Shown here: positions 1-53,152 of the stretch, in pieces
How the letters are laid out: each line of letters starts with the position of its first letter
Position numbering within the stretch: position 1 is the first letter of the stretch
Source of the DNA: Candidatus Poribacteria bacterium
GTDB taxonomy: Bacteria; Poribacteria; WGA-4E; WGA-3G
NCBI GenBank assembly: GCA_021295715.1
Contig: JAGWBV010000042.1
Location: forward strand, 1 to 53,152
Direction of reading: 5' to 3'
Length of the DNA: 53,152 nucleotides
Made by a program: the position numbers and the translations under genes
Notes under the pieces: generated by a model
Databases searched by the model: none
Told to the model about the DNA's origin: nothing
The model's input: the letters and a program-made list of their open reading frames with translations, nothing else

Positions 1-60
1 CGTCTCAGAGAATACAATGCTGATATAACCATTGATGAAGTCATAAACATGTATCATTAA
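1..60 (+). CDS. C-terminal end of an unidentified protein (partial)
   Basis: Reading frame 1 is open from the window edge for 19 codons and stops at TAA (58-60). The visible tail (RLREYNADITIDEVINMYH) looks like a polar helix and is too short to identify. It ends 20 bases before the first ABC-2 permease on the same strand, so it may be the last part of an upstream gene of that operon, where a cognate ATPase would be expected. That role is inference only. Confidence 0.45.
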   Translation, partial: RLREYNADITIDEVINMYH

Positions 61-80
61 TTCTAAAGTTTACTATAATA

Positions 81-1508
81 ATGATTTGGCATATTACAAA
101 ACGTGAACTCTACGATAATCTCAATAGCCTCCGATTCGCCTTAACAACTGTGTTGTTGCTGGCACTGATGGTAACCAATGCTGTTAGGCATCTCCGAGAG
201 CATCCAGAGCGGGTGCGGGAGCATCAGATCGCTGCCACCAAATCTTTGAATCACTTAACGAATCGCGCCGATGCCAGCCTCTATACACTGGCACAATACG
301 GACCGGGAAACTTCTACAAAAAACCGTCTCCGCTTCACTTCTGTGCAAACGGAGGTGAATCCCTTTTACCAGATACGGTTGAAGTGGAAGAGCCATTTGT
401 GTTCGCGAGCGATTCAGAGGGTAACTCAACACTTGAAGGGGTCTGGAGTTTGTCCTATCCAGATGCCAACCTCCAAAATAAGGACGTTGGACCGAACGTT
501 TCACAAGTAGATTGGGCATTCATCATCGGTTATGTCTTGAGTTTGATAGCCCTCTTATTTACTTTTGATGCCTTCTCCGGTGAACGCGAGAGTGGCACAC
601 TCCGATTGATGTTAGCAAATTCAATTCCGCGACACACTGTCCTTATCGGCAAGTTCTTAGGGGCATTGCTCAGTGTTAGCATCCCGTTTATACTTGCTGT
701 GTTGGTGAACCTTTTATTAATTTCTACCGCAAATACTGTTCACCTAACAACAGAAGCATGGGGACGCTTAGGGATCATTTTCTTTCTCGCGCTTTTATAC
801 ACGAGTCTGTTTCTGGCGTTAGGACTGTTGGTCTCCACGCGTGTGCAACGGAGCGCAGTGAGTCTGATGATACTTCTGTTGACGTGGGTGACCTTCGTCG
901 TTTTTATGCCCAGCACCCTCGCTTCAATTGCAAGCAGTTTCTCACCTGCTGTATCCTTTGATGAATCTTGGAAGCAGCGTAACCGTTCTCAAAGGGACTT
1001 GTGGGATAAATACGGCGAGTGGCTCTGGTCCAGTGAAGTGGATGACAGCACGTTAAGGGGGAAAAGCAAATTTTACACCGAAAACGTTGAAAGGTGGGAA
1101 CGCAAGCACGAAGAACGATTAAAGTATCGAACTTCTCAGGTGCGCCGCGCGCATGCTATCACCAGCATCTCACCCGCCACACTTCTCCAGCACCTTATTG
1201 AAGCGTTTGCTGGAACGGGTTTTGAGCGGCATTTGCAATTTGTAGAAAATACACAGCATTACGCCCGACAATTTCGTGAATTCATCGTTGACACCGATAG
1301 AGGTGACCCTGAAAGCCTTCATATCATAAGTGTTCGTGAAGGCATGTCGCAGAAGCCTGTCAGTCCAGAGGCTGTCCCGAGATTTGAAGACACGCTCAGC
1401 CTCAGTAAAGACTTCAACACGACTGTGATGGAGATGCTGCTGTTAGCATTGTTCGTTGTGGTGCTTCTATCGGGTGCGTATCTTGCGTTTGTGCGCGTTG
1501 AGGTGTAA
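81..1508 (+). CDS. ABC-2 type transporter permease (paralogue A)
   Basis: A 475-residue integral membrane protein of the ABC-2 permease superfamily, the NosY-like form with a large extracytoplasmic domain. The first membrane segment is at about residues 17-36. A soluble loop follows to about 145, then further hydrophobic segments at about 146-165, 192-215, 230-255 and 262-285, and a last one at about 450-470. The segment FDAFSGERESGTLRL after the second membrane helix is the usual cytoplasmic coupling motif of this family. It begins an operon-like run with the next two genes, with only 6 bases before the next start. The N and C termini closely match the third gene of the run, which indicates a local duplication. 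The substrate is unknown, and no ATPase is adjacent within the window. Confidence 0.85.
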   Translation: MIWHITKRELYDNLNSLRFALTTVLLLALMVTNAVRHLREHPERVREHQIAATKSLNHLTNRADASLYTLAQYGPGNFYKKPSPLHFCANGGESLLPDTVEVEEPFVFASDSEGNSTLEGVWSLSYPDANLQNKDVGPNVSQVDWAFIIGYVLSLIALLFTFDAFSGERESGTLRLMLANSIPRHTVLIGKFLGALLSVSIPFILAVLVNLLLISTANTVHLTTEAWGRLGIIFFLALLYTSLFLALGLLVSTRVQRSAVSLMILLLTWVTFVVFMPSTLASIASSFSPAVSFDESWKQRNRSQRDLWDKYGEWLWSSEVDDSTLRGKSKFYTENVERWERKHEERLKYRTSQVRRAHAITSISPATLLQHLIEAFAGTGFERHLQFVENTQHYARQFREFIVDTDRGDPESLHIISVREGMSQKPVSPEAVPRFEDTLSLSKDFNTTVMEMLLLALFVVVLLSGAYLAFVRVEV

Positions 1509-1514
1509 TTCAAA

Positions 1515-3008
1515 ATGCTTAAAACACTCATTCGCAGGGAACTGCTCGACAATCTAATGACCTTCCGTTTCGCCGCCGTCTTGCTCATCACGCTGTTGCT
1601 CGTTGTTGCAAACACGGTGGTGCTTATTCAAGATTATGAACAGCGTATGGAGAGTTACAATAATGCCGTCAAGATGCATTATCAGGATCTACGCAATGCT
1701 AAGACCTACTCTACGATGTACCTGTTCGTTGATCGTCCCCCGAATCCGTTGAGCATTTTCAATGTCGGATTGGATAAACGTTTGGGAAACCTCATGGGTA
1801 TTTGGCATGGGTTCGTGCCTACACTCTGGAATGCCCAAATGCACGGCACTGATAACCCGTTCATCGCCTTCTTTTCTTCAATCGACATCGTCTTTGTCTT
1901 TGAGGTTATCCTCAGCCTGATGGGGTTGATATTCGCTTACGATGCGATTGCGGGAGAACGTGAGCGCGGCACGTTACGTCTCGTGCTGGCGCAACCTATC
2001 GGACGCGGGCAGATCTTACTTGCGAAATATATCAGTGCGATGGCCTGTCTGTTAGTTCCCTTGATATTGAGTCTGCTTTTTGCCCTACTGCTGTTGACCC
2101 GTTCGATTCCGCTGGCAACGGCTGATTTTCTCCGCATCGCCGGGATTGTTTTTACGTCGTTCGCGTACCTGTCCCTGTTTTACCTCATGGGGTTGCTGAT
2201 TTCTGTAGCGACGCGTAGCACCGGCACGGCGTTAATGCTTGCGATGTTCGTATGGGGTTTTCTGATACTCGTGTACCCTAACCTAATTCGGGCGACAGTT
2301 AACCCAGAGGGCGACATTCAAGCGCGAACGAAAACCGCTGAAAACCAAATTCAACAAATTGTAGATGAATATGAACGGGAACGGAAAAAGTTCCTTGAAA
2401 ACGAGAGTATCATCGGAGATGCGTCCAAGTTTAGCGAGGCAGTGGGGCTTTATACCGACGCACACGTCAATCCAGTGACTCTCTCGCCTTACCTCGAAAG
2501 TATGAGCCTTATTTCTAAAATCCCGCCGGACTTTGAAAAGTACGTCCCTATTGCTAAGAAATATTATTCTTTTGTTGAACCGTTAGCCACCGATGCCGCA
2601 GAAAAGGCGTGGTTCGTCCAAAAGCAGGCACTTGATGACATTTTCGTTCGGCAAGCCATGATGGATAGGACACTGTTGAAATTCTCACCCGTGGGCATCT
2701 ATGACATCGCAACGCAGGCGTGGGCAGGAACGGACCTACGCGGTCTCAGAGATTTTTTCGAGGCGGCACGACAGTATCGGAGAGTCGTGATTGACTATTT
2801 CTACGCGAAGGATGCGTTTGCATCACGGGAATGGTTTGTCGCCGACAAAGGTGCAGTCGATTGGAGTACACTCCCTCAGTTTACTTTTCAGAGAAGAGAC
2901 ATTGGAACGAATGCAAGGCGGGCATTACCAGACCTGTTTCTATTATTGATATGTAACCTCGCTCTGTTTATAGGGGTCGTTCTTATTTTTATCAAAAGCG
3001 AAGTGTAG
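1515..3008 (+). CDS. ABC-2 type transporter permease (middle gene)
   Basis: A 497-residue ABC-2 permease that is more divergent than its two neighbours. It starts with MLKTLIRRELLDNLMTFRF, the cytoplasmic pre-helix common to the family. A first membrane helix follows at about residues 18-38, then an extracytoplasmic loop, then YDAIAGERERGTLRLVLAQ as the coupling motif at about residue 140. Several more helices follow, then a second large soluble region (about 255-455) and a final C-terminal helix. Six bases separate it from the upstream permease and two from the downstream one, so the three are probably cotranscribed. Alternating A-B-A related subunits suggest membrane halves of one or two exporters. 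The substrate cannot be read from the sequence. Confidence 0.85.
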   Translation: MLKTLIRRELLDNLMTFRFAAVLLITLLLVVANTVVLIQDYEQRMESYNNAVKMHYQDLRNAKTYSTMYLFVDRPPNPLSIFNVGLDKRLGNLMGIWHGFVPTLWNAQMHGTDNPFIAFFSSIDIVFVFEVILSLMGLIFAYDAIAGERERGTLRLVLAQPIGRGQILLAKYISAMACLLVPLILSLLFALLLLTRSIPLATADFLRIAGIVFTSFAYLSLFYLMGLLISVATRSTGTALMLAMFVWGFLILVYPNLIRATVNPEGDIQARTKTAENQIQQIVDEYERERKKFLENESIIGDASKFSEAVGLYTDAHVNPVTLSPYLESMSLISKIPPDFEKYVPIAKKYYSFVEPLATDAAEKAWFVQKQALDDIFVRQAMMDRTLLKFSPVGIYDIATQAWAGTDLRGLRDFFEAARQYRRVVIDYFYAKDAFASREWFVADKGAVDWSTLPQFTFQRRDIGTNARRALPDLFLLLICNLALFIGVVLIFIKSEV

Positions 3009-3010
3009 AA

Positions 3011-4414
3011 ATGATGTGGCATATCGCAAAACGTGAACTCTACGACAACCTGAATAGTCTCCGTTTCGCATTGGCAACCGTTCTGCTGCTGGCATTGATG
3101 CTAACCAATGCCGTTGTGTATCTGCGCGAACACCCCGCGCGAACACAGGCATACCACAACGCCGCTGCCAACGCGGTTAAGACCTTAGAAGCGCGCAGTA
3201 CCAGCTTATATCGCCTCGCGACAGAAGGACCTGGGGATCTCCACAAAGCACCTTCTTCGCTCCGTTTCTGTGCAGAAGGCGATGCGGCATTTCTGCCAAG
3301 GCACGCTGGCGGCGGTAACTACGTCCGCGACATCGCCAACGTCCCTGCTGTCTGGCGGATGGGTTACCCACAAGAAACACCGAACCTCCGCAATATCCGT
3401 CCTGATTTCACAACGCTGGATTGGGCATTCATTGTCGGTTATGTGCTGAGTTTTGTCGCCATCCTGTTCACTTTTGACGCAATTTCTGGTGAACTGGAAC
3501 GCGGAACATTGCGATTGACCTTGGCAAACCCGATTCCACGACATACGGTGCTGATCGGAAAATTCTTCGGTGTATTCATCAGTATTAATATTCCGTTTGC
3601 GATTGCGGTGCTGATGAACCTACTTCTCATCTCTACCTCAGAGGCAGTACAACTCAATGCCGAAGCATGGGGACGTTTAGGCATCTTATACGGTATTGTT
3701 GTCCTCTATACGTGTCTCTTTATCGCTTTGGGACTCCTTATCTCCGCCGCCGTCCGAGAGAGTGGGGTGAGCCTTGTCGTTTTGCTTTTAGTCTGGGTGA
3801 GTTTTGTGGTGTTTATGCCGAGCACTATGGCATCTATCGGCAGTCGGACATCGATCCCGATCGCGTACATGGAATTTTGGAACCAGCGCATCCAAATTGC
3901 GGACGAAGCGCGCGAGGCATACCAAGATAAATATGGAGATTCACAAACCACGCCGCCAGTGCATGTACTCGGCGAGTATGTTACCTCAGAAGCAGAAGAA
4001 TATGAACGCTACAATGAGGCGTATTTAAAGCAACAGATTGCGCAGGGGAAAAGAGCGCGTGCGATAACCCGCATCTCACCAGCAGCGATTGTTCAACGTC
4101 TCTTTGAATCTTTTGCCGGGACAGAATTTGAGCGGCATCTGCAATTTGTGGAAAATGTGCAGCGTTATGCCCGCGAATATCGCGAATTCGTTGTTGATAC
4201 CGATAGGGCTGATCCGGAGAGCCTTCATGTCGTTGGGATTCGCGAGGGTATGTCGCAGAAAAGCGTCAGTCCAGCGGCGCTCCCCAAATTTAAAGATACG
4301 CTCAGCCTCAATCGTGATTTCAACACCGCGGCGACGGATTTACTGCTATTGGTGCTGTTTCTGACAGTGCTTGTATCAGGCGCGTATCTCGCTTTTGTGC
4401 GGCTTGAGATTTAA
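3011..4414 (+). CDS. ABC-2 type transporter permease (paralogue B)
   Basis: A 467-residue paralogue of the first gene in the window. The first 36 residues are nearly identical between the two (WHIxKRELYDNLNSLRFAL in both). The coupling motif FDAISGELERGTLRL and the end SGAYLAFVRLEI also match. The start is the first of two consecutive ATG codons, two bases after the preceding stop. The topology is one N-terminal helix, a soluble loop, a helix cluster in the middle, a second soluble region and a C-terminal helix. The duplication brackets the middle permease. The operon probably ends here, because about 210 bases without a gene follow. Confidence 0.85.
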   Translation: MMWHIAKRELYDNLNSLRFALATVLLLALMLTNAVVYLREHPARTQAYHNAAANAVKTLEARSTSLYRLATEGPGDLHKAPSSLRFCAEGDAAFLPRHAGGGNYVRDIANVPAVWRMGYPQETPNLRNIRPDFTTLDWAFIVGYVLSFVAILFTFDAISGELERGTLRLTLANPIPRHTVLIGKFFGVFISINIPFAIAVLMNLLLISTSEAVQLNAEAWGRLGILYGIVVLYTCLFIALGLLISAAVRESGVSLVVLLLVWVSFVVFMPSTMASIGSRTSIPIAYMEFWNQRIQIADEAREAYQDKYGDSQTTPPVHVLGEYVTSEAEEYERYNEAYLKQQIAQGKRARAITRISPAAIVQRLFESFAGTEFERHLQFVENVQRYAREYREFVVDTDRADPESLHVVGIREGMSQKSVSPAALPKFKDTLSLNRDFNTAATDLLLLVLFLTVLVSGAYLAFVRLEI

Positions 4415-4487
4415 GGGGTATGAGCGATCTCGTGGAAATACGACACAATGCTAACGAATAATGGACAGAAACATATAAAGAATTGGT

Positions 4488-4515
4488 TTGAATAAATTGG
4501 AAAATATGTTATCTT
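4488..4515 (+). promoter_or_regulatory. Possible sigma-70 promoter of the toxin-antitoxin pair
   Basis: TTGAAT (4488-4493), 16 bases, TATCTT (4510-4515) lie 110 bases upstream of the antitoxin start. The match is moderate. The remaining leader to 4624 is A/T rich and has no other gene. A strong ribosome-binding sequence (GAGGGGG) sits 8 bases before the ATG at 4625. Confidence 0.35.
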
Positions 4516-4624
4516 GTAATTAAAGGGTGAGATTTCCTATCTCCGTACGCACACCTGCAAACGAAAACAGGAGGGTCTCTCTGCGAAATCTGACTCTTTT
4601 ACAAATTTCTGAGGGGGTATACGA

Positions 4625-4972
4625 ATGTTACAGGTTGAAATTCACTCGCCTACTCTTGAAAAAGAGGTTGATGCCTTGATTTGTGCTGGGCTTTATCCAG
4701 ATTCCCATGCTTTAATTGTTGATGCTCTTGAAGAACTGGTCCGTAATAAAAAGAAATCCCGCCTTAATGCTTCAATTCAACGCTATCAAGCGGGAGAAGT
4801 GACACTTGGGAGAGCTTCGGAACTGGCCGGAATGCACCGTTTTGAATTTGAAGAGGTCTTAAAAGCGAGGGGCATCTTGAAAATCGTTGAGGTTGGGTCG
4901 GTAGAAAAACTAAAGGCGGGCGTTTCGCTCATCAAAAGCCTTCACAGAGAAAACAGTAAAACAGAGGAATAG
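4625..4972 (+). CDS. UPF0175 family antitoxin
   Basis: A 115-residue protein of the UPF0175 family, which usually acts as the antitoxin paired with a PIN-like toxin. The diagnostic part is the C-terminal helix-turn-helix-like segment around residues 59-85 (GRASELAGMHRFEFEEVLKARGI), with the family pattern of small residues, ELAGM and an F-E-E helix. The N-terminal 40 residues resemble a ribbon-helix-helix dimerisation region. The start has a strong Shine-Dalgarno sequence. The stop lies 6 bases before the toxin start. Autoregulation of the shared promoter is expected from the family but not shown here. Confidence 0.8.
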   Translation: MLQVEIHSPTLEKEVDALICAGLYPDSHALIVDALEELVRNKKKSRLNASIQRYQAGEVTLGRASELAGMHRFEFEEVLKARGILKIVEVGSVEKLKAGVSLIKSLHRENSKTEE

Positions 4973-4978
4973 CCGACT

Positions 4979-5476
4979 TTGGTCTTTGTGGATACTGATA
5001 TCCTTTCAATTTTCTCCAAGATTCAGCGTTTACCATTATTGTTTGCAGTTTTCGAGCAAGACATACTTAACATTGCCGCTGCCGTAGAAAATGAAATCGC
5101 TGTTGGTGTTTCAAAGGGATTCTCTTTTGCCAATGCCCTCATGGAATTGCAAACACAAGGGCTGCTTCAGACGCATCATCCAACAACTGCAGACGAAGAA
5201 TTTATGTTCTCTTTGCCAGATACATTAGGTGCCGGTGAACGTGAATCTATGGCAATATGTAAACGTCTCACAGCATTTTTTGCGAGCAACGAACGACGAG
5301 TGATGCACCATTGTCAGGTAAACGGTATTCGTTGCACTAACCTGGATGAAATTCTACGAGCACTCTGGGAGTTAAAAATTTTGACAGAGCCTGGTCTGAG
5401 AAAGGTCATCACCGAGATTGAGACGAAAGATTCTCTCAAATTCCGATCCACAACCACAATTTTTGAGTCAACTTAA
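4979..5476 (+). CDS. PIN-like (DUF3368-type) toxin, TTG start
   Basis: A 165-residue protein beginning at TTG, six bases after the antitoxin stop, with GAGGA about ten bases upstream. It opens with VFVDTDILSIFSK, the first acidic cluster of a PIN ribonuclease fold. The later acidic positions seem to be in VENEI (about residue 39) and GAGERES (about 83). SNERRV near 105 sits where PIN proteins carry the SNDxxxR motif, with Glu in place of Asp. UPF0175 antitoxins are commonly followed by such PIN-like toxins, so RNA cleavage is the inferred activity. The substituted final acid leaves catalytic competence uncertain. Confidence 0.7.
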   Translation: MVFVDTDILSIFSKIQRLPLLFAVFEQDILNIAAAVENEIAVGVSKGFSFANALMELQTQGLLQTHHPTTADEEFMFSLPDTLGAGERESMAICKRLTAFFASNERRVMHHCQVNGIRCTNLDEILRALWELKILTEPGLRKVITEIETKDSLKFRSTTTIFEST

Positions 5477-5500
5477 GCGAAGGTGCCGTCAATGCGAAAT

Positions 5501-6412
5501 TTACAATTGTGTAGGCAGCGGTTCACCTTCGTTGGCAGTCATCTCTGCGTAAAGTTCCTGTAGCCGAGTCGTCACAGGGCGGATTCCTTCGTCCCCAATT
5601 TTCCTGCCATCGACCTCCAAAACAGGACTCAACTCACCGACAGTACCCGTCGTGAAGACTTCGTCCGCGGTGTAAACCTCAGTCAACGAAACATTCCGCT
5701 CCGTCAACGGGATACCCGCCTCGCGAGCGATTTGAATGACCGTGCCTCGCGTGATCCCCGGTAGGCAGCTATCAGCATGTGGGGTCAGAACTTCTCCACG
5801 TTTTATGAGAAAGATGTTTGTCGCGTTCGTCTCTGAAACGTAACCGAAGATGTCGAGCATGATCGCATCGTCCACGCCAGCGACATTCGCCTCAATTTTG
5901 GCGAGGATGTTGTTAATCAGGTTGTTGTGATGGATCTTAGAGTCAACACACTGCGGTGGATTCCGTCGGATTGCTGAAGTGATTAAACGAATACCGCTCT
6001 GAGCATAGATGGGCGGTTTCCACTCAGCTATCGCAATTAAGGTGGTCCCGTACTGATTGACGCGTGCGTCCATGCTGGAGGTAACCTTTTTCCCGCGACT
6101 CAGCGTTAGACGGATATGAACACCGTCCCGCATGCCGTTGGCTTCAAGCGTCTCAAAAATCGCTTTTTTGATTTCATCGCGTGTTGGAATGCCTGCGAAC
6201 GCCATCGCGTGGGCTGAATCTATGAGTCGATCCAGATGTGGGTCGAGTGCGAATATCTTTCCATTATAGACGCGCAAACCTTCCCATACGCCATCGCCAC
6301 CTTGGACGAGGCTATCGAACACGGAGATCTTCGCATCTTCACGAGGTAACAATTCACCGTTAACGTGGATTAATATGTTTTCATTTCTTGAATCGGGTAA
6401 TTTAGGTTCCAT
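5501..6412 (-). CDS. ilvE: Class IV aminotransferase, branched-chain amino acid type
   Basis: A 303-residue fold-type IV pyridoxal-phosphate enzyme. GGDGVWEGLRVYNGKIF near residue 38 is the substrate-loop region of branched-chain aminotransferases. The PLP lysine lies in DSKIHHNNLINN (about residue 158). The conserved Glu is in GYVSETNATNIF (about 190-201), and the cofactor-phosphate contact is in the TTGTVGEL region near 255. It would interconvert branched-chain amino acids and 2-oxo acids. A D-amino-acid transaminase or aminodeoxychorismate lyase role cannot be fully excluded. The start has a good ribosome-binding sequence, GGAGG, four bases upstream. It converges with the toxin gene, with 24 bases between the two stops. 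Confidence 0.8.
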   Translation of the reverse strand: MEPKLPDSRNENILIHVNGELLPREDAKISVFDSLVQGGDGVWEGLRVYNGKIFALDPHLDRLIDSAHAMAFAGIPTRDEIKKAIFETLEANGMRDGVHIRLTLSRGKKVTSSMDARVNQYGTTLIAIAEWKPPIYAQSGIRLITSAIRRNPPQCVDSKIHHNNLINNILAKIEANVAGVDDAIMLDIFGYVSETNATNIFLIKRGEVLTPHADSCLPGITRGTVIQIAREAGIPLTERNVSLTEVYTADEVFTTGTVGELSPVLEVDGRKIGDEGIRPVTTRLQELYAEMTANEGEPLPTQL

Positions 6413-6419
6413 CTCTCCT

Positions 6420-6547
6420 CCGTTTTTTGGCTATCGGCTATCGGCTATTAGCCATCAGAAAAGAGGCTTTTTTTAAGCGAAGACCTCTTCTACTGACCGC
6501 TGAAAGGATTTTTGAAAAAAATCCGACCTGATTGCTGACCGCCACTC
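6420..6547. repeat. Intergenic R3 palindromic repeat (GGTCAGCAGTCAGC family)
   Basis: The gap between hisF and ilvE is filled by an imperfect hairpin. The left arm has tandem GGCTATCGGCTAT and TAGCCATCAG. The centre has AAGAGGC and the complementary GACCTCTTCTACTGACCGCTGAAAGG. A second small hairpin GGATTTTTGAAAAAAATCC follows, ending in GACCTGATTGCTGACCGCC. The same architecture recurs at 42222-42318, 46726-46815 and 52075-52165. It may act as a terminator or processing site for the minus-strand genes. Confidence 0.75.
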
Positions 6548-7327
6548 CTACCATTTATTCCGGACGCTCACACCTTCATCCGTCAGGTAGGTTTTGATGT
6601 TATCAATTGTAAATTCGCCGTAATGTGTGATAGAGGCGACAATCGCGGCGTCGGCGTTGCTTTCGACAAAAACGTCCCGTAGATGCTCTGGGTTTCCCGC
6701 ACCACCGGAGGCGATGACCGGCACCGGCACCAGATCCGCGATAGCACCCGTCAATTCGAGTTCATACCCGGCTTTTGTGCCGTCTGCGTCGATGCTATTA
6801 ACGACAATTTCGCCTGCACCTAAATCGACCCCACGCGCCGACCATTCCAGCGCATCCCAACCGACCGGTGTTCTCCCGCCATCTATGAAAATTTCATAGC
6901 CGCTTGGGATCTGTTCGCTTTTCGGGACCCGCTTCACCTGCATACTTAGCACGACGCACTGACTGCCGAATGCCCGTGCTCCCTCCGCGATGATTTCAGG
7001 GTTCCGCACGGCACCCGAGTCTATGCTCACCTTCTCTGCACCTGCGAGTAGAACACGGCGCATATCCTCAAGTGTGCGCAACCCACCCCCGACAGAGAAC
7101 GGGATAAAAATTTCGGCGGCGACTGCGGAGACGACATCAATCATAATATCGCGTCGTTCGTTGCTCGCCGTGATGTCGTAAAAGACGAGTTCATCGGCAC
7201 CGCCTTCGTAATAGAACCGTGCCATCTCAACCGGATCACCGACATCAACATTGCCTTTGAAAGCGATGCCTTTCGTAACCTTTCCGGCACGCACATCTAA
7301 ACATGGAATTATCCGTTTCGTTAGCAT
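6548..7327 (-). CDS. hisF: Imidazole glycerol phosphate synthase cyclase subunit HisF (atypical)
   Basis: A 259-residue TIM barrel with HisF hallmarks. These are [17 protein letters not shown] at the N terminus (first catalytic Asp at about residue 11), [25 protein letters not shown] and the phosphate-binding [10 protein letters not shown]. With HisH it would convert PRFAR to imidazole glycerol phosphate and AICAR in histidine synthesis. The second catalytic acid, expected in a VAIDAKR-type strand, is absent: the strand reads VVLSMQVKR with a CAG codon. Either the family branch uses another residue or the protein is a HisF-like paralogue. No hisH or other his gene is adjacent. A GAGG lies about 15 bases upstream, too far to be a convincing ribosome-binding site. 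Confidence 0.85.
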
Positions 7328-7463
7328 TTTTTAATTAGGGGACCTCGCTATGATTTTTTGGCTATTGGCTTTCGGATTTCGGAAACCATCGGTAAAAAGC
7401 AATTTGTGGCATACAAAACTATCGCAACTGACACAGGTTTTCTTACCGACTGCCGACTGTCGA

Positions 7464-9104
7464 CTACCGACTGCCATGTTTAAATATATTCAAAATATCG
7501 TCGAATTCCGAGACCTTCAAAAACTTATACATTCCCGCAAGTGCCAGCAGACTCAATCCGATAGGGGCAAACACCCCAGTGGTGCGTGGTATGATGCCCT
7601 CCGTACCGAGCCAATCCTTCTCAATGACGTTATTTGTCAGCCAGCAAACAACTCCCATCACCGCTGAAGCGATTAAAATTTTGAGCGTCAGCTTGGCAAG
7701 TGATCGAAGCCCCAACCGTCCAACCTTGCGACGGAGCAGTAGCAGTAGGACGGCACAGTTCAACGTCACTGTCAAGACCGTTGAAAATACGACAGCGCGC
7801 GGATCCAAGAAAAATTCGCGATAGATGAACAGATAGTTGAGGCAGATATTGAGCACAACGGCACAAATGCTGACAATAACGGGCGCGCGAATATCTTTGT
7901 GCGCATAGAACCCGTCTGTAACAATCTTAAGGGTCGAAAATCCGCAGAGACCGAAGGCATAAACGAATAAGATCCCGGTTGTTCCGATTGTGTCTTCTTC
8001 AACGGTTGCACCCCATTCGTAAAGCAAACGGCAGATCGGTGCCGACAATATCATGAGTCCAATTCCAGCCGGAATTGTCAGAACAAGCATTAAGCGGAGG
8101 GCGTGAGAAAGCGCGTTACGGAAATTCTCTGTCTCCCCCGCTGTTACAAACCTCGCGAGTTGTGGCAGTGCCACCGTTGAAATCGCAACGCCGAATATCC
8201 CGATCGGGAGATGCATGATGCGATACGCCCGACTGATCCAAGTCAACCATCCAGAATCTGAAGTGATAAAGAATGTGTTCGTCAGTAGATTCACCTGCAC
8301 CGCCGCGACTCCTAACACAGCCGGTCCGATGAGGTGAACAACTTGGAGGACTCTCGGATCCCGAAGGCTCAGCAGCGGACGATACCGAAAGCCGACCCGG
8401 TACATAGATGGCACCTGAATTAGGAATTGAGCAATGCCGCCGACAATTACACCTATAGCCATGCCTGTTACCGGGTGAATCTCTACCAGTGGACACAAGT
8501 AGTAGCCACCTATGCCGACAGCGAGAGAGCCTACGTTAAAGAAGGTGGAGGCGCAGGCTGGGATACCAAACCGTCCCTTGCTATTCAATAATCCCATAGC
8601 AATTGCCGCAAATGACACAAAGAGTAGATACGGGAACATCAATTGCGTGAGATAAATTGCCAGTTCAATCTTGCTGTCAAATCCGAAATGTTCAATGGTA
8701 TCTAAATTTCTTTCAAAATTGTCTCGTGCCAATATATCGATAAGAACTGGAGCGAGAATGATACCGAGTGCTGTGATACCGATTAAAACGAGGAACGTTA
8801 GGTTAAAGATGCGGTTCGTAAGATTCCACGCTGCTTCTTCGCCGTCTTCAGCCTCTGTCGCAAGGAATGTGGTAATAAATGCCTTGCTCAAAATCCCTTC
8901 ACCGAACATATCGCGTAGAAAGTTTGGGATACGGAAGGCAAGATAAAAAGGGTCCGCGCTGGTTTTGGCGGGGAAGTAGTAACCTATCGCCGTTTCGCGA
9001 GCGAGACCCAATATCCGAGATACCATCACAGCAATGCTGACAATTCCCACCGCACGGGTGACCTTTTGATTCTCTTGCGCTGTGGATTTCGTTTCGTTTT
9101 CCAT
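7464..9104 (-). CDS. murJ: Lipid II flippase MurJ
   Basis: A 546-residue polytopic membrane protein of the MOP superfamily, with about 13-14 hydrophobic segments. SRILGLARETAIGYYFP near residue 30 and PNFLRDMFGEGILSKAFIT near residue 60 carry the conserved arginines and acidic residue of MurJ, which flips lipid-linked peptidoglycan precursor across the inner membrane. The length is slightly above the usual 510-525 residues, because of about 15 extra polar residues at the N terminus. No clear ribosome-binding site precedes the ATG. A start at an internal codon would have to remove the first helix, so this start is kept. The gap to hisF (7328-7463) is repeat-like sequence. Confidence 0.92.
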   Translation of the reverse strand: MENETKSTAQENQKVTRAVGIVSIAVMVSRILGLARETAIGYYFPAKTSADPFYLAFRIPNFLRDMFGEGILSKAFITTFLATEAEDGEEAAWNLTNRIFNLTFLVLIGITALGIILAPVLIDILARDNFERNLDTIEHFGFDSKIELAIYLTQLMFPYLLFVSFAAIAMGLLNSKGRFGIPACASTFFNVGSLAVGIGGYYLCPLVEIHPVTGMAIGVIVGGIAQFLIQVPSMYRVGFRYRPLLSLRDPRVLQVVHLIGPAVLGVAAVQVNLLTNTFFITSDSGWLTWISRAYRIMHLPIGIFGVAISTVALPQLARFVTAGETENFRNALSHALRLMLVLTIPAGIGLMILSAPICRLLYEWGATVEEDTIGTTGILFVYAFGLCGFSTLKIVTDGFYAHKDIRAPVIVSICAVVLNICLNYLFIYREFFLDPRAVVFSTVLTVTLNCAVLLLLLRRKVGRLGLRSLAKLTLKILIASAVMGVVCWLTNNVIEKDWLGTEGIIPRTTGVFAPIGLSLLALAGMYKFLKVSEFDDILNIFKHGSR

Positions 9105-9204
9105 TTTATATTGTTTATTGGTTATCAGTTTTCAGAAGGAAGCGTCTTTAAACGAAAACCTCTTAACCGAAAACCGAAAACCGACGACTGAAAACTACTT
9201 CTTC

Positions 9205-9233
9205 TTGACATTGCTTCCGTTTCAGTGTAAATT
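9205..9233 (+). promoter_or_regulatory. Sigma-70 promoter of the DUF2203 gene
   Basis: TTGACA (9205-9210), 17 bases, TAAATT (9228-9233), with TG directly before the -10 box. The -35 box is a perfect match and the spacing is ideal. A transcript would start near 9240, giving a leader of about 57 bases to the ATG at 9297. Confidence 0.65.
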
Positions 9234-9296
9234 TTACGGCAGTGCCAATATAAATTTAATACACATTGTTCACTACGAACGTGAGGAGACGAAAAG

Positions 9297-9677
9297 ATGC
9301 AGGAAAAGCGATATTTTACGCTTGAAGAAGCAAATCAATGCATCCCCGAATTAGTTGATGAAATTTCACTGTTAAGAGCAATAAGAGCGCAACTCGCAGG
9401 GCTTCACGCAGAAATTACCCCACTCTTGGAGGTGGTTTCCTCCAATGGTGGCAGTCAGCATACTCCCGCCCTACTCAATGCAACGAAACGCTTTCAGGAA
9501 GTTCTGGATCGGATTGAGGCACGCGGGTGTCATCTAAAAGGGCTGGATCCGGGATTAGTCGATTTCCCACACCTCCGCAACGGCAAAGAGGTCTACCTCT
9601 GTTGGCGGATGGGTGAAAAGAAGATCCGCTACTGGCATGAAATTGAGGACGGATTTGAAGGACGACAGTCGTTGTAG
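9297..9677 (+). CDS. DUF2203 family protein
   Basis: A 126-residue cytosolic protein of the DUF2203 family, whose function is unknown. The N-terminal FTLEEANQCIPEL and the long central helix (about residues 20-95) are typical. The C-terminal VYLCWRMGEKKIRYWHEIEDGFEGRQ is the family signature. The start is ATG at 9297, with GTGAGGAG about 9 bases upstream and a consensus-like promoter. It converges with thiD, with 9 bases between the stops. Confidence 0.8.
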   Translation: MQEKRYFTLEEANQCIPELVDEISLLRAIRAQLAGLHAEITPLLEVVSSNGGSQHTPALLNATKRFQEVLDRIEARGCHLKGLDPGLVDFPHLRNGKEVYLCWRMGEKKIRYWHEIEDGFEGRQSL

Positions 9678-9686
9678 TCAGTGCAC

Positions 9687-10472
9687 CTACGACCTAAAAA
9701 AATGGTTCGTGGGACCGTGTCCGTGCCCGATGTCTAAAGCGTGCTGGATTGCACCGGTGATGTACGCCTTTGCCGTATTGATAGCGGCACTCAAATCTTT
9801 CCCGTGGGCAAGTTGCGTCGCGATTGCCGCCGAGTAGGTGCAGCCTGTACCGTGCGTGTTTTCTGTCTCGATCCGTTCCGCCTGGAAAAAAGTCCATTGA
9901 CCATCGCAATAAAGCACATCAGTGGCTTCCTTGTTTCCGATAAGATGCCCACCTTTGACAAGGACAGCATGACAACCGAATGCCCCGATCGCCTTGGCGG
10001 CACTTTTGGCGTCGTCTATGCTCTGGATGTCCTGTTGCGCGAGTAGCTCTGCCTCGTAAACGTTAGGTGTAATCACTGTCGCAAGCGGAATCAACGCTGT
10101 TTTGAGGCTATCAATTGCCTCCTCTTTTAACAGTGGAAATTTGCTTTTGGAAATCATCACTGGGTCTACAACAATGGCTGGCGGTGTATATTCCCGCAAT
10201 TTCCCCGCAACCGCCTCGACAATCGCTGACGAGGAGAGCATCCCCGTTTTGACGCTGGCGACCTCAAAATCCGTAAAAACGGCGTCTAACTGCGCTTCAA
10301 TCAGTGGAATAGGTAAGTCAAAAGCATCTGTGACCGCGACCGTGTTCTGTGCTGTAACGGAAGTAATCGCTGACATTGCGAAGCCACCATTCGCCGAGAT
10401 CGCTTTGATGTCTGCTTGTATGCCTGCGCCTCCACCTGAGTCTGAACCTGCAATCGTTAAAATCTGTTTCAT
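9687..10472 (-). CDS. thiD: Hydroxymethylpyrimidine (phosphate) kinase ThiD
   Basis: A 261-residue ribokinase-fold enzyme that phosphorylates HMP and HMP phosphate in thiamine synthesis. Evidence is the N-terminal TIAGSDSGGGAGIQADIKA, the central VVDPVMISKS, TPNVYEAELL and VLVKGGH, and the C-terminal anion hole THGTGCTYSAAIA. The frame is open 22 codons further upstream to an ATG at 10538. Family members begin directly before the TIAGSDS strand, so I place the start at 10472. Neither ATG has a strong Shine-Dalgarno sequence. A ThiE/TenI-type gene lies 360 bases upstream on the same strand, but the gap makes a shared transcript doubtful. Confidence 0.9.
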   Translation of the reverse strand: MKQILTIAGSDSGGGAGIQADIKAISANGGFAMSAITSVTAQNTVAVTDAFDLPIPLIEAQLDAVFTDFEVASVKTGMLSSSAIVEAVAGKLREYTPPAIVVDPVMISKSKFPLLKEEAIDSLKTALIPLATVITPNVYEAELLAQQDIQSIDDAKSAAKAIGAFGCHAVLVKGGHLIGNKEATDVLYCDGQWTFFQAERIETENTHGTGCTYSAAIATQLAHGKDLSAAINTAKAYITGAIQHALDIGHGHGPTNHFFRS

Positions 10473-10602
10473 TTTTTCGTCTGCTGTTGGTTTTACTGTG
10501 TTTGAACCATTAGGCGTAGAGTTAAGAAAGGACTTCATCGTAGGTTGGGTTGAGCGGATACTATTGAAGCCCTAATAGTTTGTCAACGTTATTTTGACTT
10601 TT

Positions 10603-10645
10603 TGTAGGTGTTTTTGATTGGGTATTTCCTGCAGGTAGAACGGAG
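10603..10645 (+). repeat. R4 dispersed repeat, copy 1
   Basis: The sequence around TGTAGGTGTTTTTGATTGGG with the following GGTAGAACGG recurs at 25099-25140 with few changes. The 360-base gap between thiD and the ThiE/TenI gene (10473-10834) holds this element, an adjacent short inverted pair ACCGACAAAATCGGT, and otherwise nothing I can name. Confidence 0.55.
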
Positions 10646-10834
10646 TGAAAACCGACAAAATCGGTCGAGTACACCTATCAGTTTAGATGTGACAGACTAC
10701 TAACACATCAAAGGAAAGTGAATCTATATCCAAACATTCTCGTTAGAGAGATAGCAAGTGAAACCCAACACTCCTCCATCTCCGTCCTAAATTGATGCGT
10801 GTAAGTTTTACTGCGTCTAATCCAATCTACGATG

Positions 10835-11455
10835 TTAGCATAAAGCGGCAAGATAGTGTTTCGCTTGTATGCTCGCACCTTTAGGTGACATAACACCTGA
10901 CATCACAGCCACCCCGAAAGTGCCAGCACTTAAGCATTCCGACACTCTGGTGGGTGTAATACCTCCCAATGCAAAAACTGGCAGTTTCACACCTTCGACC
11001 ACTTCAGCGAGGCTCGCTGTGCCGACAGCGGGAACGTATCCCGGTTTGCTTGCTGTGGCGTAGATAGGACTATAGGTCACAAAATCGCACCCCTCTGCTT
11101 CCCGTTTCTTTGCTGCATCAAAAGAGTGCACGGAGCATCCAACGTAGAAGTTATCGCCGGCCTCGGTTGCCTTTACGGAATCTACGGATTCTGAATTCGC
11201 TGGAAGATGGATCCCCGCAGCACCGACATCACTGGCAACACTCGTATGTGTATTGATAAAAAGTTTTGCTTCGTAATTATGACACAATTCTGCAATAGGT
11301 TGTGCCAATTTAATCAATTCAGTCTCGCTTAAATCTTTCTCACGTAATTGGAAGGCGGTGACGCCTACGTCCAGTAATTCCAAGATAACATCGATTAATG
11401 GAGTGGGCGCGCATCGGTGTCTATCAGTGATGGCGTACAGCTTAAAGTCGATCAT
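10835..11455 (-). CDS. ThiE/TenI family protein, probably thiazole tautomerase-like
   Basis: A 206-residue TIM barrel of the thiamine-phosphate synthase / TenI superfamily, with YAITDRHRC at the N terminus, FQLREKDL on the next strand and FALGGITP with AVMSGV at the end. Two features point to TenI rather than ThiE. The Mg-binding Asp of the ThiE IIND motif is replaced (FINTHTSV). The usual GVHLGQ is GIHLPAN, as in TenI proteins. CSVHSFDAA supplies the His expected in TenI. It would then aromatise the thiazole tautomer rather than couple thiazole and pyrimidine. Its ATG abuts the rsmB stop with no gap, suggesting coupled expression. Confidence 0.75.
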   Translation of the reverse strand: MIDFKLYAITDRHRCAPTPLIDVILELLDVGVTAFQLREKDLSETELIKLAQPIAELCHNYEAKLFINTHTSVASDVGAAGIHLPANSESVDSVKATEAGDNFYVGCSVHSFDAAKKREAEGCDFVTYSPIYATASKPGYVPAVGTASLAEVVEGVKLPVFALGGITPTRVSECLSAGTFGVAVMSGVMSPKGASIQAKHYLAALC

Positions 11456-12850
11456 TTATTCTGTCGGAACCCGTCGGAGGCGTGCTGCAAACGTACCGTC
11501 AACCCCGTGTTCGTGTGGAAAAGTCTGGACGAAACCTTGTGGTGTTATCGCACTCAGCGGAACGTTGGGCAGGAAACGTCGTGCGTTTTCCACCCTATAC
11601 ATCGGAAAGTCTACCAAAAATCGCTGGATGACGTCCTCGTTTTCCATTCGCTCTATACTGCAGGTGCTGTAGACGAGAATGCCGCCCGGCTTGATGTGTG
11701 CCGCTGCGTTCTTCAGCAGGTTATATTGTATTTCGCTGAGGGCGCGAACCTGTTTGAGCGTTTTGTTCCATCGGATGTCAGGATGTCGCCGAAGTGTTCC
11801 GAATCCTGAACAGGGGGCATCAATAAGCACAGCATCCGCTGTTTTGATAAACTCCAAGTCAGCTTTCGTCGCATCCATTACACGCGTCTCAACGTTGTGT
11901 GCCTCGACGCGTCGGCAGTTCTTTTGCAACAACGCTATTTTTTCTGCTGAGGCATCCACGGCGATAATTTTTCCGGTATTCTTCATGAGATGTGCCAAAT
12001 GCGTCGTCTTCCCACCCGGTGCAGCACACAAATCTACGATGAATTCCGCGTCTTCCGGTGAGAGTAGATGTGCCACTAACATGGCACTCTCATCTTGGAC
12101 ATAGATGTCATTTCGGTTAAGAATGTCTTTCAATGTCAGTTCACCAGCAGCGTCGAAATTAGTGATTGTTCGGTTTTCGAGTGCTATCCCGTCAGGCGCG
12201 ATTTTGGAAAGGAACGCGGGTAAGCCTTTCGTTTCCAAAAATTGGCAAACTTCTCCGCGTTGGGTCAGGAGGGTATTTACACGGAACGCGAGCGGTGCGG
12301 TTTGGTTGCTTGCACGGCAGAACGCCAGTGTCCACGAAACGCCGTGTGTGTGAAGCCATCGCTTTACTAACCATGTTGGATAGGACAGCGAGAACGCAAT
12401 GTGTTCTGTCGGGTTTGTATCGAGTGGTGGATAGTCGAGCCTTGTGCCTTCGCGTTGGATGGAGCGGAGCACTGCATTGATGAACCCCGCGGTCTTCCGT
12501 CGATTGGAAGATTTACGTGGGCGCGAAGGAACGAGTTGGACGGTTTCAAAGATCGCTGCGTGTGCAGGTATCCCATCAAGATGTAGCAGTTGGAACGCAC
12601 CGAGACGTAGGATATTACGATGTCTCGTGTCTAACTGAAATCTGGGATTGATAAACTGATTGAGCACCCAGTCCAGTTGCTTCTGCCACCGAATAACGCC
12701 GTAGACAAGCCCGTTTACCAATCGGCGCTCGCGTCCCTCAAGTGCGTTCCGCCCGAATGCACTGTCAACAACGGATGCTATTGATGCGCTGCTGTGCGAG
12801 AGGGTCAACAGGCATTCTAAGGCGACTGTGCGCGCATTCATATCTCGCAA
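11456..12850 (-). CDS. rsmB: 16S rRNA (cytosine-5) methyltransferase RsmB
   Basis: A 464-residue protein with an N-terminal NusB-like RNA-binding helical domain (about residues 1-140) and a C-terminal SAM-dependent methyltransferase domain. VDLCAAPGGKTTHLA is the SAM loop. IDAPCSGFGTLRRHPDIRW carries the conserved motif IV Cys, and VYSTCSIERMENED carries the catalytic motif VI Cys. It methylates C967 of 16S rRNA. An ATG three codons in (MNARTVA) is an equally possible start. The downstream ThiE/TenI gene begins at the next base after the stop. Confidence 0.9.
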   Translation of the reverse strand: MRDMNARTVALECLLTLSHSSASIASVVDSAFGRNALEGRERRLVNGLVYGVIRWQKQLDWVLNQFINPRFQLDTRHRNILRLGAFQLLHLDGIPAHAAIFETVQLVPSRPRKSSNRRKTAGFINAVLRSIQREGTRLDYPPLDTNPTEHIAFSLSYPTWLVKRWLHTHGVSWTLAFCRASNQTAPLAFRVNTLLTQRGEVCQFLETKGLPAFLSKIAPDGIALENRTITNFDAAGELTLKDILNRNDIYVQDESAMLVAHLLSPEDAEFIVDLCAAPGGKTTHLAHLMKNTGKIIAVDASAEKIALLQKNCRRVEAHNVETRVMDATKADLEFIKTADAVLIDAPCSGFGTLRRHPDIRWNKTLKQVRALSEIQYNLLKNAAAHIKPGGILVYSTCSIERMENEDVIQRFLVDFPMYRVENARRFLPNVPLSAITPQGFVQTFPHEHGVDGTFAARLRRVPTE

Positions 12851-12934
12851 TAACGCGAAGGGTCGGATTCACTGTCCCGATGCCTCGCGAGTCTCCTTTG
12901 TTTTGACAGTAATTCGTCTAACAGAACGCCAAAA

Positions 12935-13207
12935 TTACGCTGCTTCTGCAGTGAGGGCATGCAATTTGCGGATGAGTCGGGACTTTTGACGGTTCGCTGT
13001 CCCTTTTTTGATAACACCTTTACTGGCAGCTCTATCTAAGAGGCTGGCTATGGTTCGGCACAGTTCCTGTGCTGTTTCGATGTTACCTTCCGCAAGGGCG
13101 GTTTCTGTTTGTTTCATCACTGTCCGAATCGTTGCTTTACGGTGTCGATTGCGTATCCGCTTTGTGTTGTCCGCACGTGCGTGTTTCTTTGCAGATTGTC
13201 GATGCAA
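12935..13207 (-). CDS. rpsT: 30S ribosomal protein S20, TTG start
   Basis: A 90-residue, highly basic helical protein: HRQSAKKHARADNTKRIRNR, then a long helix and GVIKKGTANRQKSRLIRKL at the C terminus, all as in S20. An ATG-started frame begins 16 codons upstream. However, a strong AAAAGGAG (13216-13223, minus strand) sits inside that extension, 8 bases before a TTG at 13207. The TTG start gives the normal S20 length, so it is preferred. S20 binds 16S rRNA and stabilises the 30S body. Confidence 0.88.
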   Translation of the reverse strand: MHRQSAKKHARADNTKRIRNRHRKATIRTVMKQTETALAEGNIETAQELCRTIASLLDRAASKGVIKKGTANRQKSRLIRKLHALTAEAA

Positions 13208-13432
13208 AACAAATACTCCTTTTGAAAACTTGTGTCCCGATGATCTTAATGACAATCGAGGTGTTAACTGCCTTTTATACTATATGTACTTAATGATACC
13301 ACAAAATATCGGGTTTGTCCATATTTTTTGAAGGTTGCTGCGTGAAGTGGATTTAATATTTCATGTTTTGCTGAACCCACAATAGCGAAGGGTCTCATGC
13401 TGTGAAGAGTCCTAAACACGGCGAAAACCTAT

Positions 13433-13461
13433 TTGATTTCTCACCACAAAGGTTGTAAAAT
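13433..13461 (+). promoter_or_regulatory. Sigma-70 promoter of the secreted propeller protein
   Basis: TTGATT (13433-13438), 17 bases, TAAAAT (13456-13461), with an upstream TTG extension. Transcription would begin near 13468, directly before the AAAGGAG at about 13470-13476. This excludes the longer reading-frame start at 13433 and supports translation from the ATG at 13484. Confidence 0.6.
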
Positions 13462-13483
13462 ATATATCAAAGGAGAATGCTTG

Positions 13484-15259
13484 ATGAAATTATCTTCCCT
13501 TCTACTGATGTTCACGATAAGCATCGGATTTTGCACTGCTGTAGCGGCAGCACCCCAAGACCCTATTGACACACCCCCATGGCAACCCACAGGACAATAC
13601 ACACATCCCGATATCCAAGAAAGCTCCGGCATCGTCGCGAGCCGACAGTTTGAAGGCGTCTATTGGACGCTCAACGATTCTGGTAATCCCGCGGCACTTT
13701 ATGCCACAAAACTCAATGGCGAATTAATCCAAAAGATCGCAATAAAAGGTTCAGGGAACTTCGATTGGGAGGCACTCGGAATTGATGACAAAAATCAACT
13801 CTGGATAGGCGAGATTGGCAATAACAGTAGGTTGCGGTTCGATCTGAAGGTCGTTGTCATCGCAGAGCCAGATCCATTCGCTGAAACGGAAGCGGAGGTC
13901 ATCGCAAGTTATCCGTATCGGTACCCGAATGAAAATGTAGATGCCGAAGGACTCTTTATTGTTGCAGGGGTCCCTTATATCGTCTCTAAAGAGCGCGAAC
14001 GCGCAGTGCTTTATCGGTTCCCTGCTCTGAAACCAGATACGAAACAGGTATTGGAAAGGATTGGCGAATTCACCGGAGCAAAGTGGGTTACGGGTGCCGG
14101 AGTGTCCGAAGACGGAACCCGACTTGCTGTCTGTACTTACGACGCACTCTGGGTATATCGCGGCACGACAGATGATTTAGCGCAGATGATTCAGAGTACA
14201 CCGTGGCACTTACCTCACAGTTTCTATGGGGAAGCGGTCTGTTTTGATGGCTACGATCTCGTTTTGACAAACGAGGCGAGAGACCTCTACTATCTCCCGC
14301 AATTTTGGTATGAGAAGGAATGGACATTACCACCCAAGAACACCCACTCGGCTATTGACCTATTACCTAAGACAACAACACGCGGCATAGCAGTCCAGAC
14401 AGAAAGTTACCAAGCGGTGGGTATTGATATTAATGGGAGCCATGTCGCTCTCACGCCGAAAACTGCTGGGCAGGCGGCTGCCTTGACCGTCCCAATTGAA
14501 GTCCCTTATAGAAATATTTATGAAATTCGTGCTGTTTTAATGCGTGGACCGGAGTATGCGCACGTCCAATTGTCTATAGATGACGCAACAGTCGGTGTGC
14601 CTTACGATTGTTATTCTTCTGAATCGATAGCTGGGACATTGGTTTCATTTGGGACTGCCCCTTTGAATGCCGGTGAAAATCAGATTACGTTCAGTGTTGT
14701 TGGAAAGGGATCCGAAGCCACAGGCTATAAAATTGGTATTGATTCCTATCAAGTGTTGAACGCCTCACCGTTCGTGGAGCACTACGCCGTTTTAGGTCCG
14801 TTTCCCAAGACAGATGTTGCTACCCTTGATAAATTGCTGCAGTCTGGCAGCCGATTGGACTTGGAGAAAACTTACACAGGCGTTGATGGCAAACCCGTCC
14901 GCTGGCAGGAAATGACTACAAGGGCGGACGGGTATCTCGATTTACGTAAAGATCTCACGCTTACCACAATGACTGTTGGGTACACGTTAGTGTACGTCTA
15001 CACACCAAAGGCGACCGATTCTATGATGTTGATTGGAAGCGATGACGAAATTGCTGTTTGGTTAAACGGAACTGAAATTCATCGGAAAAGCATTGACGCT
15101 GGCGCAACGGCAGATGCAGATGCGGTTCCGTGCCAACTGAAAGCCGGATGGAATACGGTGCTATGCCAAAAAGTCGATCTTGGCTGGTCGTGGGGACTCT
15201 ATTTAAGATTCACGGACGCAGATCAGATTCTCAGATACGCTACCCAACCTACAGACTAA
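13484..15259 (+). CDS. Secreted protein, predicted beta-propeller plus C-terminal carbohydrate-binding-like domain
   Basis: A 591-residue exported protein. The ATG at 13484 has AAAGGAG 8 bases upstream and begins a clear signal peptide (MKLSSLLLMF..AVAAA, cleavage near residue 23). An upstream start is unlikely because a promoter overlaps it. Residues about 30-290 have propeller-like strands, including SSGIVASRQ, WTLNDSGNPAALY and DWEALGIDDKNQLWIGEIGN. Residues about 320-590 contain beta-sandwich-like repeats, ending in GWNTVLCQKVDLGWSWGLYL. This resembles domains that accompany sugar-active enzymes, but I see no catalytic site. The function is unknown. Confidence 0.7.
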   Translation: MKLSSLLLMFTISIGFCTAVAAAPQDPIDTPPWQPTGQYTHPDIQESSGIVASRQFEGVYWTLNDSGNPAALYATKLNGELIQKIAIKGSGNFDWEALGIDDKNQLWIGEIGNNSRLRFDLKVVVIAEPDPFAETEAEVIASYPYRYPNENVDAEGLFIVAGVPYIVSKERERAVLYRFPALKPDTKQVLERIGEFTGAKWVTGAGVSEDGTRLAVCTYDALWVYRGTTDDLAQMIQSTPWHLPHSFYGEAVCFDGYDLVLTNEARDLYYLPQFWYEKEWTLPPKNTHSAIDLLPKTTTRGIAVQTESYQAVGIDINGSHVALTPKTAGQAAALTVPIEVPYRNIYEIRAVLMRGPEYAHVQLSIDDATVGVPYDCYSSESIAGTLVSFGTAPLNAGENQITFSVVGKGSEATGYKIGIDSYQVLNASPFVEHYAVLGPFPKTDVATLDKLLQSGSRLDLEKTYTGVDGKPVRWQEMTTRADGYLDLRKDLTLTTMTVGYTLVYVYTPKATDSMMLIGSDDEIAVWLNGTEIHRKSIDAGATADADAVPCQLKAGWNTVLCQKVDLGWSWGLYLRFTDADQILRYATQPTD

Positions 15260-15295
15260 AAATCAATTAAGCAATATTAAGAAATCAATATCAGG

Positions 15296-15390
15296 TTTTG
15301 AGAAAGGGTGGAAGCAGAGGAAGACTGGAAGAAACCGCGTATCCGCGCTCTTCCAAACTTCCATGCTTCCAATCTTCCAACCAATTTTGG
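15296..15390. repeat. Imperfect inverted repeat of GGAAG units
   Basis: The left arm carries GGTGGAAGCAGAGGAAGACT and GGAAGA. The right arm carries TCTTCCAAACTTCC, ATGCTTCCA and ATCTTCCAACC. The loop is AACCGCGTATCCGCGC. It follows the propeller gene and could terminate it, but the pyrimidine and purine triplet-like units are typical of a dispersed element. The rest of the gap to 15529 is A/T rich, includes CCCCTCCTAC (a half of the palindrome at 31911), and shows no gene. Confidence 0.6.
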
Positions 15391-15529
15391 AATCAAAAAC
15401 ACAATTTTAATATTGAAACTTGCTTACAGAAAGCCAAACCCCTCCTACCTGTACCCATTTTCATAGATTCAACGTTAAACGTTGTAGATACGTATATCAC
15501 TAACTCAAAACAGCAATGGGGTGTATCCG

Positions 15530-17467
15530 ATGCAGTTCAATTTTATTCAAAGGAGTAGGCAACGCCTGCTGCGAATCATACAGAAAATCGGTATTGTCGG
15601 GATGGTATTGGCAACCGTATCCGTTTCCGCGGGGACTTCCAGCATAAGCCAACGGGATATTTTTGTCGGGGCAAGTGCCCGCGCCGTCGGGATGGGCAGT
15701 GCGTTCACCGCAGGTCCCTCCGCGACCAACGGTTTTCTATGGAACCCGTCTTCATTAGGATTTATGGATGGTGTGGAAGTCAACATGGGCGGAATGCCGT
15801 TTCCGGGAAATTTCTCAAGCCGAGATCAGGCGTTTTCAGTCGCCGCGAATCCACAAACGTTCGGTGTGACGAACAGAAATCTCGGAAATGTCTCCTTCGC
15901 GACGTGGTTGGATGGATGGAAAAATAACACGACGGAATCTACTCAGATTGTCCTGTTAGGATACGGACTCGCGCTCGGACAGCGTGCCTCGGCGGGTGCG
16001 AACCTGCGCTACTATCAGAACAACACACCCATCAGAACCAATTTTCTATGGAGCGTGGACTTAGGGATGCAGTTCGCCTATCCGTTGCAAAAATGGGGTG
16101 ATTCCCTAACAGTCGGCATGAATTTTTCTGAATTGAGCAACGGCATTCGTGAAAACGGTGCGCTTCTTGAGAGCGCACCTTTAGCCGCACGCTTCGGGAC
16201 GACTTATGAGTTAGGTGGAGACACACTCTTTTCCGCAGATCTCGCTGTCCGAGGCGCGAATAATGTCAACTGGGGGGAACGACTCCGATTGCACTTCGGC
16301 GCGGAACATTGGTTTATTGATGGGCACGTCGGGCTGCGCTTCGGTTATACCGCTTTGACCGCTTCTGAGAGGTTTTGGAGTGGTGAATTAGCACGCGGAC
16401 TGAGTTTCCGAAATTCCGCCGGACAACTTGATTATGCCTATGTGAGTGGCAGTGAATTAGAACAAGGTGTGCATTGGATCTCGGCGACATTACGTTGGGA
16501 TGGAGGCGATATGGTACCTATATCGGTGGCAACCCGCACCGAGCCATCAGATGCTGAGGAAGCTGGACCGATTTTAATGCCGGAGACACTCGAAATAGAC
16601 CCTGAAACGCTTGATGGAACATTGGATCTCTCTGAACCCGCAATTTCGCCAAACGGCGATGGTGTATCGGATAGCACTACATTTCGTTTGCGTCTTGGCG
16701 AAGATGACACCGTTCCCCTCCGGTGGCAGTTGGACATCCGTGATGAGTACACCGAAAGCGTATGGCAAAAATCTGGGACAGGTGTGCCAGCGGAAGGTGT
16801 GGTCTGGGGCGGTTTCTCAGATACCGGCAACTTGGTGCCTGATGGGAATTATGAGGTTCAATTCCACGTTCTCGACGCACAAGACACGCGATACCTCATG
16901 GATACCGGGACGGTGACAGTAGATCTCATTCCAACGACACTGGAACTCTTCGCGAAAACACCGACAACTGTCGGCGTGAAGGCATGGGACATCAATCCGC
17001 TTGACTATTGGAAACTTGAACTTTTCGATGCAGAAAACGTACTTATTGAGCAGGCGGAGGGAAACGGTTCACCGCCTGCCGAAGTCGTTTTAAACAAGAT
17101 CCGAGCGAATCCGAACGCTGTTTACACTGGTAAGTTAGACGTTCGGGACATTGCTGGCAATCAGAGCATGGAACAGACGCAACTACAGTTTCGGGTGAGC
17201 AGTCAACCAAAAAGAGCGTCGGTATCGAGTAAGATGACGCTCATGGTAGGTTCATTTGTAGAACTTTATTACGCCGAAGCAATGGAGGAGAGATTGCGGT
17301 TGCAGAATCCCGATCAGAAGGTCGCCCTCCGTGTCGCTACTGTTGACGGAAGAACGATGCATCGCGTAACGATCGGCGAATTCAACACACGAGCAGAATC
17401 AGCAGAATTGAAGCAACACATTCAAGAGACCCTCGGAATAGAACCAGTATTGATTGCGCTCCAATAG
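15530..17467 (+). CDS. Outer-membrane PorV/UPF0164-like barrel fused to FlgD-like and SPOR domains
   Basis: A 645-residue exported protein. A basic N terminus (QRSRQRLLRIIQK) and hydrophobic stretch form the signal peptide, cut near SVSAG. Residues about 35-310 match the PorV / UPF0164 type of barrel: DIFVGASARAVGMGSAFTA, then FLWNPSSLGF and many amphipathic strands. Residues about 365-460 contain SPNGDGVSDSTTFRLRL, an FlgD-type Ig-like domain common in secreted proteins. The last 75 residues (MTLMVGSFVELYYAEAMEER to the end) look like a SPOR peptidoglycan-binding domain. The combination suggests an envelope-anchored outer-membrane protein. A GTG at 15521 is an alternative start. Confidence 0.75.
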   Translation: MQFNFIQRSRQRLLRIIQKIGIVGMVLATVSVSAGTSSISQRDIFVGASARAVGMGSAFTAGPSATNGFLWNPSSLGFMDGVEVNMGGMPFPGNFSSRDQAFSVAANPQTFGVTNRNLGNVSFATWLDGWKNNTTESTQIVLLGYGLALGQRASAGANLRYYQNNTPIRTNFLWSVDLGMQFAYPLQKWGDSLTVGMNFSELSNGIRENGALLESAPLAARFGTTYELGGDTLFSADLAVRGANNVNWGERLRLHFGAEHWFIDGHVGLRFGYTALTASERFWSGELARGLSFRNSAGQLDYAYVSGSELEQGVHWISATLRWDGGDMVPISVATRTEPSDAEEAGPILMPETLEIDPETLDGTLDLSEPAISPNGDGVSDSTTFRLRLGEDDTVPLRWQLDIRDEYTESVWQKSGTGVPAEGVVWGGFSDTGNLVPDGNYEVQFHVLDAQDTRYLMDTGTVTVDLIPTTLELFAKTPTTVGVKAWDINPLDYWKLELFDAENVLIEQAEGNGSPPAEVVLNKIRANPNAVYTGKLDVRDIAGNQSMEQTQLQFRVSSQPKRASVSSKMTLMVGSFVELYYAEAMEERLRLQNPDQKVALRVATVDGRTMHRVTIGEFNTRAESAELKQHIQETLGIEPVLIALQ

Positions 17468-17485
17468 CATCTTTTCCCTAACAAC

Positions 17486-17612
17486 GGGTAGGTGCGGTTT
17501 CTAATCGTGCTACTCCAATCTGGTAGGTGCGGTTTCCAATCGCACCCTTTCTTTTTGTAGGAGCGAGCTTTGCTCGTGATACCCTCCGCTGGCGATGTTT
17601 CTAACCTCGCCT
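17486..17612. repeat. Cluster of three short palindromic repeats (R5 family)
   Basis: Three consecutive elements follow the barrel gene. They are GTAGGTGCGGTTTCTAATCG, a second copy at 17523-17547 ending in CGCACC, and GTAGGAGCGAGCTTTGCTCG (17557-17576), followed by GGCGATGTTTCTAACCTCGC (17585-17605). The first matches the perfect palindrome at 40904-40931, and the last matches a palindrome inside a coding sequence at 43633-43652. No gene is visible between 17468 and 17744. Confidence 0.75.
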
Positions 17613-17744
17613 ATCGCAAACAACTCGCCAATCAAAATTGAGACCGCAATCCTGTTCATCCTAAAATCTTGAAAATCCTGATTCAGACAATATACACTCA
17701 AATTACCAACATCTACTCACTGATGGCTGACTGCTGATTGCCGT

Positions 17745-18584
17745 TTATACCGAATAAAATTCCGCAGCATTGTGATAAAAAAGCCTATTTCTCTCCGCAT
17801 CCGATGCATCCTCAACAGCCCATAAAAGTGCTGCGACCCATTCCTGATATGTCGCCGCCAAGGTACACACGGGCCAATCACTCCCAAACATCAACCGTTC
17901 ATAACCGAAAGCCGCCACCAGATGCTGGATATACGGCTTCAGTTCCTCACGCGTCCAGTTCTCACTCGCAGTCGTCACAATCCCTGATACCTTACAGTGG
18001 ACGTTCTCAAAAGAAGCGAGTTCGTTGATGTATGTTGCCCACAACTCGAATTGACCGCCTTTTATGTCGGGTCCACCGCAGTGGTTGAGGGCGTGCCGAA
18101 CGTCCGGTGTCGCCTTGACGAGTTCGATTGCTGCTGGAAGTTGCGCGTGATTCGCACAGAGTTCAAAAGAGAGATCAAACTTAGCCAACAATTTCACGCC
18201 ATTAATCAGTTCGGACGTGGCGTAAAACTGCGGATCAGGGTGGTGCCATGCCATCCGACGCACTCCCACGACAAGCCCGAATCCTATAAGTTGCTCAAGA
18301 ATAGCCTCAACATTCGGTTTTTCAAGCGGTGCCGCCGCCGCTATTGCACCTATCATCCCATCTGTTTCGGAGATTTGTGTTAGCCACTCGACCTCCTTAA
18401 CAACATCCGCTTCGGCAGGATCTCCTTCAACGTGTACCGATCTGACGACATTAAGGTCTCCAATCGCCTCGCGGTAATCTTCCGCTGTATATCGCTTTCC
18501 CAAGAGGTCGAACCCTTCTAACCAAGGGTATTCCAAATTAGAGGTGTCCCAAAGGTGTTGGTGGGTATCAATTATTTTAAGCAT
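17745..18584 (-). CDS. Amidohydrolase 2 family protein (COG3618, lactonase-like)
   Basis: A 279-residue TIM-barrel metal hydrolase. The N-terminal IIDTHQHLWD gives the HxH metal site. RSVHVEGDP, RRMAWHHPDP, ALNHCGGPDIKGG and CKVSGIVTTA mark successive strands, and FGSDWPVC carries the catalytic Asp near residue 235. Relatives hydrolyse sugar lactones such as fuconolactone. The substrate here is not identifiable. The region between this gene and the divergent peptidase gene has a promoter and an R2 repeat, so the two are transcribed away from each other. Confidence 0.85.
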   Translation of the reverse strand: MLKIIDTHQHLWDTSNLEYPWLEGFDLLGKRYTAEDYREAIGDLNVVRSVHVEGDPAEADVVKEVEWLTQISETDGMIGAIAAAAPLEKPNVEAILEQLIGFGLVVGVRRMAWHHPDPQFYATSELINGVKLLAKFDLSFELCANHAQLPAAIELVKATPDVRHALNHCGGPDIKGGQFELWATYINELASFENVHCKVSGIVTTASENWTREELKPYIQHLVAAFGYERLMFGSDWPVCTLAATYQEWVAALLWAVEDASDAERNRLFYHNAAEFYSV

Positions 18585-18609
18585 CTATCGCTCCTCACCT
18601 GAAAATGAT

Positions 18610-18638
18610 TTGAATTTCGTCGAAATATCCTGTATAAT
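18610..18638 (+). promoter_or_regulatory. Sigma-70 promoter of the membrane zinc peptidase
   Basis: TTGAAT (18610-18615), 17 bases, TATAAT (18633-18638). The -10 box is a perfect match. The leader to the ATG at 18833 would be about 190 bases and contains the R2 repeat. Confidence 0.6.
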
Positions 18639-18700
18639 TTCTTAACCGAACAGATATTCAACAGCAGCAATCAAACGTTCTTCTTGAAATCGAACCGCAA

Positions 18701-18820
18701 GCCTGCAACAACGGCGCAGGCGGATATACGTCGAGTAACGCGATATATCCAACCCATCTAACCGAACCGCAAGGGAAAATTAAAAATCCGCAAGGAAAAT
18801 TAAAAAAAGTAAAATTAAAA
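18701..18820 (+). repeat. R2 composite repeat, long copy, directly before a start codon
   Basis: It begins with the hairpin GCCTGCAACAACGGCGCAGG (plus a final C pairing with the first G), continues through GCGGATATACGTCGAGTAAC, and ends with ACCGAACCGCAAGGGAAAAT. It then has two shorter tandem echoes of GCAAGGAAAATTAAAAA. It shares more than 80 positions with the minus-strand copy at 50887-50972. Its 3-prime end provides purine-rich sequence a few bases upstream of the peptidase start. Confidence 0.8.
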
Positions 18821-18832
18821 GGGGTGTCTATC

Positions 18833-19528
18833 ATGTTTTTAGGTTTCTTTGATCCGCTCTATTTTGTGTTCCTCGCACCGGGACTCGCACTGTCCCTCTA
18901 CGCGACGTTCCGCACAAAATCGACATTCTCAAAATATTCAAAAGTTGGGTCGCGTAGCGGAATGACCGGCGCGCAAGCCGCCGATCTGATGCTGAAACGG
19001 CACGGTGTGAGCGGTGTCCGGATCGAACGCTCAAGTGGATGGTTAAGTGACCATTATGATCCCGGTCAGAAGGCACTTAGGTTATCCGATGATGTCTATT
19101 CAAGCCCATCGCTCTCCGCAATAGGCGTCGCGTGTCATGAAGCAGGACATGCGATGCAGGACGCACACGGCTATGCGATGCTGAACCTGCGCACCGCCCT
19201 CGTCCCCGCGACGAACTTTAGTTCGGTGTTCTCTTATATTCTGATAATGGTCGGTTTCTTCATTCAACCCTTCTTACTGCTCGGTGTCGGGCTTTTTGCG
19301 GTAGGGGTCGTCTTTTCGTTGATAACACTTCCCGTTGAGTGGGATGCGAGTAGACGCGCCAAAGTCGCAATGGCGGAAGCAGGAATGCTCACGCAAGAAG
19401 AGAATCAGCACGCCAGTAAGGTGCTCAACGCCGCATTTTTGACGTATCTCGCGGCAGCAGTGACGAGTCTCCTTACACTGCTCTACTACCTATTCCGATT
19501 GGGATTATTGGGTGGCGGTGACGAGTAA
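18833..19528 (+). CDS. Membrane zinc metallopeptidase, YugP family
   Basis: A 231-residue integral membrane protein of the COG2738 (YugP-like) peptidases. The zinc motif is HEAGHAMQD near residue 103. A helix lies at residues 7-24 and a strong membrane hairpin at about 130-165. The third metal-ligand region ITLPVEWDASRRA and a last helix near 205-225 follow. SGWLSDHYDPGQKALRLSDD matches the family. A GTG three codons upstream is possible, but GGGG lies 8 bases before the ATG, so 18833 is preferred. The physiological substrate is unknown; membrane-protein quality control is a reasonable guess. Confidence 0.88.
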   Translation: MFLGFFDPLYFVFLAPGLALSLYATFRTKSTFSKYSKVGSRSGMTGAQAADLMLKRHGVSGVRIERSSGWLSDHYDPGQKALRLSDDVYSSPSLSAIGVACHEAGHAMQDAHGYAMLNLRTALVPATNFSSVFSYILIMVGFFIQPFLLLGVGLFAVGVVFSLITLPVEWDASRRAKVAMAEAGMLTQEENQHASKVLNAAFLTYLAAAVTSLLTLLYYLFRLGLLGGGDE

Positions 19529-19585
19529 TTATGTGGATGGCGCAGTGTAAAACCGCGCCTGTCAATGTCACTGAGGATTACCGAT

Positions 19586-20014
19586 TCAATTCTTGCTATC
19601 GATATCTACACCGGGCCACTGGTCGTCCTGTTCAGTAATATCAACCACGATACCATCTGGGTCTTCTATCTTGAAGGCTTCTGAAGGTAGCTCGTCCGAA
19701 TTTGGGTCATAAGGTTTGTCACCACCTAATCCTTCCCAAGTGATTGTGAAACCGAGGTCCTCACACCGCTGTGCCGCTTCTCGTAGGTTCGGAACACGAA
19801 CACCGATGTGGAGGTAATCTAACATCCCGCCGACATGTTCCGGGCGATCGGGGCCGCGGTGTTGAAACACGCGAAAGTTGTGATAACCATCCGTTAGGTC
19901 GTAGCATCCGTTCATCGTTGAGTAGACTCGCAATCCGAGCGCGTCACGCCAAAAGCGGATGCTTTTTTCTAAATCGGTCGTCCGGACGCCGATGTGTACA
20001 AGTGTTGTTGACAT
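19586..20014 (-). CDS. VOC (glyoxalase/bleomycin resistance) family protein
   Basis: A 142-residue vicinal-oxygen-chelate protein with two beta-alpha-beta-beta-beta modules. LVHIGVRTTDLEKSIRFWRD opens the first and YLHIGVRVPNLREAAQRCED opens the second. The final FKIEDPDGIVVDITE carries the usual metal-binding Glu, and the His near residue 7 and in the second module fit the metal site. Family members include lyases, dioxygenases and isomerases, and the substrate is not evident. AAAGGAG lies 8 bases before the ATG. It lies 44 bases downstream of the phytanoyl-CoA dioxygenase gene on the same strand, so an operon is likely. Confidence 0.85.
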   Translation of the reverse strand: MSTTLVHIGVRTTDLEKSIRFWRDALGLRVYSTMNGCYDLTDGYHNFRVFQHRGPDRPEHVGGMLDYLHIGVRVPNLREAAQRCEDLGFTITWEGLGGDKPYDPNSDELPSEAFKIEDPDGIVVDITEQDDQWPGVDIDSKN

Positions 20015-20058
20015 AGGATATCTCCTTTTGTTACGGCATACGGAGTATGCCTATTACT

Positions 20059-20850
20059 TTAGATCCAGACAGTCGGTTCCCGGTTTTCTGCGCGATGCTC
20101 ATAGAGCAATTTGACATCATCCGGTAACTTATCGAACGTTTCGCCGGGAATCGTGGCGGTGTTCGCACCAAAGAGTTCTAAATTCAACCACCACGGCGCG
20201 TATCTGACGACAACTGCAGTCCGTTTACCGGCACTCGGATTTTCTGCGTTGGAGTGCCAAATCCGGCTGTCCATGATGAGGACGCTGCCCGCGCTGCCAA
20301 TGGCTTGCATTTCTCCATCAATTGGGTTCCGATCACCAATGTTGTCTTCTTTGCCTCTGGGGTTCCGAAGATCTACATGCGTTTTGGGGACAATCCAAGT
20401 CCCTCCGTTTTCTGTTGTGAATTCGGAAAGCATCCAGAGGGTCGTGATACCGATGACAGCACTCGGAAACGGCTGCGGAATGTGCCATTTCTGGTTCAGA
20501 TCATAGGGGAAATCGGAGTGGTATGCACGCACCAATTCGTAATGTGGAGGTCGAATCTTATACTCAGTTTGTGAAATACGCACTTGTGGTCCAAGTAACT
20601 GCTGGAGAGTGATGAGGAGCCGCTCGTTCGCAAGGTGCGCGGCGAACTTTGGCATGAAACTGATGACGTTACGTCCCCATACACCGTGCTCTTTTCTAAA
20701 CTCGTTATAATCCGCTTCAGACGTTTCTACCTCTTCGCGAACCTCATCAACGACATCGGCGGGAATAACGTTCTCTAAGACGCACCAGCCTTCTTCCCGT
20801 AGTTGCGTAACGTGAGGTTCGATCGTTTCTAATAGATTGTCGGTTTCCAT
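20059..20850 (-). CDS. Phytanoyl-CoA dioxygenase (PhyH) family protein 1
   Basis: A 263-residue Fe(II)/2-oxoglutarate oxygenase fold. The iron ligands are visible as YHSDFPYD (His and Asp near residue 120) and RIWHSNAENPSAGKRTA (distal His near 200, followed by the Arg that binds 2-oxoglutarate). MLSEFTTENGGTWIVPKTH is the family strand before the distal His. The reading frame extends 15 codons further, but AAAGGAG sits about 6 bases before the ATG at 20850, which is therefore chosen. Small-molecule hydroxylation is expected, with unknown substrate. The VOC gene follows downstream. Confidence 0.88.
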   Translation of the reverse strand: METDNLLETIEPHVTQLREEGWCVLENVIPADVVDEVREEVETSEADYNEFRKEHGVWGRNVISFMPKFAAHLANERLLITLQQLLGPQVRISQTEYKIRPPHYELVRAYHSDFPYDLNQKWHIPQPFPSAVIGITTLWMLSEFTTENGGTWIVPKTHVDLRNPRGKEDNIGDRNPIDGEMQAIGSAGSVLIMDSRIWHSNAENPSAGKRTAVVVRYAPWWLNLELFGANTATIPGETFDKLPDDVKLLYEHRAENREPTVWI

Positions 20851-20945
20851 TGATGTCTCCTTTTGGGTGCGGCGATATCGATGTGCCGCTTGCAAAAACG
20901 CCGCAAATTCTCTAACAGAGTCGCGACTTAACCGAAAACCTGCTT

Positions 20946-21003
20946 GTAATGAAATTAGGTCTCCTTAAATGGCATAATTTGTCTTTGCTTTACATTTGGA
21001 AAG
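20946..21003 (+). repeat. R1 palindromic repeat, copy 1
   Basis: GTAATGAAATTAGGTCTCCT continues through GGCATAATTTGTCTTTGCTT to CATTTGGA. Further copies are at 22226-22282, 35444-35502 and (minus) 39671-39728. This copy is the most degenerate in the stem. It lies between two minus-strand genes and so does not precede a plus-strand start. It is followed by the usual tail AAATTAAAAG. Confidence 0.8.
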
Positions 21004-21022
21004 CCGTCCGGGAGCCCCTAAA

Positions 21023-21415
21023 TTAAAAGCCTGTTTCTCGCTCACGGTTGTAACGGACTGCTATCTTGATGAGCGGTGCAAGCCGCATCACCTTACCAAG
21101 GGAGCCGATGACACCAATCTCGCGTGTCGTTATCGCTCCCATAACGTTGAGTTCGCCTGTCCAAAATTTGTAGGCAGTGTCACCTGTCATAGTGAGTTCA
21201 ACATCTGGAGAAGTGCCGTCACAGGTGCCGCACGCAAGGGTATATTCGCCATTTGATGCCGTTAGGGTCATCTTGCAATCAGGTGCGCTGTAGTTGAATT
21301 GAACGTTCAACGTCAACGACTTCAATGCCTCTTTCGCTTCCGGTAGCGTGGCGATTTCTTCAAACAGTTTATTGATGTAACTGTAGAGTTGATCAGGTGT
21401 TTCAAAGATAGCCAT
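21023..21415 (-). CDS. SCP2 sterol-transfer-like protein
   Basis: A 130-residue protein resembling the SCP2 lipid-binding fold. It has an N-terminal amphipathic helix pair (QLYSYINKLFEEIATLPEAK) and beta strands LTLNVQFNY, KMTLTASNG and EYTLACGTC. PDVELTMTGDTAYKFWTGEL is the typical SCP2 segment before the last helices, and it ends in the LAPLIKIAVRYN helix. The reading frame runs 53 codons further upstream, but that part overlaps the divergent methyltransferase gene and lacks family features, so the ATG at 21415 is chosen. It would bind a hydrophobic ligand in the cytosol. The partner is unknown. Confidence 0.75.
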   Translation of the reverse strand: MAIFETPDQLYSYINKLFEEIATLPEAKEALKSLTLNVQFNYSAPDCKMTLTASNGEYTLACGTCDGTSPDVELTMTGDTAYKFWTGELNVMGAITTREIGVIGSLGKVMRLAPLIKIAVRYNRERETGF

Positions 21416-21488
21416 AGTTTGCGGTATAGCATACTGTGTAATACTTATGAAGTCAAGTAACTTTTTAGGAAAATTTTGGTGATATAAA

Positions 21489-22064
21489 ATGAAAAGATTA
21501 AGTCCTTTAGAACGTATCTCCGAGGCATTAGGCGGTGAGCAGAACTTGAGGCAGTTCCGCGATGTCTTCGGCATACCGAGTTTCTGTTATAAGTCTCCGA
21601 TAGGATGGATCGACATCATCGCTGAGGAAAACTGTATTTTGCGTACTTCCTTTAGTGAGGTAGCCCCTTCGTCTGAACCTACTTTCCCGCCAACTCTCCC
21701 TGTCCTCAATCGAACGATTAAGTTGTTAGATCTTTATTTTGCTGGAGGACCCGTTGATTTCGCCGAGTTATCGGTCCAATTAACATACGCTACAGACTTC
21801 CAGCAACAAGTTTGGAACGCCATTCAGCAGATTCCTTATGGAGAAGTCCAGACGTATCAATGGATCGCTGACCGGATCGGGAGTCCGAAATCAGCGCGTG
21901 CCGTTGGAAACGCAACCGGCGCGAATCCGGTCTCTATTCTCATTCCGTGTCATCGTGTTATTAGGAGCAATGGCGCGTTGGGAGGCTACGGGGGTGGTCT
22001 AGAACGCAAACGCCAGTTATTGGCACTTGAAGGTCATCCTATCGAGCAATTAGATGAGTTATAA
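21489..22064 (+). CDS. ogt: Methylated-DNA-[protein]-cysteine S-methyltransferase
   Basis: A 191-residue O6-alkylguanine DNA alkyltransferase. The active-site motif is IPCHRVIRSNGALGGYGGG, with the acceptor Cys near residue 155. The helix-turn-helix upstream (VWNAIQQIPYGEVQTYQWIA, then GSPKSARAVGNATG with the Arg finger) is intact. The N-terminal ribonuclease-like domain is present but divergent. It removes alkyl groups from guanine or thymine by suicide transfer. It is divergent from the SCP2-like gene, with 73 bases between the starts. Confidence 0.92.
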   Translation: MKRLSPLERISEALGGEQNLRQFRDVFGIPSFCYKSPIGWIDIIAEENCILRTSFSEVAPSSEPTFPPTLPVLNRTIKLLDLYFAGGPVDFAELSVQLTYATDFQQQVWNAIQQIPYGEVQTYQWIADRIGSPKSARAVGNATGANPVSILIPCHRVIRSNGALGGYGGGLERKRQLLALEGHPIEQLDEL

Positions 22065-22225
22065 AAACGCGCGAGTTCTTAATATGATACGCAACTTGTA
22101 ACCCGCAACAACAGGGTAGATTTTTAATTGATGGTAGATCTTAGAATTAATGAGGCGTGCTGAGTTGACGAGGAAGCGAGTCCAATTCGCTTCCACAAGT
22201 TCGCGTAAGACACAACCGGTAGTCC

Positions 22226-22282
22226 GTAATGAAATTATGCCTTAAATGGCATAATTTGTCTTTGCTTTATATTTGGAGGGCG
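22226..22282 (+). repeat. R1 palindromic repeat, copy 2 (perfect stem)
   Basis: The core is AAATTATGCC, loop TTAAAT, GGCATAATTT, a perfect 10-bp stem. The shared right flank TGTCTTTGCTTTATATTTGG follows. It lies 65 bases upstream of the trans-sulfuration enzyme start. Compared with the other copies, the stem keeps pairing while the loop is shorter. The rest of the gap 22065-22225 shows a partial R2-like string (CCGCAACAACAGGGTAGATT) and no gene. Confidence 0.8.
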
Positions 22283-22283
22283 G

Positions 22284-22336
22284 ATTTATGGAAGGCGCGT
22301 GAAAGGTTCAAATTCACGTCATTCCTCCGCAAGATA
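22284..22336 (+). other. Extended leader hairpin upstream of the trans-sulfuration gene
   Basis: GCGGA, GGAA and GCGTGAA on the left can pair with TTCACGT, TTCC and TCCGC on the right around loop AGGTTCAAA, giving a rod-like stem with small internal loops. It ends 10 bases before the ATG at 22347. The pairing was found by eye. It could control ribosome access or simply be an element inserted after the R1 copy. Confidence 0.45.
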
Positions 22337-22346
22337 TAATTAAAAA

Positions 22347-23552
22347 ATGACATCTGAAAAAAAATTAGGTAAAGCCACCCAAGCCATCCATGCGGGCGAG
22401 GCACGAGCAGCCTCCACCGAGAAAACCGGAGTCCCTCTGATACCGCCTATCTATCAGAACAGCACTTTCCGTTTCGCTACGGCTGCCGAGTGTGCTGAAG
22501 CGGTCCGAGATGAGGAGAGCGGCTATATCTACACGCGCTGGGGGAACCCGACACAGGAGGTATTAGAGCAAAAACTCGCTGTCCTTGAAGCCGGTGAAGC
22601 TGCACTCGCGACTGCGTCGGGGATGGGGGCAGTCAGCACAGCGTTACTTACTGCTTTGGCAGATGGTGGACATGTCGTCGCGATGGAGAACCTCTATTCC
22701 GCTACGTTCCAAATCCTCAATGAGGAGTTCCCACGATTCGGGATTGAGACGACGTTTGTTGACGCTACAGATCCTGCGCAAATTAAACACGCTATCCGAG
22801 CGGATACCAAAGTCATTTATCTTGAAAGTCCAACGAATCCACTCCTAAAGCTCGTTGACTTACGAGCGTCTGCCGAGATTGCAAAAGCACACGGTGTCAC
22901 CTCAATCATTGACAACACCTTCGCTACGCCATGCGGTCAGCAACCGATTACCTTTGGTATTGATGTCGTCGTTCACAGCATGACGAAGTACATGAGTGGT
23001 TCTGGTGCTGTTATCGCGGGTGCGATTATTGGACAAAAGGAATTCGTGGTGCGTGCCAAGGAAGGGGCACTCCGCAACTTCGGAGCAGTGATCAGTCCGT
23101 TTAACGCGTGGTTAACGCTGCACGGACTCACGACGCTACCACTGCGGTTTGCACGACACAGTGAAAACGCTACACGTGTTGCAGCGTTTCTTGAGGCGCA
23201 TCCGGCAGTCGCATGGGCACGCCACCCCGGTTTACCGAGTCACCCGCAACATGAACTCGCTAAATGCCAGATGGATGCGTTTGGGGGGATGATAACGTTG
23301 GAGTTGAAAGGTGGACGCGCCGCGGGTGAACATTTCGTCGATCACCTCCAACTCTGTTCGTTGGCAGTCAGTTTGGGGGACGTGCGCACCCTCATCTGCC
23401 ATTCTGCGTCAACAACGCATTCAGAGGTTCCCGCAGAGATCCGTCGGCGGACCGGCATTACGGACGGCTTAGTCAGGATTTCCATCGGTCTGGAAGATGC
23501 CGAAGATATTATCGCCGACCTCGGACAGGCGTTAGAGTCCTGCACTCCTTAA
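22347..23552 (+). CDS. PLP-dependent trans-sulfuration enzyme (methionine gamma-lyase / cystathionine gamma-synthase family)
   Basis: A 401-residue Cys/Met metabolism PLP enzyme. ATQAIHAGE opens the protein. YIYTRWGNPTQEVLEQKLA and ASGMGAVSTALL form the cofactor pocket. YLESPTNPLLKLVD and IIDNTFATP carry the ring-contacting Asp. VHSMTKYMSGSG contains the PLP lysine near residue 207. The late SLGDVRTLICHSASTTHS resembles methionine gamma-lyases and acylhomoserine sulfhydrylases more than cystathionine synthases. The exact reaction is not decidable by eye. It is preceded by an R1 repeat and a hairpin. Its 3-prime end overlaps the convergent TPR gene by 21 bases. Confidence 0.85.
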   Translation: MTSEKKLGKATQAIHAGEARAASTEKTGVPLIPPIYQNSTFRFATAAECAEAVRDEESGYIYTRWGNPTQEVLEQKLAVLEAGEAALATASGMGAVSTALLTALADGGHVVAMENLYSATFQILNEEFPRFGIETTFVDATDPAQIKHAIRADTKVIYLESPTNPLLKLVDLRASAEIAKAHGVTSIIDNTFATPCGQQPITFGIDVVVHSMTKYMSGSGAVIAGAIIGQKEFVVRAKEGALRNFGAVISPFNAWLTLHGLTTLPLRFARHSENATRVAAFLEAHPAVAWARHPGLPSHPQHELAKCQMDAFGGMITLELKGGRAAGEHFVDHLQLCSLAVSLGDVRTLICHSASTTHSEVPAEIRRRTGITDGLVRISIGLEDAEDIIADLGQALESCTP

Positions 23553-24770
23553 ATTTTGGATGTAATTCTCATTGATGTTATTCGATGGATGGGTTGCCTC
23601 TTTATGCGGTTCCGGGAATTCTGTGATCAACTTCTGGTATGCGTCTACTGCTGAATCTGTATCGCTACCGTCTTCATGGATTTTGCCTACCCAGTATTGT
23701 GCCTGCCGCCGGTTATCGTAATCGTAAGTGCTATTGTCGGCGACCTTCTGGTACGCGTCAATGGCACTCGCCATGTCGTTGTTGGCGTAGGCAATTTGCC
23801 CTATATAAATCTGTGAGTTGGCAGCATTTTCATTGCGCGGATACAGGTCAATGGCTTCCTCAAGTCGAGCGATGGCTTCGTCATATTTGCCAAGTCGCTC
23901 ATACGCCCATCCCATATAAAAGTACGCATCTTGACCCACCTTGGCCTCTGGATAGAGATCGATGACTTTCTGATAGCCGCCAATCGCTTCCTGGTATTTT
24001 CCTTCCGCAAGATAAGTTTGAGGGATGCCGAAACTCGCAAGCGGCGCAAGGTCCGGATCTCCGGAATCAACGACATTTGTAAATTCGACTCGCGCGCTTT
24101 CATAGTCCTGCTTCTTAATGTAAATTTCGCCGGTAACGTATAGAATCTGGTAGAGCAGTGGGCTGTCGCTGAACGGCTCTCTGAGCGCATCAAACTGAGC
24201 AAGTGCGAGATTCAATTCACCCTTTCCATAATAGCACATCGCTTTATTAAACTCCGCCTGATCTGAGAGTTCGCTGCCCGGGTATATTGCAGTTAATTGG
24301 TTATAAAGCGCGAGCGCACGGTCATAGTAAGCATCCACGGATTCAAGCGTGCCCGTCTTTTTTAACTGCTCCGCGATCTGATAAGAGGCGAAAGCGATGG
24401 CGTACATCGAATCGTCTGCCCATTCGCTATCTGGATAATTGTTGATAAGTCGGCGAAAGAGTGCAAAAGCCTCTTCATCAGTGCGTGGAATCCGTGAAGC
24501 GAGTTGATAGATGGCGTCGTCTGCCCAGAGACTGTCAGGATATTTGTCAAAGACTTCACGGTATGCAGCTCGAGCTTTGCGTAAACGGCTTTTGTCGGGT
24601 TCGTCAAGTGTTATTGGCGGATTGTCGATTGCTTGTGCTGCAGTCCATGATTTATCGGCGTTGTTGTAGTAGTTTTCGTAACTTGTGTCGGTACCCGTGA
24701 TGCGCCCGAGCCAAAACCCGACGACGAGCGCGAGCACAACACAGATTTCTGCGATTATAAACTTCTTCAT
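23532..24770 (-). CDS. Membrane-anchored TPR protein (YbgF/BamD-like repeats)
   Basis: A 412-residue protein with an N-terminal membrane anchor (KKFIIAEICVVLALVVGFWLG). A chain of tetratricopeptide units follows, with the YPDSxWADDAxYxxA spacing typical of YbgF, BamD and similar envelope proteins. Examples are KYPDSLWADDAIYQLA, NYPDSEWADDSMYAIA and IYPGSELSDQAEFNKA. The start at 24770 is chosen because AAGGAG lies 7 bases upstream. The frame is open 10 codons more. It probably faces the periplasm and scaffolds an envelope complex. The stop lies inside the end of the convergent trans-sulfuration gene. Confidence 0.82.
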   Translation of the reverse strand: MKKFIIAEICVVLALVVGFWLGRITGTDTSYENYYNNADKSWTAAQAIDNPPITLDEPDKSRLRKARAAYREVFDKYPDSLWADDAIYQLASRIPRTDEEAFALFRRLINNYPDSEWADDSMYAIAFASYQIAEQLKKTGTLESVDAYYDRALALYNQLTAIYPGSELSDQAEFNKAMCYYGKGELNLALAQFDALREPFSDSPLLYQILYVTGEIYIKKQDYESARVEFTNVVDSGDPDLAPLASFGIPQTYLAEGKYQEAIGGYQKVIDLYPEAKVGQDAYFYMGWAYERLGKYDEAIARLEEAIDLYPRNENAANSQIYIGQIAYANNDMASAIDAYQKVADNSTYDYDNRRQAQYWVGKIHEDGSDTDSAVDAYQKLITEFPEPHKEATHPSNNINENYIQNLRSAGL

Positions 24771-24924
24771 CTTTTTTCTCCTTGGCAAGTATTGGTTCAA
24801 ACTATACTAACAAGGTTCCCGAAATATGTCAAGTGTAGTTTATCGTAGAATCCACCTTTACTTTAGCAAATTTTGTGCCGATCTGACTATATCAACGGAT
24901 GTGATACTTAGCCAATTATTGAGG

Positions 24925-24947
24925 ATGTCCTGCACGAAATAGGACAT
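24925..24947. promoter_or_regulatory. Perfect 7-bp inverted repeat upstream of the amino-acid transporter promoter
   Basis: ATGTCCT, spacer GCACGAAAT, AGGACAT. The spacer word GCACGAAAT recurs 31 bases on, at 24963-24971, inside a looser TTGC..GCAA dyad. Both lie 30-75 bases upstream of the -35 box at 25001. This position suits an activator or repressor site, but none is identified. Confidence 0.4.
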
Positions 24948-25000
24948 ACGCTATGTTCAGTTGCACGAAATGGGGCAAATTGACACAGCCTTTAATTTAC

Positions 25001-25029
25001 TTGACAACATGAGAGCGGTTTGATAGAAT
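25001..25029 (+). promoter_or_regulatory. Strong sigma-70 promoter of the amino-acid transporter operon
   Basis: TTGACA (25001-25006), 17 bases, TAGAAT (25024-25029). A transcript starting near 25036 would carry a leader of about 300 bases to the GTG at 25339. The leader holds an R4 repeat (25099-25140). The 568-base gap 24771-25338 has no gene; it contains this promoter, the upstream inverted repeat, the R4 element, and AGAGAGGA before the start codon. Confidence 0.75.
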
Positions 25030-25098
25030 GTATAAAAGTATAACAATCGCTTTTCTTTTTCAGAGGAAAGCATAAAAACGCCAGTTTGAAAATAAATC

Positions 25099-25140
25099 TG
25101 TAGGTGTTTTTGCTTGGGTGTTTCCCAGGTAGAGCGGTAA
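25099..25140 (+). repeat. R4 dispersed repeat, copy 2
   Basis: TGTAGGTGTTTTTGCTTGGG followed by TGTTTCCCAGGTAGAGCGGT matches 10603-10645. It lies in the transcribed leader of the transporter operon. Confidence 0.55.
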
Positions 25141-25338
25141 ATACACACCAAAGGTTTCCTGAGTAAGGGGACGAATATGCCACTTTTCAAGGAAACCCTT
25201 TCTGCCTAAGTACCGGTAGCGAAACCCGACATTCCACTTTTATCAGAATTGTTAGCAATTATAAAAGACGTTAATCAATTGAGATGTATTATTAAACGAT
25301 CCCTATAGTCGGGGTCACATTGAAAAGAGAGGATTTCT

Positions 25339-26370
25339 GTGCGTAAATTATTGTTTCGCGTTTCTGCATTGGTTTTAACGATTGCGTTGGTAGTTCCATT
25401 GCTCGCCGAAGGTGAAGAAGGTATTCTGGACAGAGTTAAAAACAGAGGTCGACTGATATGTGGCGTGAATAAGGAATTGCCCGGTTTCGGTTTTCTTGGT
25501 CAAAATGGTGAATGGAAGGGGTTTGACGTAGATTATGGTCGGGCGATTGCTGCTGCCGTTCTGGGGGACCCGAATAAGGTTGAGTTCCGTCCCTTAAAGG
25601 CTGCTGAGCGTTTCCCCGCTCTCCAGACGGGCGAAATAGATGTTCTTATCCGCAACACCACGTGGACACTGACTCGCGACACGGATCTCGGTGCTGATTT
25701 CTGTCCACCGACCTTTTATGACGGCCAAGGTTTCATGCTCCGTAAGGAGCTCGGGATAACATCACTTAAGGAGCTGGCGGGTGCGACTGTCGGTGTCACT
25801 TCTGGCAGTACGACCGAATTAAACCTCGCCGATACGACACGTGCCTTAGGCATCGAAGTTGAGTCTATCGTTTTTGAGGAAACTGAAACGCTTTATCAAA
25901 GTTACGATCAGGGACGTTGCGATGTCGTAACAAGCGACAAATCCCAATTAATCTCCCGTCGTCAATCCCTGAAAAACCCGGATGACCATATTATTCTTGA
26001 CGTAACCATTTCGAAAGAACCGTTGGGTCCCGTTACCGTTCATGGAGATAACGAGTGGAATGATGTCGTGAGTTGGGTCGTTTATGCCACGTTCTCCGCC
26101 GAGGAGCACGGCATTACGCAAGCCAACGTCAACACCTTTAAACCAGAGAATACAGAGAATCCCGAAATCAAGCGGTTCTTGGGTTTAGGTGAAGGTGGGG
26201 GTATGGGTGAAAAACTCGGACTGTCGAAAGATTGGGCGCGCCACGTCATCGCTGCTGTTGGCAACTATGGCGAGATTTTTGACCGTAATCTGACACCACT
26301 GGGCCTGCCACGTGGCGTCAATAAACCTTGGACGCAAGGCGGTTTACTCTATGCAATGCCGTTCCGTTAA
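25339..26370 (+). CDS. aapJ: Amino-acid ABC transporter, periplasmic binding protein (AapJ/BztA type)
   Basis: A 343-residue type II solute-binding protein beginning with GTG. AGAGAGGA lies a few bases upstream. The signal peptide covers about residues 1-23 (LVLTIALVVPLLAEG). VKNRGRLICGVNKELPGFGF and GEWKGFDVDYGRAIAAAVLG are typical of the polar amino-acid binding family. RNTTWTLTRDTDLGADF and GRCDVVTSDKSQL match the general L-amino-acid binding subgroup. It delivers amino acids such as Glu, Gln or Asp to the two permeases that follow. It is the first gene of a four-gene operon. Confidence 0.9.
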   Translation: MRKLLFRVSALVLTIALVVPLLAEGEEGILDRVKNRGRLICGVNKELPGFGFLGQNGEWKGFDVDYGRAIAAAVLGDPNKVEFRPLKAAERFPALQTGEIDVLIRNTTWTLTRDTDLGADFCPPTFYDGQGFMLRKELGITSLKELAGATVGVTSGSTTELNLADTTRALGIEVESIVFEETETLYQSYDQGRCDVVTSDKSQLISRRQSLKNPDDHIILDVTISKEPLGPVTVHGDNEWNDVVSWVVYATFSAEEHGITQANVNTFKPENTENPEIKRFLGLGEGGGMGEKLGLSKDWARHVIAAVGNYGEIFDRNLTPLGLPRGVNKPWTQGGLLYAMPFR

Positions 26371-26372
26371 AG

Positions 26373-27557
26373 ATGGAAAATAATTCACCGAAAGTTGTAT
26401 CGGGAAAAATCCCCTTCTGGCGAGATATCCGAGTGTTGCGGATCCTGTTTCAGGTTATTTTCCTGCTCGGTGTGATTTTGTTGTTAGTCATTCTTTACAC
26501 GAACATGTTAAAGGGGCTGCGTGGGCTTGGACTAACACTGAACCTCGATTTTCTTCAGGACGAAGCCGGGTTTGACATTTCGGAGGGGATTCCCTATGAA
26601 CCTTCGGATGTGTATCTCAAAGCGTTCTGGGTTGGGATCCTGAATACCCTGAAAGTCAGCTGCATCGGGATCGTCTGCGCGACGCTGCTGGGACTCCTTT
26701 TCGGCATCGCTCGACTGTCGAGTAACTGGTTAATCCGAACGATAGCGACCGCTTATGTTGAATGTTTCCGGAACGTTCCGCTCCTGCTTCAGATTCTGTT
26801 TTGGTACACTGCTGTCGTCGGTCAACTCCCCAGAGTTAGGGAGAGTATAGCCCTGTTCGGAGGTGTGTTCATTAACAACCGAGGGATATACTTACCGTCG
26901 CCTGAGCCGACCTCAGGTCTGAAAATTTGGCTCGGTTTTCTTGGCGCGGGTTTACTCTTGGCAGCGGTTCTCTATGTTGTGCGGTGGCGGAAACTCCAAC
27001 GGTTGGATCGTCCCGGTTTTCGTGCCAAGTGGGCACTACCTGCCTTCCTTATTGTGGCACTTTGTGGATGGTTTCTCACCCCAGGCAGGCCGTTCACGCT
27101 GGATTTACCGGTGTTACAAGGTTTCAACTTCAGAGGCGGGATGCGCTTTTCACCAGAGTTTTCTGCCCTTTTAATCGCGCTTTCTGTCTATACAGGGGCT
27201 TTTATTGCTGAAATCGTGAGAAGCGGTATACAATCCGTCGTTAAAGGGCAACGCGAAGCAGCGAGAGCCATCGGTTTGAAGGAATCGCAGACATTACGGT
27301 TAATCGTTCTACCCCAGTCTATCCCGATCATTGTGCCACCGCTGACAAGTCAGTACTTGAACCTCACGAAAAATTCAAGTTTGGCTGTTGCAATCGGTTT
27401 CCCCGACCTGGTGAGCGTCGGAAATACGATGATGACGCAGACAGGGCAATCAATTCCCGTTTTTGCGATGATTATGGCGAGTTATCTGGTGATGAGTTTG
27501 ACGACATCAGCAGCCATGAATTGGTACAACCGTTGGATTAACCGCGTTGGGCGGTGA
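26373..27557 (+). CDS. aapQ: Amino-acid ABC transporter permease (AapQ type)
   Basis: A 394-residue inner-membrane permease. The reading frame opens earlier, inside aapJ, but the ATG at 26373, two bases after the aapJ stop, fits the family length. The first helix is at about residues 22-45. The insert between the early helices (about 60-85) is typical of the AapQ/M group. GILNTLKVSCIGIVCATLLG begins the transport core. The ATPase-coupling EAA loop is REAARAIGLKESQTLRLIVL near residue 300, followed by PQSIPIIVPPLTSQYLNL. It pairs with AapM in the membrane. Confidence 0.9.
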   Translation: MENNSPKVVSGKIPFWRDIRVLRILFQVIFLLGVILLLVILYTNMLKGLRGLGLTLNLDFLQDEAGFDISEGIPYEPSDVYLKAFWVGILNTLKVSCIGIVCATLLGLLFGIARLSSNWLIRTIATAYVECFRNVPLLLQILFWYTAVVGQLPRVRESIALFGGVFINNRGIYLPSPEPTSGLKIWLGFLGAGLLLAAVLYVVRWRKLQRLDRPGFRAKWALPAFLIVALCGWFLTPGRPFTLDLPVLQGFNFRGGMRFSPEFSALLIALSVYTGAFIAEIVRSGIQSVVKGQREAARAIGLKESQTLRLIVLPQSIPIIVPPLTSQYLNLTKNSSLAVAIGFPDLVSVGNTMMTQTGQSIPVFAMIMASYLVMSLTTSAAMNWYNRWINRVGR

Positions 27558-27582
27558 TTGAACTATCAATCACTTATAACCC

Positions 27583-28785
27583 ATGAGAAAGGCGCATCAC
27601 ACAGTGGAAGAACGAGAGTTTACGCAAGAAATGAAGCCCCCAGCCCATACAAAAAGTCCCGCGCGATGGCTTAAGGACAACTTATTTAACACGTGGTACA
27701 ACGTGCTTTTGAGTTGCTTGGTGCTTGTCGTCCTTTTCTTTGTTTTTAAGGTGCTTTTGACATGGGCTTTCACAGAGGCAAAGTGGGGCGTTATTCCAGC
27801 GAACCTTCAGCTCTTTAGCGTCGGGTCTTATCCACGGGAACAGATATGGCGCGTATGGAGTGTGATTTATATTTTCTGCGTGCTTGTCGGTTTGAGTGCC
27901 GGAATCTGGGGTGCCTTAACGCTCCGATTTGCCCTTGTGCTTGGAGGTATTTGGTTTATTGGTGCGCTTTCCCCCTTTGAACTCTCAACGCGAGGATGGT
28001 TTTTAGGTGCCGTCGCCACAACAGCAGTTTCTCTTTTCCTTGGACGTGGGAGAACAAATTTACGCCCTTGGATTTTAGGGGCATGGCTGCTCTCCTTTCC
28101 CTTGATAATGATAGTGTTACGCGGGTTCGGGGAGAATGCTGTTCTCACAAGCAATTGGGGTGGACTTTTATTGACCCTGATTTTAGCGGTTGTCGGTATC
28201 GTCGTCTCTTTTCCGCTGGGTGTGTTTTTAGCACTCTGCCGTCAGAGCGATCTTCCTGCTATTCGATGGATTTCAACGGCTTATATTGAGGCTGTCCGCG
28301 GTGTGCCGTTGATAACAATCCTATTCATGGGGAATATCTTGGTACCGATCTTCATGCCGGGGCTTGATATTAACCAAGTTTTACGGATGATGCTCGGAAT
28401 CACCTTCTTCTCTGCCGCTTACATGGCAGAGAACGTTCGTGGCGGACTCCAAGGGATTCCGCGCGGCCAACACGAGGCTGCACAAGCGGTAGGACTTAAC
28501 TACGTGCAGACAATGCTGTTTATCGTCTTACCGCAAGCACTCCGGTCGGTCATTCCAGCGATTGTTGGACAATTCATCGCCTTGTTTAAGGACACATCCT
28601 TAGTTGCTATCATCGGGCTTATTGACCTCTTAGGGGTCGCCAGAAGTGTTATCGCCAATCCAGACTGGTTCGGACTGCAAGCCGAGGTCTACCTGTTCGC
28701 TGCAATTATCTATTTCATTTTCAGTTATTCGATGTCCTACGGCAGTCAGGAAATTGAAACCGCACTCGGAGTCGGGGAGCACTAA
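27583..28785 (+). CDS. aapM: Amino-acid ABC transporter permease (AapM type)
   Basis: A 400-residue permease, partner of AapQ. About eight hydrophobic segments are visible. A cluster of helices near residues 85-185 precedes the core, which starts at about 190 (GLLLTLILAVVGIVVSFPLG). YIEAVRGVPLITILFM and the EAA loop GQHEAAQAVGLNYVQTMLFI with VLPQALRSVIPAIVGQFIAL are conserved. No good ribosome-binding site precedes the ATG. It follows aapQ by 25 bases, so it may depend on readthrough of ribosomes or have a weak start. Confidence 0.9.
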   Translation: MRKAHHTVEEREFTQEMKPPAHTKSPARWLKDNLFNTWYNVLLSCLVLVVLFFVFKVLLTWAFTEAKWGVIPANLQLFSVGSYPREQIWRVWSVIYIFCVLVGLSAGIWGALTLRFALVLGGIWFIGALSPFELSTRGWFLGAVATTAVSLFLGRGRTNLRPWILGAWLLSFPLIMIVLRGFGENAVLTSNWGGLLLTLILAVVGIVVSFPLGVFLALCRQSDLPAIRWISTAYIEAVRGVPLITILFMGNILVPIFMPGLDINQVLRMMLGITFFSAAYMAENVRGGLQGIPRGQHEAAQAVGLNYVQTMLFIVLPQALRSVIPAIVGQFIALFKDTSLVAIIGLIDLLGVARSVIANPDWFGLQAEVYLFAAIIYFIFSYSMSYGSQEIETALGVGEH

Positions 28786-28841
28786 AACTTGTAAGTTCAG
28801 CCTGTGCAAAATTTGGAATACTTAGGAGGGGATGAAATAAT

Positions 28842-29603
28842 ATGGCAGAACACGAAAACGCGCCAAATGATCCTATTATTAGTTGTGAAGATGTACATAA
28901 ATGGTTTGACGATTTCCACGTCCTCAAAGGGATTACGACCTCGTTTGAAAAAGGCGAAAGGGCAGTGATATGCGGTCCCTCTGGCTCCGGAAAGTCTACA
29001 TTTATCCGAACGTTAAACCGTTTGGAGGAGCATCAGCGTGGCACAATTATCGTTGATGGTGTTGAACTCAGTGATGATCTCCGCAATATCAATCTTATCC
29101 GTCAGGAAGTCGGTATGGTGTTCCAACAGTTCAACCTGTTTCCGCACCTGACGAACCTACAGAATATCACCTTAGGTCCCATCCGAGTCAGGAAAATGAC
29201 GAAAAGTGAAGCCGAAGAGATCGCTTTATCGCTTTTAGAACGGGTGGATATCGCAGATCAGGCATACAAGTATCCCTCAGAAATTTCAGGGGGTCAACAG
29301 CAGCGGGTCGCAATCGCAAGAGCACTGGCGATGGAACCCAAGATTATGCTCTTCGATGAACCGACAAGTGCCCTCGACCCAGAGATGATTACGGAGGTGT
29401 TGGATGTGATGCGTGAGCTTGCGCGCTCCGGTATGACGATGCTGGTTGTGACGCATGAAATGGGATTTGCACGTGAAGTCGCCGATCGGATCCTCTTCTT
29501 TGATGAGGGAGCGATTGTCGAGGACGCAGCACCCGCAGATTTCTTCGATAACCCACAACACGAACGCACGAAACTTTTCATCTCGCAGACACTGCAACAT
29601 TAA
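28842..29603 (+). CDS. aapP: Amino-acid ABC transporter ATP-binding protein (AapP type)
   Basis: A 253-residue ABC ATPase with all motifs: Walker [17 protein letters not shown]-loop [17 protein letters not shown], signature [16 protein letters not shown], Walker [17 protein letters not shown] and switch His in [11 protein letters not shown]. It closes the operon after the two permeases. AGGAGGGG lies about 11 bases before the ATG. Together the four genes encode a full uptake system for polar amino acids. Confidence 0.93.
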
Positions 29604-29643
29604 GGATATATTGAAAAATAGGATACTTCCGCGGCATATGCGT

Positions 29644-30000
29644 TTAATAAATCGCTTGTAGAAGTGTAATCGGAATCGTTTCGGAAATCGAAGGTGTATA
29701 TGATGAAAGCAAAAGCAGTTCACTAACTGGAGGACATTGGAGAATCTCCAGCACAATCTCTTGCAGATCCTCGGGTAACTCGGCTAAGCCCGTGAGAGGA
29801 AAGCTCCGAGGTCCCATATCGGTCTTCTGAGCGAGTAGAGAGTATTCCAGAAAGGTCAACCCAACAGCCCTGCGTTCTTGTTTATTGAGCCACAGTAGAA
29901 TGTGAGGAGTCAGTTCAATGCCTGTTGCTTGTTCACCGGGGGCAAACGAAACGTAGAATGTGTCACTTACTTCATCGTAGTTAAAAACTGGTTGCGTCAT
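29644..30000 (-). CDS. DUF2283 family protein
   Basis: A 118-residue small protein. FNYDEVSDTFYVSFAPGEQA then ELTPHILLWLN and RAVGLTFLEYS match the short beta-strand pattern of DUF2283, a family of unknown function often found near toxin-antitoxin genes. The C-terminal half (about 60-118) is extra and has no recognised domain. It stands alone between the transporter operon and the dehydrogenase gene. The 220 bases upstream of the dehydrogenase (30001-30222) contain an A/T-rich stretch but nothing else named. Confidence 0.65.
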   Translation of the reverse strand: MTQPVFNYDEVSDTFYVSFAPGEQATGIELTPHILLWLNKQERRAVGLTFLEYSLLAQKTDMGPRSFPLTGLAELPEDLQEIVLEILQCPPVSELLLLSSYTPSISETIPITLLQAIY

Positions 30001-30222
30001 AATTGCATTTTTACCTAATCCTTACCGGTCATGCGTTTTCCAACGTATACCAACTACAGCCATGTATTTTCTCTTTTGCGTGCCTGAGTGTTAGTTTTAT
30101 TATATCATACAAACTAGATGAAAGCAAAATATGATTTTTCAGAGGGTGAACGCGGCAGATTCTACAATTCAAAAGCCGTTTTTAATATCCCCAATTCTCA
30201 CGAAAAAGATGTAGGACAAAAG

Positions 30223-30981
30223 ATGCGGTTGGATAACAAAATAGCCATTGTCACAGGAGCTGGACGCGGTATCGGCAGAGCAGTCGCGCTTCGGTTTGCC
30301 GAAGAGGGGGCGAAAGTCGTCGTTGACGACGTAAACGATCCCCTCGGCACAGCAACGGTCGCTACTATAACCGATGCGGGCGGTAAAGCACTGTTTGTCA
30401 ACGCTGATGTCTCTGATACTGCGGATGCCCAAGGACTCATTACTGAAACCGTTGACACTTACGGCACTGTTGATATTTTGGTGAACAACGCCATCTGCTC
30501 CACAGCTGATGTGCTGAACAACAACTGGGAGGCAAACTTGGCGGTTGCCCTCCAAGGCACCAGCCACTGTTCTAACGCCGTTATCCCTATAATGCAAGAG
30601 GCTGGAGGCGGTAGCATCGTCAATATTGCTTCTGTCAATGGACTCATTGGGTTACAGGCGATCCATGCGTATTCTGCTGCGAAAGGTGGCGTTATCGCTT
30701 TGACCCGCTCAATGGCAGTCGCACACGGTAAAGACAACATCCGTATCAACTGTATCTGTCCCGGGACGATTCAAACCGAAGTCTGGGAGCCGATGCTTGA
30801 ACGTAACCCACAAATCTTGGACGAAATCACGCCGTGGTATCCGTTGGGGCGGATTGGGCAACCTATTGACATCGCGAATGCCGCACTCTTTCTCGGTTCC
30901 GATGAAGCCAGTTTTGCAACGGGAGCAGTTTTCGTCATTGATGGTGGGTTGACCGCAGGCAATCACCAATTTCCAATCTGA
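30223..30981 (+). CDS. Short-chain dehydrogenase/reductase (SDR)
   Basis: A 252-residue classical SDR. The NAD(P)-binding TGAGRGIGRAVALRF is at the N terminus. VNNAICSTAD carries the structural NNA. NIASVNG and AYSAAKGGV hold the Ser, Tyr and Lys of the active site. VVDDVND at the end of the second strand favours NAD. The open frame reaches 35 codons further back, but AGGA lies 7 bases before the ATG at 30223 and the family begins here. The substrate is unknown. It is followed after 61 bases by a dioxygenase gene on the same strand. Confidence 0.9.
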   Translation: MRLDNKIAIVTGAGRGIGRAVALRFAEEGAKVVVDDVNDPLGTATVATITDAGGKALFVNADVSDTADAQGLITETVDTYGTVDILVNNAICSTADVLNNNWEANLAVALQGTSHCSNAVIPIMQEAGGGSIVNIASVNGLIGLQAIHAYSAAKGGVIALTRSMAVAHGKDNIRINCICPGTIQTEVWEPMLERNPQILDEITPWYPLGRIGQPIDIANAALFLGSDEASFATGAVFVIDGGLTAGNHQFPI

Positions 30982-31042
30982 TAGGTTAATAGCGGGAGAC
31001 ACCCAATTCAGACACAGGACGATTGACACACGGAGGGACCAA

Positions 31043-31894
31043 ATGGTAACACAAGAACAGGTCGATTTTTTTCAGGAAAACGGCTATCTCAAATTTGGGA
31101 GAGTTTTAGATAGCGATGGCGTTGAAGCCATGCGCGCGGGTTTAGATGCAGTCATTGAATTAGAACTTAGCGAAGGCGACGATTCCTCGCCGGAGTTCAA
31201 ATATGGACACGACCGACGCGAAAACCGACTCAATCGGGGGAGCGGACACCCGCGTGCGATTCATCAGTACGTTAACATGTGGAAGCGGGAGCAGAATTAT
31301 GAAGCAGCCATTCATCACCCGCTCATCGCTGGGACAGCACGCGCCCTACTGGATACACCTGAGGTCCGTCTCTGGCACGATCAGGTGATTTCCAAACCCC
31401 CAGAGGATAATGGTCATTTCGCATTCCATCACGATTTTTTCTTTTGGCCCCTCAGTCCACCGAATATTGTGAGCTGCTGGCTCGCTTTGGACGATGCAAC
31501 GGTGGATAGCGGGTGCATGCACGTTATGCCGAAAAGCCATAAAGATGAACGGTTCTCGGTTGCAGCAAGAGCAGCATTCAATGCGGAATCAGCAAAAGCG
31601 AGCGAAGAAGGGCACGAACCACCCCCAAACCCGTGGACAGAGAGAGGGAAGCTGGACATCAGTCACGGCATGCCGGTGGAACTGAAAGCAGGCGAGTGTA
31701 TGTTTCATCACTGCCTAAACTGGCACGGTACACCGCCAAATGTTACCGACCATCAACGTCGCGCATTTGTCATGATTTTCATGGCGCAAGACGTCTACTA
31801 TAACAACGCGCAATCGCCGAACCACGTCCTCGTTCCAACAATCGAGGTCGCGGATGGTGAACCGCTCGTCGGTGACGGATTCCCGGTAGCGTAA
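31043..31894 (+). CDS. Phytanoyl-CoA dioxygenase (PhyH) family protein 2
   Basis: A 283-residue Fe(II)/2-oxoglutarate oxygenase. The iron site is HHDFFFWPL (His and Asp near residue 132) and HHCLNWHGTPPNVTDHQRRA (distal His near 232, then the oxoglutarate Arg). SCWLALDDATVDSGCMHVMP is the conserved strand between them. GGAGG lies just before the start. It is not a close copy of the family member at 20059-20850. Multiple PhyH genes are usual in this kind of genome. The substrate is unknown. Confidence 0.9.
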   Translation: MVTQEQVDFFQENGYLKFGRVLDSDGVEAMRAGLDAVIELELSEGDDSSPEFKYGHDRRENRLNRGSGHPRAIHQYVNMWKREQNYEAAIHHPLIAGTARALLDTPEVRLWHDQVISKPPEDNGHFAFHHDFFFWPLSPPNIVSCWLALDDATVDSGCMHVMPKSHKDERFSVAARAAFNAESAKASEEGHEPPPNPWTERGKLDISHGMPVELKAGECMFHHCLNWHGTPPNVTDHQRRAFVMIFMAQDVYYNNAQSPNHVLVPTIEVADGEPLVGDGFPVA

Positions 31895-31910
31895 CCTGCA
31901 TGGCATCGGG

Positions 31911-31931
31911 GTTCCAACCCCTCCTACAGCG
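31911..31931. repeat. Short palindrome GGGGTTCCAACCCC
   Basis: GGGGTTCCAACCCCTCCTAC follows the dioxygenase gene. A half copy of its right arm is at 15446-15459. It belongs with the other short palindromes of the window and could serve as a weak terminator. Confidence 0.6.
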
Positions 31932-31957
31932 GAGATGCCGAGGTGAGGTTTAATGAC

Positions 31958-33227
31958 ATGAAAGATTCAGCTTTTATTACAAGAGTTGTCCTAAAAAACT
32001 ATAAGAGTATCGCCGCGTGTGATGTAAGATTACAGCCCTTGACATTCCTCGTAGGGCGCAACGGTGCGGGTAAGAGCAATTTTCTGGATGCGCTGCGATT
32101 CGTTGCCGATGCGTTGAACCATTCACTTGATCACGCCGTCCGCGCTCGTGGAGGTATCAACGATGTATGTAAACGAACTGATAGGTCTATAAACGATGTG
32201 TATAAACGAGCTGACAGGTCTATAAATGAGCCAGACCATTTCAGCATTCGTCTTGAATTCGCTTTACCTGATGGTTCTACGGGATACTATGCCTTCCAAA
32301 TTACGATAGGCGGCGTAATAAGAAGGTATGTGGTACAGACGGAAGAGTGTAAATTTCATAATGAGAATCTCAATACTCCTGATATTTACTTCAATGTAGT
32401 TAAAGGCAATGTAACGGACACAAGCGCAAAAGTCGCACCAGCAGCCGCACGGGATCGTCTTTACTTAGTAAATGCCTCAGGTTTACCGGAATTTCGTCCT
32501 GTTTACGAATCTCAATCCGGATAGAATCCGAGATCTTCAAGACCCGGATCCTGGAGATGTGCTTCTTCGTGATGGGAGTAACCTTACAAGTGTCTTCAGC
32601 CAACTCTCACCTGTGGTACGGGAAAATATTGAGGAATACCTGGCAGTGGTAGTCCCTGGCGTGCCACGTGTACATGTCAGGAAGTTTGGACCGAAGGAAA
32701 CATTAAGGTTCAGGCAGTACGTTCTTCAGAACGAGCACTCATGTCAATTTCTCGCAAATAACATGTCTGATGGGACCCTCCGCGTGTTAGGGATTCTCGT
32801 AGCACTATTCCAAGGAGATGGCGACACTCAAAAACGTGTGCCGCTCGTAGGAATTGAGGAGCCAGAGATAGCACTTCATCCAGGGGCGGTAGGGGCATTG
32901 CTTGATGCCCTTCGGGATGCTGCTCACAGAACGCAGGTTATCATCACCACTCACAGTCCAGATCTGCTTGAGGACAAGCATCTGGATGTAGACTCAATTC
33001 TTGCAGTTGAAGCAGATGATGGCAATACAGTGATCGCCCCAGTGGACGAGGTGGGAAGATCTGTATTGAGCGATCGGTTGTTTACAGTAGGTGAACTTCT
33101 ACGTGTTGATCAATTGCGGCCAGATCCAAATCAGACACCTTTGGCTAACCGTGAGAAAGTTAAGCAGCTTGATCTTTTTGATTCCAATAAAAAAGATACT
33201 AACCAAAAAAACAGGACGCGTAAATGA
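31958..33227 (+). pseudogene. AAA ATPase (AAA15/OLD-like) interrupted by a deletion and frameshift
   Basis: The first part (31958-32524) begins with TRVVLKNYKSIAACDVRLQP and Walker A FLVGRNGAGKSNFLDAL, then stops at TAG. The second part, in the +1 frame from about 32500 to 33227, continues the same protein. It runs from NLNPDRIRDLQDPDPGDVLL through the ABC-like signature NMSDGTLRVLGI and Walker B VGIEEPEIALHPGA to TTHSPDLLED. The end of part one (RPVY) lies directly against NLNPD, so roughly eight codons normally found between them seem to be missing along with the frame. A 33-base tandem duplication also lies early in the gene. Unless frameshifting restores it, the ATPase is inactive. A GTG at 31943 is an alternative start. 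Confidence 0.75.
32156..32221 (+). repeat. 33-bp tandem duplication inside the AAA ATPase gene
   Basis: Two consecutive 33-base units (32156-32188 and 32189-32221) encode INDVCKRTDRS and INDVYKRADRS, and a third begins as INE. They differ at a few positions, so the duplication is not brand new. The length keeps the frame. Confidence 0.85.
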
Positions 33228-33847
33228 CGGTCAAAATTGGATGTATTGTTGAAGGGCACGGCGAAGTAGAAGCTGTCCCAATTTTGATTCGACGCGTGGC
33301 AGCATGCCATTATCCTGAATTGACGACTGTCATTCCAACTTCGATTCGTATTCTGAGAAATAAGGTCTTTACAGTAGGTGAACTTGAGCGTGCAGTCGGA
33401 TTAGCAGTTCAGAATATCAAGCAACAAGGTGCTATATTTATCATCCTTGACAGTGACGATGACTGTCCTGCTCAATTAGGTCCGTCACTATTGCATCGAA
33501 TTTCACGAATTTTTCGTAATATGCCTATTGCTGTTGTTCTTGCCAGATATGAATTTGAGGCATGGTTTCTTGCGGCAGCCGCATCACTCCGTGGCAAAAG
33601 GGGTCTAAGAAGGGACATTGATCCTCCAAACGATCCGGAGGCGATTCGTGGGGCAAAAGAATGGTTGCGTGATCGAATGCAAAGCGGTAAAACGTACCGT
33701 TCTAAACGCGACCAACCTGCACTTGCAGCACTTTTTGATATAGAACAAGCGCGGCAAGCGGCCTCGTTCGATAAATGCTATCGCGACATCGTTCGCATCC
33801 TTGAAGAATCGCAAAAAGCGAGCGACCCCATCAGTAAACAAGCATAA
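33224..33847 (+). CDS. DUF4276 family protein (TOPRIM-like)
   Basis: A 207-residue protein of the DUF4276 family. GCIVEGHGEVEAVPILIRR supplies the acidic Glu-Gly-x-Gly-Glu pattern of a TOPRIM fold, and FIILDSDDDCPAQLG supplies the DxDxD pattern. EFEAWFLAAAASLRG is the next conserved segment. Its ATG overlaps the ATPase stop (ATGA), so translation is coupled. The pair resembles OLD/Gabija-type nucleases with the ATPase and TOPRIM parts on separate proteins, and DUF4276 genes are often found beside such ATPases. Nuclease activity is inferred. The gene is intact although the ATPase is broken. Confidence 0.8.
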   Translation: MTVKIGCIVEGHGEVEAVPILIRRVAACHYPELTTVIPTSIRILRNKVFTVGELERAVGLAVQNIKQQGAIFIILDSDDDCPAQLGPSLLHRISRIFRNMPIAVVLARYEFEAWFLAAAASLRGKRGLRRDIDPPNDPEAIRGAKEWLRDRMQSGKTYRSKRDQPALAALFDIEQARQAASFDKCYRDIVRILEESQKASDPISKQA

Positions 33848-33908
33848 GGGAGAAAATATAGCCTATTACACCAACTTCACAACTTCACCCATGGAATGGA
33901 GGTATAAT

Positions 33909-35327
33909 ATGGAACAAAAACCGAATGTCATCTTTATTTTAACTGACGACCAAGGACCGTGGGCAGCGGGCTGTTGCGGTAATGATGAAGTCCGAACCCC
34001 CTATCTTGACCAGTTAGCCTCAGAGGGGACCCGCTTCCCCAATTTCTTCTGTACAAGTCCGGTTTGTTCACCGGCGCGTGCAAGTCTCATGACCGGTCGA
34101 ATCCCTTCAGCACACGGCGTACACGACTGGATCCGAGACGGAAATATGCCGCCAGACCCCGCTCAATATCTCGACGGATTGACCTGTTATACCGATGTTT
34201 TAGCCGACTATAACTACACCGTCGGACTGAGCGGTAAATGGCACCTTGGCGATAGTTTAACGCCACAACACGGGTTCAGCCACTGGTTCACTTTGCTGAC
34301 AGGCGGAAGCCAGTATAACGATGCGGATATGATCCGAGCCACCGCCTCTTCAGAGGGACAGGTTGAAAAGCAACCCGGCTATCTTACCGATGTCATCACC
34401 GATGATGCGTTGGACTTTATCTCAGCGAATCAGGAGGGCCCCTTCTACCTCAGCGTTAACTACAACGCACCGCATACACCATTTACAGGACACCCTCAAG
34501 ATATTGTTGACTCCTATGACGATTGTCCCTTCAAGACGTGTCCACAAGAGGCATTGCACCCGTGGGCGGTGCAAGGGGCGGCTGTGCACATGGGCAATCG
34601 TGAGTCGTTGAAAGGCTATTTCGCGGCGATTACCGCGCTGGATTTGAACGTCGGACGAATTTTAGAGAGGCTTGCACAGTTAGGGATCCGCGAGGATACG
34701 CTCATTGTCTTCAGTAGTGACAACGGCTATTCGTGTGGACATCACGGGTTTTGGCATAAAGGGAACGGAACGTTCCCGCTGAATATGTATGAAAACTCCG
34801 TCAAAGTCCCCTTCATTGTCAGCCAACCCGGGAGTATTCCAGAAGGTCGGGTCAGCGAGGCGATGGTGAGCCAATACGACTTCATGCCGACACTCCTCGA
34901 TTATCTTGGCTTACCCGATCCGAATGACGATATGTCTCCCGGCAGAAGTTTTGTCCCGGCGCTTTCTGGTGAGACAAACGATGCGAAAGACGAGATCGTC
35001 ATCTACGATGAATACGGTCCCGTCCGCATGATCCGAACCCAGGAGTGGAAGTATGTCCATAGGTATCCTTATGGCCCACATGAACTGTACGACTTGGTAA
35101 ACGACCGGGGTGAACGGAAAAACCTGGTAGACGACAAATCTCAGAATGCCCGCATAACTGACATGAAACAACAGATGGGAGCGTGGTTTCAACGGTACGT
35201 CTTACCGGAGTTAGATGGCGCGAGATGTTCCGTTACCGGTGGTGGACAAGCCGCAAAGATTGAGGCGGGACAATGTAGTGAAGGTGCCTTCCATCCGAGA
35301 TATGCTCCACCTCGACAGAATGTGTAG
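33909..35327 (+). CDS. Sulfatase (formylglycine-dependent)
   Basis: A 472-residue alkaline-phosphatase-superfamily sulfatase. PNVIFILTDDQGPW provides the metal-binding Asp pair. SPVCSPARASLMTGR holds the Cys converted to formylglycine. GLSGKWHLGD and VFSSDNGYSCGHHGFWHKG provide further metal and substrate residues. No signal peptide is visible, so it may be cytosolic. The open frame extends 36 codons back over the end of the DUF4276 gene, but GGAGG lies 6 bases before the ATG at 33909, which is chosen. It probably removes sulfate from a polysaccharide fragment. No maturase is visible in the window. Confidence 0.92.
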   Translation: MEQKPNVIFILTDDQGPWAAGCCGNDEVRTPYLDQLASEGTRFPNFFCTSPVCSPARASLMTGRIPSAHGVHDWIRDGNMPPDPAQYLDGLTCYTDVLADYNYTVGLSGKWHLGDSLTPQHGFSHWFTLLTGGSQYNDADMIRATASSEGQVEKQPGYLTDVITDDALDFISANQEGPFYLSVNYNAPHTPFTGHPQDIVDSYDDCPFKTCPQEALHPWAVQGAAVHMGNRESLKGYFAAITALDLNVGRILERLAQLGIREDTLIVFSSDNGYSCGHHGFWHKGNGTFPLNMYENSVKVPFIVSQPGSIPEGRVSEAMVSQYDFMPTLLDYLGLPDPNDDMSPGRSFVPALSGETNDAKDEIVIYDEYGPVRMIRTQEWKYVHRYPYGPHELYDLVNDRGERKNLVDDKSQNARITDMKQQMGAWFQRYVLPELDGARCSVTGGGQAAKIEAGQCSEGAFHPRYAPPRQNV

Positions 35328-35443
35328 GAGGCAGTTTGTTGAGTGAATGGAAAACGGCAAATGCGTGTTCTCTAACAAATCAATGGAATTGAAAGCCATA
35401 CAGGATTCTCAAACGCAGTCACAACTTGATCGGAAACCTGATC

Positions 35444-35502
35444 GTAATGAAATTATGTCTCCTTGAATGGCATAATTTGTCTTTGCTTTACATTTGGAGA
35501 GC
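35444..35502 (+). repeat. R1 palindromic repeat, copy 3
   Basis: GTAATGAAATTATGTCTCCT, then GGCATAATTTGTCTTTGCTT and CATTTGGA. It ends 25 bases before the pantoate kinase start, and the tail GGAGGCCATAAATTAAAAAT runs straight into the ATG. The rest of 35328-35443 has no gene. Confidence 0.85.
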
Positions 35503-35526
35503 AGTCCAGGAGGCCATAAATTAAAA

Positions 35527-36372
35527 ATGGCGAAAGCCTTTGCCCCCGGCAACATTTCGTGTGTTTTCAAGGTTATTCCGCACACCGATGCAACCCGTAT
35601 GCACTCGCTCGGCATGGGGTTCACCGTTACAGAAGGTGTAGATGTCACCGTTTCTGAGCACCGTGAAACGAGTGTGATGTTTAACGGGCAAAGCATCGAT
35701 TTTCCGACCGTCCGTGCTGTTGCTGATCGGCTAACCCAAGACGCAGGCGCGGTAGGTGTGAGAGTAGACCTTATGTCTCCATTGCCCCTCGGTTGCGGTT
35801 TTGGTCTTAGCGGTGCCGCTTCGCTCGCAACGGCATACGCGCTCAATGAATTGCTCCATCTGGGTAAAGATACGGAGACGCTCGCAATGATAGCGCACGT
35901 TGCAGAGGTTGAAAATCGAACTGGATTGGGTGATGTCTGTTCACAATACCATGGGGGTTGCCTCGTGAAGTTAAGGGAAGGCGCGCCGTTGGTTGCTGAT
36001 AGGTTACCGATAACAGAACAGCCTATCTATTACCGCTACTTCGGACCGATTCAGACCAGCGAGGTGCTCGGGAACAGTGAACAGACGATCCGTATCAATC
36101 ACGCCGCCGATGCTGCGTTAAGCGTTTTACAGACGCTTACCAGTGCTGAGCCTAATACCGAACTCTTTAACGCCTGTTTTAGGGTATCAAAGCGGTTTTC
36201 GGTCGAGAGCGGCTTGCTCAGTGATGCCCGCGTCATAGAGACAATCAAACAGATTGAAGCGGAGGGCGGTGTCGCTTCGATGATTATGTTGGGAAACGGT
36301 GTTTTCAGCACGCATCCATTTCAGGACGCAGTGGAAACGAAGCTTGTTCATAATCCAGCACGTCTCATATAA
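35527..36372 (+). CDS. GHMP-family kinase, archaeal pantoate kinase-like (COG1829)
   Basis: A 281-residue GHMP kinase. MAKAFAPGNISCVF starts as in archaeal pantoate kinases. The ATP loop is SPLPLGCGFGLSGAASLATA near residue 80. AHVAEVENRTGLGDVCSQYH followed by GGCLVKL is the most distinctive segment of that family. The frame opens at a TTG within the R1 repeat, but AGGAGG and the usual family start support the ATG at 35527. It would phosphorylate pantoate in a CoA route using phosphopantoate and beta-alanine. No partner synthetase lies in the window. Another GHMP substrate remains possible. Confidence 0.7.
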   Translation: MAKAFAPGNISCVFKVIPHTDATRMHSLGMGFTVTEGVDVTVSEHRETSVMFNGQSIDFPTVRAVADRLTQDAGAVGVRVDLMSPLPLGCGFGLSGAASLATAYALNELLHLGKDTETLAMIAHVAEVENRTGLGDVCSQYHGGCLVKLREGAPLVADRLPITEQPIYYRYFGPIQTSEVLGNSEQTIRINHAADAALSVLQTLTSAEPNTELFNACFRVSKRFSVESGLLSDARVIETIKQIEAEGGVASMIMLGNGVFSTHPFQDAVETKLVHNPARLI

Positions 36373-36424
36373 CTGAATATCAGTCAGCAATCAGCCTTCA
36401 GTTCTCCATCAGCAAAGAAAGTTT

Positions 36425-36520
36425 GCAAGTGTATCTAAAGTTGCGAAGTGTGCTAAAGTTGTTGACCACTTTACACATTTTAGCTCACTTTAGGAACTTG
36501 AAACTTTGTGTTAGAATTTA
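36425..36520. promoter_or_regulatory. Cluster of CTAAAGT / ACTTTAG heptamers
   Basis: CTAAAGT occurs twice, in near-direct repeats AAGTGTATCTAAAGTTG and AAGTGTGCTAAAGTTG. It is followed by ACTTTAC, then ACTTTAG and AACTTTG. The set faces inward like a multi-site operator upstream of the membrane protein at 36530. TAGAAT at about 36515 could be a -10 box with a poor -35. It could also be another simple intergenic repeat. Confidence 0.35.
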
Positions 36521-36529
36521 CCAATTCCC

Positions 36530-38575
36530 ATGGTTAAAAAAATGAAATTTGTCCTTATCCTTTCATTTTTTGCAGTATCTATTGTTGCTCATGCAGTAGA
36601 GATTGAGGACGTGACATTCGGATTCGGCGATGGTTACAGAGTAGGCACATGGGCACCCTTAACTGTAACTGTTCGAAATCATGATGAAGGCACTGTGTTT
36701 AGTGGTGAGTTGGTTGTGGAGGTTCGGAACTTTTCTTCGGACATCCCGGTAGAGCGTTACGCTACGTCACTTCACCTTATCGGGCCCGAGCGACAACAGA
36801 AAGATTTCTATGTTTACTGCCCGAAAAAGGCTACGCAGCTTGTCATCCGACTTGCCCCCGAAACACCTTCAGAGACTGTAGGGTTAGACAGTGCAGCGTC
36901 CGGTCTGATGGAAAATATACTGCTGCCGACACCCATTGCACGCAAAGATTACTTCGTGCTCGTATTGGCTCCGAGCGGCGACACGTTAAAACGGTTTATT
37001 GATAAGAAAGAGTTAGAGATTTCCGATGGCGCACAGGTGCATGTCAAGTACCTTCCGAATTCGAGGGCCTTGCCGCGCGACTGGATAGGCTACAATGCTG
37101 TTGATGTACTCGTTGTTCGTGAGATTCGCTTAACTGACCGGCGTATCCTGAAAGCACAACAGACAGCAATCCTTGATTGGATACAGCGTGGTGGGACGCT
37201 TATTGTTTCCGGCGGTAGTAGTTTTAACTACTTACAGGGCAGTTTTATAGAACCCTTTCTCCCTGTCGAATTGAAGGGCGTAAAAAAAGTGAATACGCTC
37301 CCAGTTGCCGTGCTGCAACAACTTAACAGAATCGCAGTCAACGGTCAGCAAGAGGGCGTAACTTCACCAGAAGACTTCTTAACTGAAAGCCGACAGCCGA
37401 TGGTTGAAAGCCAATTTGAGTGTATCCAGTTTGCTCCGAAAGCAGGATGTGAGGTGTTGATTGGGACGGCGGAGCAGATTTATGTCGCAAAACGGAAATT
37501 TGGAGATGGACAGATTCTCTGTTTTGCCTTTGATTACAACGCAACTCTCTTTGGCATCCACCAAAAAAACAGCTTAGGTGGGGTTTCCAATTCTGATGAC
37601 TCTCTCGCTGAAATGTTCTGGCACGGGTTACTAAGGAGGCACGGTAAATCTCCGCGTCACCTCGCAGACCAATACGCGCTTGCACTCCAACATGAGGAGG
37701 AAATTCACAAGCACTTTCTATCTGAGATGCCTACTCGGGTGCCGCTCATTAAACTGTTGGCGATACTTTTACCTATATATCTGCTGGGTTTTGGTGGGTT
37801 CTTGTTGTATTTCGGGAGGTCGGGGCAAAAATCACGTGCCTATTGGATAGGCGGATGTCTCTTTGTTCTACTTTCGGTCATTACAGTTGCATCAGCGCAA
37901 ACAGTCTGGTTTCCGAACACCGTCACAGCGGATAGATTTTCAATTTTATCGGTTTATCCTGAACAGCAGCGCGCACACTTATTGAGTTACGTTTCCCTCA
38001 GAGCCGCATCGCGCGCCGAAACATCTATTGACTTCGCACAAGGGACGTTCGTTCGCCATCAGGAGGTTGAGGCGTCAAGGGGGGAACGCCTTCAAAAAAT
38101 TGGGACATTGATTCAGGATTCACACGTTCAACTGCGGGACTTATCAGTGGATCCGTGGCATCCAACGACGTATGTGGCAGAAGAATTTTTGGCGTTGGAT
38201 ACCCAGCAACTTCCGCACACCCTCGAAAACACGTGGCGCGTTGCAGGAAAAGAGATGGTTTACTTAGGAAACGTCGTGTTAAGGGGTGAATCGGGGTTGG
38301 AAACCGATCCTACGTTTGATCCTTCAATGGCACGACTTCGGTTGCGAGTGACACCGAAAATGCCGCCTGATGAGGAATTGGACGGTGCCCGAAAGACATT
38401 TGCGCAAATCCTACAGCGAGATTATGTATTGCGGTATCTGGAGGCAGAAGCAAATTTGAATCCCTCACCCTACTTCATGGGGTGGATTTCTCAGGATTTT
38501 ACTGGCATTATAGCAGATCAGAATATTAACACAAATCATGAAACTTTATTGATTTTTCGTCCCGGTGATTTTTAA
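36530..38575 (+). CDS. Large membrane-anchored exported protein of unknown function, carrying an internal repeat insertion
   Basis: A 681-residue protein with an N-terminal signal or anchor (KMKFVLILSFFAVSIVAHAV) and two membrane helices near residues 405-425 and 435-455. Before them lies a large extracytoplasmic part. It has an N-terminal beta-rich domain (about 25-130) and a Rossmann-like segment DVLVVREIRL, ILDWIQRGGTLIVSGG (about 200-235), similar to glutamine-amidotransferase-like domains of oxygen-tolerance and Bat-type proteins. After the helices, a second beta-rich domain runs to the end. Codons for about residues 269-297 are an intergenic R3 repeat inserted in frame. The function is unknown. 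It precedes a sugar kinase and an ABC ATPase. Confidence 0.7.
   Translation: MVKKMKFVLILSFFAVSIVAHAVEIEDVTFGFGDGYRVGTWAPLTVTVRNHDEGTVFSGELVVEVRNFSSDIPVERYATSLHLIGPERQQKDFYVYCPKKATQLVIRLAPETPSETVGLDSAASGLMENILLPTPIARKDYFVLVLAPSGDTLKRFIDKKELEISDGAQVHVKYLPNSRALPRDWIGYNAVDVLVVREIRLTDRRILKAQQTAILDWIQRGGTLIVSGGSSFNYLQGSFIEPFLPVELKGVKKVNTLPVAVLQQLNRIAVNGQQEGVTSPEDFLTESRQPMVESQFECIQFAPKAGCEVLIGTAEQIYVAKRKFGDGQILCFAFDYNATLFGIHQKNSLGGVSNSDDSLAEMFWHGLLRRHGKSPRHLADQYALALQHEEEIHKHFLSEMPTRVPLIKLLAILLPIYLLGFGGFLLYFGRSGQKSRAYWIGGCLFVLLSVITVASAQTVWFPNTVTADRFSILSVYPEQQRAHLLSYVSLRAASRAETSIDFAQGTFVRHQEVEASRGERLQKIGTLIQDSHVQLRDLSVDPWHPTTYVAEEFLALDTQQLPHTLENTWRVAGKEMVYLGNVVLRGESGLETDPTFDPSMARLRLRVTPKMPPDEELDGARKTFAQILQRDYVLRYLEAEANLNPSPYFMGWISQDFTGIIADQNINTNHETLLIFRPGDF
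37334..37420 (+). repeat. R3 palindromic repeat inserted in frame in a coding sequence
   Basis: GCAGTCAACGGTCAGCAAGA on the left and ACTTCTTAACTGAAAGCCGA with CAGCC on the right match the intergenic element at 46726-46815. In particular, 16 bases (ACTGAAAGCCGACAGC) are identical. The frame is kept and the element is translated as about 29 residues. Confidence 0.7.
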
Positions 38576-38613
38576 TTTATGGGCCCCTGAACGGAAAGGA
38601 AACCCTTCATCCA

Positions 38614-38672
38614 TCAAACCCACCTGACCGAACTGCAAGGTATAATTAAAAACCGCAAGGTAAAGTAAAAAA
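38614..38672 (+). repeat. R2 repeat, 3-prime portion, directly before the PfkB gene
   Basis: AAACCCACCTGACCGAACTG, GCAAGGTATAATTAAAAA, then a second GCAAGGTAAAGTAAAAAA that ends at the ATG. The inverted counterpart is at 39605-39642. GCAAGG is the only Shine-Dalgarno-like sequence available to the kinase. Confidence 0.8.
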
Positions 38673-39611
38673 ATGGATGTGCTATCGCTCGGTATTTATG
38701 TCGTTGATGTGTTGGGACGACCAATAGATCAGTTTCCTGAAAAGGGGAAATTAGCCCTCTTTGATGAACTCGAAATCCATACAGGAGGCTGTGCTAACAA
38801 CACGGCTATTGCACTCACACGCTTAGGTATCTCTGCAGGCGCGATGGGTAAAATTGGCACTGATGCTTTTGGCGACTTGATTCTGCAAAAGCTCATAGAT
38901 AACGGTGTTGATACAGCGGGCATGCAACAGGATCCGGGTTCCAGTACTTCCTTTACGTTCGTAGCGATCGCCTCCGATGGAGAGAGGACTTTCTACCATT
39001 ACATCGGTGCGAACGGCGAACTCTGTGAGGCAGACCTTGATTGGGAAGTCATCAAAAGTGCCAAAATTTTGCACATCGCTGGTGCGCTTGTCATGCCACG
39101 TTTTGATGGGGCACCGATGGCGAACGTCCTTCAAAAAGCAAAAATTTTAGGAATAACCACCTCACTCGATACAGCCTATGATGCCACAGGAAAATGGATG
39201 GAGACACTCGAACCCTGCCTGCCTTACGTAGACATGTTTATGCCAAGCATCGTCGAAGCGCAACATCTCACGGGTATATCTGAGGCTCGCGAAATCGCCC
39301 AATTTTTACGGCGTAACTACGGTATCCACACGATTGCTATCAAGATGGGTGAAGACGGCAGTTACGTCTCCACGTCAGAAATGGAGCATTTTGCACCAGC
39401 GTATCCTGTGACCGCTGTTGATGCAACAGGGGCAGGGGACGCTTACGTCGCCGGTTTCCTCGCAGGGACTCTCATGGGCTGGGACCTAAAAGCAACGGCG
39501 GAATTGGCTTCCGCTACCGGTGCAGCCTGTGTCACCGCCATTGGTACAACTGCCGGTATCCAGAATCTTGAAGAAACCTTAAAAATTAGCCGTCAGCGGT
39601 CAGATTTTTAA
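38673..39611 (+). CDS. PfkB-family carbohydrate kinase
   Basis: A 312-residue ribokinase-fold enzyme. GGCANNTAIALTRLG near residue 38 is the substrate-binding PfkB signature 1. AVDATGAGDAYVAGFLAG near residue 252 is signature 2, with the catalytic Asp. PSIVEAQHLTG and AIKMGEDGSYV are the usual intermediate motifs. It phosphorylates a sugar or nucleoside; ribose, fructose or a sugar acid are possible. The start abuts an R2 repeat. The last residues SRQRSDF are encoded by R3-like (GTCAGCGGTCAG) and R2 sequence, and the stop codon lies inside the inverted R2 copy. Confidence 0.88.
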   Translation: MDVLSLGIYVVDVLGRPIDQFPEKGKLALFDELEIHTGGCANNTAIALTRLGISAGAMGKIGTDAFGDLILQKLIDNGVDTAGMQQDPGSSTSFTFVAIASDGERTFYHYIGANGELCEADLDWEVIKSAKILHIAGALVMPRFDGAPMANVLQKAKILGITTSLDTAYDATGKWMETLEPCLPYVDMFMPSIVEAQHLTGISEAREIAQFLRRNYGIHTIAIKMGEDGSYVSTSEMEHFAPAYPVTAVDATGAGDAYVAGFLAGTLMGWDLKATAELASATGAACVTAIGTTAGIQNLEETLKISRQRSDF

Positions 39612-39642
39612 TTTTACCTTGCGGTTCGGTCAGGTGGGTTTC
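39605..39642 (-). repeat. R2 repeat, inverted copy at the end of the PfkB gene
   Basis: Read on the minus strand it is AAACCCACCTGACCGAACCG, GCAAGGTAAAATTAAAAAT, the inverse of 38614-38651 with about two mismatches in 36 positions. It contains the PfkB stop codon. Confidence 0.8.
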
Positions 39643-39670
39643 AAGTTTGACGTGCCTTTCCGTATATACG

Positions 39671-39728
39671 CCCTCCAAATGTAAAGCAAAGACAAATTAT
39701 GCCATTCAAGGAGACATAATTTCATTAC
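39671..39728 (-). repeat. R1 palindromic repeat, copy 4 (minus strand)
   Basis: Read on the minus strand it is GTAATGAAATTATGTCTCCT, GGCATAATTTGTCTTTGCTT, ACATTTGGAGGG. It lies next to the inverted R2 fragment. The 233-base gap 39612-39844 is entirely repeat sequence. A long frame through it (start 39647) is not a gene. Confidence 0.85.
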
Positions 39729-39760
39729 GAGTTATGGGTTTTGGTTTACCTAAAACAGTA

Positions 39761-39844
39761 GCCTGCAACAACGGCGCAGGCGGATTCGAGGAAGACACTC
39801 TAAAGAGAGAACCCACGCTGTTTCTCCGCAAGGTAAAATTAAAA
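39761..39844 (+). repeat. R2 composite repeat, copy before the ABC ATPase
   Basis: It begins with GCCTGCAACAACGGCGCAGG and ends with CCGCAAGGTAAAATTAAAA directly before the ATG at 39845. The middle (GAAGACACTCTAAAGAGAGA) differs from the copies at 18701 and 50887. Confidence 0.75.
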
Positions 39845-40825
39845 ATGGAAAATTCAAAAATTGTTCAAACGGAAAATCTTTCCAAATGGTATGGTGAGGT
39901 GATGGGGGTAAACGATGTAACCCTCACAATTCATCCAGGAATAACTGGGTTGCTGGGTCCGAATGGCGCGGGAAAAACGAGTTTAATTAAGCTCATGACA
40001 GGGCAACTCAAACCCAACCAGGGCGAGGTCAGCGTGCTGAACCAGCCAGTATGGAATAATCCGGAACTCACGAGACGGGTCGGCTACTGCCCAGATATAG
40101 AGTTGGCGTATCAATTCATGACTGGCTTTGAGTTTATCACGTTTTTCGCCACGCTGAGCGGATATGATAAATCAGAGGTTGAATCTCGGAGTCTACACGT
40201 TCTTGAAACAGTGGATATGCTACCCGCAAAGGAGCGTCCTATCGCCTCCTATAGTAAGGGAATGCGACAGCGTATCAAACTCGCGCAAGCGTTAGTCCAT
40301 GAACCGGAACTCCTCTTCCTTGACGAACCTCTCACGGGCTTAGATCCCAATGGAAGACGACATGTTATTATGCTTCTGCAGGAACTTGCTGCGCAGGAAA
40401 TTAGCATCATCGTTTCAAGTCATATTCTCTATGAAATTGAGGCGTTAACAGAGACGATACTGCTCATCCATCAAGGGCGTATTCTCGCAGAAGGCACCAT
40501 CTCCGATATTCGCGAACTCATTGATGAACACCCACACAAAGTCTACTTGAGCACAGATGAACCTCGTCGTTTGGCGCAGGTCTGTCTCCCTTTTGAGGAT
40601 ATTCTGAGTGTTACTTTTGTCGATAGCGATAATATTCCGAATGTAGGGGTAGGTCTTGTGCCTACCGAAGAAAAAGAATCAGGTGATATTATTATAGAAA
40701 CTGACAAACCCGATGCCTTCTACGCTCGGCTCCCTGAACTGATCATCGAAAACGAATTGAGTGTCTCTCAGCTCTACTCACCTGATGATAATCTTTCCTC
40801 TGTGTTTAAATATCTTGTTGGGTAA
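39845..40825 (+). CDS. ABC transporter ATP-binding protein (exporter type)
   Basis: A 326-residue ATPase of the ABC-2/NatA type. It has Walker A GPNGAGKTSLIKLMTG, Q-loop GYCPDIELAYQFMTG, signature SYSKGMRQRIKLAQALV, Walker B LLFLDEPLTGLDPNG and switch His in VSSHILYEIE. The C-terminal 100 residues form the regulatory extension. It contains NVGVGLVPTEE, encoded by a palindromic repeat (40643-40666) that is probably an insertion. The upstream open frame is repeat sequence, so the ATG at 39845 is chosen. It may energise ABC-2 permeases such as those at 81-4414, but no permease is adjacent. Confidence 0.88.
   Translation: MENSKIVQTENLSKWYGEVMGVNDVTLTIHPGITGLLGPNGAGKTSLIKLMTGQLKPNQGEVSVLNQPVWNNPELTRRVGYCPDIELAYQFMTGFEFITFFATLSGYDKSEVESRSLHVLETVDMLPAKERPIASYSKGMRQRIKLAQALVHEPELLFLDEPLTGLDPNGRRHVIMLLQELAAQEISIIVSSHILYEIEALTETILLIHQGRILAEGTISDIRELIDEHPHKVYLSTDEPRRLAQVCLPFEDILSVTFVDSDNIPNVGVGLVPTEEKESGDIIIETDKPDAFYARLPELIIENELSVSQLYSPDDNLSSVFKYLVG
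40643..40666 (+). repeat. Palindromic repeat inside the ABC ATPase gene
   Basis: GTAGGGGTAGGTCTTGTGCC followed by TACC: the arms GGTAGG-like and GTGCCTACC can pair. It has the form of widespread bacterial intergenic palindromes and lies in frame in the variable C-terminal part of the ATPase. Confidence 0.6.
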
Positions 40826-40903
40826 CCTGTGCGAGAAATCTGCGCAATCTGATAAATCCGCAATTCAGACAGTTTCCCACCGATTCCTGCACGCCTACCT
40901 AAT

Positions 40904-40931
40904 CGGTAGGTGCGGTTTCCTAACCGCACCG
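40904..40931. repeat. R5 palindrome after the ABC ATPase
   Basis: GGTGCGGTT, TCCT, AACCGCACC is a perfect 9-bp inverted repeat, extended by CGGTA on the left and a final G. It matches 17488-17547. It lies between the convergent ABC ATPase and tgt genes and may help to terminate one or both. The rest of 40826-41033 shows no gene. Confidence 0.75.
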
Positions 40932-41033
40932 ATGCTCCTCTACAGAAGAAGGGCTGTCGCGGTTTATGCTACAAAAGAGCAGCATGCGTAGAACCTACGT
41001 TATATGAAGATTCAAGGTAGTTCTCTATCGCAA

Positions 41034-44917
<3,884 letters not shown>

Positions 44918-45038
44918 TTTTAGTTACCTCATTAGTGGTTGTTAGTTATCGGGTTGCCTCGCAGTGAGAGTTGTCGGGTACAAGAGGTGTTGGACATATC
45001 GTAAGCCTCTTTTAATAGTTATCAGTCTTTTGAGGGAC

Positions 45039-46691
45039 TCAAAAAGGTATCTCTGTCATTCTCTCTTCTATAGAGATTTTGAGGCTGAAAGCGTTGCGGC
45101 TACCTTTCGCACTGTACGGACTCCCGGTAACGCACAAGCGAAACAACTTGCCTTCGTCAAAAGGGTAGGTGATCTTCCCCGTTTCTTCGGGACCGATATA
45201 CCATTCCATGGCGAGAGCTTCGAGAGCTTCCAAATAAACCTCGCCTTCTTGACGCTCCCAAACAGAAGTAGGTACGCCTTCAGGTGCTTTTTCTGTTGGG
45301 AGGTCTTTGTCACCATCAAACAGGTAGAAAGTTCCTGCTGCCTTACCTCTACCAACTCCGATATCCAGCGTAAGCGTGCCGCCGTTTTCAAACGCAGTGG
45401 TATCAATCTCTACGACGGTGTAGTCTTGATGGGGGATCATAGGTGTCTGAAAAGTGTCCAATATCTCCACTGAGGGACACTCACGGGGCAATACGATTTT
45501 ACCCAACCCAGGGCGTTTTCCTGATAAGGCTTCCGATAAAAATAGACGGTACCCCTCCGCTTCGGAGAGTCCTCTATCCCTGCTATCTCCGCGGAGCCGA
45601 TTGGCATCTTGTCTACCCATCAGTTTCAGTTCAGGCGAGATAACCAGAGAATCTATTGGCGAGTGTATCTCCCACCCACTTATAATAGTTTGTGCCAACG
45701 GGTGTGTTGTATCAACCGCTTTGAAACCGTCCTGGATCCTCTGGGCAAGGTAGGCGCGCTTGTTTGGTGTGCGTCCGAAGGCGACATTGGACACCCATGT
45801 ATTGATAAAATGTTCGTTCAAGAATTGGATGTTTTGTTCGTCGGAGAGAGCACCTGACCTCAGGGCTTTACCACTCCCTCAGCAAACCTCGTCTGCCAAG
45901 GGGCCATCTATAGAAATAACGTGGATCGGTTTCTGCTGTGCTTGTGCCAATTCCAACGCCGCCTCCATCGAGACCCAATCGATGTGCTCCGATTTGTAAA
46001 ACTGGCAGTTTAGCGCACGCTCGGCTTCCGCCTGTGTAATAGCGATAGAATCGCTCATTTCGCTGTCCAAACGGGTTATGGTGTCTTGCAGAATGTCTTC
46101 GGCACCAGCACGCAGTTCCATTTGCGCGCAAAAACCAGTATCCGCAATCCAGTTCGAGTCATCCCAACTCCTTTCGTCTTCCCAGCTGACCTGAAAGTTC
46201 ACAGGACCTTCTGGAACGCGCATCTGAAAGAACGAGACACTCTCTTTTGAACGGTTGATAATGAGGTGTCCCGTAAACTGTGAAGGCGTGAACCAGCCAT
46301 CGCCTAACTGAAATTCTGCATGAACGCGAAACACAATATCTGCGAATTTATCGGTGTAGGCACGTAAGCATGCCCACAACCCGGGATTCCCGTAACCGCG
46401 CATGTCCAAATATGGGGTCGAGTGAAGTTGTCGGAGCAGTTCAAGAGCACCCGCTTCTTTAATCTGCCATGGATTTCCAACCGACACCCCTTCGTCTGGA
46501 AGGAACGCGCGGAAAACGGATGCCGAATACGCCTTTTCTGGCGCAGCGACGCGGAGTTTCGCCAACTCGTCCCACTCATATTCCACGTGGTAGTTGGATT
46601 GAGTGTATTCAATCGGGGCGATGAAGCCTTTGATGGAAACTTTGGCATCACCATCAATATTAAGCGTAATTTTGTCGGGGGTTAGGTTCAT
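45039..46691 (-). CDS. Probable selenoprotein with a Cys-Sec thioredoxin-like motif (UGA read as Sec)
   Basis: Two minus-strand frames (46691-45879 and 45821-45039) are in the same phase and separated by one UGA (45881-45879). Read through, they give 550 residues with Cys270 and Sec271. The context is KPIHVISIDGPLADEVC, Sec, then GSGKALRSGALSDEQNIQFL and NEHFINTWV. This strand, redox pair, helix and FINTWV strand resemble thioredoxin-fold proteins. The 19 codons between the UGA and the next ATG are open and continue the pattern, so the second frame has no start of its own and no ribosome-binding site. Residues 1-230 form an unrecognised domain (GLWACLRAYTDKFADIVFRV, FTPSQFTGHLIINR). Residues 300-550 are also unassigned. 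An oxidoreductase role is inferred. A SECIS-like hairpin follows the UGA. Confidence 0.8.
45844..45881 (-). promoter_or_regulatory. SECIS-like hairpin following the in-frame UGA
   Basis: After the UGA (45881-45879), a lower stem GGGAG pairs with CUCUC (45878-45874 with 45848-45844). The upper stem GCCCUG pairs with CAGGUGC, with a bulged U. The loop AGGU (45860-45857) starts 18 bases after the UGA. Bacterial SECIS elements have a small upper stem, a bulged U and a loop with G near its start, 16-37 bases after the UGA. Here the bulged U is on the 3-prime side instead of the 5-prime side. The fold was done by eye. Confidence 0.6.
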
Positions 46692-46725
46692 AGTTGTAGA
46701 AGGGTTGTTGGAAGAATAACAGCCA

Positions 46726-46815
46726 GCAAACAGCGGTCAGCAATCAGCAAAAAGAGGTAAATTTACCTGTAACCTCTTTACTGAAAGCCGACAGCTGAAA
46801 GCCGATAGCCAATGC
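46726..46815. repeat. R3 palindromic repeat
   Basis: CAGCGGTCAGCAATCAGCAA, AAAGAGGTAAATTTACCTGT, AACCTCTTTACTGAAAGCCG, ACAGCTGAAAGCCGATAGCC. The AGAGGT/ACCTCT arms pair around GGTAAATTTACC, itself palindromic. It separates the selenoprotein gene from the DUF1501 gene. This is the closest intergenic match to the in-gene copy at 37334. Confidence 0.85.
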
Positions 46816-46828
46816 ACTGATAACCAAT

Positions 46829-48265
46829 TTAGAATATTCCAGCAATCGGTTCGCCTTTCACCAATTCACGTGGCTGATCCAAATGGTTGTACACGATGGT
46901 GTGTGGAGCGATACCGAGTGTATGGTAGACCGTGGCAAGGATATCTCGCGGATGCACTGGGTTCTCAAGCGGTGTTGAACCTGTTGCATCGGACTTCCCG
47001 TAGACCTGTCCACCTTTAACGCCAGCACCTGCAATCAGACCTGTGTAACAATAGGGCCAGTGATCGCGTCCATCAGGCGCGTTGCTGTTACCGGAGGTGC
47101 TAATACCCATCCGCGGCGAGCGTCCGAATTCACCGATCGCCAAGACGAGCGTGTCTTCCAACATACCGCGCTGATCCAAGTCTTCCAACAGTGAGGAGAC
47201 GGCACTGTCTAACTTCGGACAGTGAAGGTTTTTCAACGGACCAAAGTTCGTTGCGTGCGTATCCCATGCTGTGGTGTTCGGATCACCGTTAGCAACAGAG
47301 GGCCAGTTCACCTGCACGAAACGGGTGCCTGCTTCCACCAAACGGCGGGCGAGGAGTGCACTCTGTCCGAACGTGTGTCTACCGTACTTATCTCGCATCT
47401 CATCCGGTTCTTGGGACAAATCAAAGGCATTGCGTGCCCGCTGCGACAAGATCAGATTATACGCCTTCTCATAATACTCGTTCAAGGCGTAGGAGTCGGC
47501 AACCTTATCAATTTCCGGCATCCCTTTGTTAATCGTCTCAAGGAGATTTTTACGTCGTTTCAAACGCACCGGTGGCACCTCTGGGCGTAAACTCAGATCA
47601 TCGAGGTTAATCTCCTCATTTGGATCTTGGAAGAGAAAATACGGATCGTACGCTCTACCAAGGAAACCAGCGTTTCCACCTTTACCGATGATATTACTCT
47701 CCTGCATCGGACGCGGGAGTTGCACTGCAGCGAGCATCGGTTCATCGGGTGGACGATAGTTTGCGATATGCGATGCAGCATTCGGATGATCTGCTGGTGA
47801 CGGCGGATCGAGCTGTCCCGAAGGCGCAACCTTGTCCGGCGTTTCACCGGTTACCATTTGGTACATCGCAGCGGTGTGGTTGAAAAGTCCCGCCGGTGTA
47901 TAACTGACGGAGCGGATAAGGCAGGCTTTATCCATCTGTTGTGCCAAACGCGGCATCGTCTCAGATAACTGAATTCCCGGCACGTTGGTCGGAATCGGAC
48001 TAAATTCACCACGGATGTTCGAGGGGGCTTCCGGTTTCGGATCCCAAATGTCAAGGTGGCTTGGACCGCCCTGTAAGAAAAGAAGAATGACCGAGTTGGC
48101 TTTTCCCCATCCGTTGAGTGGCTTGGCGGGGTCAACTGTTGTATTCGCGTTGGCTTGGAGTGACAATACCTGTGGCAAACTAATGCCGAGCATCGCCGCA
48201 CCACCGACACGTAGAAATTCACGACGTGAGATTGTGGTAACGATAACATCTATTGTTTCCTCCAT
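46829..48265 (-). CDS. DUF1501 family secreted protein (Tat-type signal)
   Basis: A 478-residue member of DUF1501, an alkaline-phosphatase-superfamily-like family abundant in Planctomycetes. The N-terminal SRREFLRVGGAAMLGISLPQ is a Tat signal-like sequence. VILLFLQGGPSHLDIWDPKP is the family signature. FGEFGRSP-like AIGEFGRSPRMG and DHWPYCYTGLIAGAGVKGG complete the metal site pattern. The ATG at 48265 is chosen because the 13 codons upstream are R3 repeat sequence. In Planctomycetes these genes are paired with DUF1549/DUF1553 genes, as here. Function is unknown, perhaps sulfate ester or phosphoester hydrolysis outside the cytoplasm. Confidence 0.88.
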   Translation of the reverse strand: MEETIDVIVTTISRREFLRVGGAAMLGISLPQVLSLQANANTTVDPAKPLNGWGKANSVILLFLQGGPSHLDIWDPKPEAPSNIRGEFSPIPTNVPGIQLSETMPRLAQQMDKACLIRSVSYTPAGLFNHTAAMYQMVTGETPDKVAPSGQLDPPSPADHPNAASHIANYRPPDEPMLAAVQLPRPMQESNIIGKGGNAGFLGRAYDPYFLFQDPNEEINLDDLSLRPEVPPVRLKRRKNLLETINKGMPEIDKVADSYALNEYYEKAYNLILSQRARNAFDLSQEPDEMRDKYGRHTFGQSALLARRLVEAGTRFVQVNWPSVANGDPNTTAWDTHATNFGPLKNLHCPKLDSAVSSLLEDLDQRGMLEDTLVLAIGEFGRSPRMGISTSGNSNAPDGRDHWPYCYTGLIAGAGVKGGQVYGKSDATGSTPLENPVHPRDILATVYHTLGIAPHTIVYNHLDQPRELVKGEPIAGIF

Positions 48266-48269
48266 TGGA

Positions 48270-48354
48270 ATGGCTGTCAGCCATCGGCAGTTAGCAGTCA
48301 GCAAGTCTCTGGTTTTTAGACAGCTAATAGCCGATGCCGAAGGCTGATGGCTAT
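48270..48354. repeat. R3-family repeat between DUF1501 and DUF1549 genes
   Basis: GGCTGTCAGCCATCGGCAGT, TAGCAGTCAGCAAGTCTCTG and AGACAGCTAATAGCCGATGC with GAAGGCTGATGGC form an imperfect palindrome filling the whole gap. Confidence 0.7.
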
Positions 48355-50829
48355 TTAACGATTGAATAAGAAGGCAGGACTGTTAATGAGTGCCCACAAC
48401 AAGTCTTGCGCACCTTCTTCCTTAGATTCGGCGTTCCCAAGGTGTTCAATCGCTATTGCATATTCGTTTTTCTCTGGTAACCGAGAAAGCGTTGCGAGAT
48501 AGAGTTCCTCGACGAGAACTCGGTCATCATGATTCGTTTTGATGAGTTGTGCAATACGTCCTTCTGGATCAATGAGGGACTCTGCAACCGTCGGTCCATT
48601 AATAAGGTTCATTGCGTGTGCGAGGCTGACCTCGGTGGTCCGTTCACATTCACACGAAGTTTCGCGCTCAGGTCTGCCAAACAACTTCAAGAATCCGTCA
48701 TCTTTGACTTTGCTGTCTGGCAACTGCACCGCACGGAATTTTTTCGGCATCTCTTCAAACCGGGGTCGGCTGCCTGTCGCGATGCCGATGGCATCTAATA
48801 ACTGTTCTGCCGTCAAGCGTCTCGCAGCTGCGTGTGAAAAGTTAATCGTATCAGCCTTGTTCCACTTATTCGTTGTGATGCTCTGCTGGTAGGTTCGGGA
48901 ACGTGTGATTGTCTTCATGATATGTTTCATGTCAAATCCACTGTCCACGAAGTCCTTTGTCAAAGCATCGAGCAATTCTGGGTTCGTCGGTGGATTACTT
49001 GTGCGAATATCGTCTACAGGTTCGATAATTCCACGTCCCATGAAGTAACTCCAAATGCGGTTCACACCTGCCCGGGCAAACATTGGATTCTCTTCGGAGG
49101 TGAGCCACGCTGCGAGCATTTCGCGTTTATCGCCGGTTTCCGCTGCAACTTCTCCGAACGGGACTGACGGTTCAACCACCGCTAACGTTCGCGGATGTTT
49201 CACAGGTTCAGGGGTATAATTAGCATAGACGACCTCATCGCCGGGGAGTTGTCCTGGTTTGACCTTGACATCCGCGAAGAACGCACCGAATTCGTAGTAC
49301 TGGTTCTGTGTCCATTTTTCAAACGGATGGTCGTGACATTTGTTGCAGGAAAACCGGACACCTAAGAAAAGTTGCGTCGTATTTTCCACCGCAGCCGTGT
49401 ATTCACGCGAGACGCGGAAATAGTTCGCTGCCGGATTCGTGTAGGTGCTACCGGTTGCCGTAATCAGATCTCGTACAAACTCGTCATACGGACGGTTCTC
49501 GGCTATGGCTTGATGGATCCACTCTTGGAAGAGCCAGATCCCACGCTCACCGAGAAATTTACGGTTAGACTGCAACAGATCGCCCCATTTATGCGTCCAG
49601 TGATCAATAAACTCCGTTGTTTCGGCGAGAGTATCAATGAGTTTTTCCCGTTTGGCTTTAGAGGGTGTGGTATCGGTTAAGAAGCTCCGCACCTGTGCTG
49701 GAGTCGGTGGGAGACCTGTCAGGTCGAAATAGACGCGCCGTACAAACTCTTCATCTGTGCAGAGTTCAGAAGGTAGGATTTTCATCCGCTTCAGTTTGTT
49801 GTGAACATACGTATCAATATAGTTGTATTCGGGCGTTTTAACCCATTTGTAACCGCTCCTGTCCCCCATAACGATGATGCCGTTCGTGCTATAGGCACCT
49901 TCGTATCGGGTGAGGATGGCCGTTTCGCCACGGCGTTCTGCGGTTACCACGCCGTTGTCTGTGACCTTTGCCACCTCATTGAGACTACTTGTGAACTTCG
50001 CTTCACGGGTGACATCCCGCGTTGTGCCGTCGGGATAGTGGGCGATCACTATAAGCTGCTGCTTCATACCCGGCATCGTGAGTTCAGCCGCATCTGGTAT
50101 GACCTCCAATCTTTCGACACGTTTTGTGGTGTGAACGTCAGGAGTAGCCCCTTCCGCTATCCATTGACGGATAATTTCATAATCTCGATCCCCTGGAACA
50201 ATTACCTGTCCGCCTTTATGCGGCACCTCCGATGTCGGTTTGAGCAACATCAGACTCTGTTCGGGAAATGCTCGGTTAAACCGCCGTCCGGATATGTCCT
50301 CGATTAAGAGTTCATAGTCGAAATCGGGGTCGTAGCCGCGGAGTGAGAGTTTGAACCCATTTTTGCCCTTTGCTGCACCGTGACATGTGCCGTTATTGCA
50401 TCCAGCATGGCTCAGAAGAGGCATGACATCTCGCACGAAACTGACGGGTGGTGCTTCCATGCTTTTAACGTTCACGGGCAATGCGGTGCTGGCACCTTTG
50501 ACAGTCACCGTAATTTTTGTTGTGCCAACCATCATGGGGAAGATATAACCGTCTTCATATACCTTCACCGCTGCGGTGGCGGGCGTTAGTGTAGCATAAG
50601 GTGTTACATCTACCCATGTGCCACTTTTCGTCTTTCCTGACACAAGCACCCGTCTACCGTCGCGAGCATGCTCCAATGTCAGTGACTCAGGATGAACTTT
50701 CAACGCTTGCACCGTCGGAACTTCGGCACTCACAGGCTGCTCCATCTCGCTCGCTGCTGTCAGTTGGAACGCGAGACAGATAGAGAATGCAACAAGGAAT
50801 GTTGTTACAATGTTAGACCTGGGTTTCAT
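48355..50829 (-). CDS. DUF1549/DUF1553 protein with cytochrome-c-like domain (PSCyt/PSD type)
   Basis: An 824-residue exported protein. Signal peptide KPRSNIVTTFLVAFSICLAF with cleavage near AASE. A BIG2-like Ig domain covers about residues 40-120. A Planctomycete cytochrome-c-like domain carries CNNGTCHGAAKGKNGFKLSL (CxxxxCH, near residue 145) and a further BIG2-like repeat follows. DUF1549 begins near 325 (DLTGLPPTPAQVRSFLTD) and includes FSCNKCHDHPFEKW, a CxxCH heme motif. DUF1553 covers the C-terminal third (NRIWSYFMGRGIIEPVDDIR, then RTYQQSITTNKWN). It works with the downstream DUF1501 protein, probably in an extracytoplasmic process. The ATG at 50829 is preferred to the TTG before it. 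Confidence 0.9.
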   Translation of the reverse strand: MKPRSNIVTTFLVAFSICLAFQLTAASEMEQPVSAEVPTVQALKVHPESLTLEHARDGRRVLVSGKTKSGTWVDVTPYATLTPATAAVKVYEDGYIFPMMVGTTKITVTVKGASTALPVNVKSMEAPPVSFVRDVMPLLSHAGCNNGTCHGAAKGKNGFKLSLRGYDPDFDYELLIEDISGRRFNRAFPEQSLMLLKPTSEVPHKGGQVIVPGDRDYEIIRQWIAEGATPDVHTTKRVERLEVIPDAAELTMPGMKQQLIVIAHYPDGTTRDVTREAKFTSSLNEVAKVTDNGVVTAERRGETAILTRYEGAYSTNGIIVMGDRSGYKWVKTPEYNYIDTYVHNKLKRMKILPSELCTDEEFVRRVYFDLTGLPPTPAQVRSFLTDTTPSKAKREKLIDTLAETTEFIDHWTHKWGDLLQSNRKFLGERGIWLFQEWIHQAIAENRPYDEFVRDLITATGSTYTNPAANYFRVSREYTAAVENTTQLFLGVRFSCNKCHDHPFEKWTQNQYYEFGAFFADVKVKPGQLPGDEVVYANYTPEPVKHPRTLAVVEPSVPFGEVAAETGDKREMLAAWLTSEENPMFARAGVNRIWSYFMGRGIIEPVDDIRTSNPPTNPELLDALTKDFVDSGFDMKHIMKTITRSRTYQQSITTNKWNKADTINFSHAAARRLTAEQLLDAIGIATGSRPRFEEMPKKFRAVQLPDSKVKDDGFLKLFGRPERETSCECERTTEVSLAHAMNLINGPTVAESLIDPEGRIAQLIKTNHDDRVLVEELYLATLSRLPEKNEYAIAIEHLGNAESKEEGAQDLLWALINSPAFLFNR

Positions 50830-50886
50830 CAAAAAACTCGGCGTGGGACCCCCGACTATGATCGGCGGAGGAAACGCCGTCCTCCT

Positions 50887-50972
50887 TTTTTAATTTTACC
50901 TTGCGGTTCGGTCGGATGAGTTGGATACATCGCGTTACTCGACGTATATCCGCCTGCGCTGTTGTTGCAGGC
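50887..50972 (-). repeat. R2 composite repeat upstream of the DUF1549 gene
   Basis: On the minus strand: GCCTGCAACAACAGCGCAGG, CGGATATACGTCGAGTAACG, then ACCGAACCGCAAGGTAAAAT with TAAAAAA. A G/C-rich hairpin-prone stretch with GGAGGACGG and CCTCC separates it from the start. It is the long R2 form, nearly identical to 18701-18790. The gap 50830-51040 holds nothing else. Confidence 0.85.
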
Positions 50973-51040
50973 TATAATTTTGGTTTAACTTTTCTAAAAT
51001 TTTCCTCAAATCGTCATCTGTCTTCTTCTATGTTAATCAT

Positions 51041-51961
51041 TTAGGTAAGATCCCAGATGAGTACAGTGTGATCGTCGCTTCCGCTGGCGAGAACACTGCC
51101 ATCCGGGGAATATGCCACGTTCCTGACACTGCCTGTATGTCCTGTGAGCGTTGCTTTCAGTTCCGCCGCCTCAACATCCCATAAACGAATGGTGTTGTCA
51201 TTTCCACCGCTTGCAACGATTTTACCATCAGCGGCGTAAGCGACACCCCAGACATAACCTGCATGCCCTGTAAAGGTTGCTATCAATTCCCTTGAGTCTG
51301 TATTCCATAACCGAACCGTGCCATCAATACTTCCGCTCACAAGCATTCCCCCATCAGAGGAATAGGCGATCGAATCGACAATATGTGTATGTCCTTCGAG
51401 TGTCGCTTTGTGCCTTCCGGTAGTAGCATCCCACAATTCCACTGTGTCGTCTCCGGTTCCAGCGGCGAGGGTGCTTCCATCTGGGGAATATTTAACACAT
51501 CTGATGGAGTCTGCGCGCCCGGTAAGTGTATTTTTAGTCTCTCCTGTGCTGGCATCCCATAACCGCACTGTTCCATCAGGACTTCCACTTGCGACGGTTG
51601 CGCCATCCGCGGAATATGCAACACTCCTAACAGCATCCGTATGTCCGACGAGCGTCGCTATCGGAGATCCGCTGATCGCATCCCACAAAACCACCGTGTT
51701 ATCTATACTTCCGCTGGCAATCGCGCTCCCATCAGGAGAATACGCGACACATCTGACGTATTCTTTGTGCTCAACGAGGAGGTTGAGTCCAAGACCGCTG
51801 TCCACATCATAGATCCAAACACCGATGTCACAGGCGACTGCAAGTTGCGTCCCATCTGGTGAAAATGCTATATCTCCGGTTAAATTTCCTTGATCGAGGC
51901 GTACTTTGACTCCTTCAGGTAGGTTCGATTGTGTGTCTGTCTGAGCGTTTAAATTTTCCAA
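51041..51961 (-). CDS. WD40-repeat protein (seven-bladed propeller)
   Basis: A 306-residue protein made of seven WD40 units of about 42 residues. The repeated pattern is GHTxxVxxVAYSPDGxxxAS with a terminal xLWD, such as GSIDNTVVLWD, GSPDGTVRLWD and GGNDNTIRLWD. The first blade is divergent (ACDIGVWIYD) and probably closes with the last (SDDHTVLIWD). No signal peptide is visible. It likely acts as a cytosolic protein-binding scaffold. Partners are unknown. The high similarity between blades suggests recent internal duplication. Confidence 0.9.
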   Translation of the reverse strand: MENLNAQTDTQSNLPEGVKVRLDQGNLTGDIAFSPDGTQLAVACDIGVWIYDVDSGLGLNLLVEHKEYVRCVAYSPDGSAIASGSIDNTVVLWDAISGSPIATLVGHTDAVRSVAYSADGATVASGSPDGTVRLWDASTGETKNTLTGRADSIRCVKYSPDGSTLAAGTGDDTVELWDATTGRHKATLEGHTHIVDSIAYSSDGGMLVSGSIDGTVRLWNTDSRELIATFTGHAGYVWGVAYAADGKIVASGGNDNTIRLWDVEAAELKATLTGHTGSVRNVAYSPDGSVLASGSDDHTVLIWDLT

Positions 51962-52074
51962 TGATACGTATCCTTTTTAGGCAATCAAACTAAAACTTGT
52001 TATTATTGCTGTTATTGTAGTAGATTTACAAATACTGATACAATATGAATCACAGTCAACCATCAGTTACAAGA

Positions 52075-52165
52075 GGTGTTAGGCGTATCAGAAGTCGGGA
52101 ATCGGGGTTCCATTCTACTGATGGCTGAAAAGATTTTTTGTGAAAAATTCGACCTGATCGCTAAT
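52075..52165. repeat. R3-family repeat near the end of the window
   Basis: GGGAATCGGGGTTCC, then TCTACTGATGGCTGAAAAGA, a small hairpin GATTTTTTGTGAAAAATTC and GACCTGATCGCTAATGG, ending at the stop of the upstream secreted-protein gene. The 199-base gap 51962-52160 holds only this and an A/T-rich stretch. Confidence 0.7.
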
Positions 52166-53015
52166 GGTTATTCTTCAGTCGTCCCCACACGATTGGCAGC
52201 TTACCGCCAGCAGATACCTCTGCATATTCTGATTCACTTGCTAACCAATTGATGACATTTTCTGTAAGTTTCTGTATCTGATCAATATCCTTGTTGTTCT
52301 TGTGATAATTCGGGAGTCGCCAGTTCATGTTGAACACCTTACCGTCTCCAGCTTCCCAATAACCGAACGCTGCAATCCTATCCGTGTAATTGGTGCCCCC
52401 CTCCCAAGCATGCGCAAGCGTCGTAAAATTCTTCCAAATCTTGTCGAAATAGTCACCACTTACTGGATACCCAGTTGAATTGACCTGAATCCAATCCTCA
52501 ACTTGCGGTGTTTTTCCATCGACATTCTTAAGTCCGTCTACCAACCCGAGTGCCAGTGTCTCTTTCAAGACGATAATACCGACATTACTTCCATCGTTTT
52601 CAACGGGCCCAAATGCACGGGGTTGCGCGTCTTCTAATCCCAACGGCGTAGCATACCGGATAGCTGCGCCTGTCAAGAGCACCGCGCCGCCGCTTTCAGC
52701 GTAGTCTAAGAACGCATCAAGTTCTGCGCCAGATAATCCCCCCGGATCGGCATCGCCATCATGCCACCAGATAACCCCAAACTGCTTGAATGTCTCACTT
52801 TTCAAATCAGCCTTCGCGAGTTGCTCTGTTTTAAAGGTCTTTTCAGCAAACGCCAATGCGGGCGAAGTAAAGTTACCCTTGTCACCGAGGTAGATGAACC
52901 CGACTTCCACCGCCGCGCCACTAACACTTATACCACAAACGAGAAAAAATGCCAAACAAAATACGATGTGGCTTACAAGTTTCGCCAAATCTTGCCATTT
53001 AAAAGTCCGTTCCAT
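52161..53015 (-). CDS. Secreted glutamine-amidotransferase-like-fold protein of unknown function
   Basis: A 284-residue exported protein. The ATG at 53015 follows AAGGAG by 4 bases. The open frame before it (22 codons) lacks a start signal. The signal peptide is SHIVFCLAFFLVCGISVSGA. The body has the alternating strands of a class I amidotransferase-like or ThuA/DUF4159-like fold: VGFIYLGDKGN, FGVIWWHDGDADPGG, LDAFLDYAESGGAVLLTGAA and RIAAFGYWEAGDGKVFNMNW. The catalytic Cys of true amidotransferases is absent. A carbohydrate- or ligand-binding role is possible. The last residues are near the R3 repeat. Confidence 0.65.
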   Translation of the reverse strand: MERTFKWQDLAKLVSHIVFCLAFFLVCGISVSGAAVEVGFIYLGDKGNFTSPALAFAEKTFKTEQLAKADLKSETFKQFGVIWWHDGDADPGGLSGAELDAFLDYAESGGAVLLTGAAIRYATPLGLEDAQPRAFGPVENDGSNVGIIVLKETLALGLVDGLKNVDGKTPQVEDWIQVNSTGYPVSGDYFDKIWKNFTTLAHAWEGGTNYTDRIAAFGYWEAGDGKVFNMNWRLPNYHKNNKDIDQIQKLTENVINWLASESEYAEVSAGGKLPIVWGRLKNNH

Positions 53016-53081
53016 GATGCTCCTTATATGTTTACACGAAGTGGCGCGCGGATGATTATCCCTACTGATAACATTCTTCAA

Positions 53082-53152
53082 GGGAATTGTCGGTTTTGGA
53101 ATCCCAATCCTTTAGGTTTGGGAGGAAAAACCGCCCTCTTGGAAAGGACCAA
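53082..53152. other. Repeat-like intergenic end of the window
   Basis: The final 71 bases carry CCCAATCCTTTAGGTTTGGG (stem CCCAA/TTGGG) and G/A-rich flanks. I see no gene. It may be the start of another palindromic repeat that continues outside the window. Confidence 0.35.

Follow-up and report, generated by a model that had tools for sequence, protein, structure and literature searches.

Gene organization at the locus

On the minus strand of the window (the whole stretch of 53,152 nucleotides that was analysed), the frame running from 46691 to 45039 consists of 270 residues, a TGA at 45881-45879, 279 further residues and a terminal TGA, with no further stop. The first-pass annotation had read this arrangement as one gene split by an in-frame UGA, and this reading is borne out by homologues that align continuously across the codon. 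Table 1 lists the features of this gene, named SELENON-like here for the homology described below, together with those of its neighbours. The annotation had also given the second frame a nominal ATG start, which is wrong, the codon at 45821 in the window sequence being TTG. Its remark that this frame has no ribosome-binding site stands in that none convincing was found upstream of 45821, though the real start at 46691 likewise lacks one. TGA is an ordinary stop codon in the window, where it terminates five of the 37 main ORFs, the SELENON-like gene included. Since it also ends other genes here, recoding is site-specific and the genetic code is not reassigned.

The gene order PSD1-DUF1501-SELENON-like gene-PPC/TIG-Tgt is conserved in four relatives. 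No clue to a substrate or partner came from these neighbours (DUF1501, PSD1, PPC, Tgt), nor from the leuD, HAD and IMPDH genes found near tandem arrays of the family. The downstream neighbour has a PPC domain, a fold that the C-terminal extension of the selenoprotein also resembles.

Table 1. Features of the SELENON-like gene and its surroundings, in window coordinates.
Feature	Position	Strand	Basis or remark
SELENON-like gene, whole	45039..46691	(-)	550 codons, with codon 271 for Sec and the TGA stop at 45041-45039; homologues align end to end
N-terminal beta-rich domain, residues 1-234	45990..46691	(-)	Homologous to about residues 150-445 of SELENON; 86 bits with residues 1-440 of the uncurated human sequence; secondary structure of the model
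Thioredoxin-like Sec domain, residues 235-392	45516..45989	(-)	Predicted fold matches DsbH, ERp19 and AGR3
C-terminal beta-sandwich extension, residues 395-545	45057..45509	(-)	Missing from short members and from human SELENON
Cys270, vicinal partner of Sec in the SCUG-type motif	45882..45884	(-)	Invariant alignment column
Codon 271, UGA read as Sec	45879..45881	(-)	TGA in homologues; aligns with Sec462 of SELENON
Bacterial-type SECIS, overlapping and directly downstream of the UGA, apical loop AGGU	45844..45881	(-)	Alignment, folds and synonymous constraint
DUF1501 protein, upstream neighbour	46829..48304	(-)	Order conserved in L009, L010, L013 and L015
PSD1/PSCyt2 (DUF1553/DUF1549) protein, upstream neighbour	48355..50832	(-)	Order conserved
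PPC and TIG domain protein, downstream neighbour	42323..44917	(-)	Order conserved

Conservation of the UGA codon in the Poribacteria family

Alignment of the long copies of the family, which extend down to about 45% identity, revealed TGA at the codon corresponding to residue 271 in 38 of 39 cases, the window included. The remaining copy, from the window's own genome (G000), has GGA. In a second set with members to about 30% identity, all 98 aligned domains have TGA. Homologues aligned across residue 271 thus carry U in nearly all cases, with one Gly form and no Cys form. As no Cys-containing homologue was found at this position among family members, the argument usually drawn from Sec/Cys pairs is missing. 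The motif throughout the family is [DE]-x-C-U-[GA]-x-G-[KR], with VCUG in the window and SCUG or ACUG in most copies. The position three residues after Sec is an invariant Gly (U-G-S-G), and the resolving Cys of UxxC motifs is absent. The conservation of the UGA and of the invariant Cys270 supports the earlier proposal of a selenoprotein with a vicinal Cys-Sec pair.

A phylum-wide profile search detected the family in 65 of 85 Poribacteria genomes, with up to 18 matches per genome, and in families f1, f2 and f4 of one order. Nearly all of the approximately 150 phylum matches listed contain exactly one in-frame TGA. Searching a contig set of 84,980 species with near-exact peptide seeds, an approach by which distant relatives could be missed, returned relatives of the joined protein in Candidatus Poribacteria only. 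Many copies are arranged head to tail in runs of up to five, with 1-8 bases between neighbours or an overlap. At L017, L020, L021, L022 and L023, tandem arrays contain up to five SELENON-like genes whose stops and starts overlap; some tandem-array copies have a duplicated C-terminal domain, and several arrays adjoin leuD, HAD hydrolase or IMP dehydrogenase genes.

The two sides of the UGA evolve under similar selection. Relative to the closest orthologue (L009), dN/dS is 0.21 upstream of the codon and 0.24 downstream, and relative to other orthologues it ranges from 0.17 to 0.28 on both sides. Downstream of the UGA, the branch that leads to the window accumulated 8 nonsynonymous and 16 synonymous changes. 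From this purifying selection, the part downstream of the UGA is most likely translated and under selection. The interrupted frame might alternatively be two separate genes, a pseudogene or a sequencing error, in favour of which stands the TTG start at 45821 in the second frame. However, this TTG is embedded in a helix-strand segment that is conserved, the UGA is neither the start nor the end of any full-length homologue, and the dN/dS values are low on both sides. Moreover, the same arrangement is present in independent assemblies, including single-contig genomes, across most of the phylum. We therefore consider these explanations to be refuted by the conservation pattern, with a probability close to nil.

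A bacterial-type SECIS element follows the UGA

When the 50 bases starting at the UGA are aligned, columns 20-35 contain an invariant UGAG..CA..UG..CU. Most copies fold in this region as GAGGGC[AGGU]GUCCUC, a 6-bp stem closed by a loop of 4 nt with G at its second position, located 23 nt after the UGA and with a folding energy of about -8.9 kcal/mol. In the window and its closest orthologues the hairpin is CCUG[AGGU]CAGG, located at 18 nt with -7.5 kcal/mol, inside a longer stem that includes the UGA bases. Judged by the published bSECIS rules (PMC13188914), the hairpins conform to them.

Constraint on synonymous sites points to the same region. The synonymous information, with the amino acids accounted for, reaches its gene-wide maximum in stretches of 12 codons starting at codons 270-273, with 1.47 bits for the stretch from codon 272 versus a gene mean of 0.65 bits. 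Arg278 is encoded by AGG or AGA in 38 of 38 copies, and Leu282 by CTC in 36 of 38. Covariation in the SECIS stem was tested for two structures, and neither exceeds the column-shuffle control.

Selenocysteine machinery of the genome

The first-pass annotation had supposed that the organism encodes SelA, SelB, SelC and SelD. The genome of the window is a MAG with a completeness of 96%, in which selB is found on contig C54 (29721-31616) with a score of 350 bits, over the cut-off. The selD gene (G000:C29:59245-60168, L051) itself encodes a selenoprotein, with a UGA in VKCAGU (CAGU motif). The selB gene is directly followed by a tRNA-Sec that has a UCA anticodon and a long variable arm (C54:31679-31752, corresponding to L049:9680-9753) and ends after GGTGGGTTCG; the 3' T-stem and the acceptor are missing, and the remainder is joined to the start of lipA. 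This selC-lipA junction is about 190 bases shorter than the same site in relatives, where the tRNA-Sec is intact, and no second or intact copy was found elsewhere in the G000 assembly. No selA was found in this assembly either. In the related genome G010, addA follows the gene block that bears selA; because contig C150 of G000 starts with addA at its base 1, selA of the window's genome falls in an assembly gap. Over a set of 30 genomes, tRNA-Sec scores above the cut-off in 28 and selA is present in 27. The supposition of a complete SelA/B/C/D set is thus confirmed for relatives and, in the window's own assembly, for the intact selB and selD, but not for the cut tRNA-Sec or for the absent selA, whose locus falls where a contig ends.

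The truncated tRNA-Sec is probably a local assembly fault, the main rival being a recent loss. Under such a loss, the SELENON-like selenoprotein would be real, but Sec decoding would have just disappeared from the window's lineage and the gene would now yield a 270-residue fragment. Besides the missing selC 3' end within contig C54 and the missing selA, two paralogues in the same genome would fit this scenario. In one of them (G000:C115:4169-5782, L008, L162) the Sec codon is GGA (Gly), with the SECIS-like sequence after the codon retained, whereas its G010 orthologue, 85% identical, keeps the UGA. The other, at C70, is broken into pieces. We nevertheless regard the loss as unlikely: the selA locus coincides with a contig end, selB and a Sec-type selD are retained in this nearly complete MAG, purifying selection still acts along the G000 branch on the part of the gene after the UGA, and a metagenome contig may plausibly be misassembled locally within a tRNA gene.

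The incomplete tRNA-Sec would also be compatible with UGA 271 being read by near-cognate readthrough or by a Cys or Trp suppressor tRNA, giving an ordinary protein. This is highly improbable. The SECIS-like synonymous constraint and the Sec machinery found across the phylum favour Sec at 271, and the same is true of the second UGA selenoprotein in the genome (SelD), the alignment of the codon with Sec462 of SELENON, and the use of UGA to end other genes here.

Predicted structure and domain organization

The AlphaFold2 model generated on the family alignment has a mean pLDDT of 83. Comparison of residues 235-392 of the model with known structures gives matches to DsbH (Z 12.6), ERp19 (Z 11.2) and AGR3 (Z 10.8), supporting the thioredoxin-like fold that had been suggested around the Sec residue. 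Residues 395-545 resemble PPC, GOLD and collagen-binding beta-sandwiches, with Z-scores of 9-10.8, and this C-terminal extension is found free-standing or doubled elsewhere. At the sequence level, searches of Pfam, NCBIfam and the PDB with the joined protein, the family profiles and the Sec domain alone returned no significant match. Weak matches to Pfam Thioredox_DsbH (PF03190) were obtained for 3 of 38 members, with a best E of 0.016.

Homology to Selenoprotein N

Divergent members of the family carry the motif LLWGALDDESCU..GK. Because this motif suggested Selenoprotein N, we compared the family with human SELENON, using an uncurated query of 590 residues that had been verified at positions given in publications. 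This query agrees with residues R5, Q8, R27, H52, S78, R291, H389, Sec462 and R466 of PMC8967691 and, in short-isoform numbering, with the glycosylation sites N156, N449, N471 and N497 of PMC10650576. It possibly agrees with N204 of PMC8584023, which fits only if short-isoform numbering applies.

Against this query the family profile scores 161.9 bits (E 6e-46 at 500,000 sequences, with no shuffled sequence listed), and residues 1-440 of the query alone, which precede the Sec domain, still score 86 bits. BLASTP aligns the window protein with the query over 298 positions at 30% identity (E 9e-33); divergent members reach up to 31% over 355. Residues 49-299 of the window protein are involved in the match, in which U271 aligns with Sec462. 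The window protein shares R291, H293, G315, N340, Sec462 and R469 with the human sequence, while R466 is replaced by Lys; human W453 is present in the divergent members L140 and L156. We take H293, N340, W453 and R469 to be positions of SELENON disease changes. R291Q, Sec462R and R466Q/W are mutations of SELENON patients (PMC8967691), and c.943G>A, in codon 315, is a disease change as well (PMC12839072). Judged from these sequence comparisons, the Poribacteria family is clearly homologous to animal Selenoprotein N.

When placed in a tree of the family, human SELENON joins the divergent clade; with a single eukaryotic sequence on a long branch, neither the root nor the direction of transfer is fixed. 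SELENON has also been reported from some algae (PMC7539508). That both groups share descent through a gene passed between bacterial sponge symbionts and early animals (or other eukaryotes) is a tentative suggestion, to which we give rather less than even odds. If it were true, eukaryotes would have added the membrane anchor and the EF-hand later to a cytosolic Cys-Sec oxidoreductase of bacteria.

The family had initially been taken as possibly undescribed, with domains that were not recognised. Indeed, neither Pfam nor NCBIfam contains it, and an inventory from 2026, which covers 119 families of prokaryotic selenoproteins, has no SELENON-like entry (PMC13188914). The domains, in contrast, can be assigned, as homology to SELENON covers the N-terminal and the Sec domain and the C-terminal extension is a PPC/GOLD-like beta-sandwich. 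An incomplete literature search found no report linking Poribacteria to selenoproteins or naming a bacterial SelN. A SelN homologue in Poribacteria may already have been noted by SELENON specialists. Because standard gene calling stops at the UGA, each member of the family probably appears in annotations as two truncated hypothetical proteins.

Proposed function of the SELENON-like protein

Taken together, the conservation of the UGA, the SECIS, most of the decoding machinery, the homology to SELENON and the predicted fold support a bacterial Selenoprotein-N-like selenoprotein at this locus. Here UGA 271 would be decoded as Sec to give one cytosolic Cys-Sec protein of 550 residues, a reading to which we assign a probability of about 0.92. 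The SECIS hairpin overlapping and following codon 271 would recruit SelB and Sec-tRNA, allowing the UGA to be decoded and a single polypeptide to be made. Sec would then be positioned at the mouth of the thioredoxin-like domain, in the motif C-U-G-S-G-K. In the register of the thioredoxin motif W-C-G-x-C-K, Sec would replace the nucleophilic N-terminal Cys and Gly the resolving Cys, with a Cys as the preceding residue. This comparison of C-U-G-S-G-K-x-L-R with W-C-G-x-C-K draws on the sequence register and on the position of strand 256-261 and helix 275 in the model.

By analogy with thioredoxin reductase (GCUG) and SELENON (SCUG), a vicinal selenenylsulfide is expected to be the redox centre, and the enzyme may cycle between this Cys-Sec selenenylsulfide and its reduced form. 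It could reduce protein targets held by the N-terminal or C-terminal beta domains, or exchange thiols with them. The redox chemistry, the cellular target and the cytosolic location are those that we infer for the protein.

Mutations in SELENON cause congenital myopathy, and the bacterial family matched no solved structure by sequence. Soluble bacterial homologues that lack anchor and EF-hand strip the protein down to its catalytic core, which makes them candidates for crystallisation and assays. In sponge-associated Poribacteria, an animal selenoprotein that is poorly understood thus has simple relatives open to study, and bacteria gain a large, tandemly expanded selenoprotein group that reaches 18 matches in genomes of approximately 6 Mb.

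Comparison with known systems

With the known bacterial selenoprotein families (PMC13188914), the SELENON-like family has in common the in-frame UGA, the SECIS immediately downstream and a thioredoxin-like fold, which is common among them. It differs from the thioredoxin selenoproteins with a UxxC motif in the Gly that replaces the resolving Cys. The predicted fold of residues 235-392 relates it to Thioredox_DsbH, ERp19 (TXNDC12) and AGR, whereas their CxxC becomes C-U-x-x-G in the family and additional N- and C-terminal domains are present here. As in the C-terminal GCUG of thioredoxin reductase, a vicinal Cys-Sec pair is followed by Gly and a selenenylsulfide is expected. However, the SELENON-like protein has no flavin/NADPH domain, and its pair is located in the thioredoxin-like domain instead of at the C-terminus.

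The closest likeness is to SELENON itself, with which the family shares colinear N-terminal and thioredoxin-like domains and a Cys before Sec in a SCUG-type motif. The short bacterial forms, of 360-374 residues, end where the human protein ends. In contrast to SELENON, the bacterial proteins lack the transmembrane (type II) anchor and begin after it. No strongly hydrophobic segment was found in the bacterial family, where the top 19-residue hydropathy is 1.39 versus 2.17 for the human N-terminus. The bacterial family is also not located in the ER, and its SECIS is in frame, compared to the 3'UTR SECIS of SELENON. Many bacterial copies add a C-terminal beta-sandwich, which extends the window type by about 150 residues, and the tandem arrays of up to five copies, with as many as 18 matches per genome, further set the bacterial genes apart. 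The human EF-hand region aligns with no bacterial residue; because this calcium sensor is absent, we class the Poribacteria family as a SELENON-like homologue rather than as SELENON proper.
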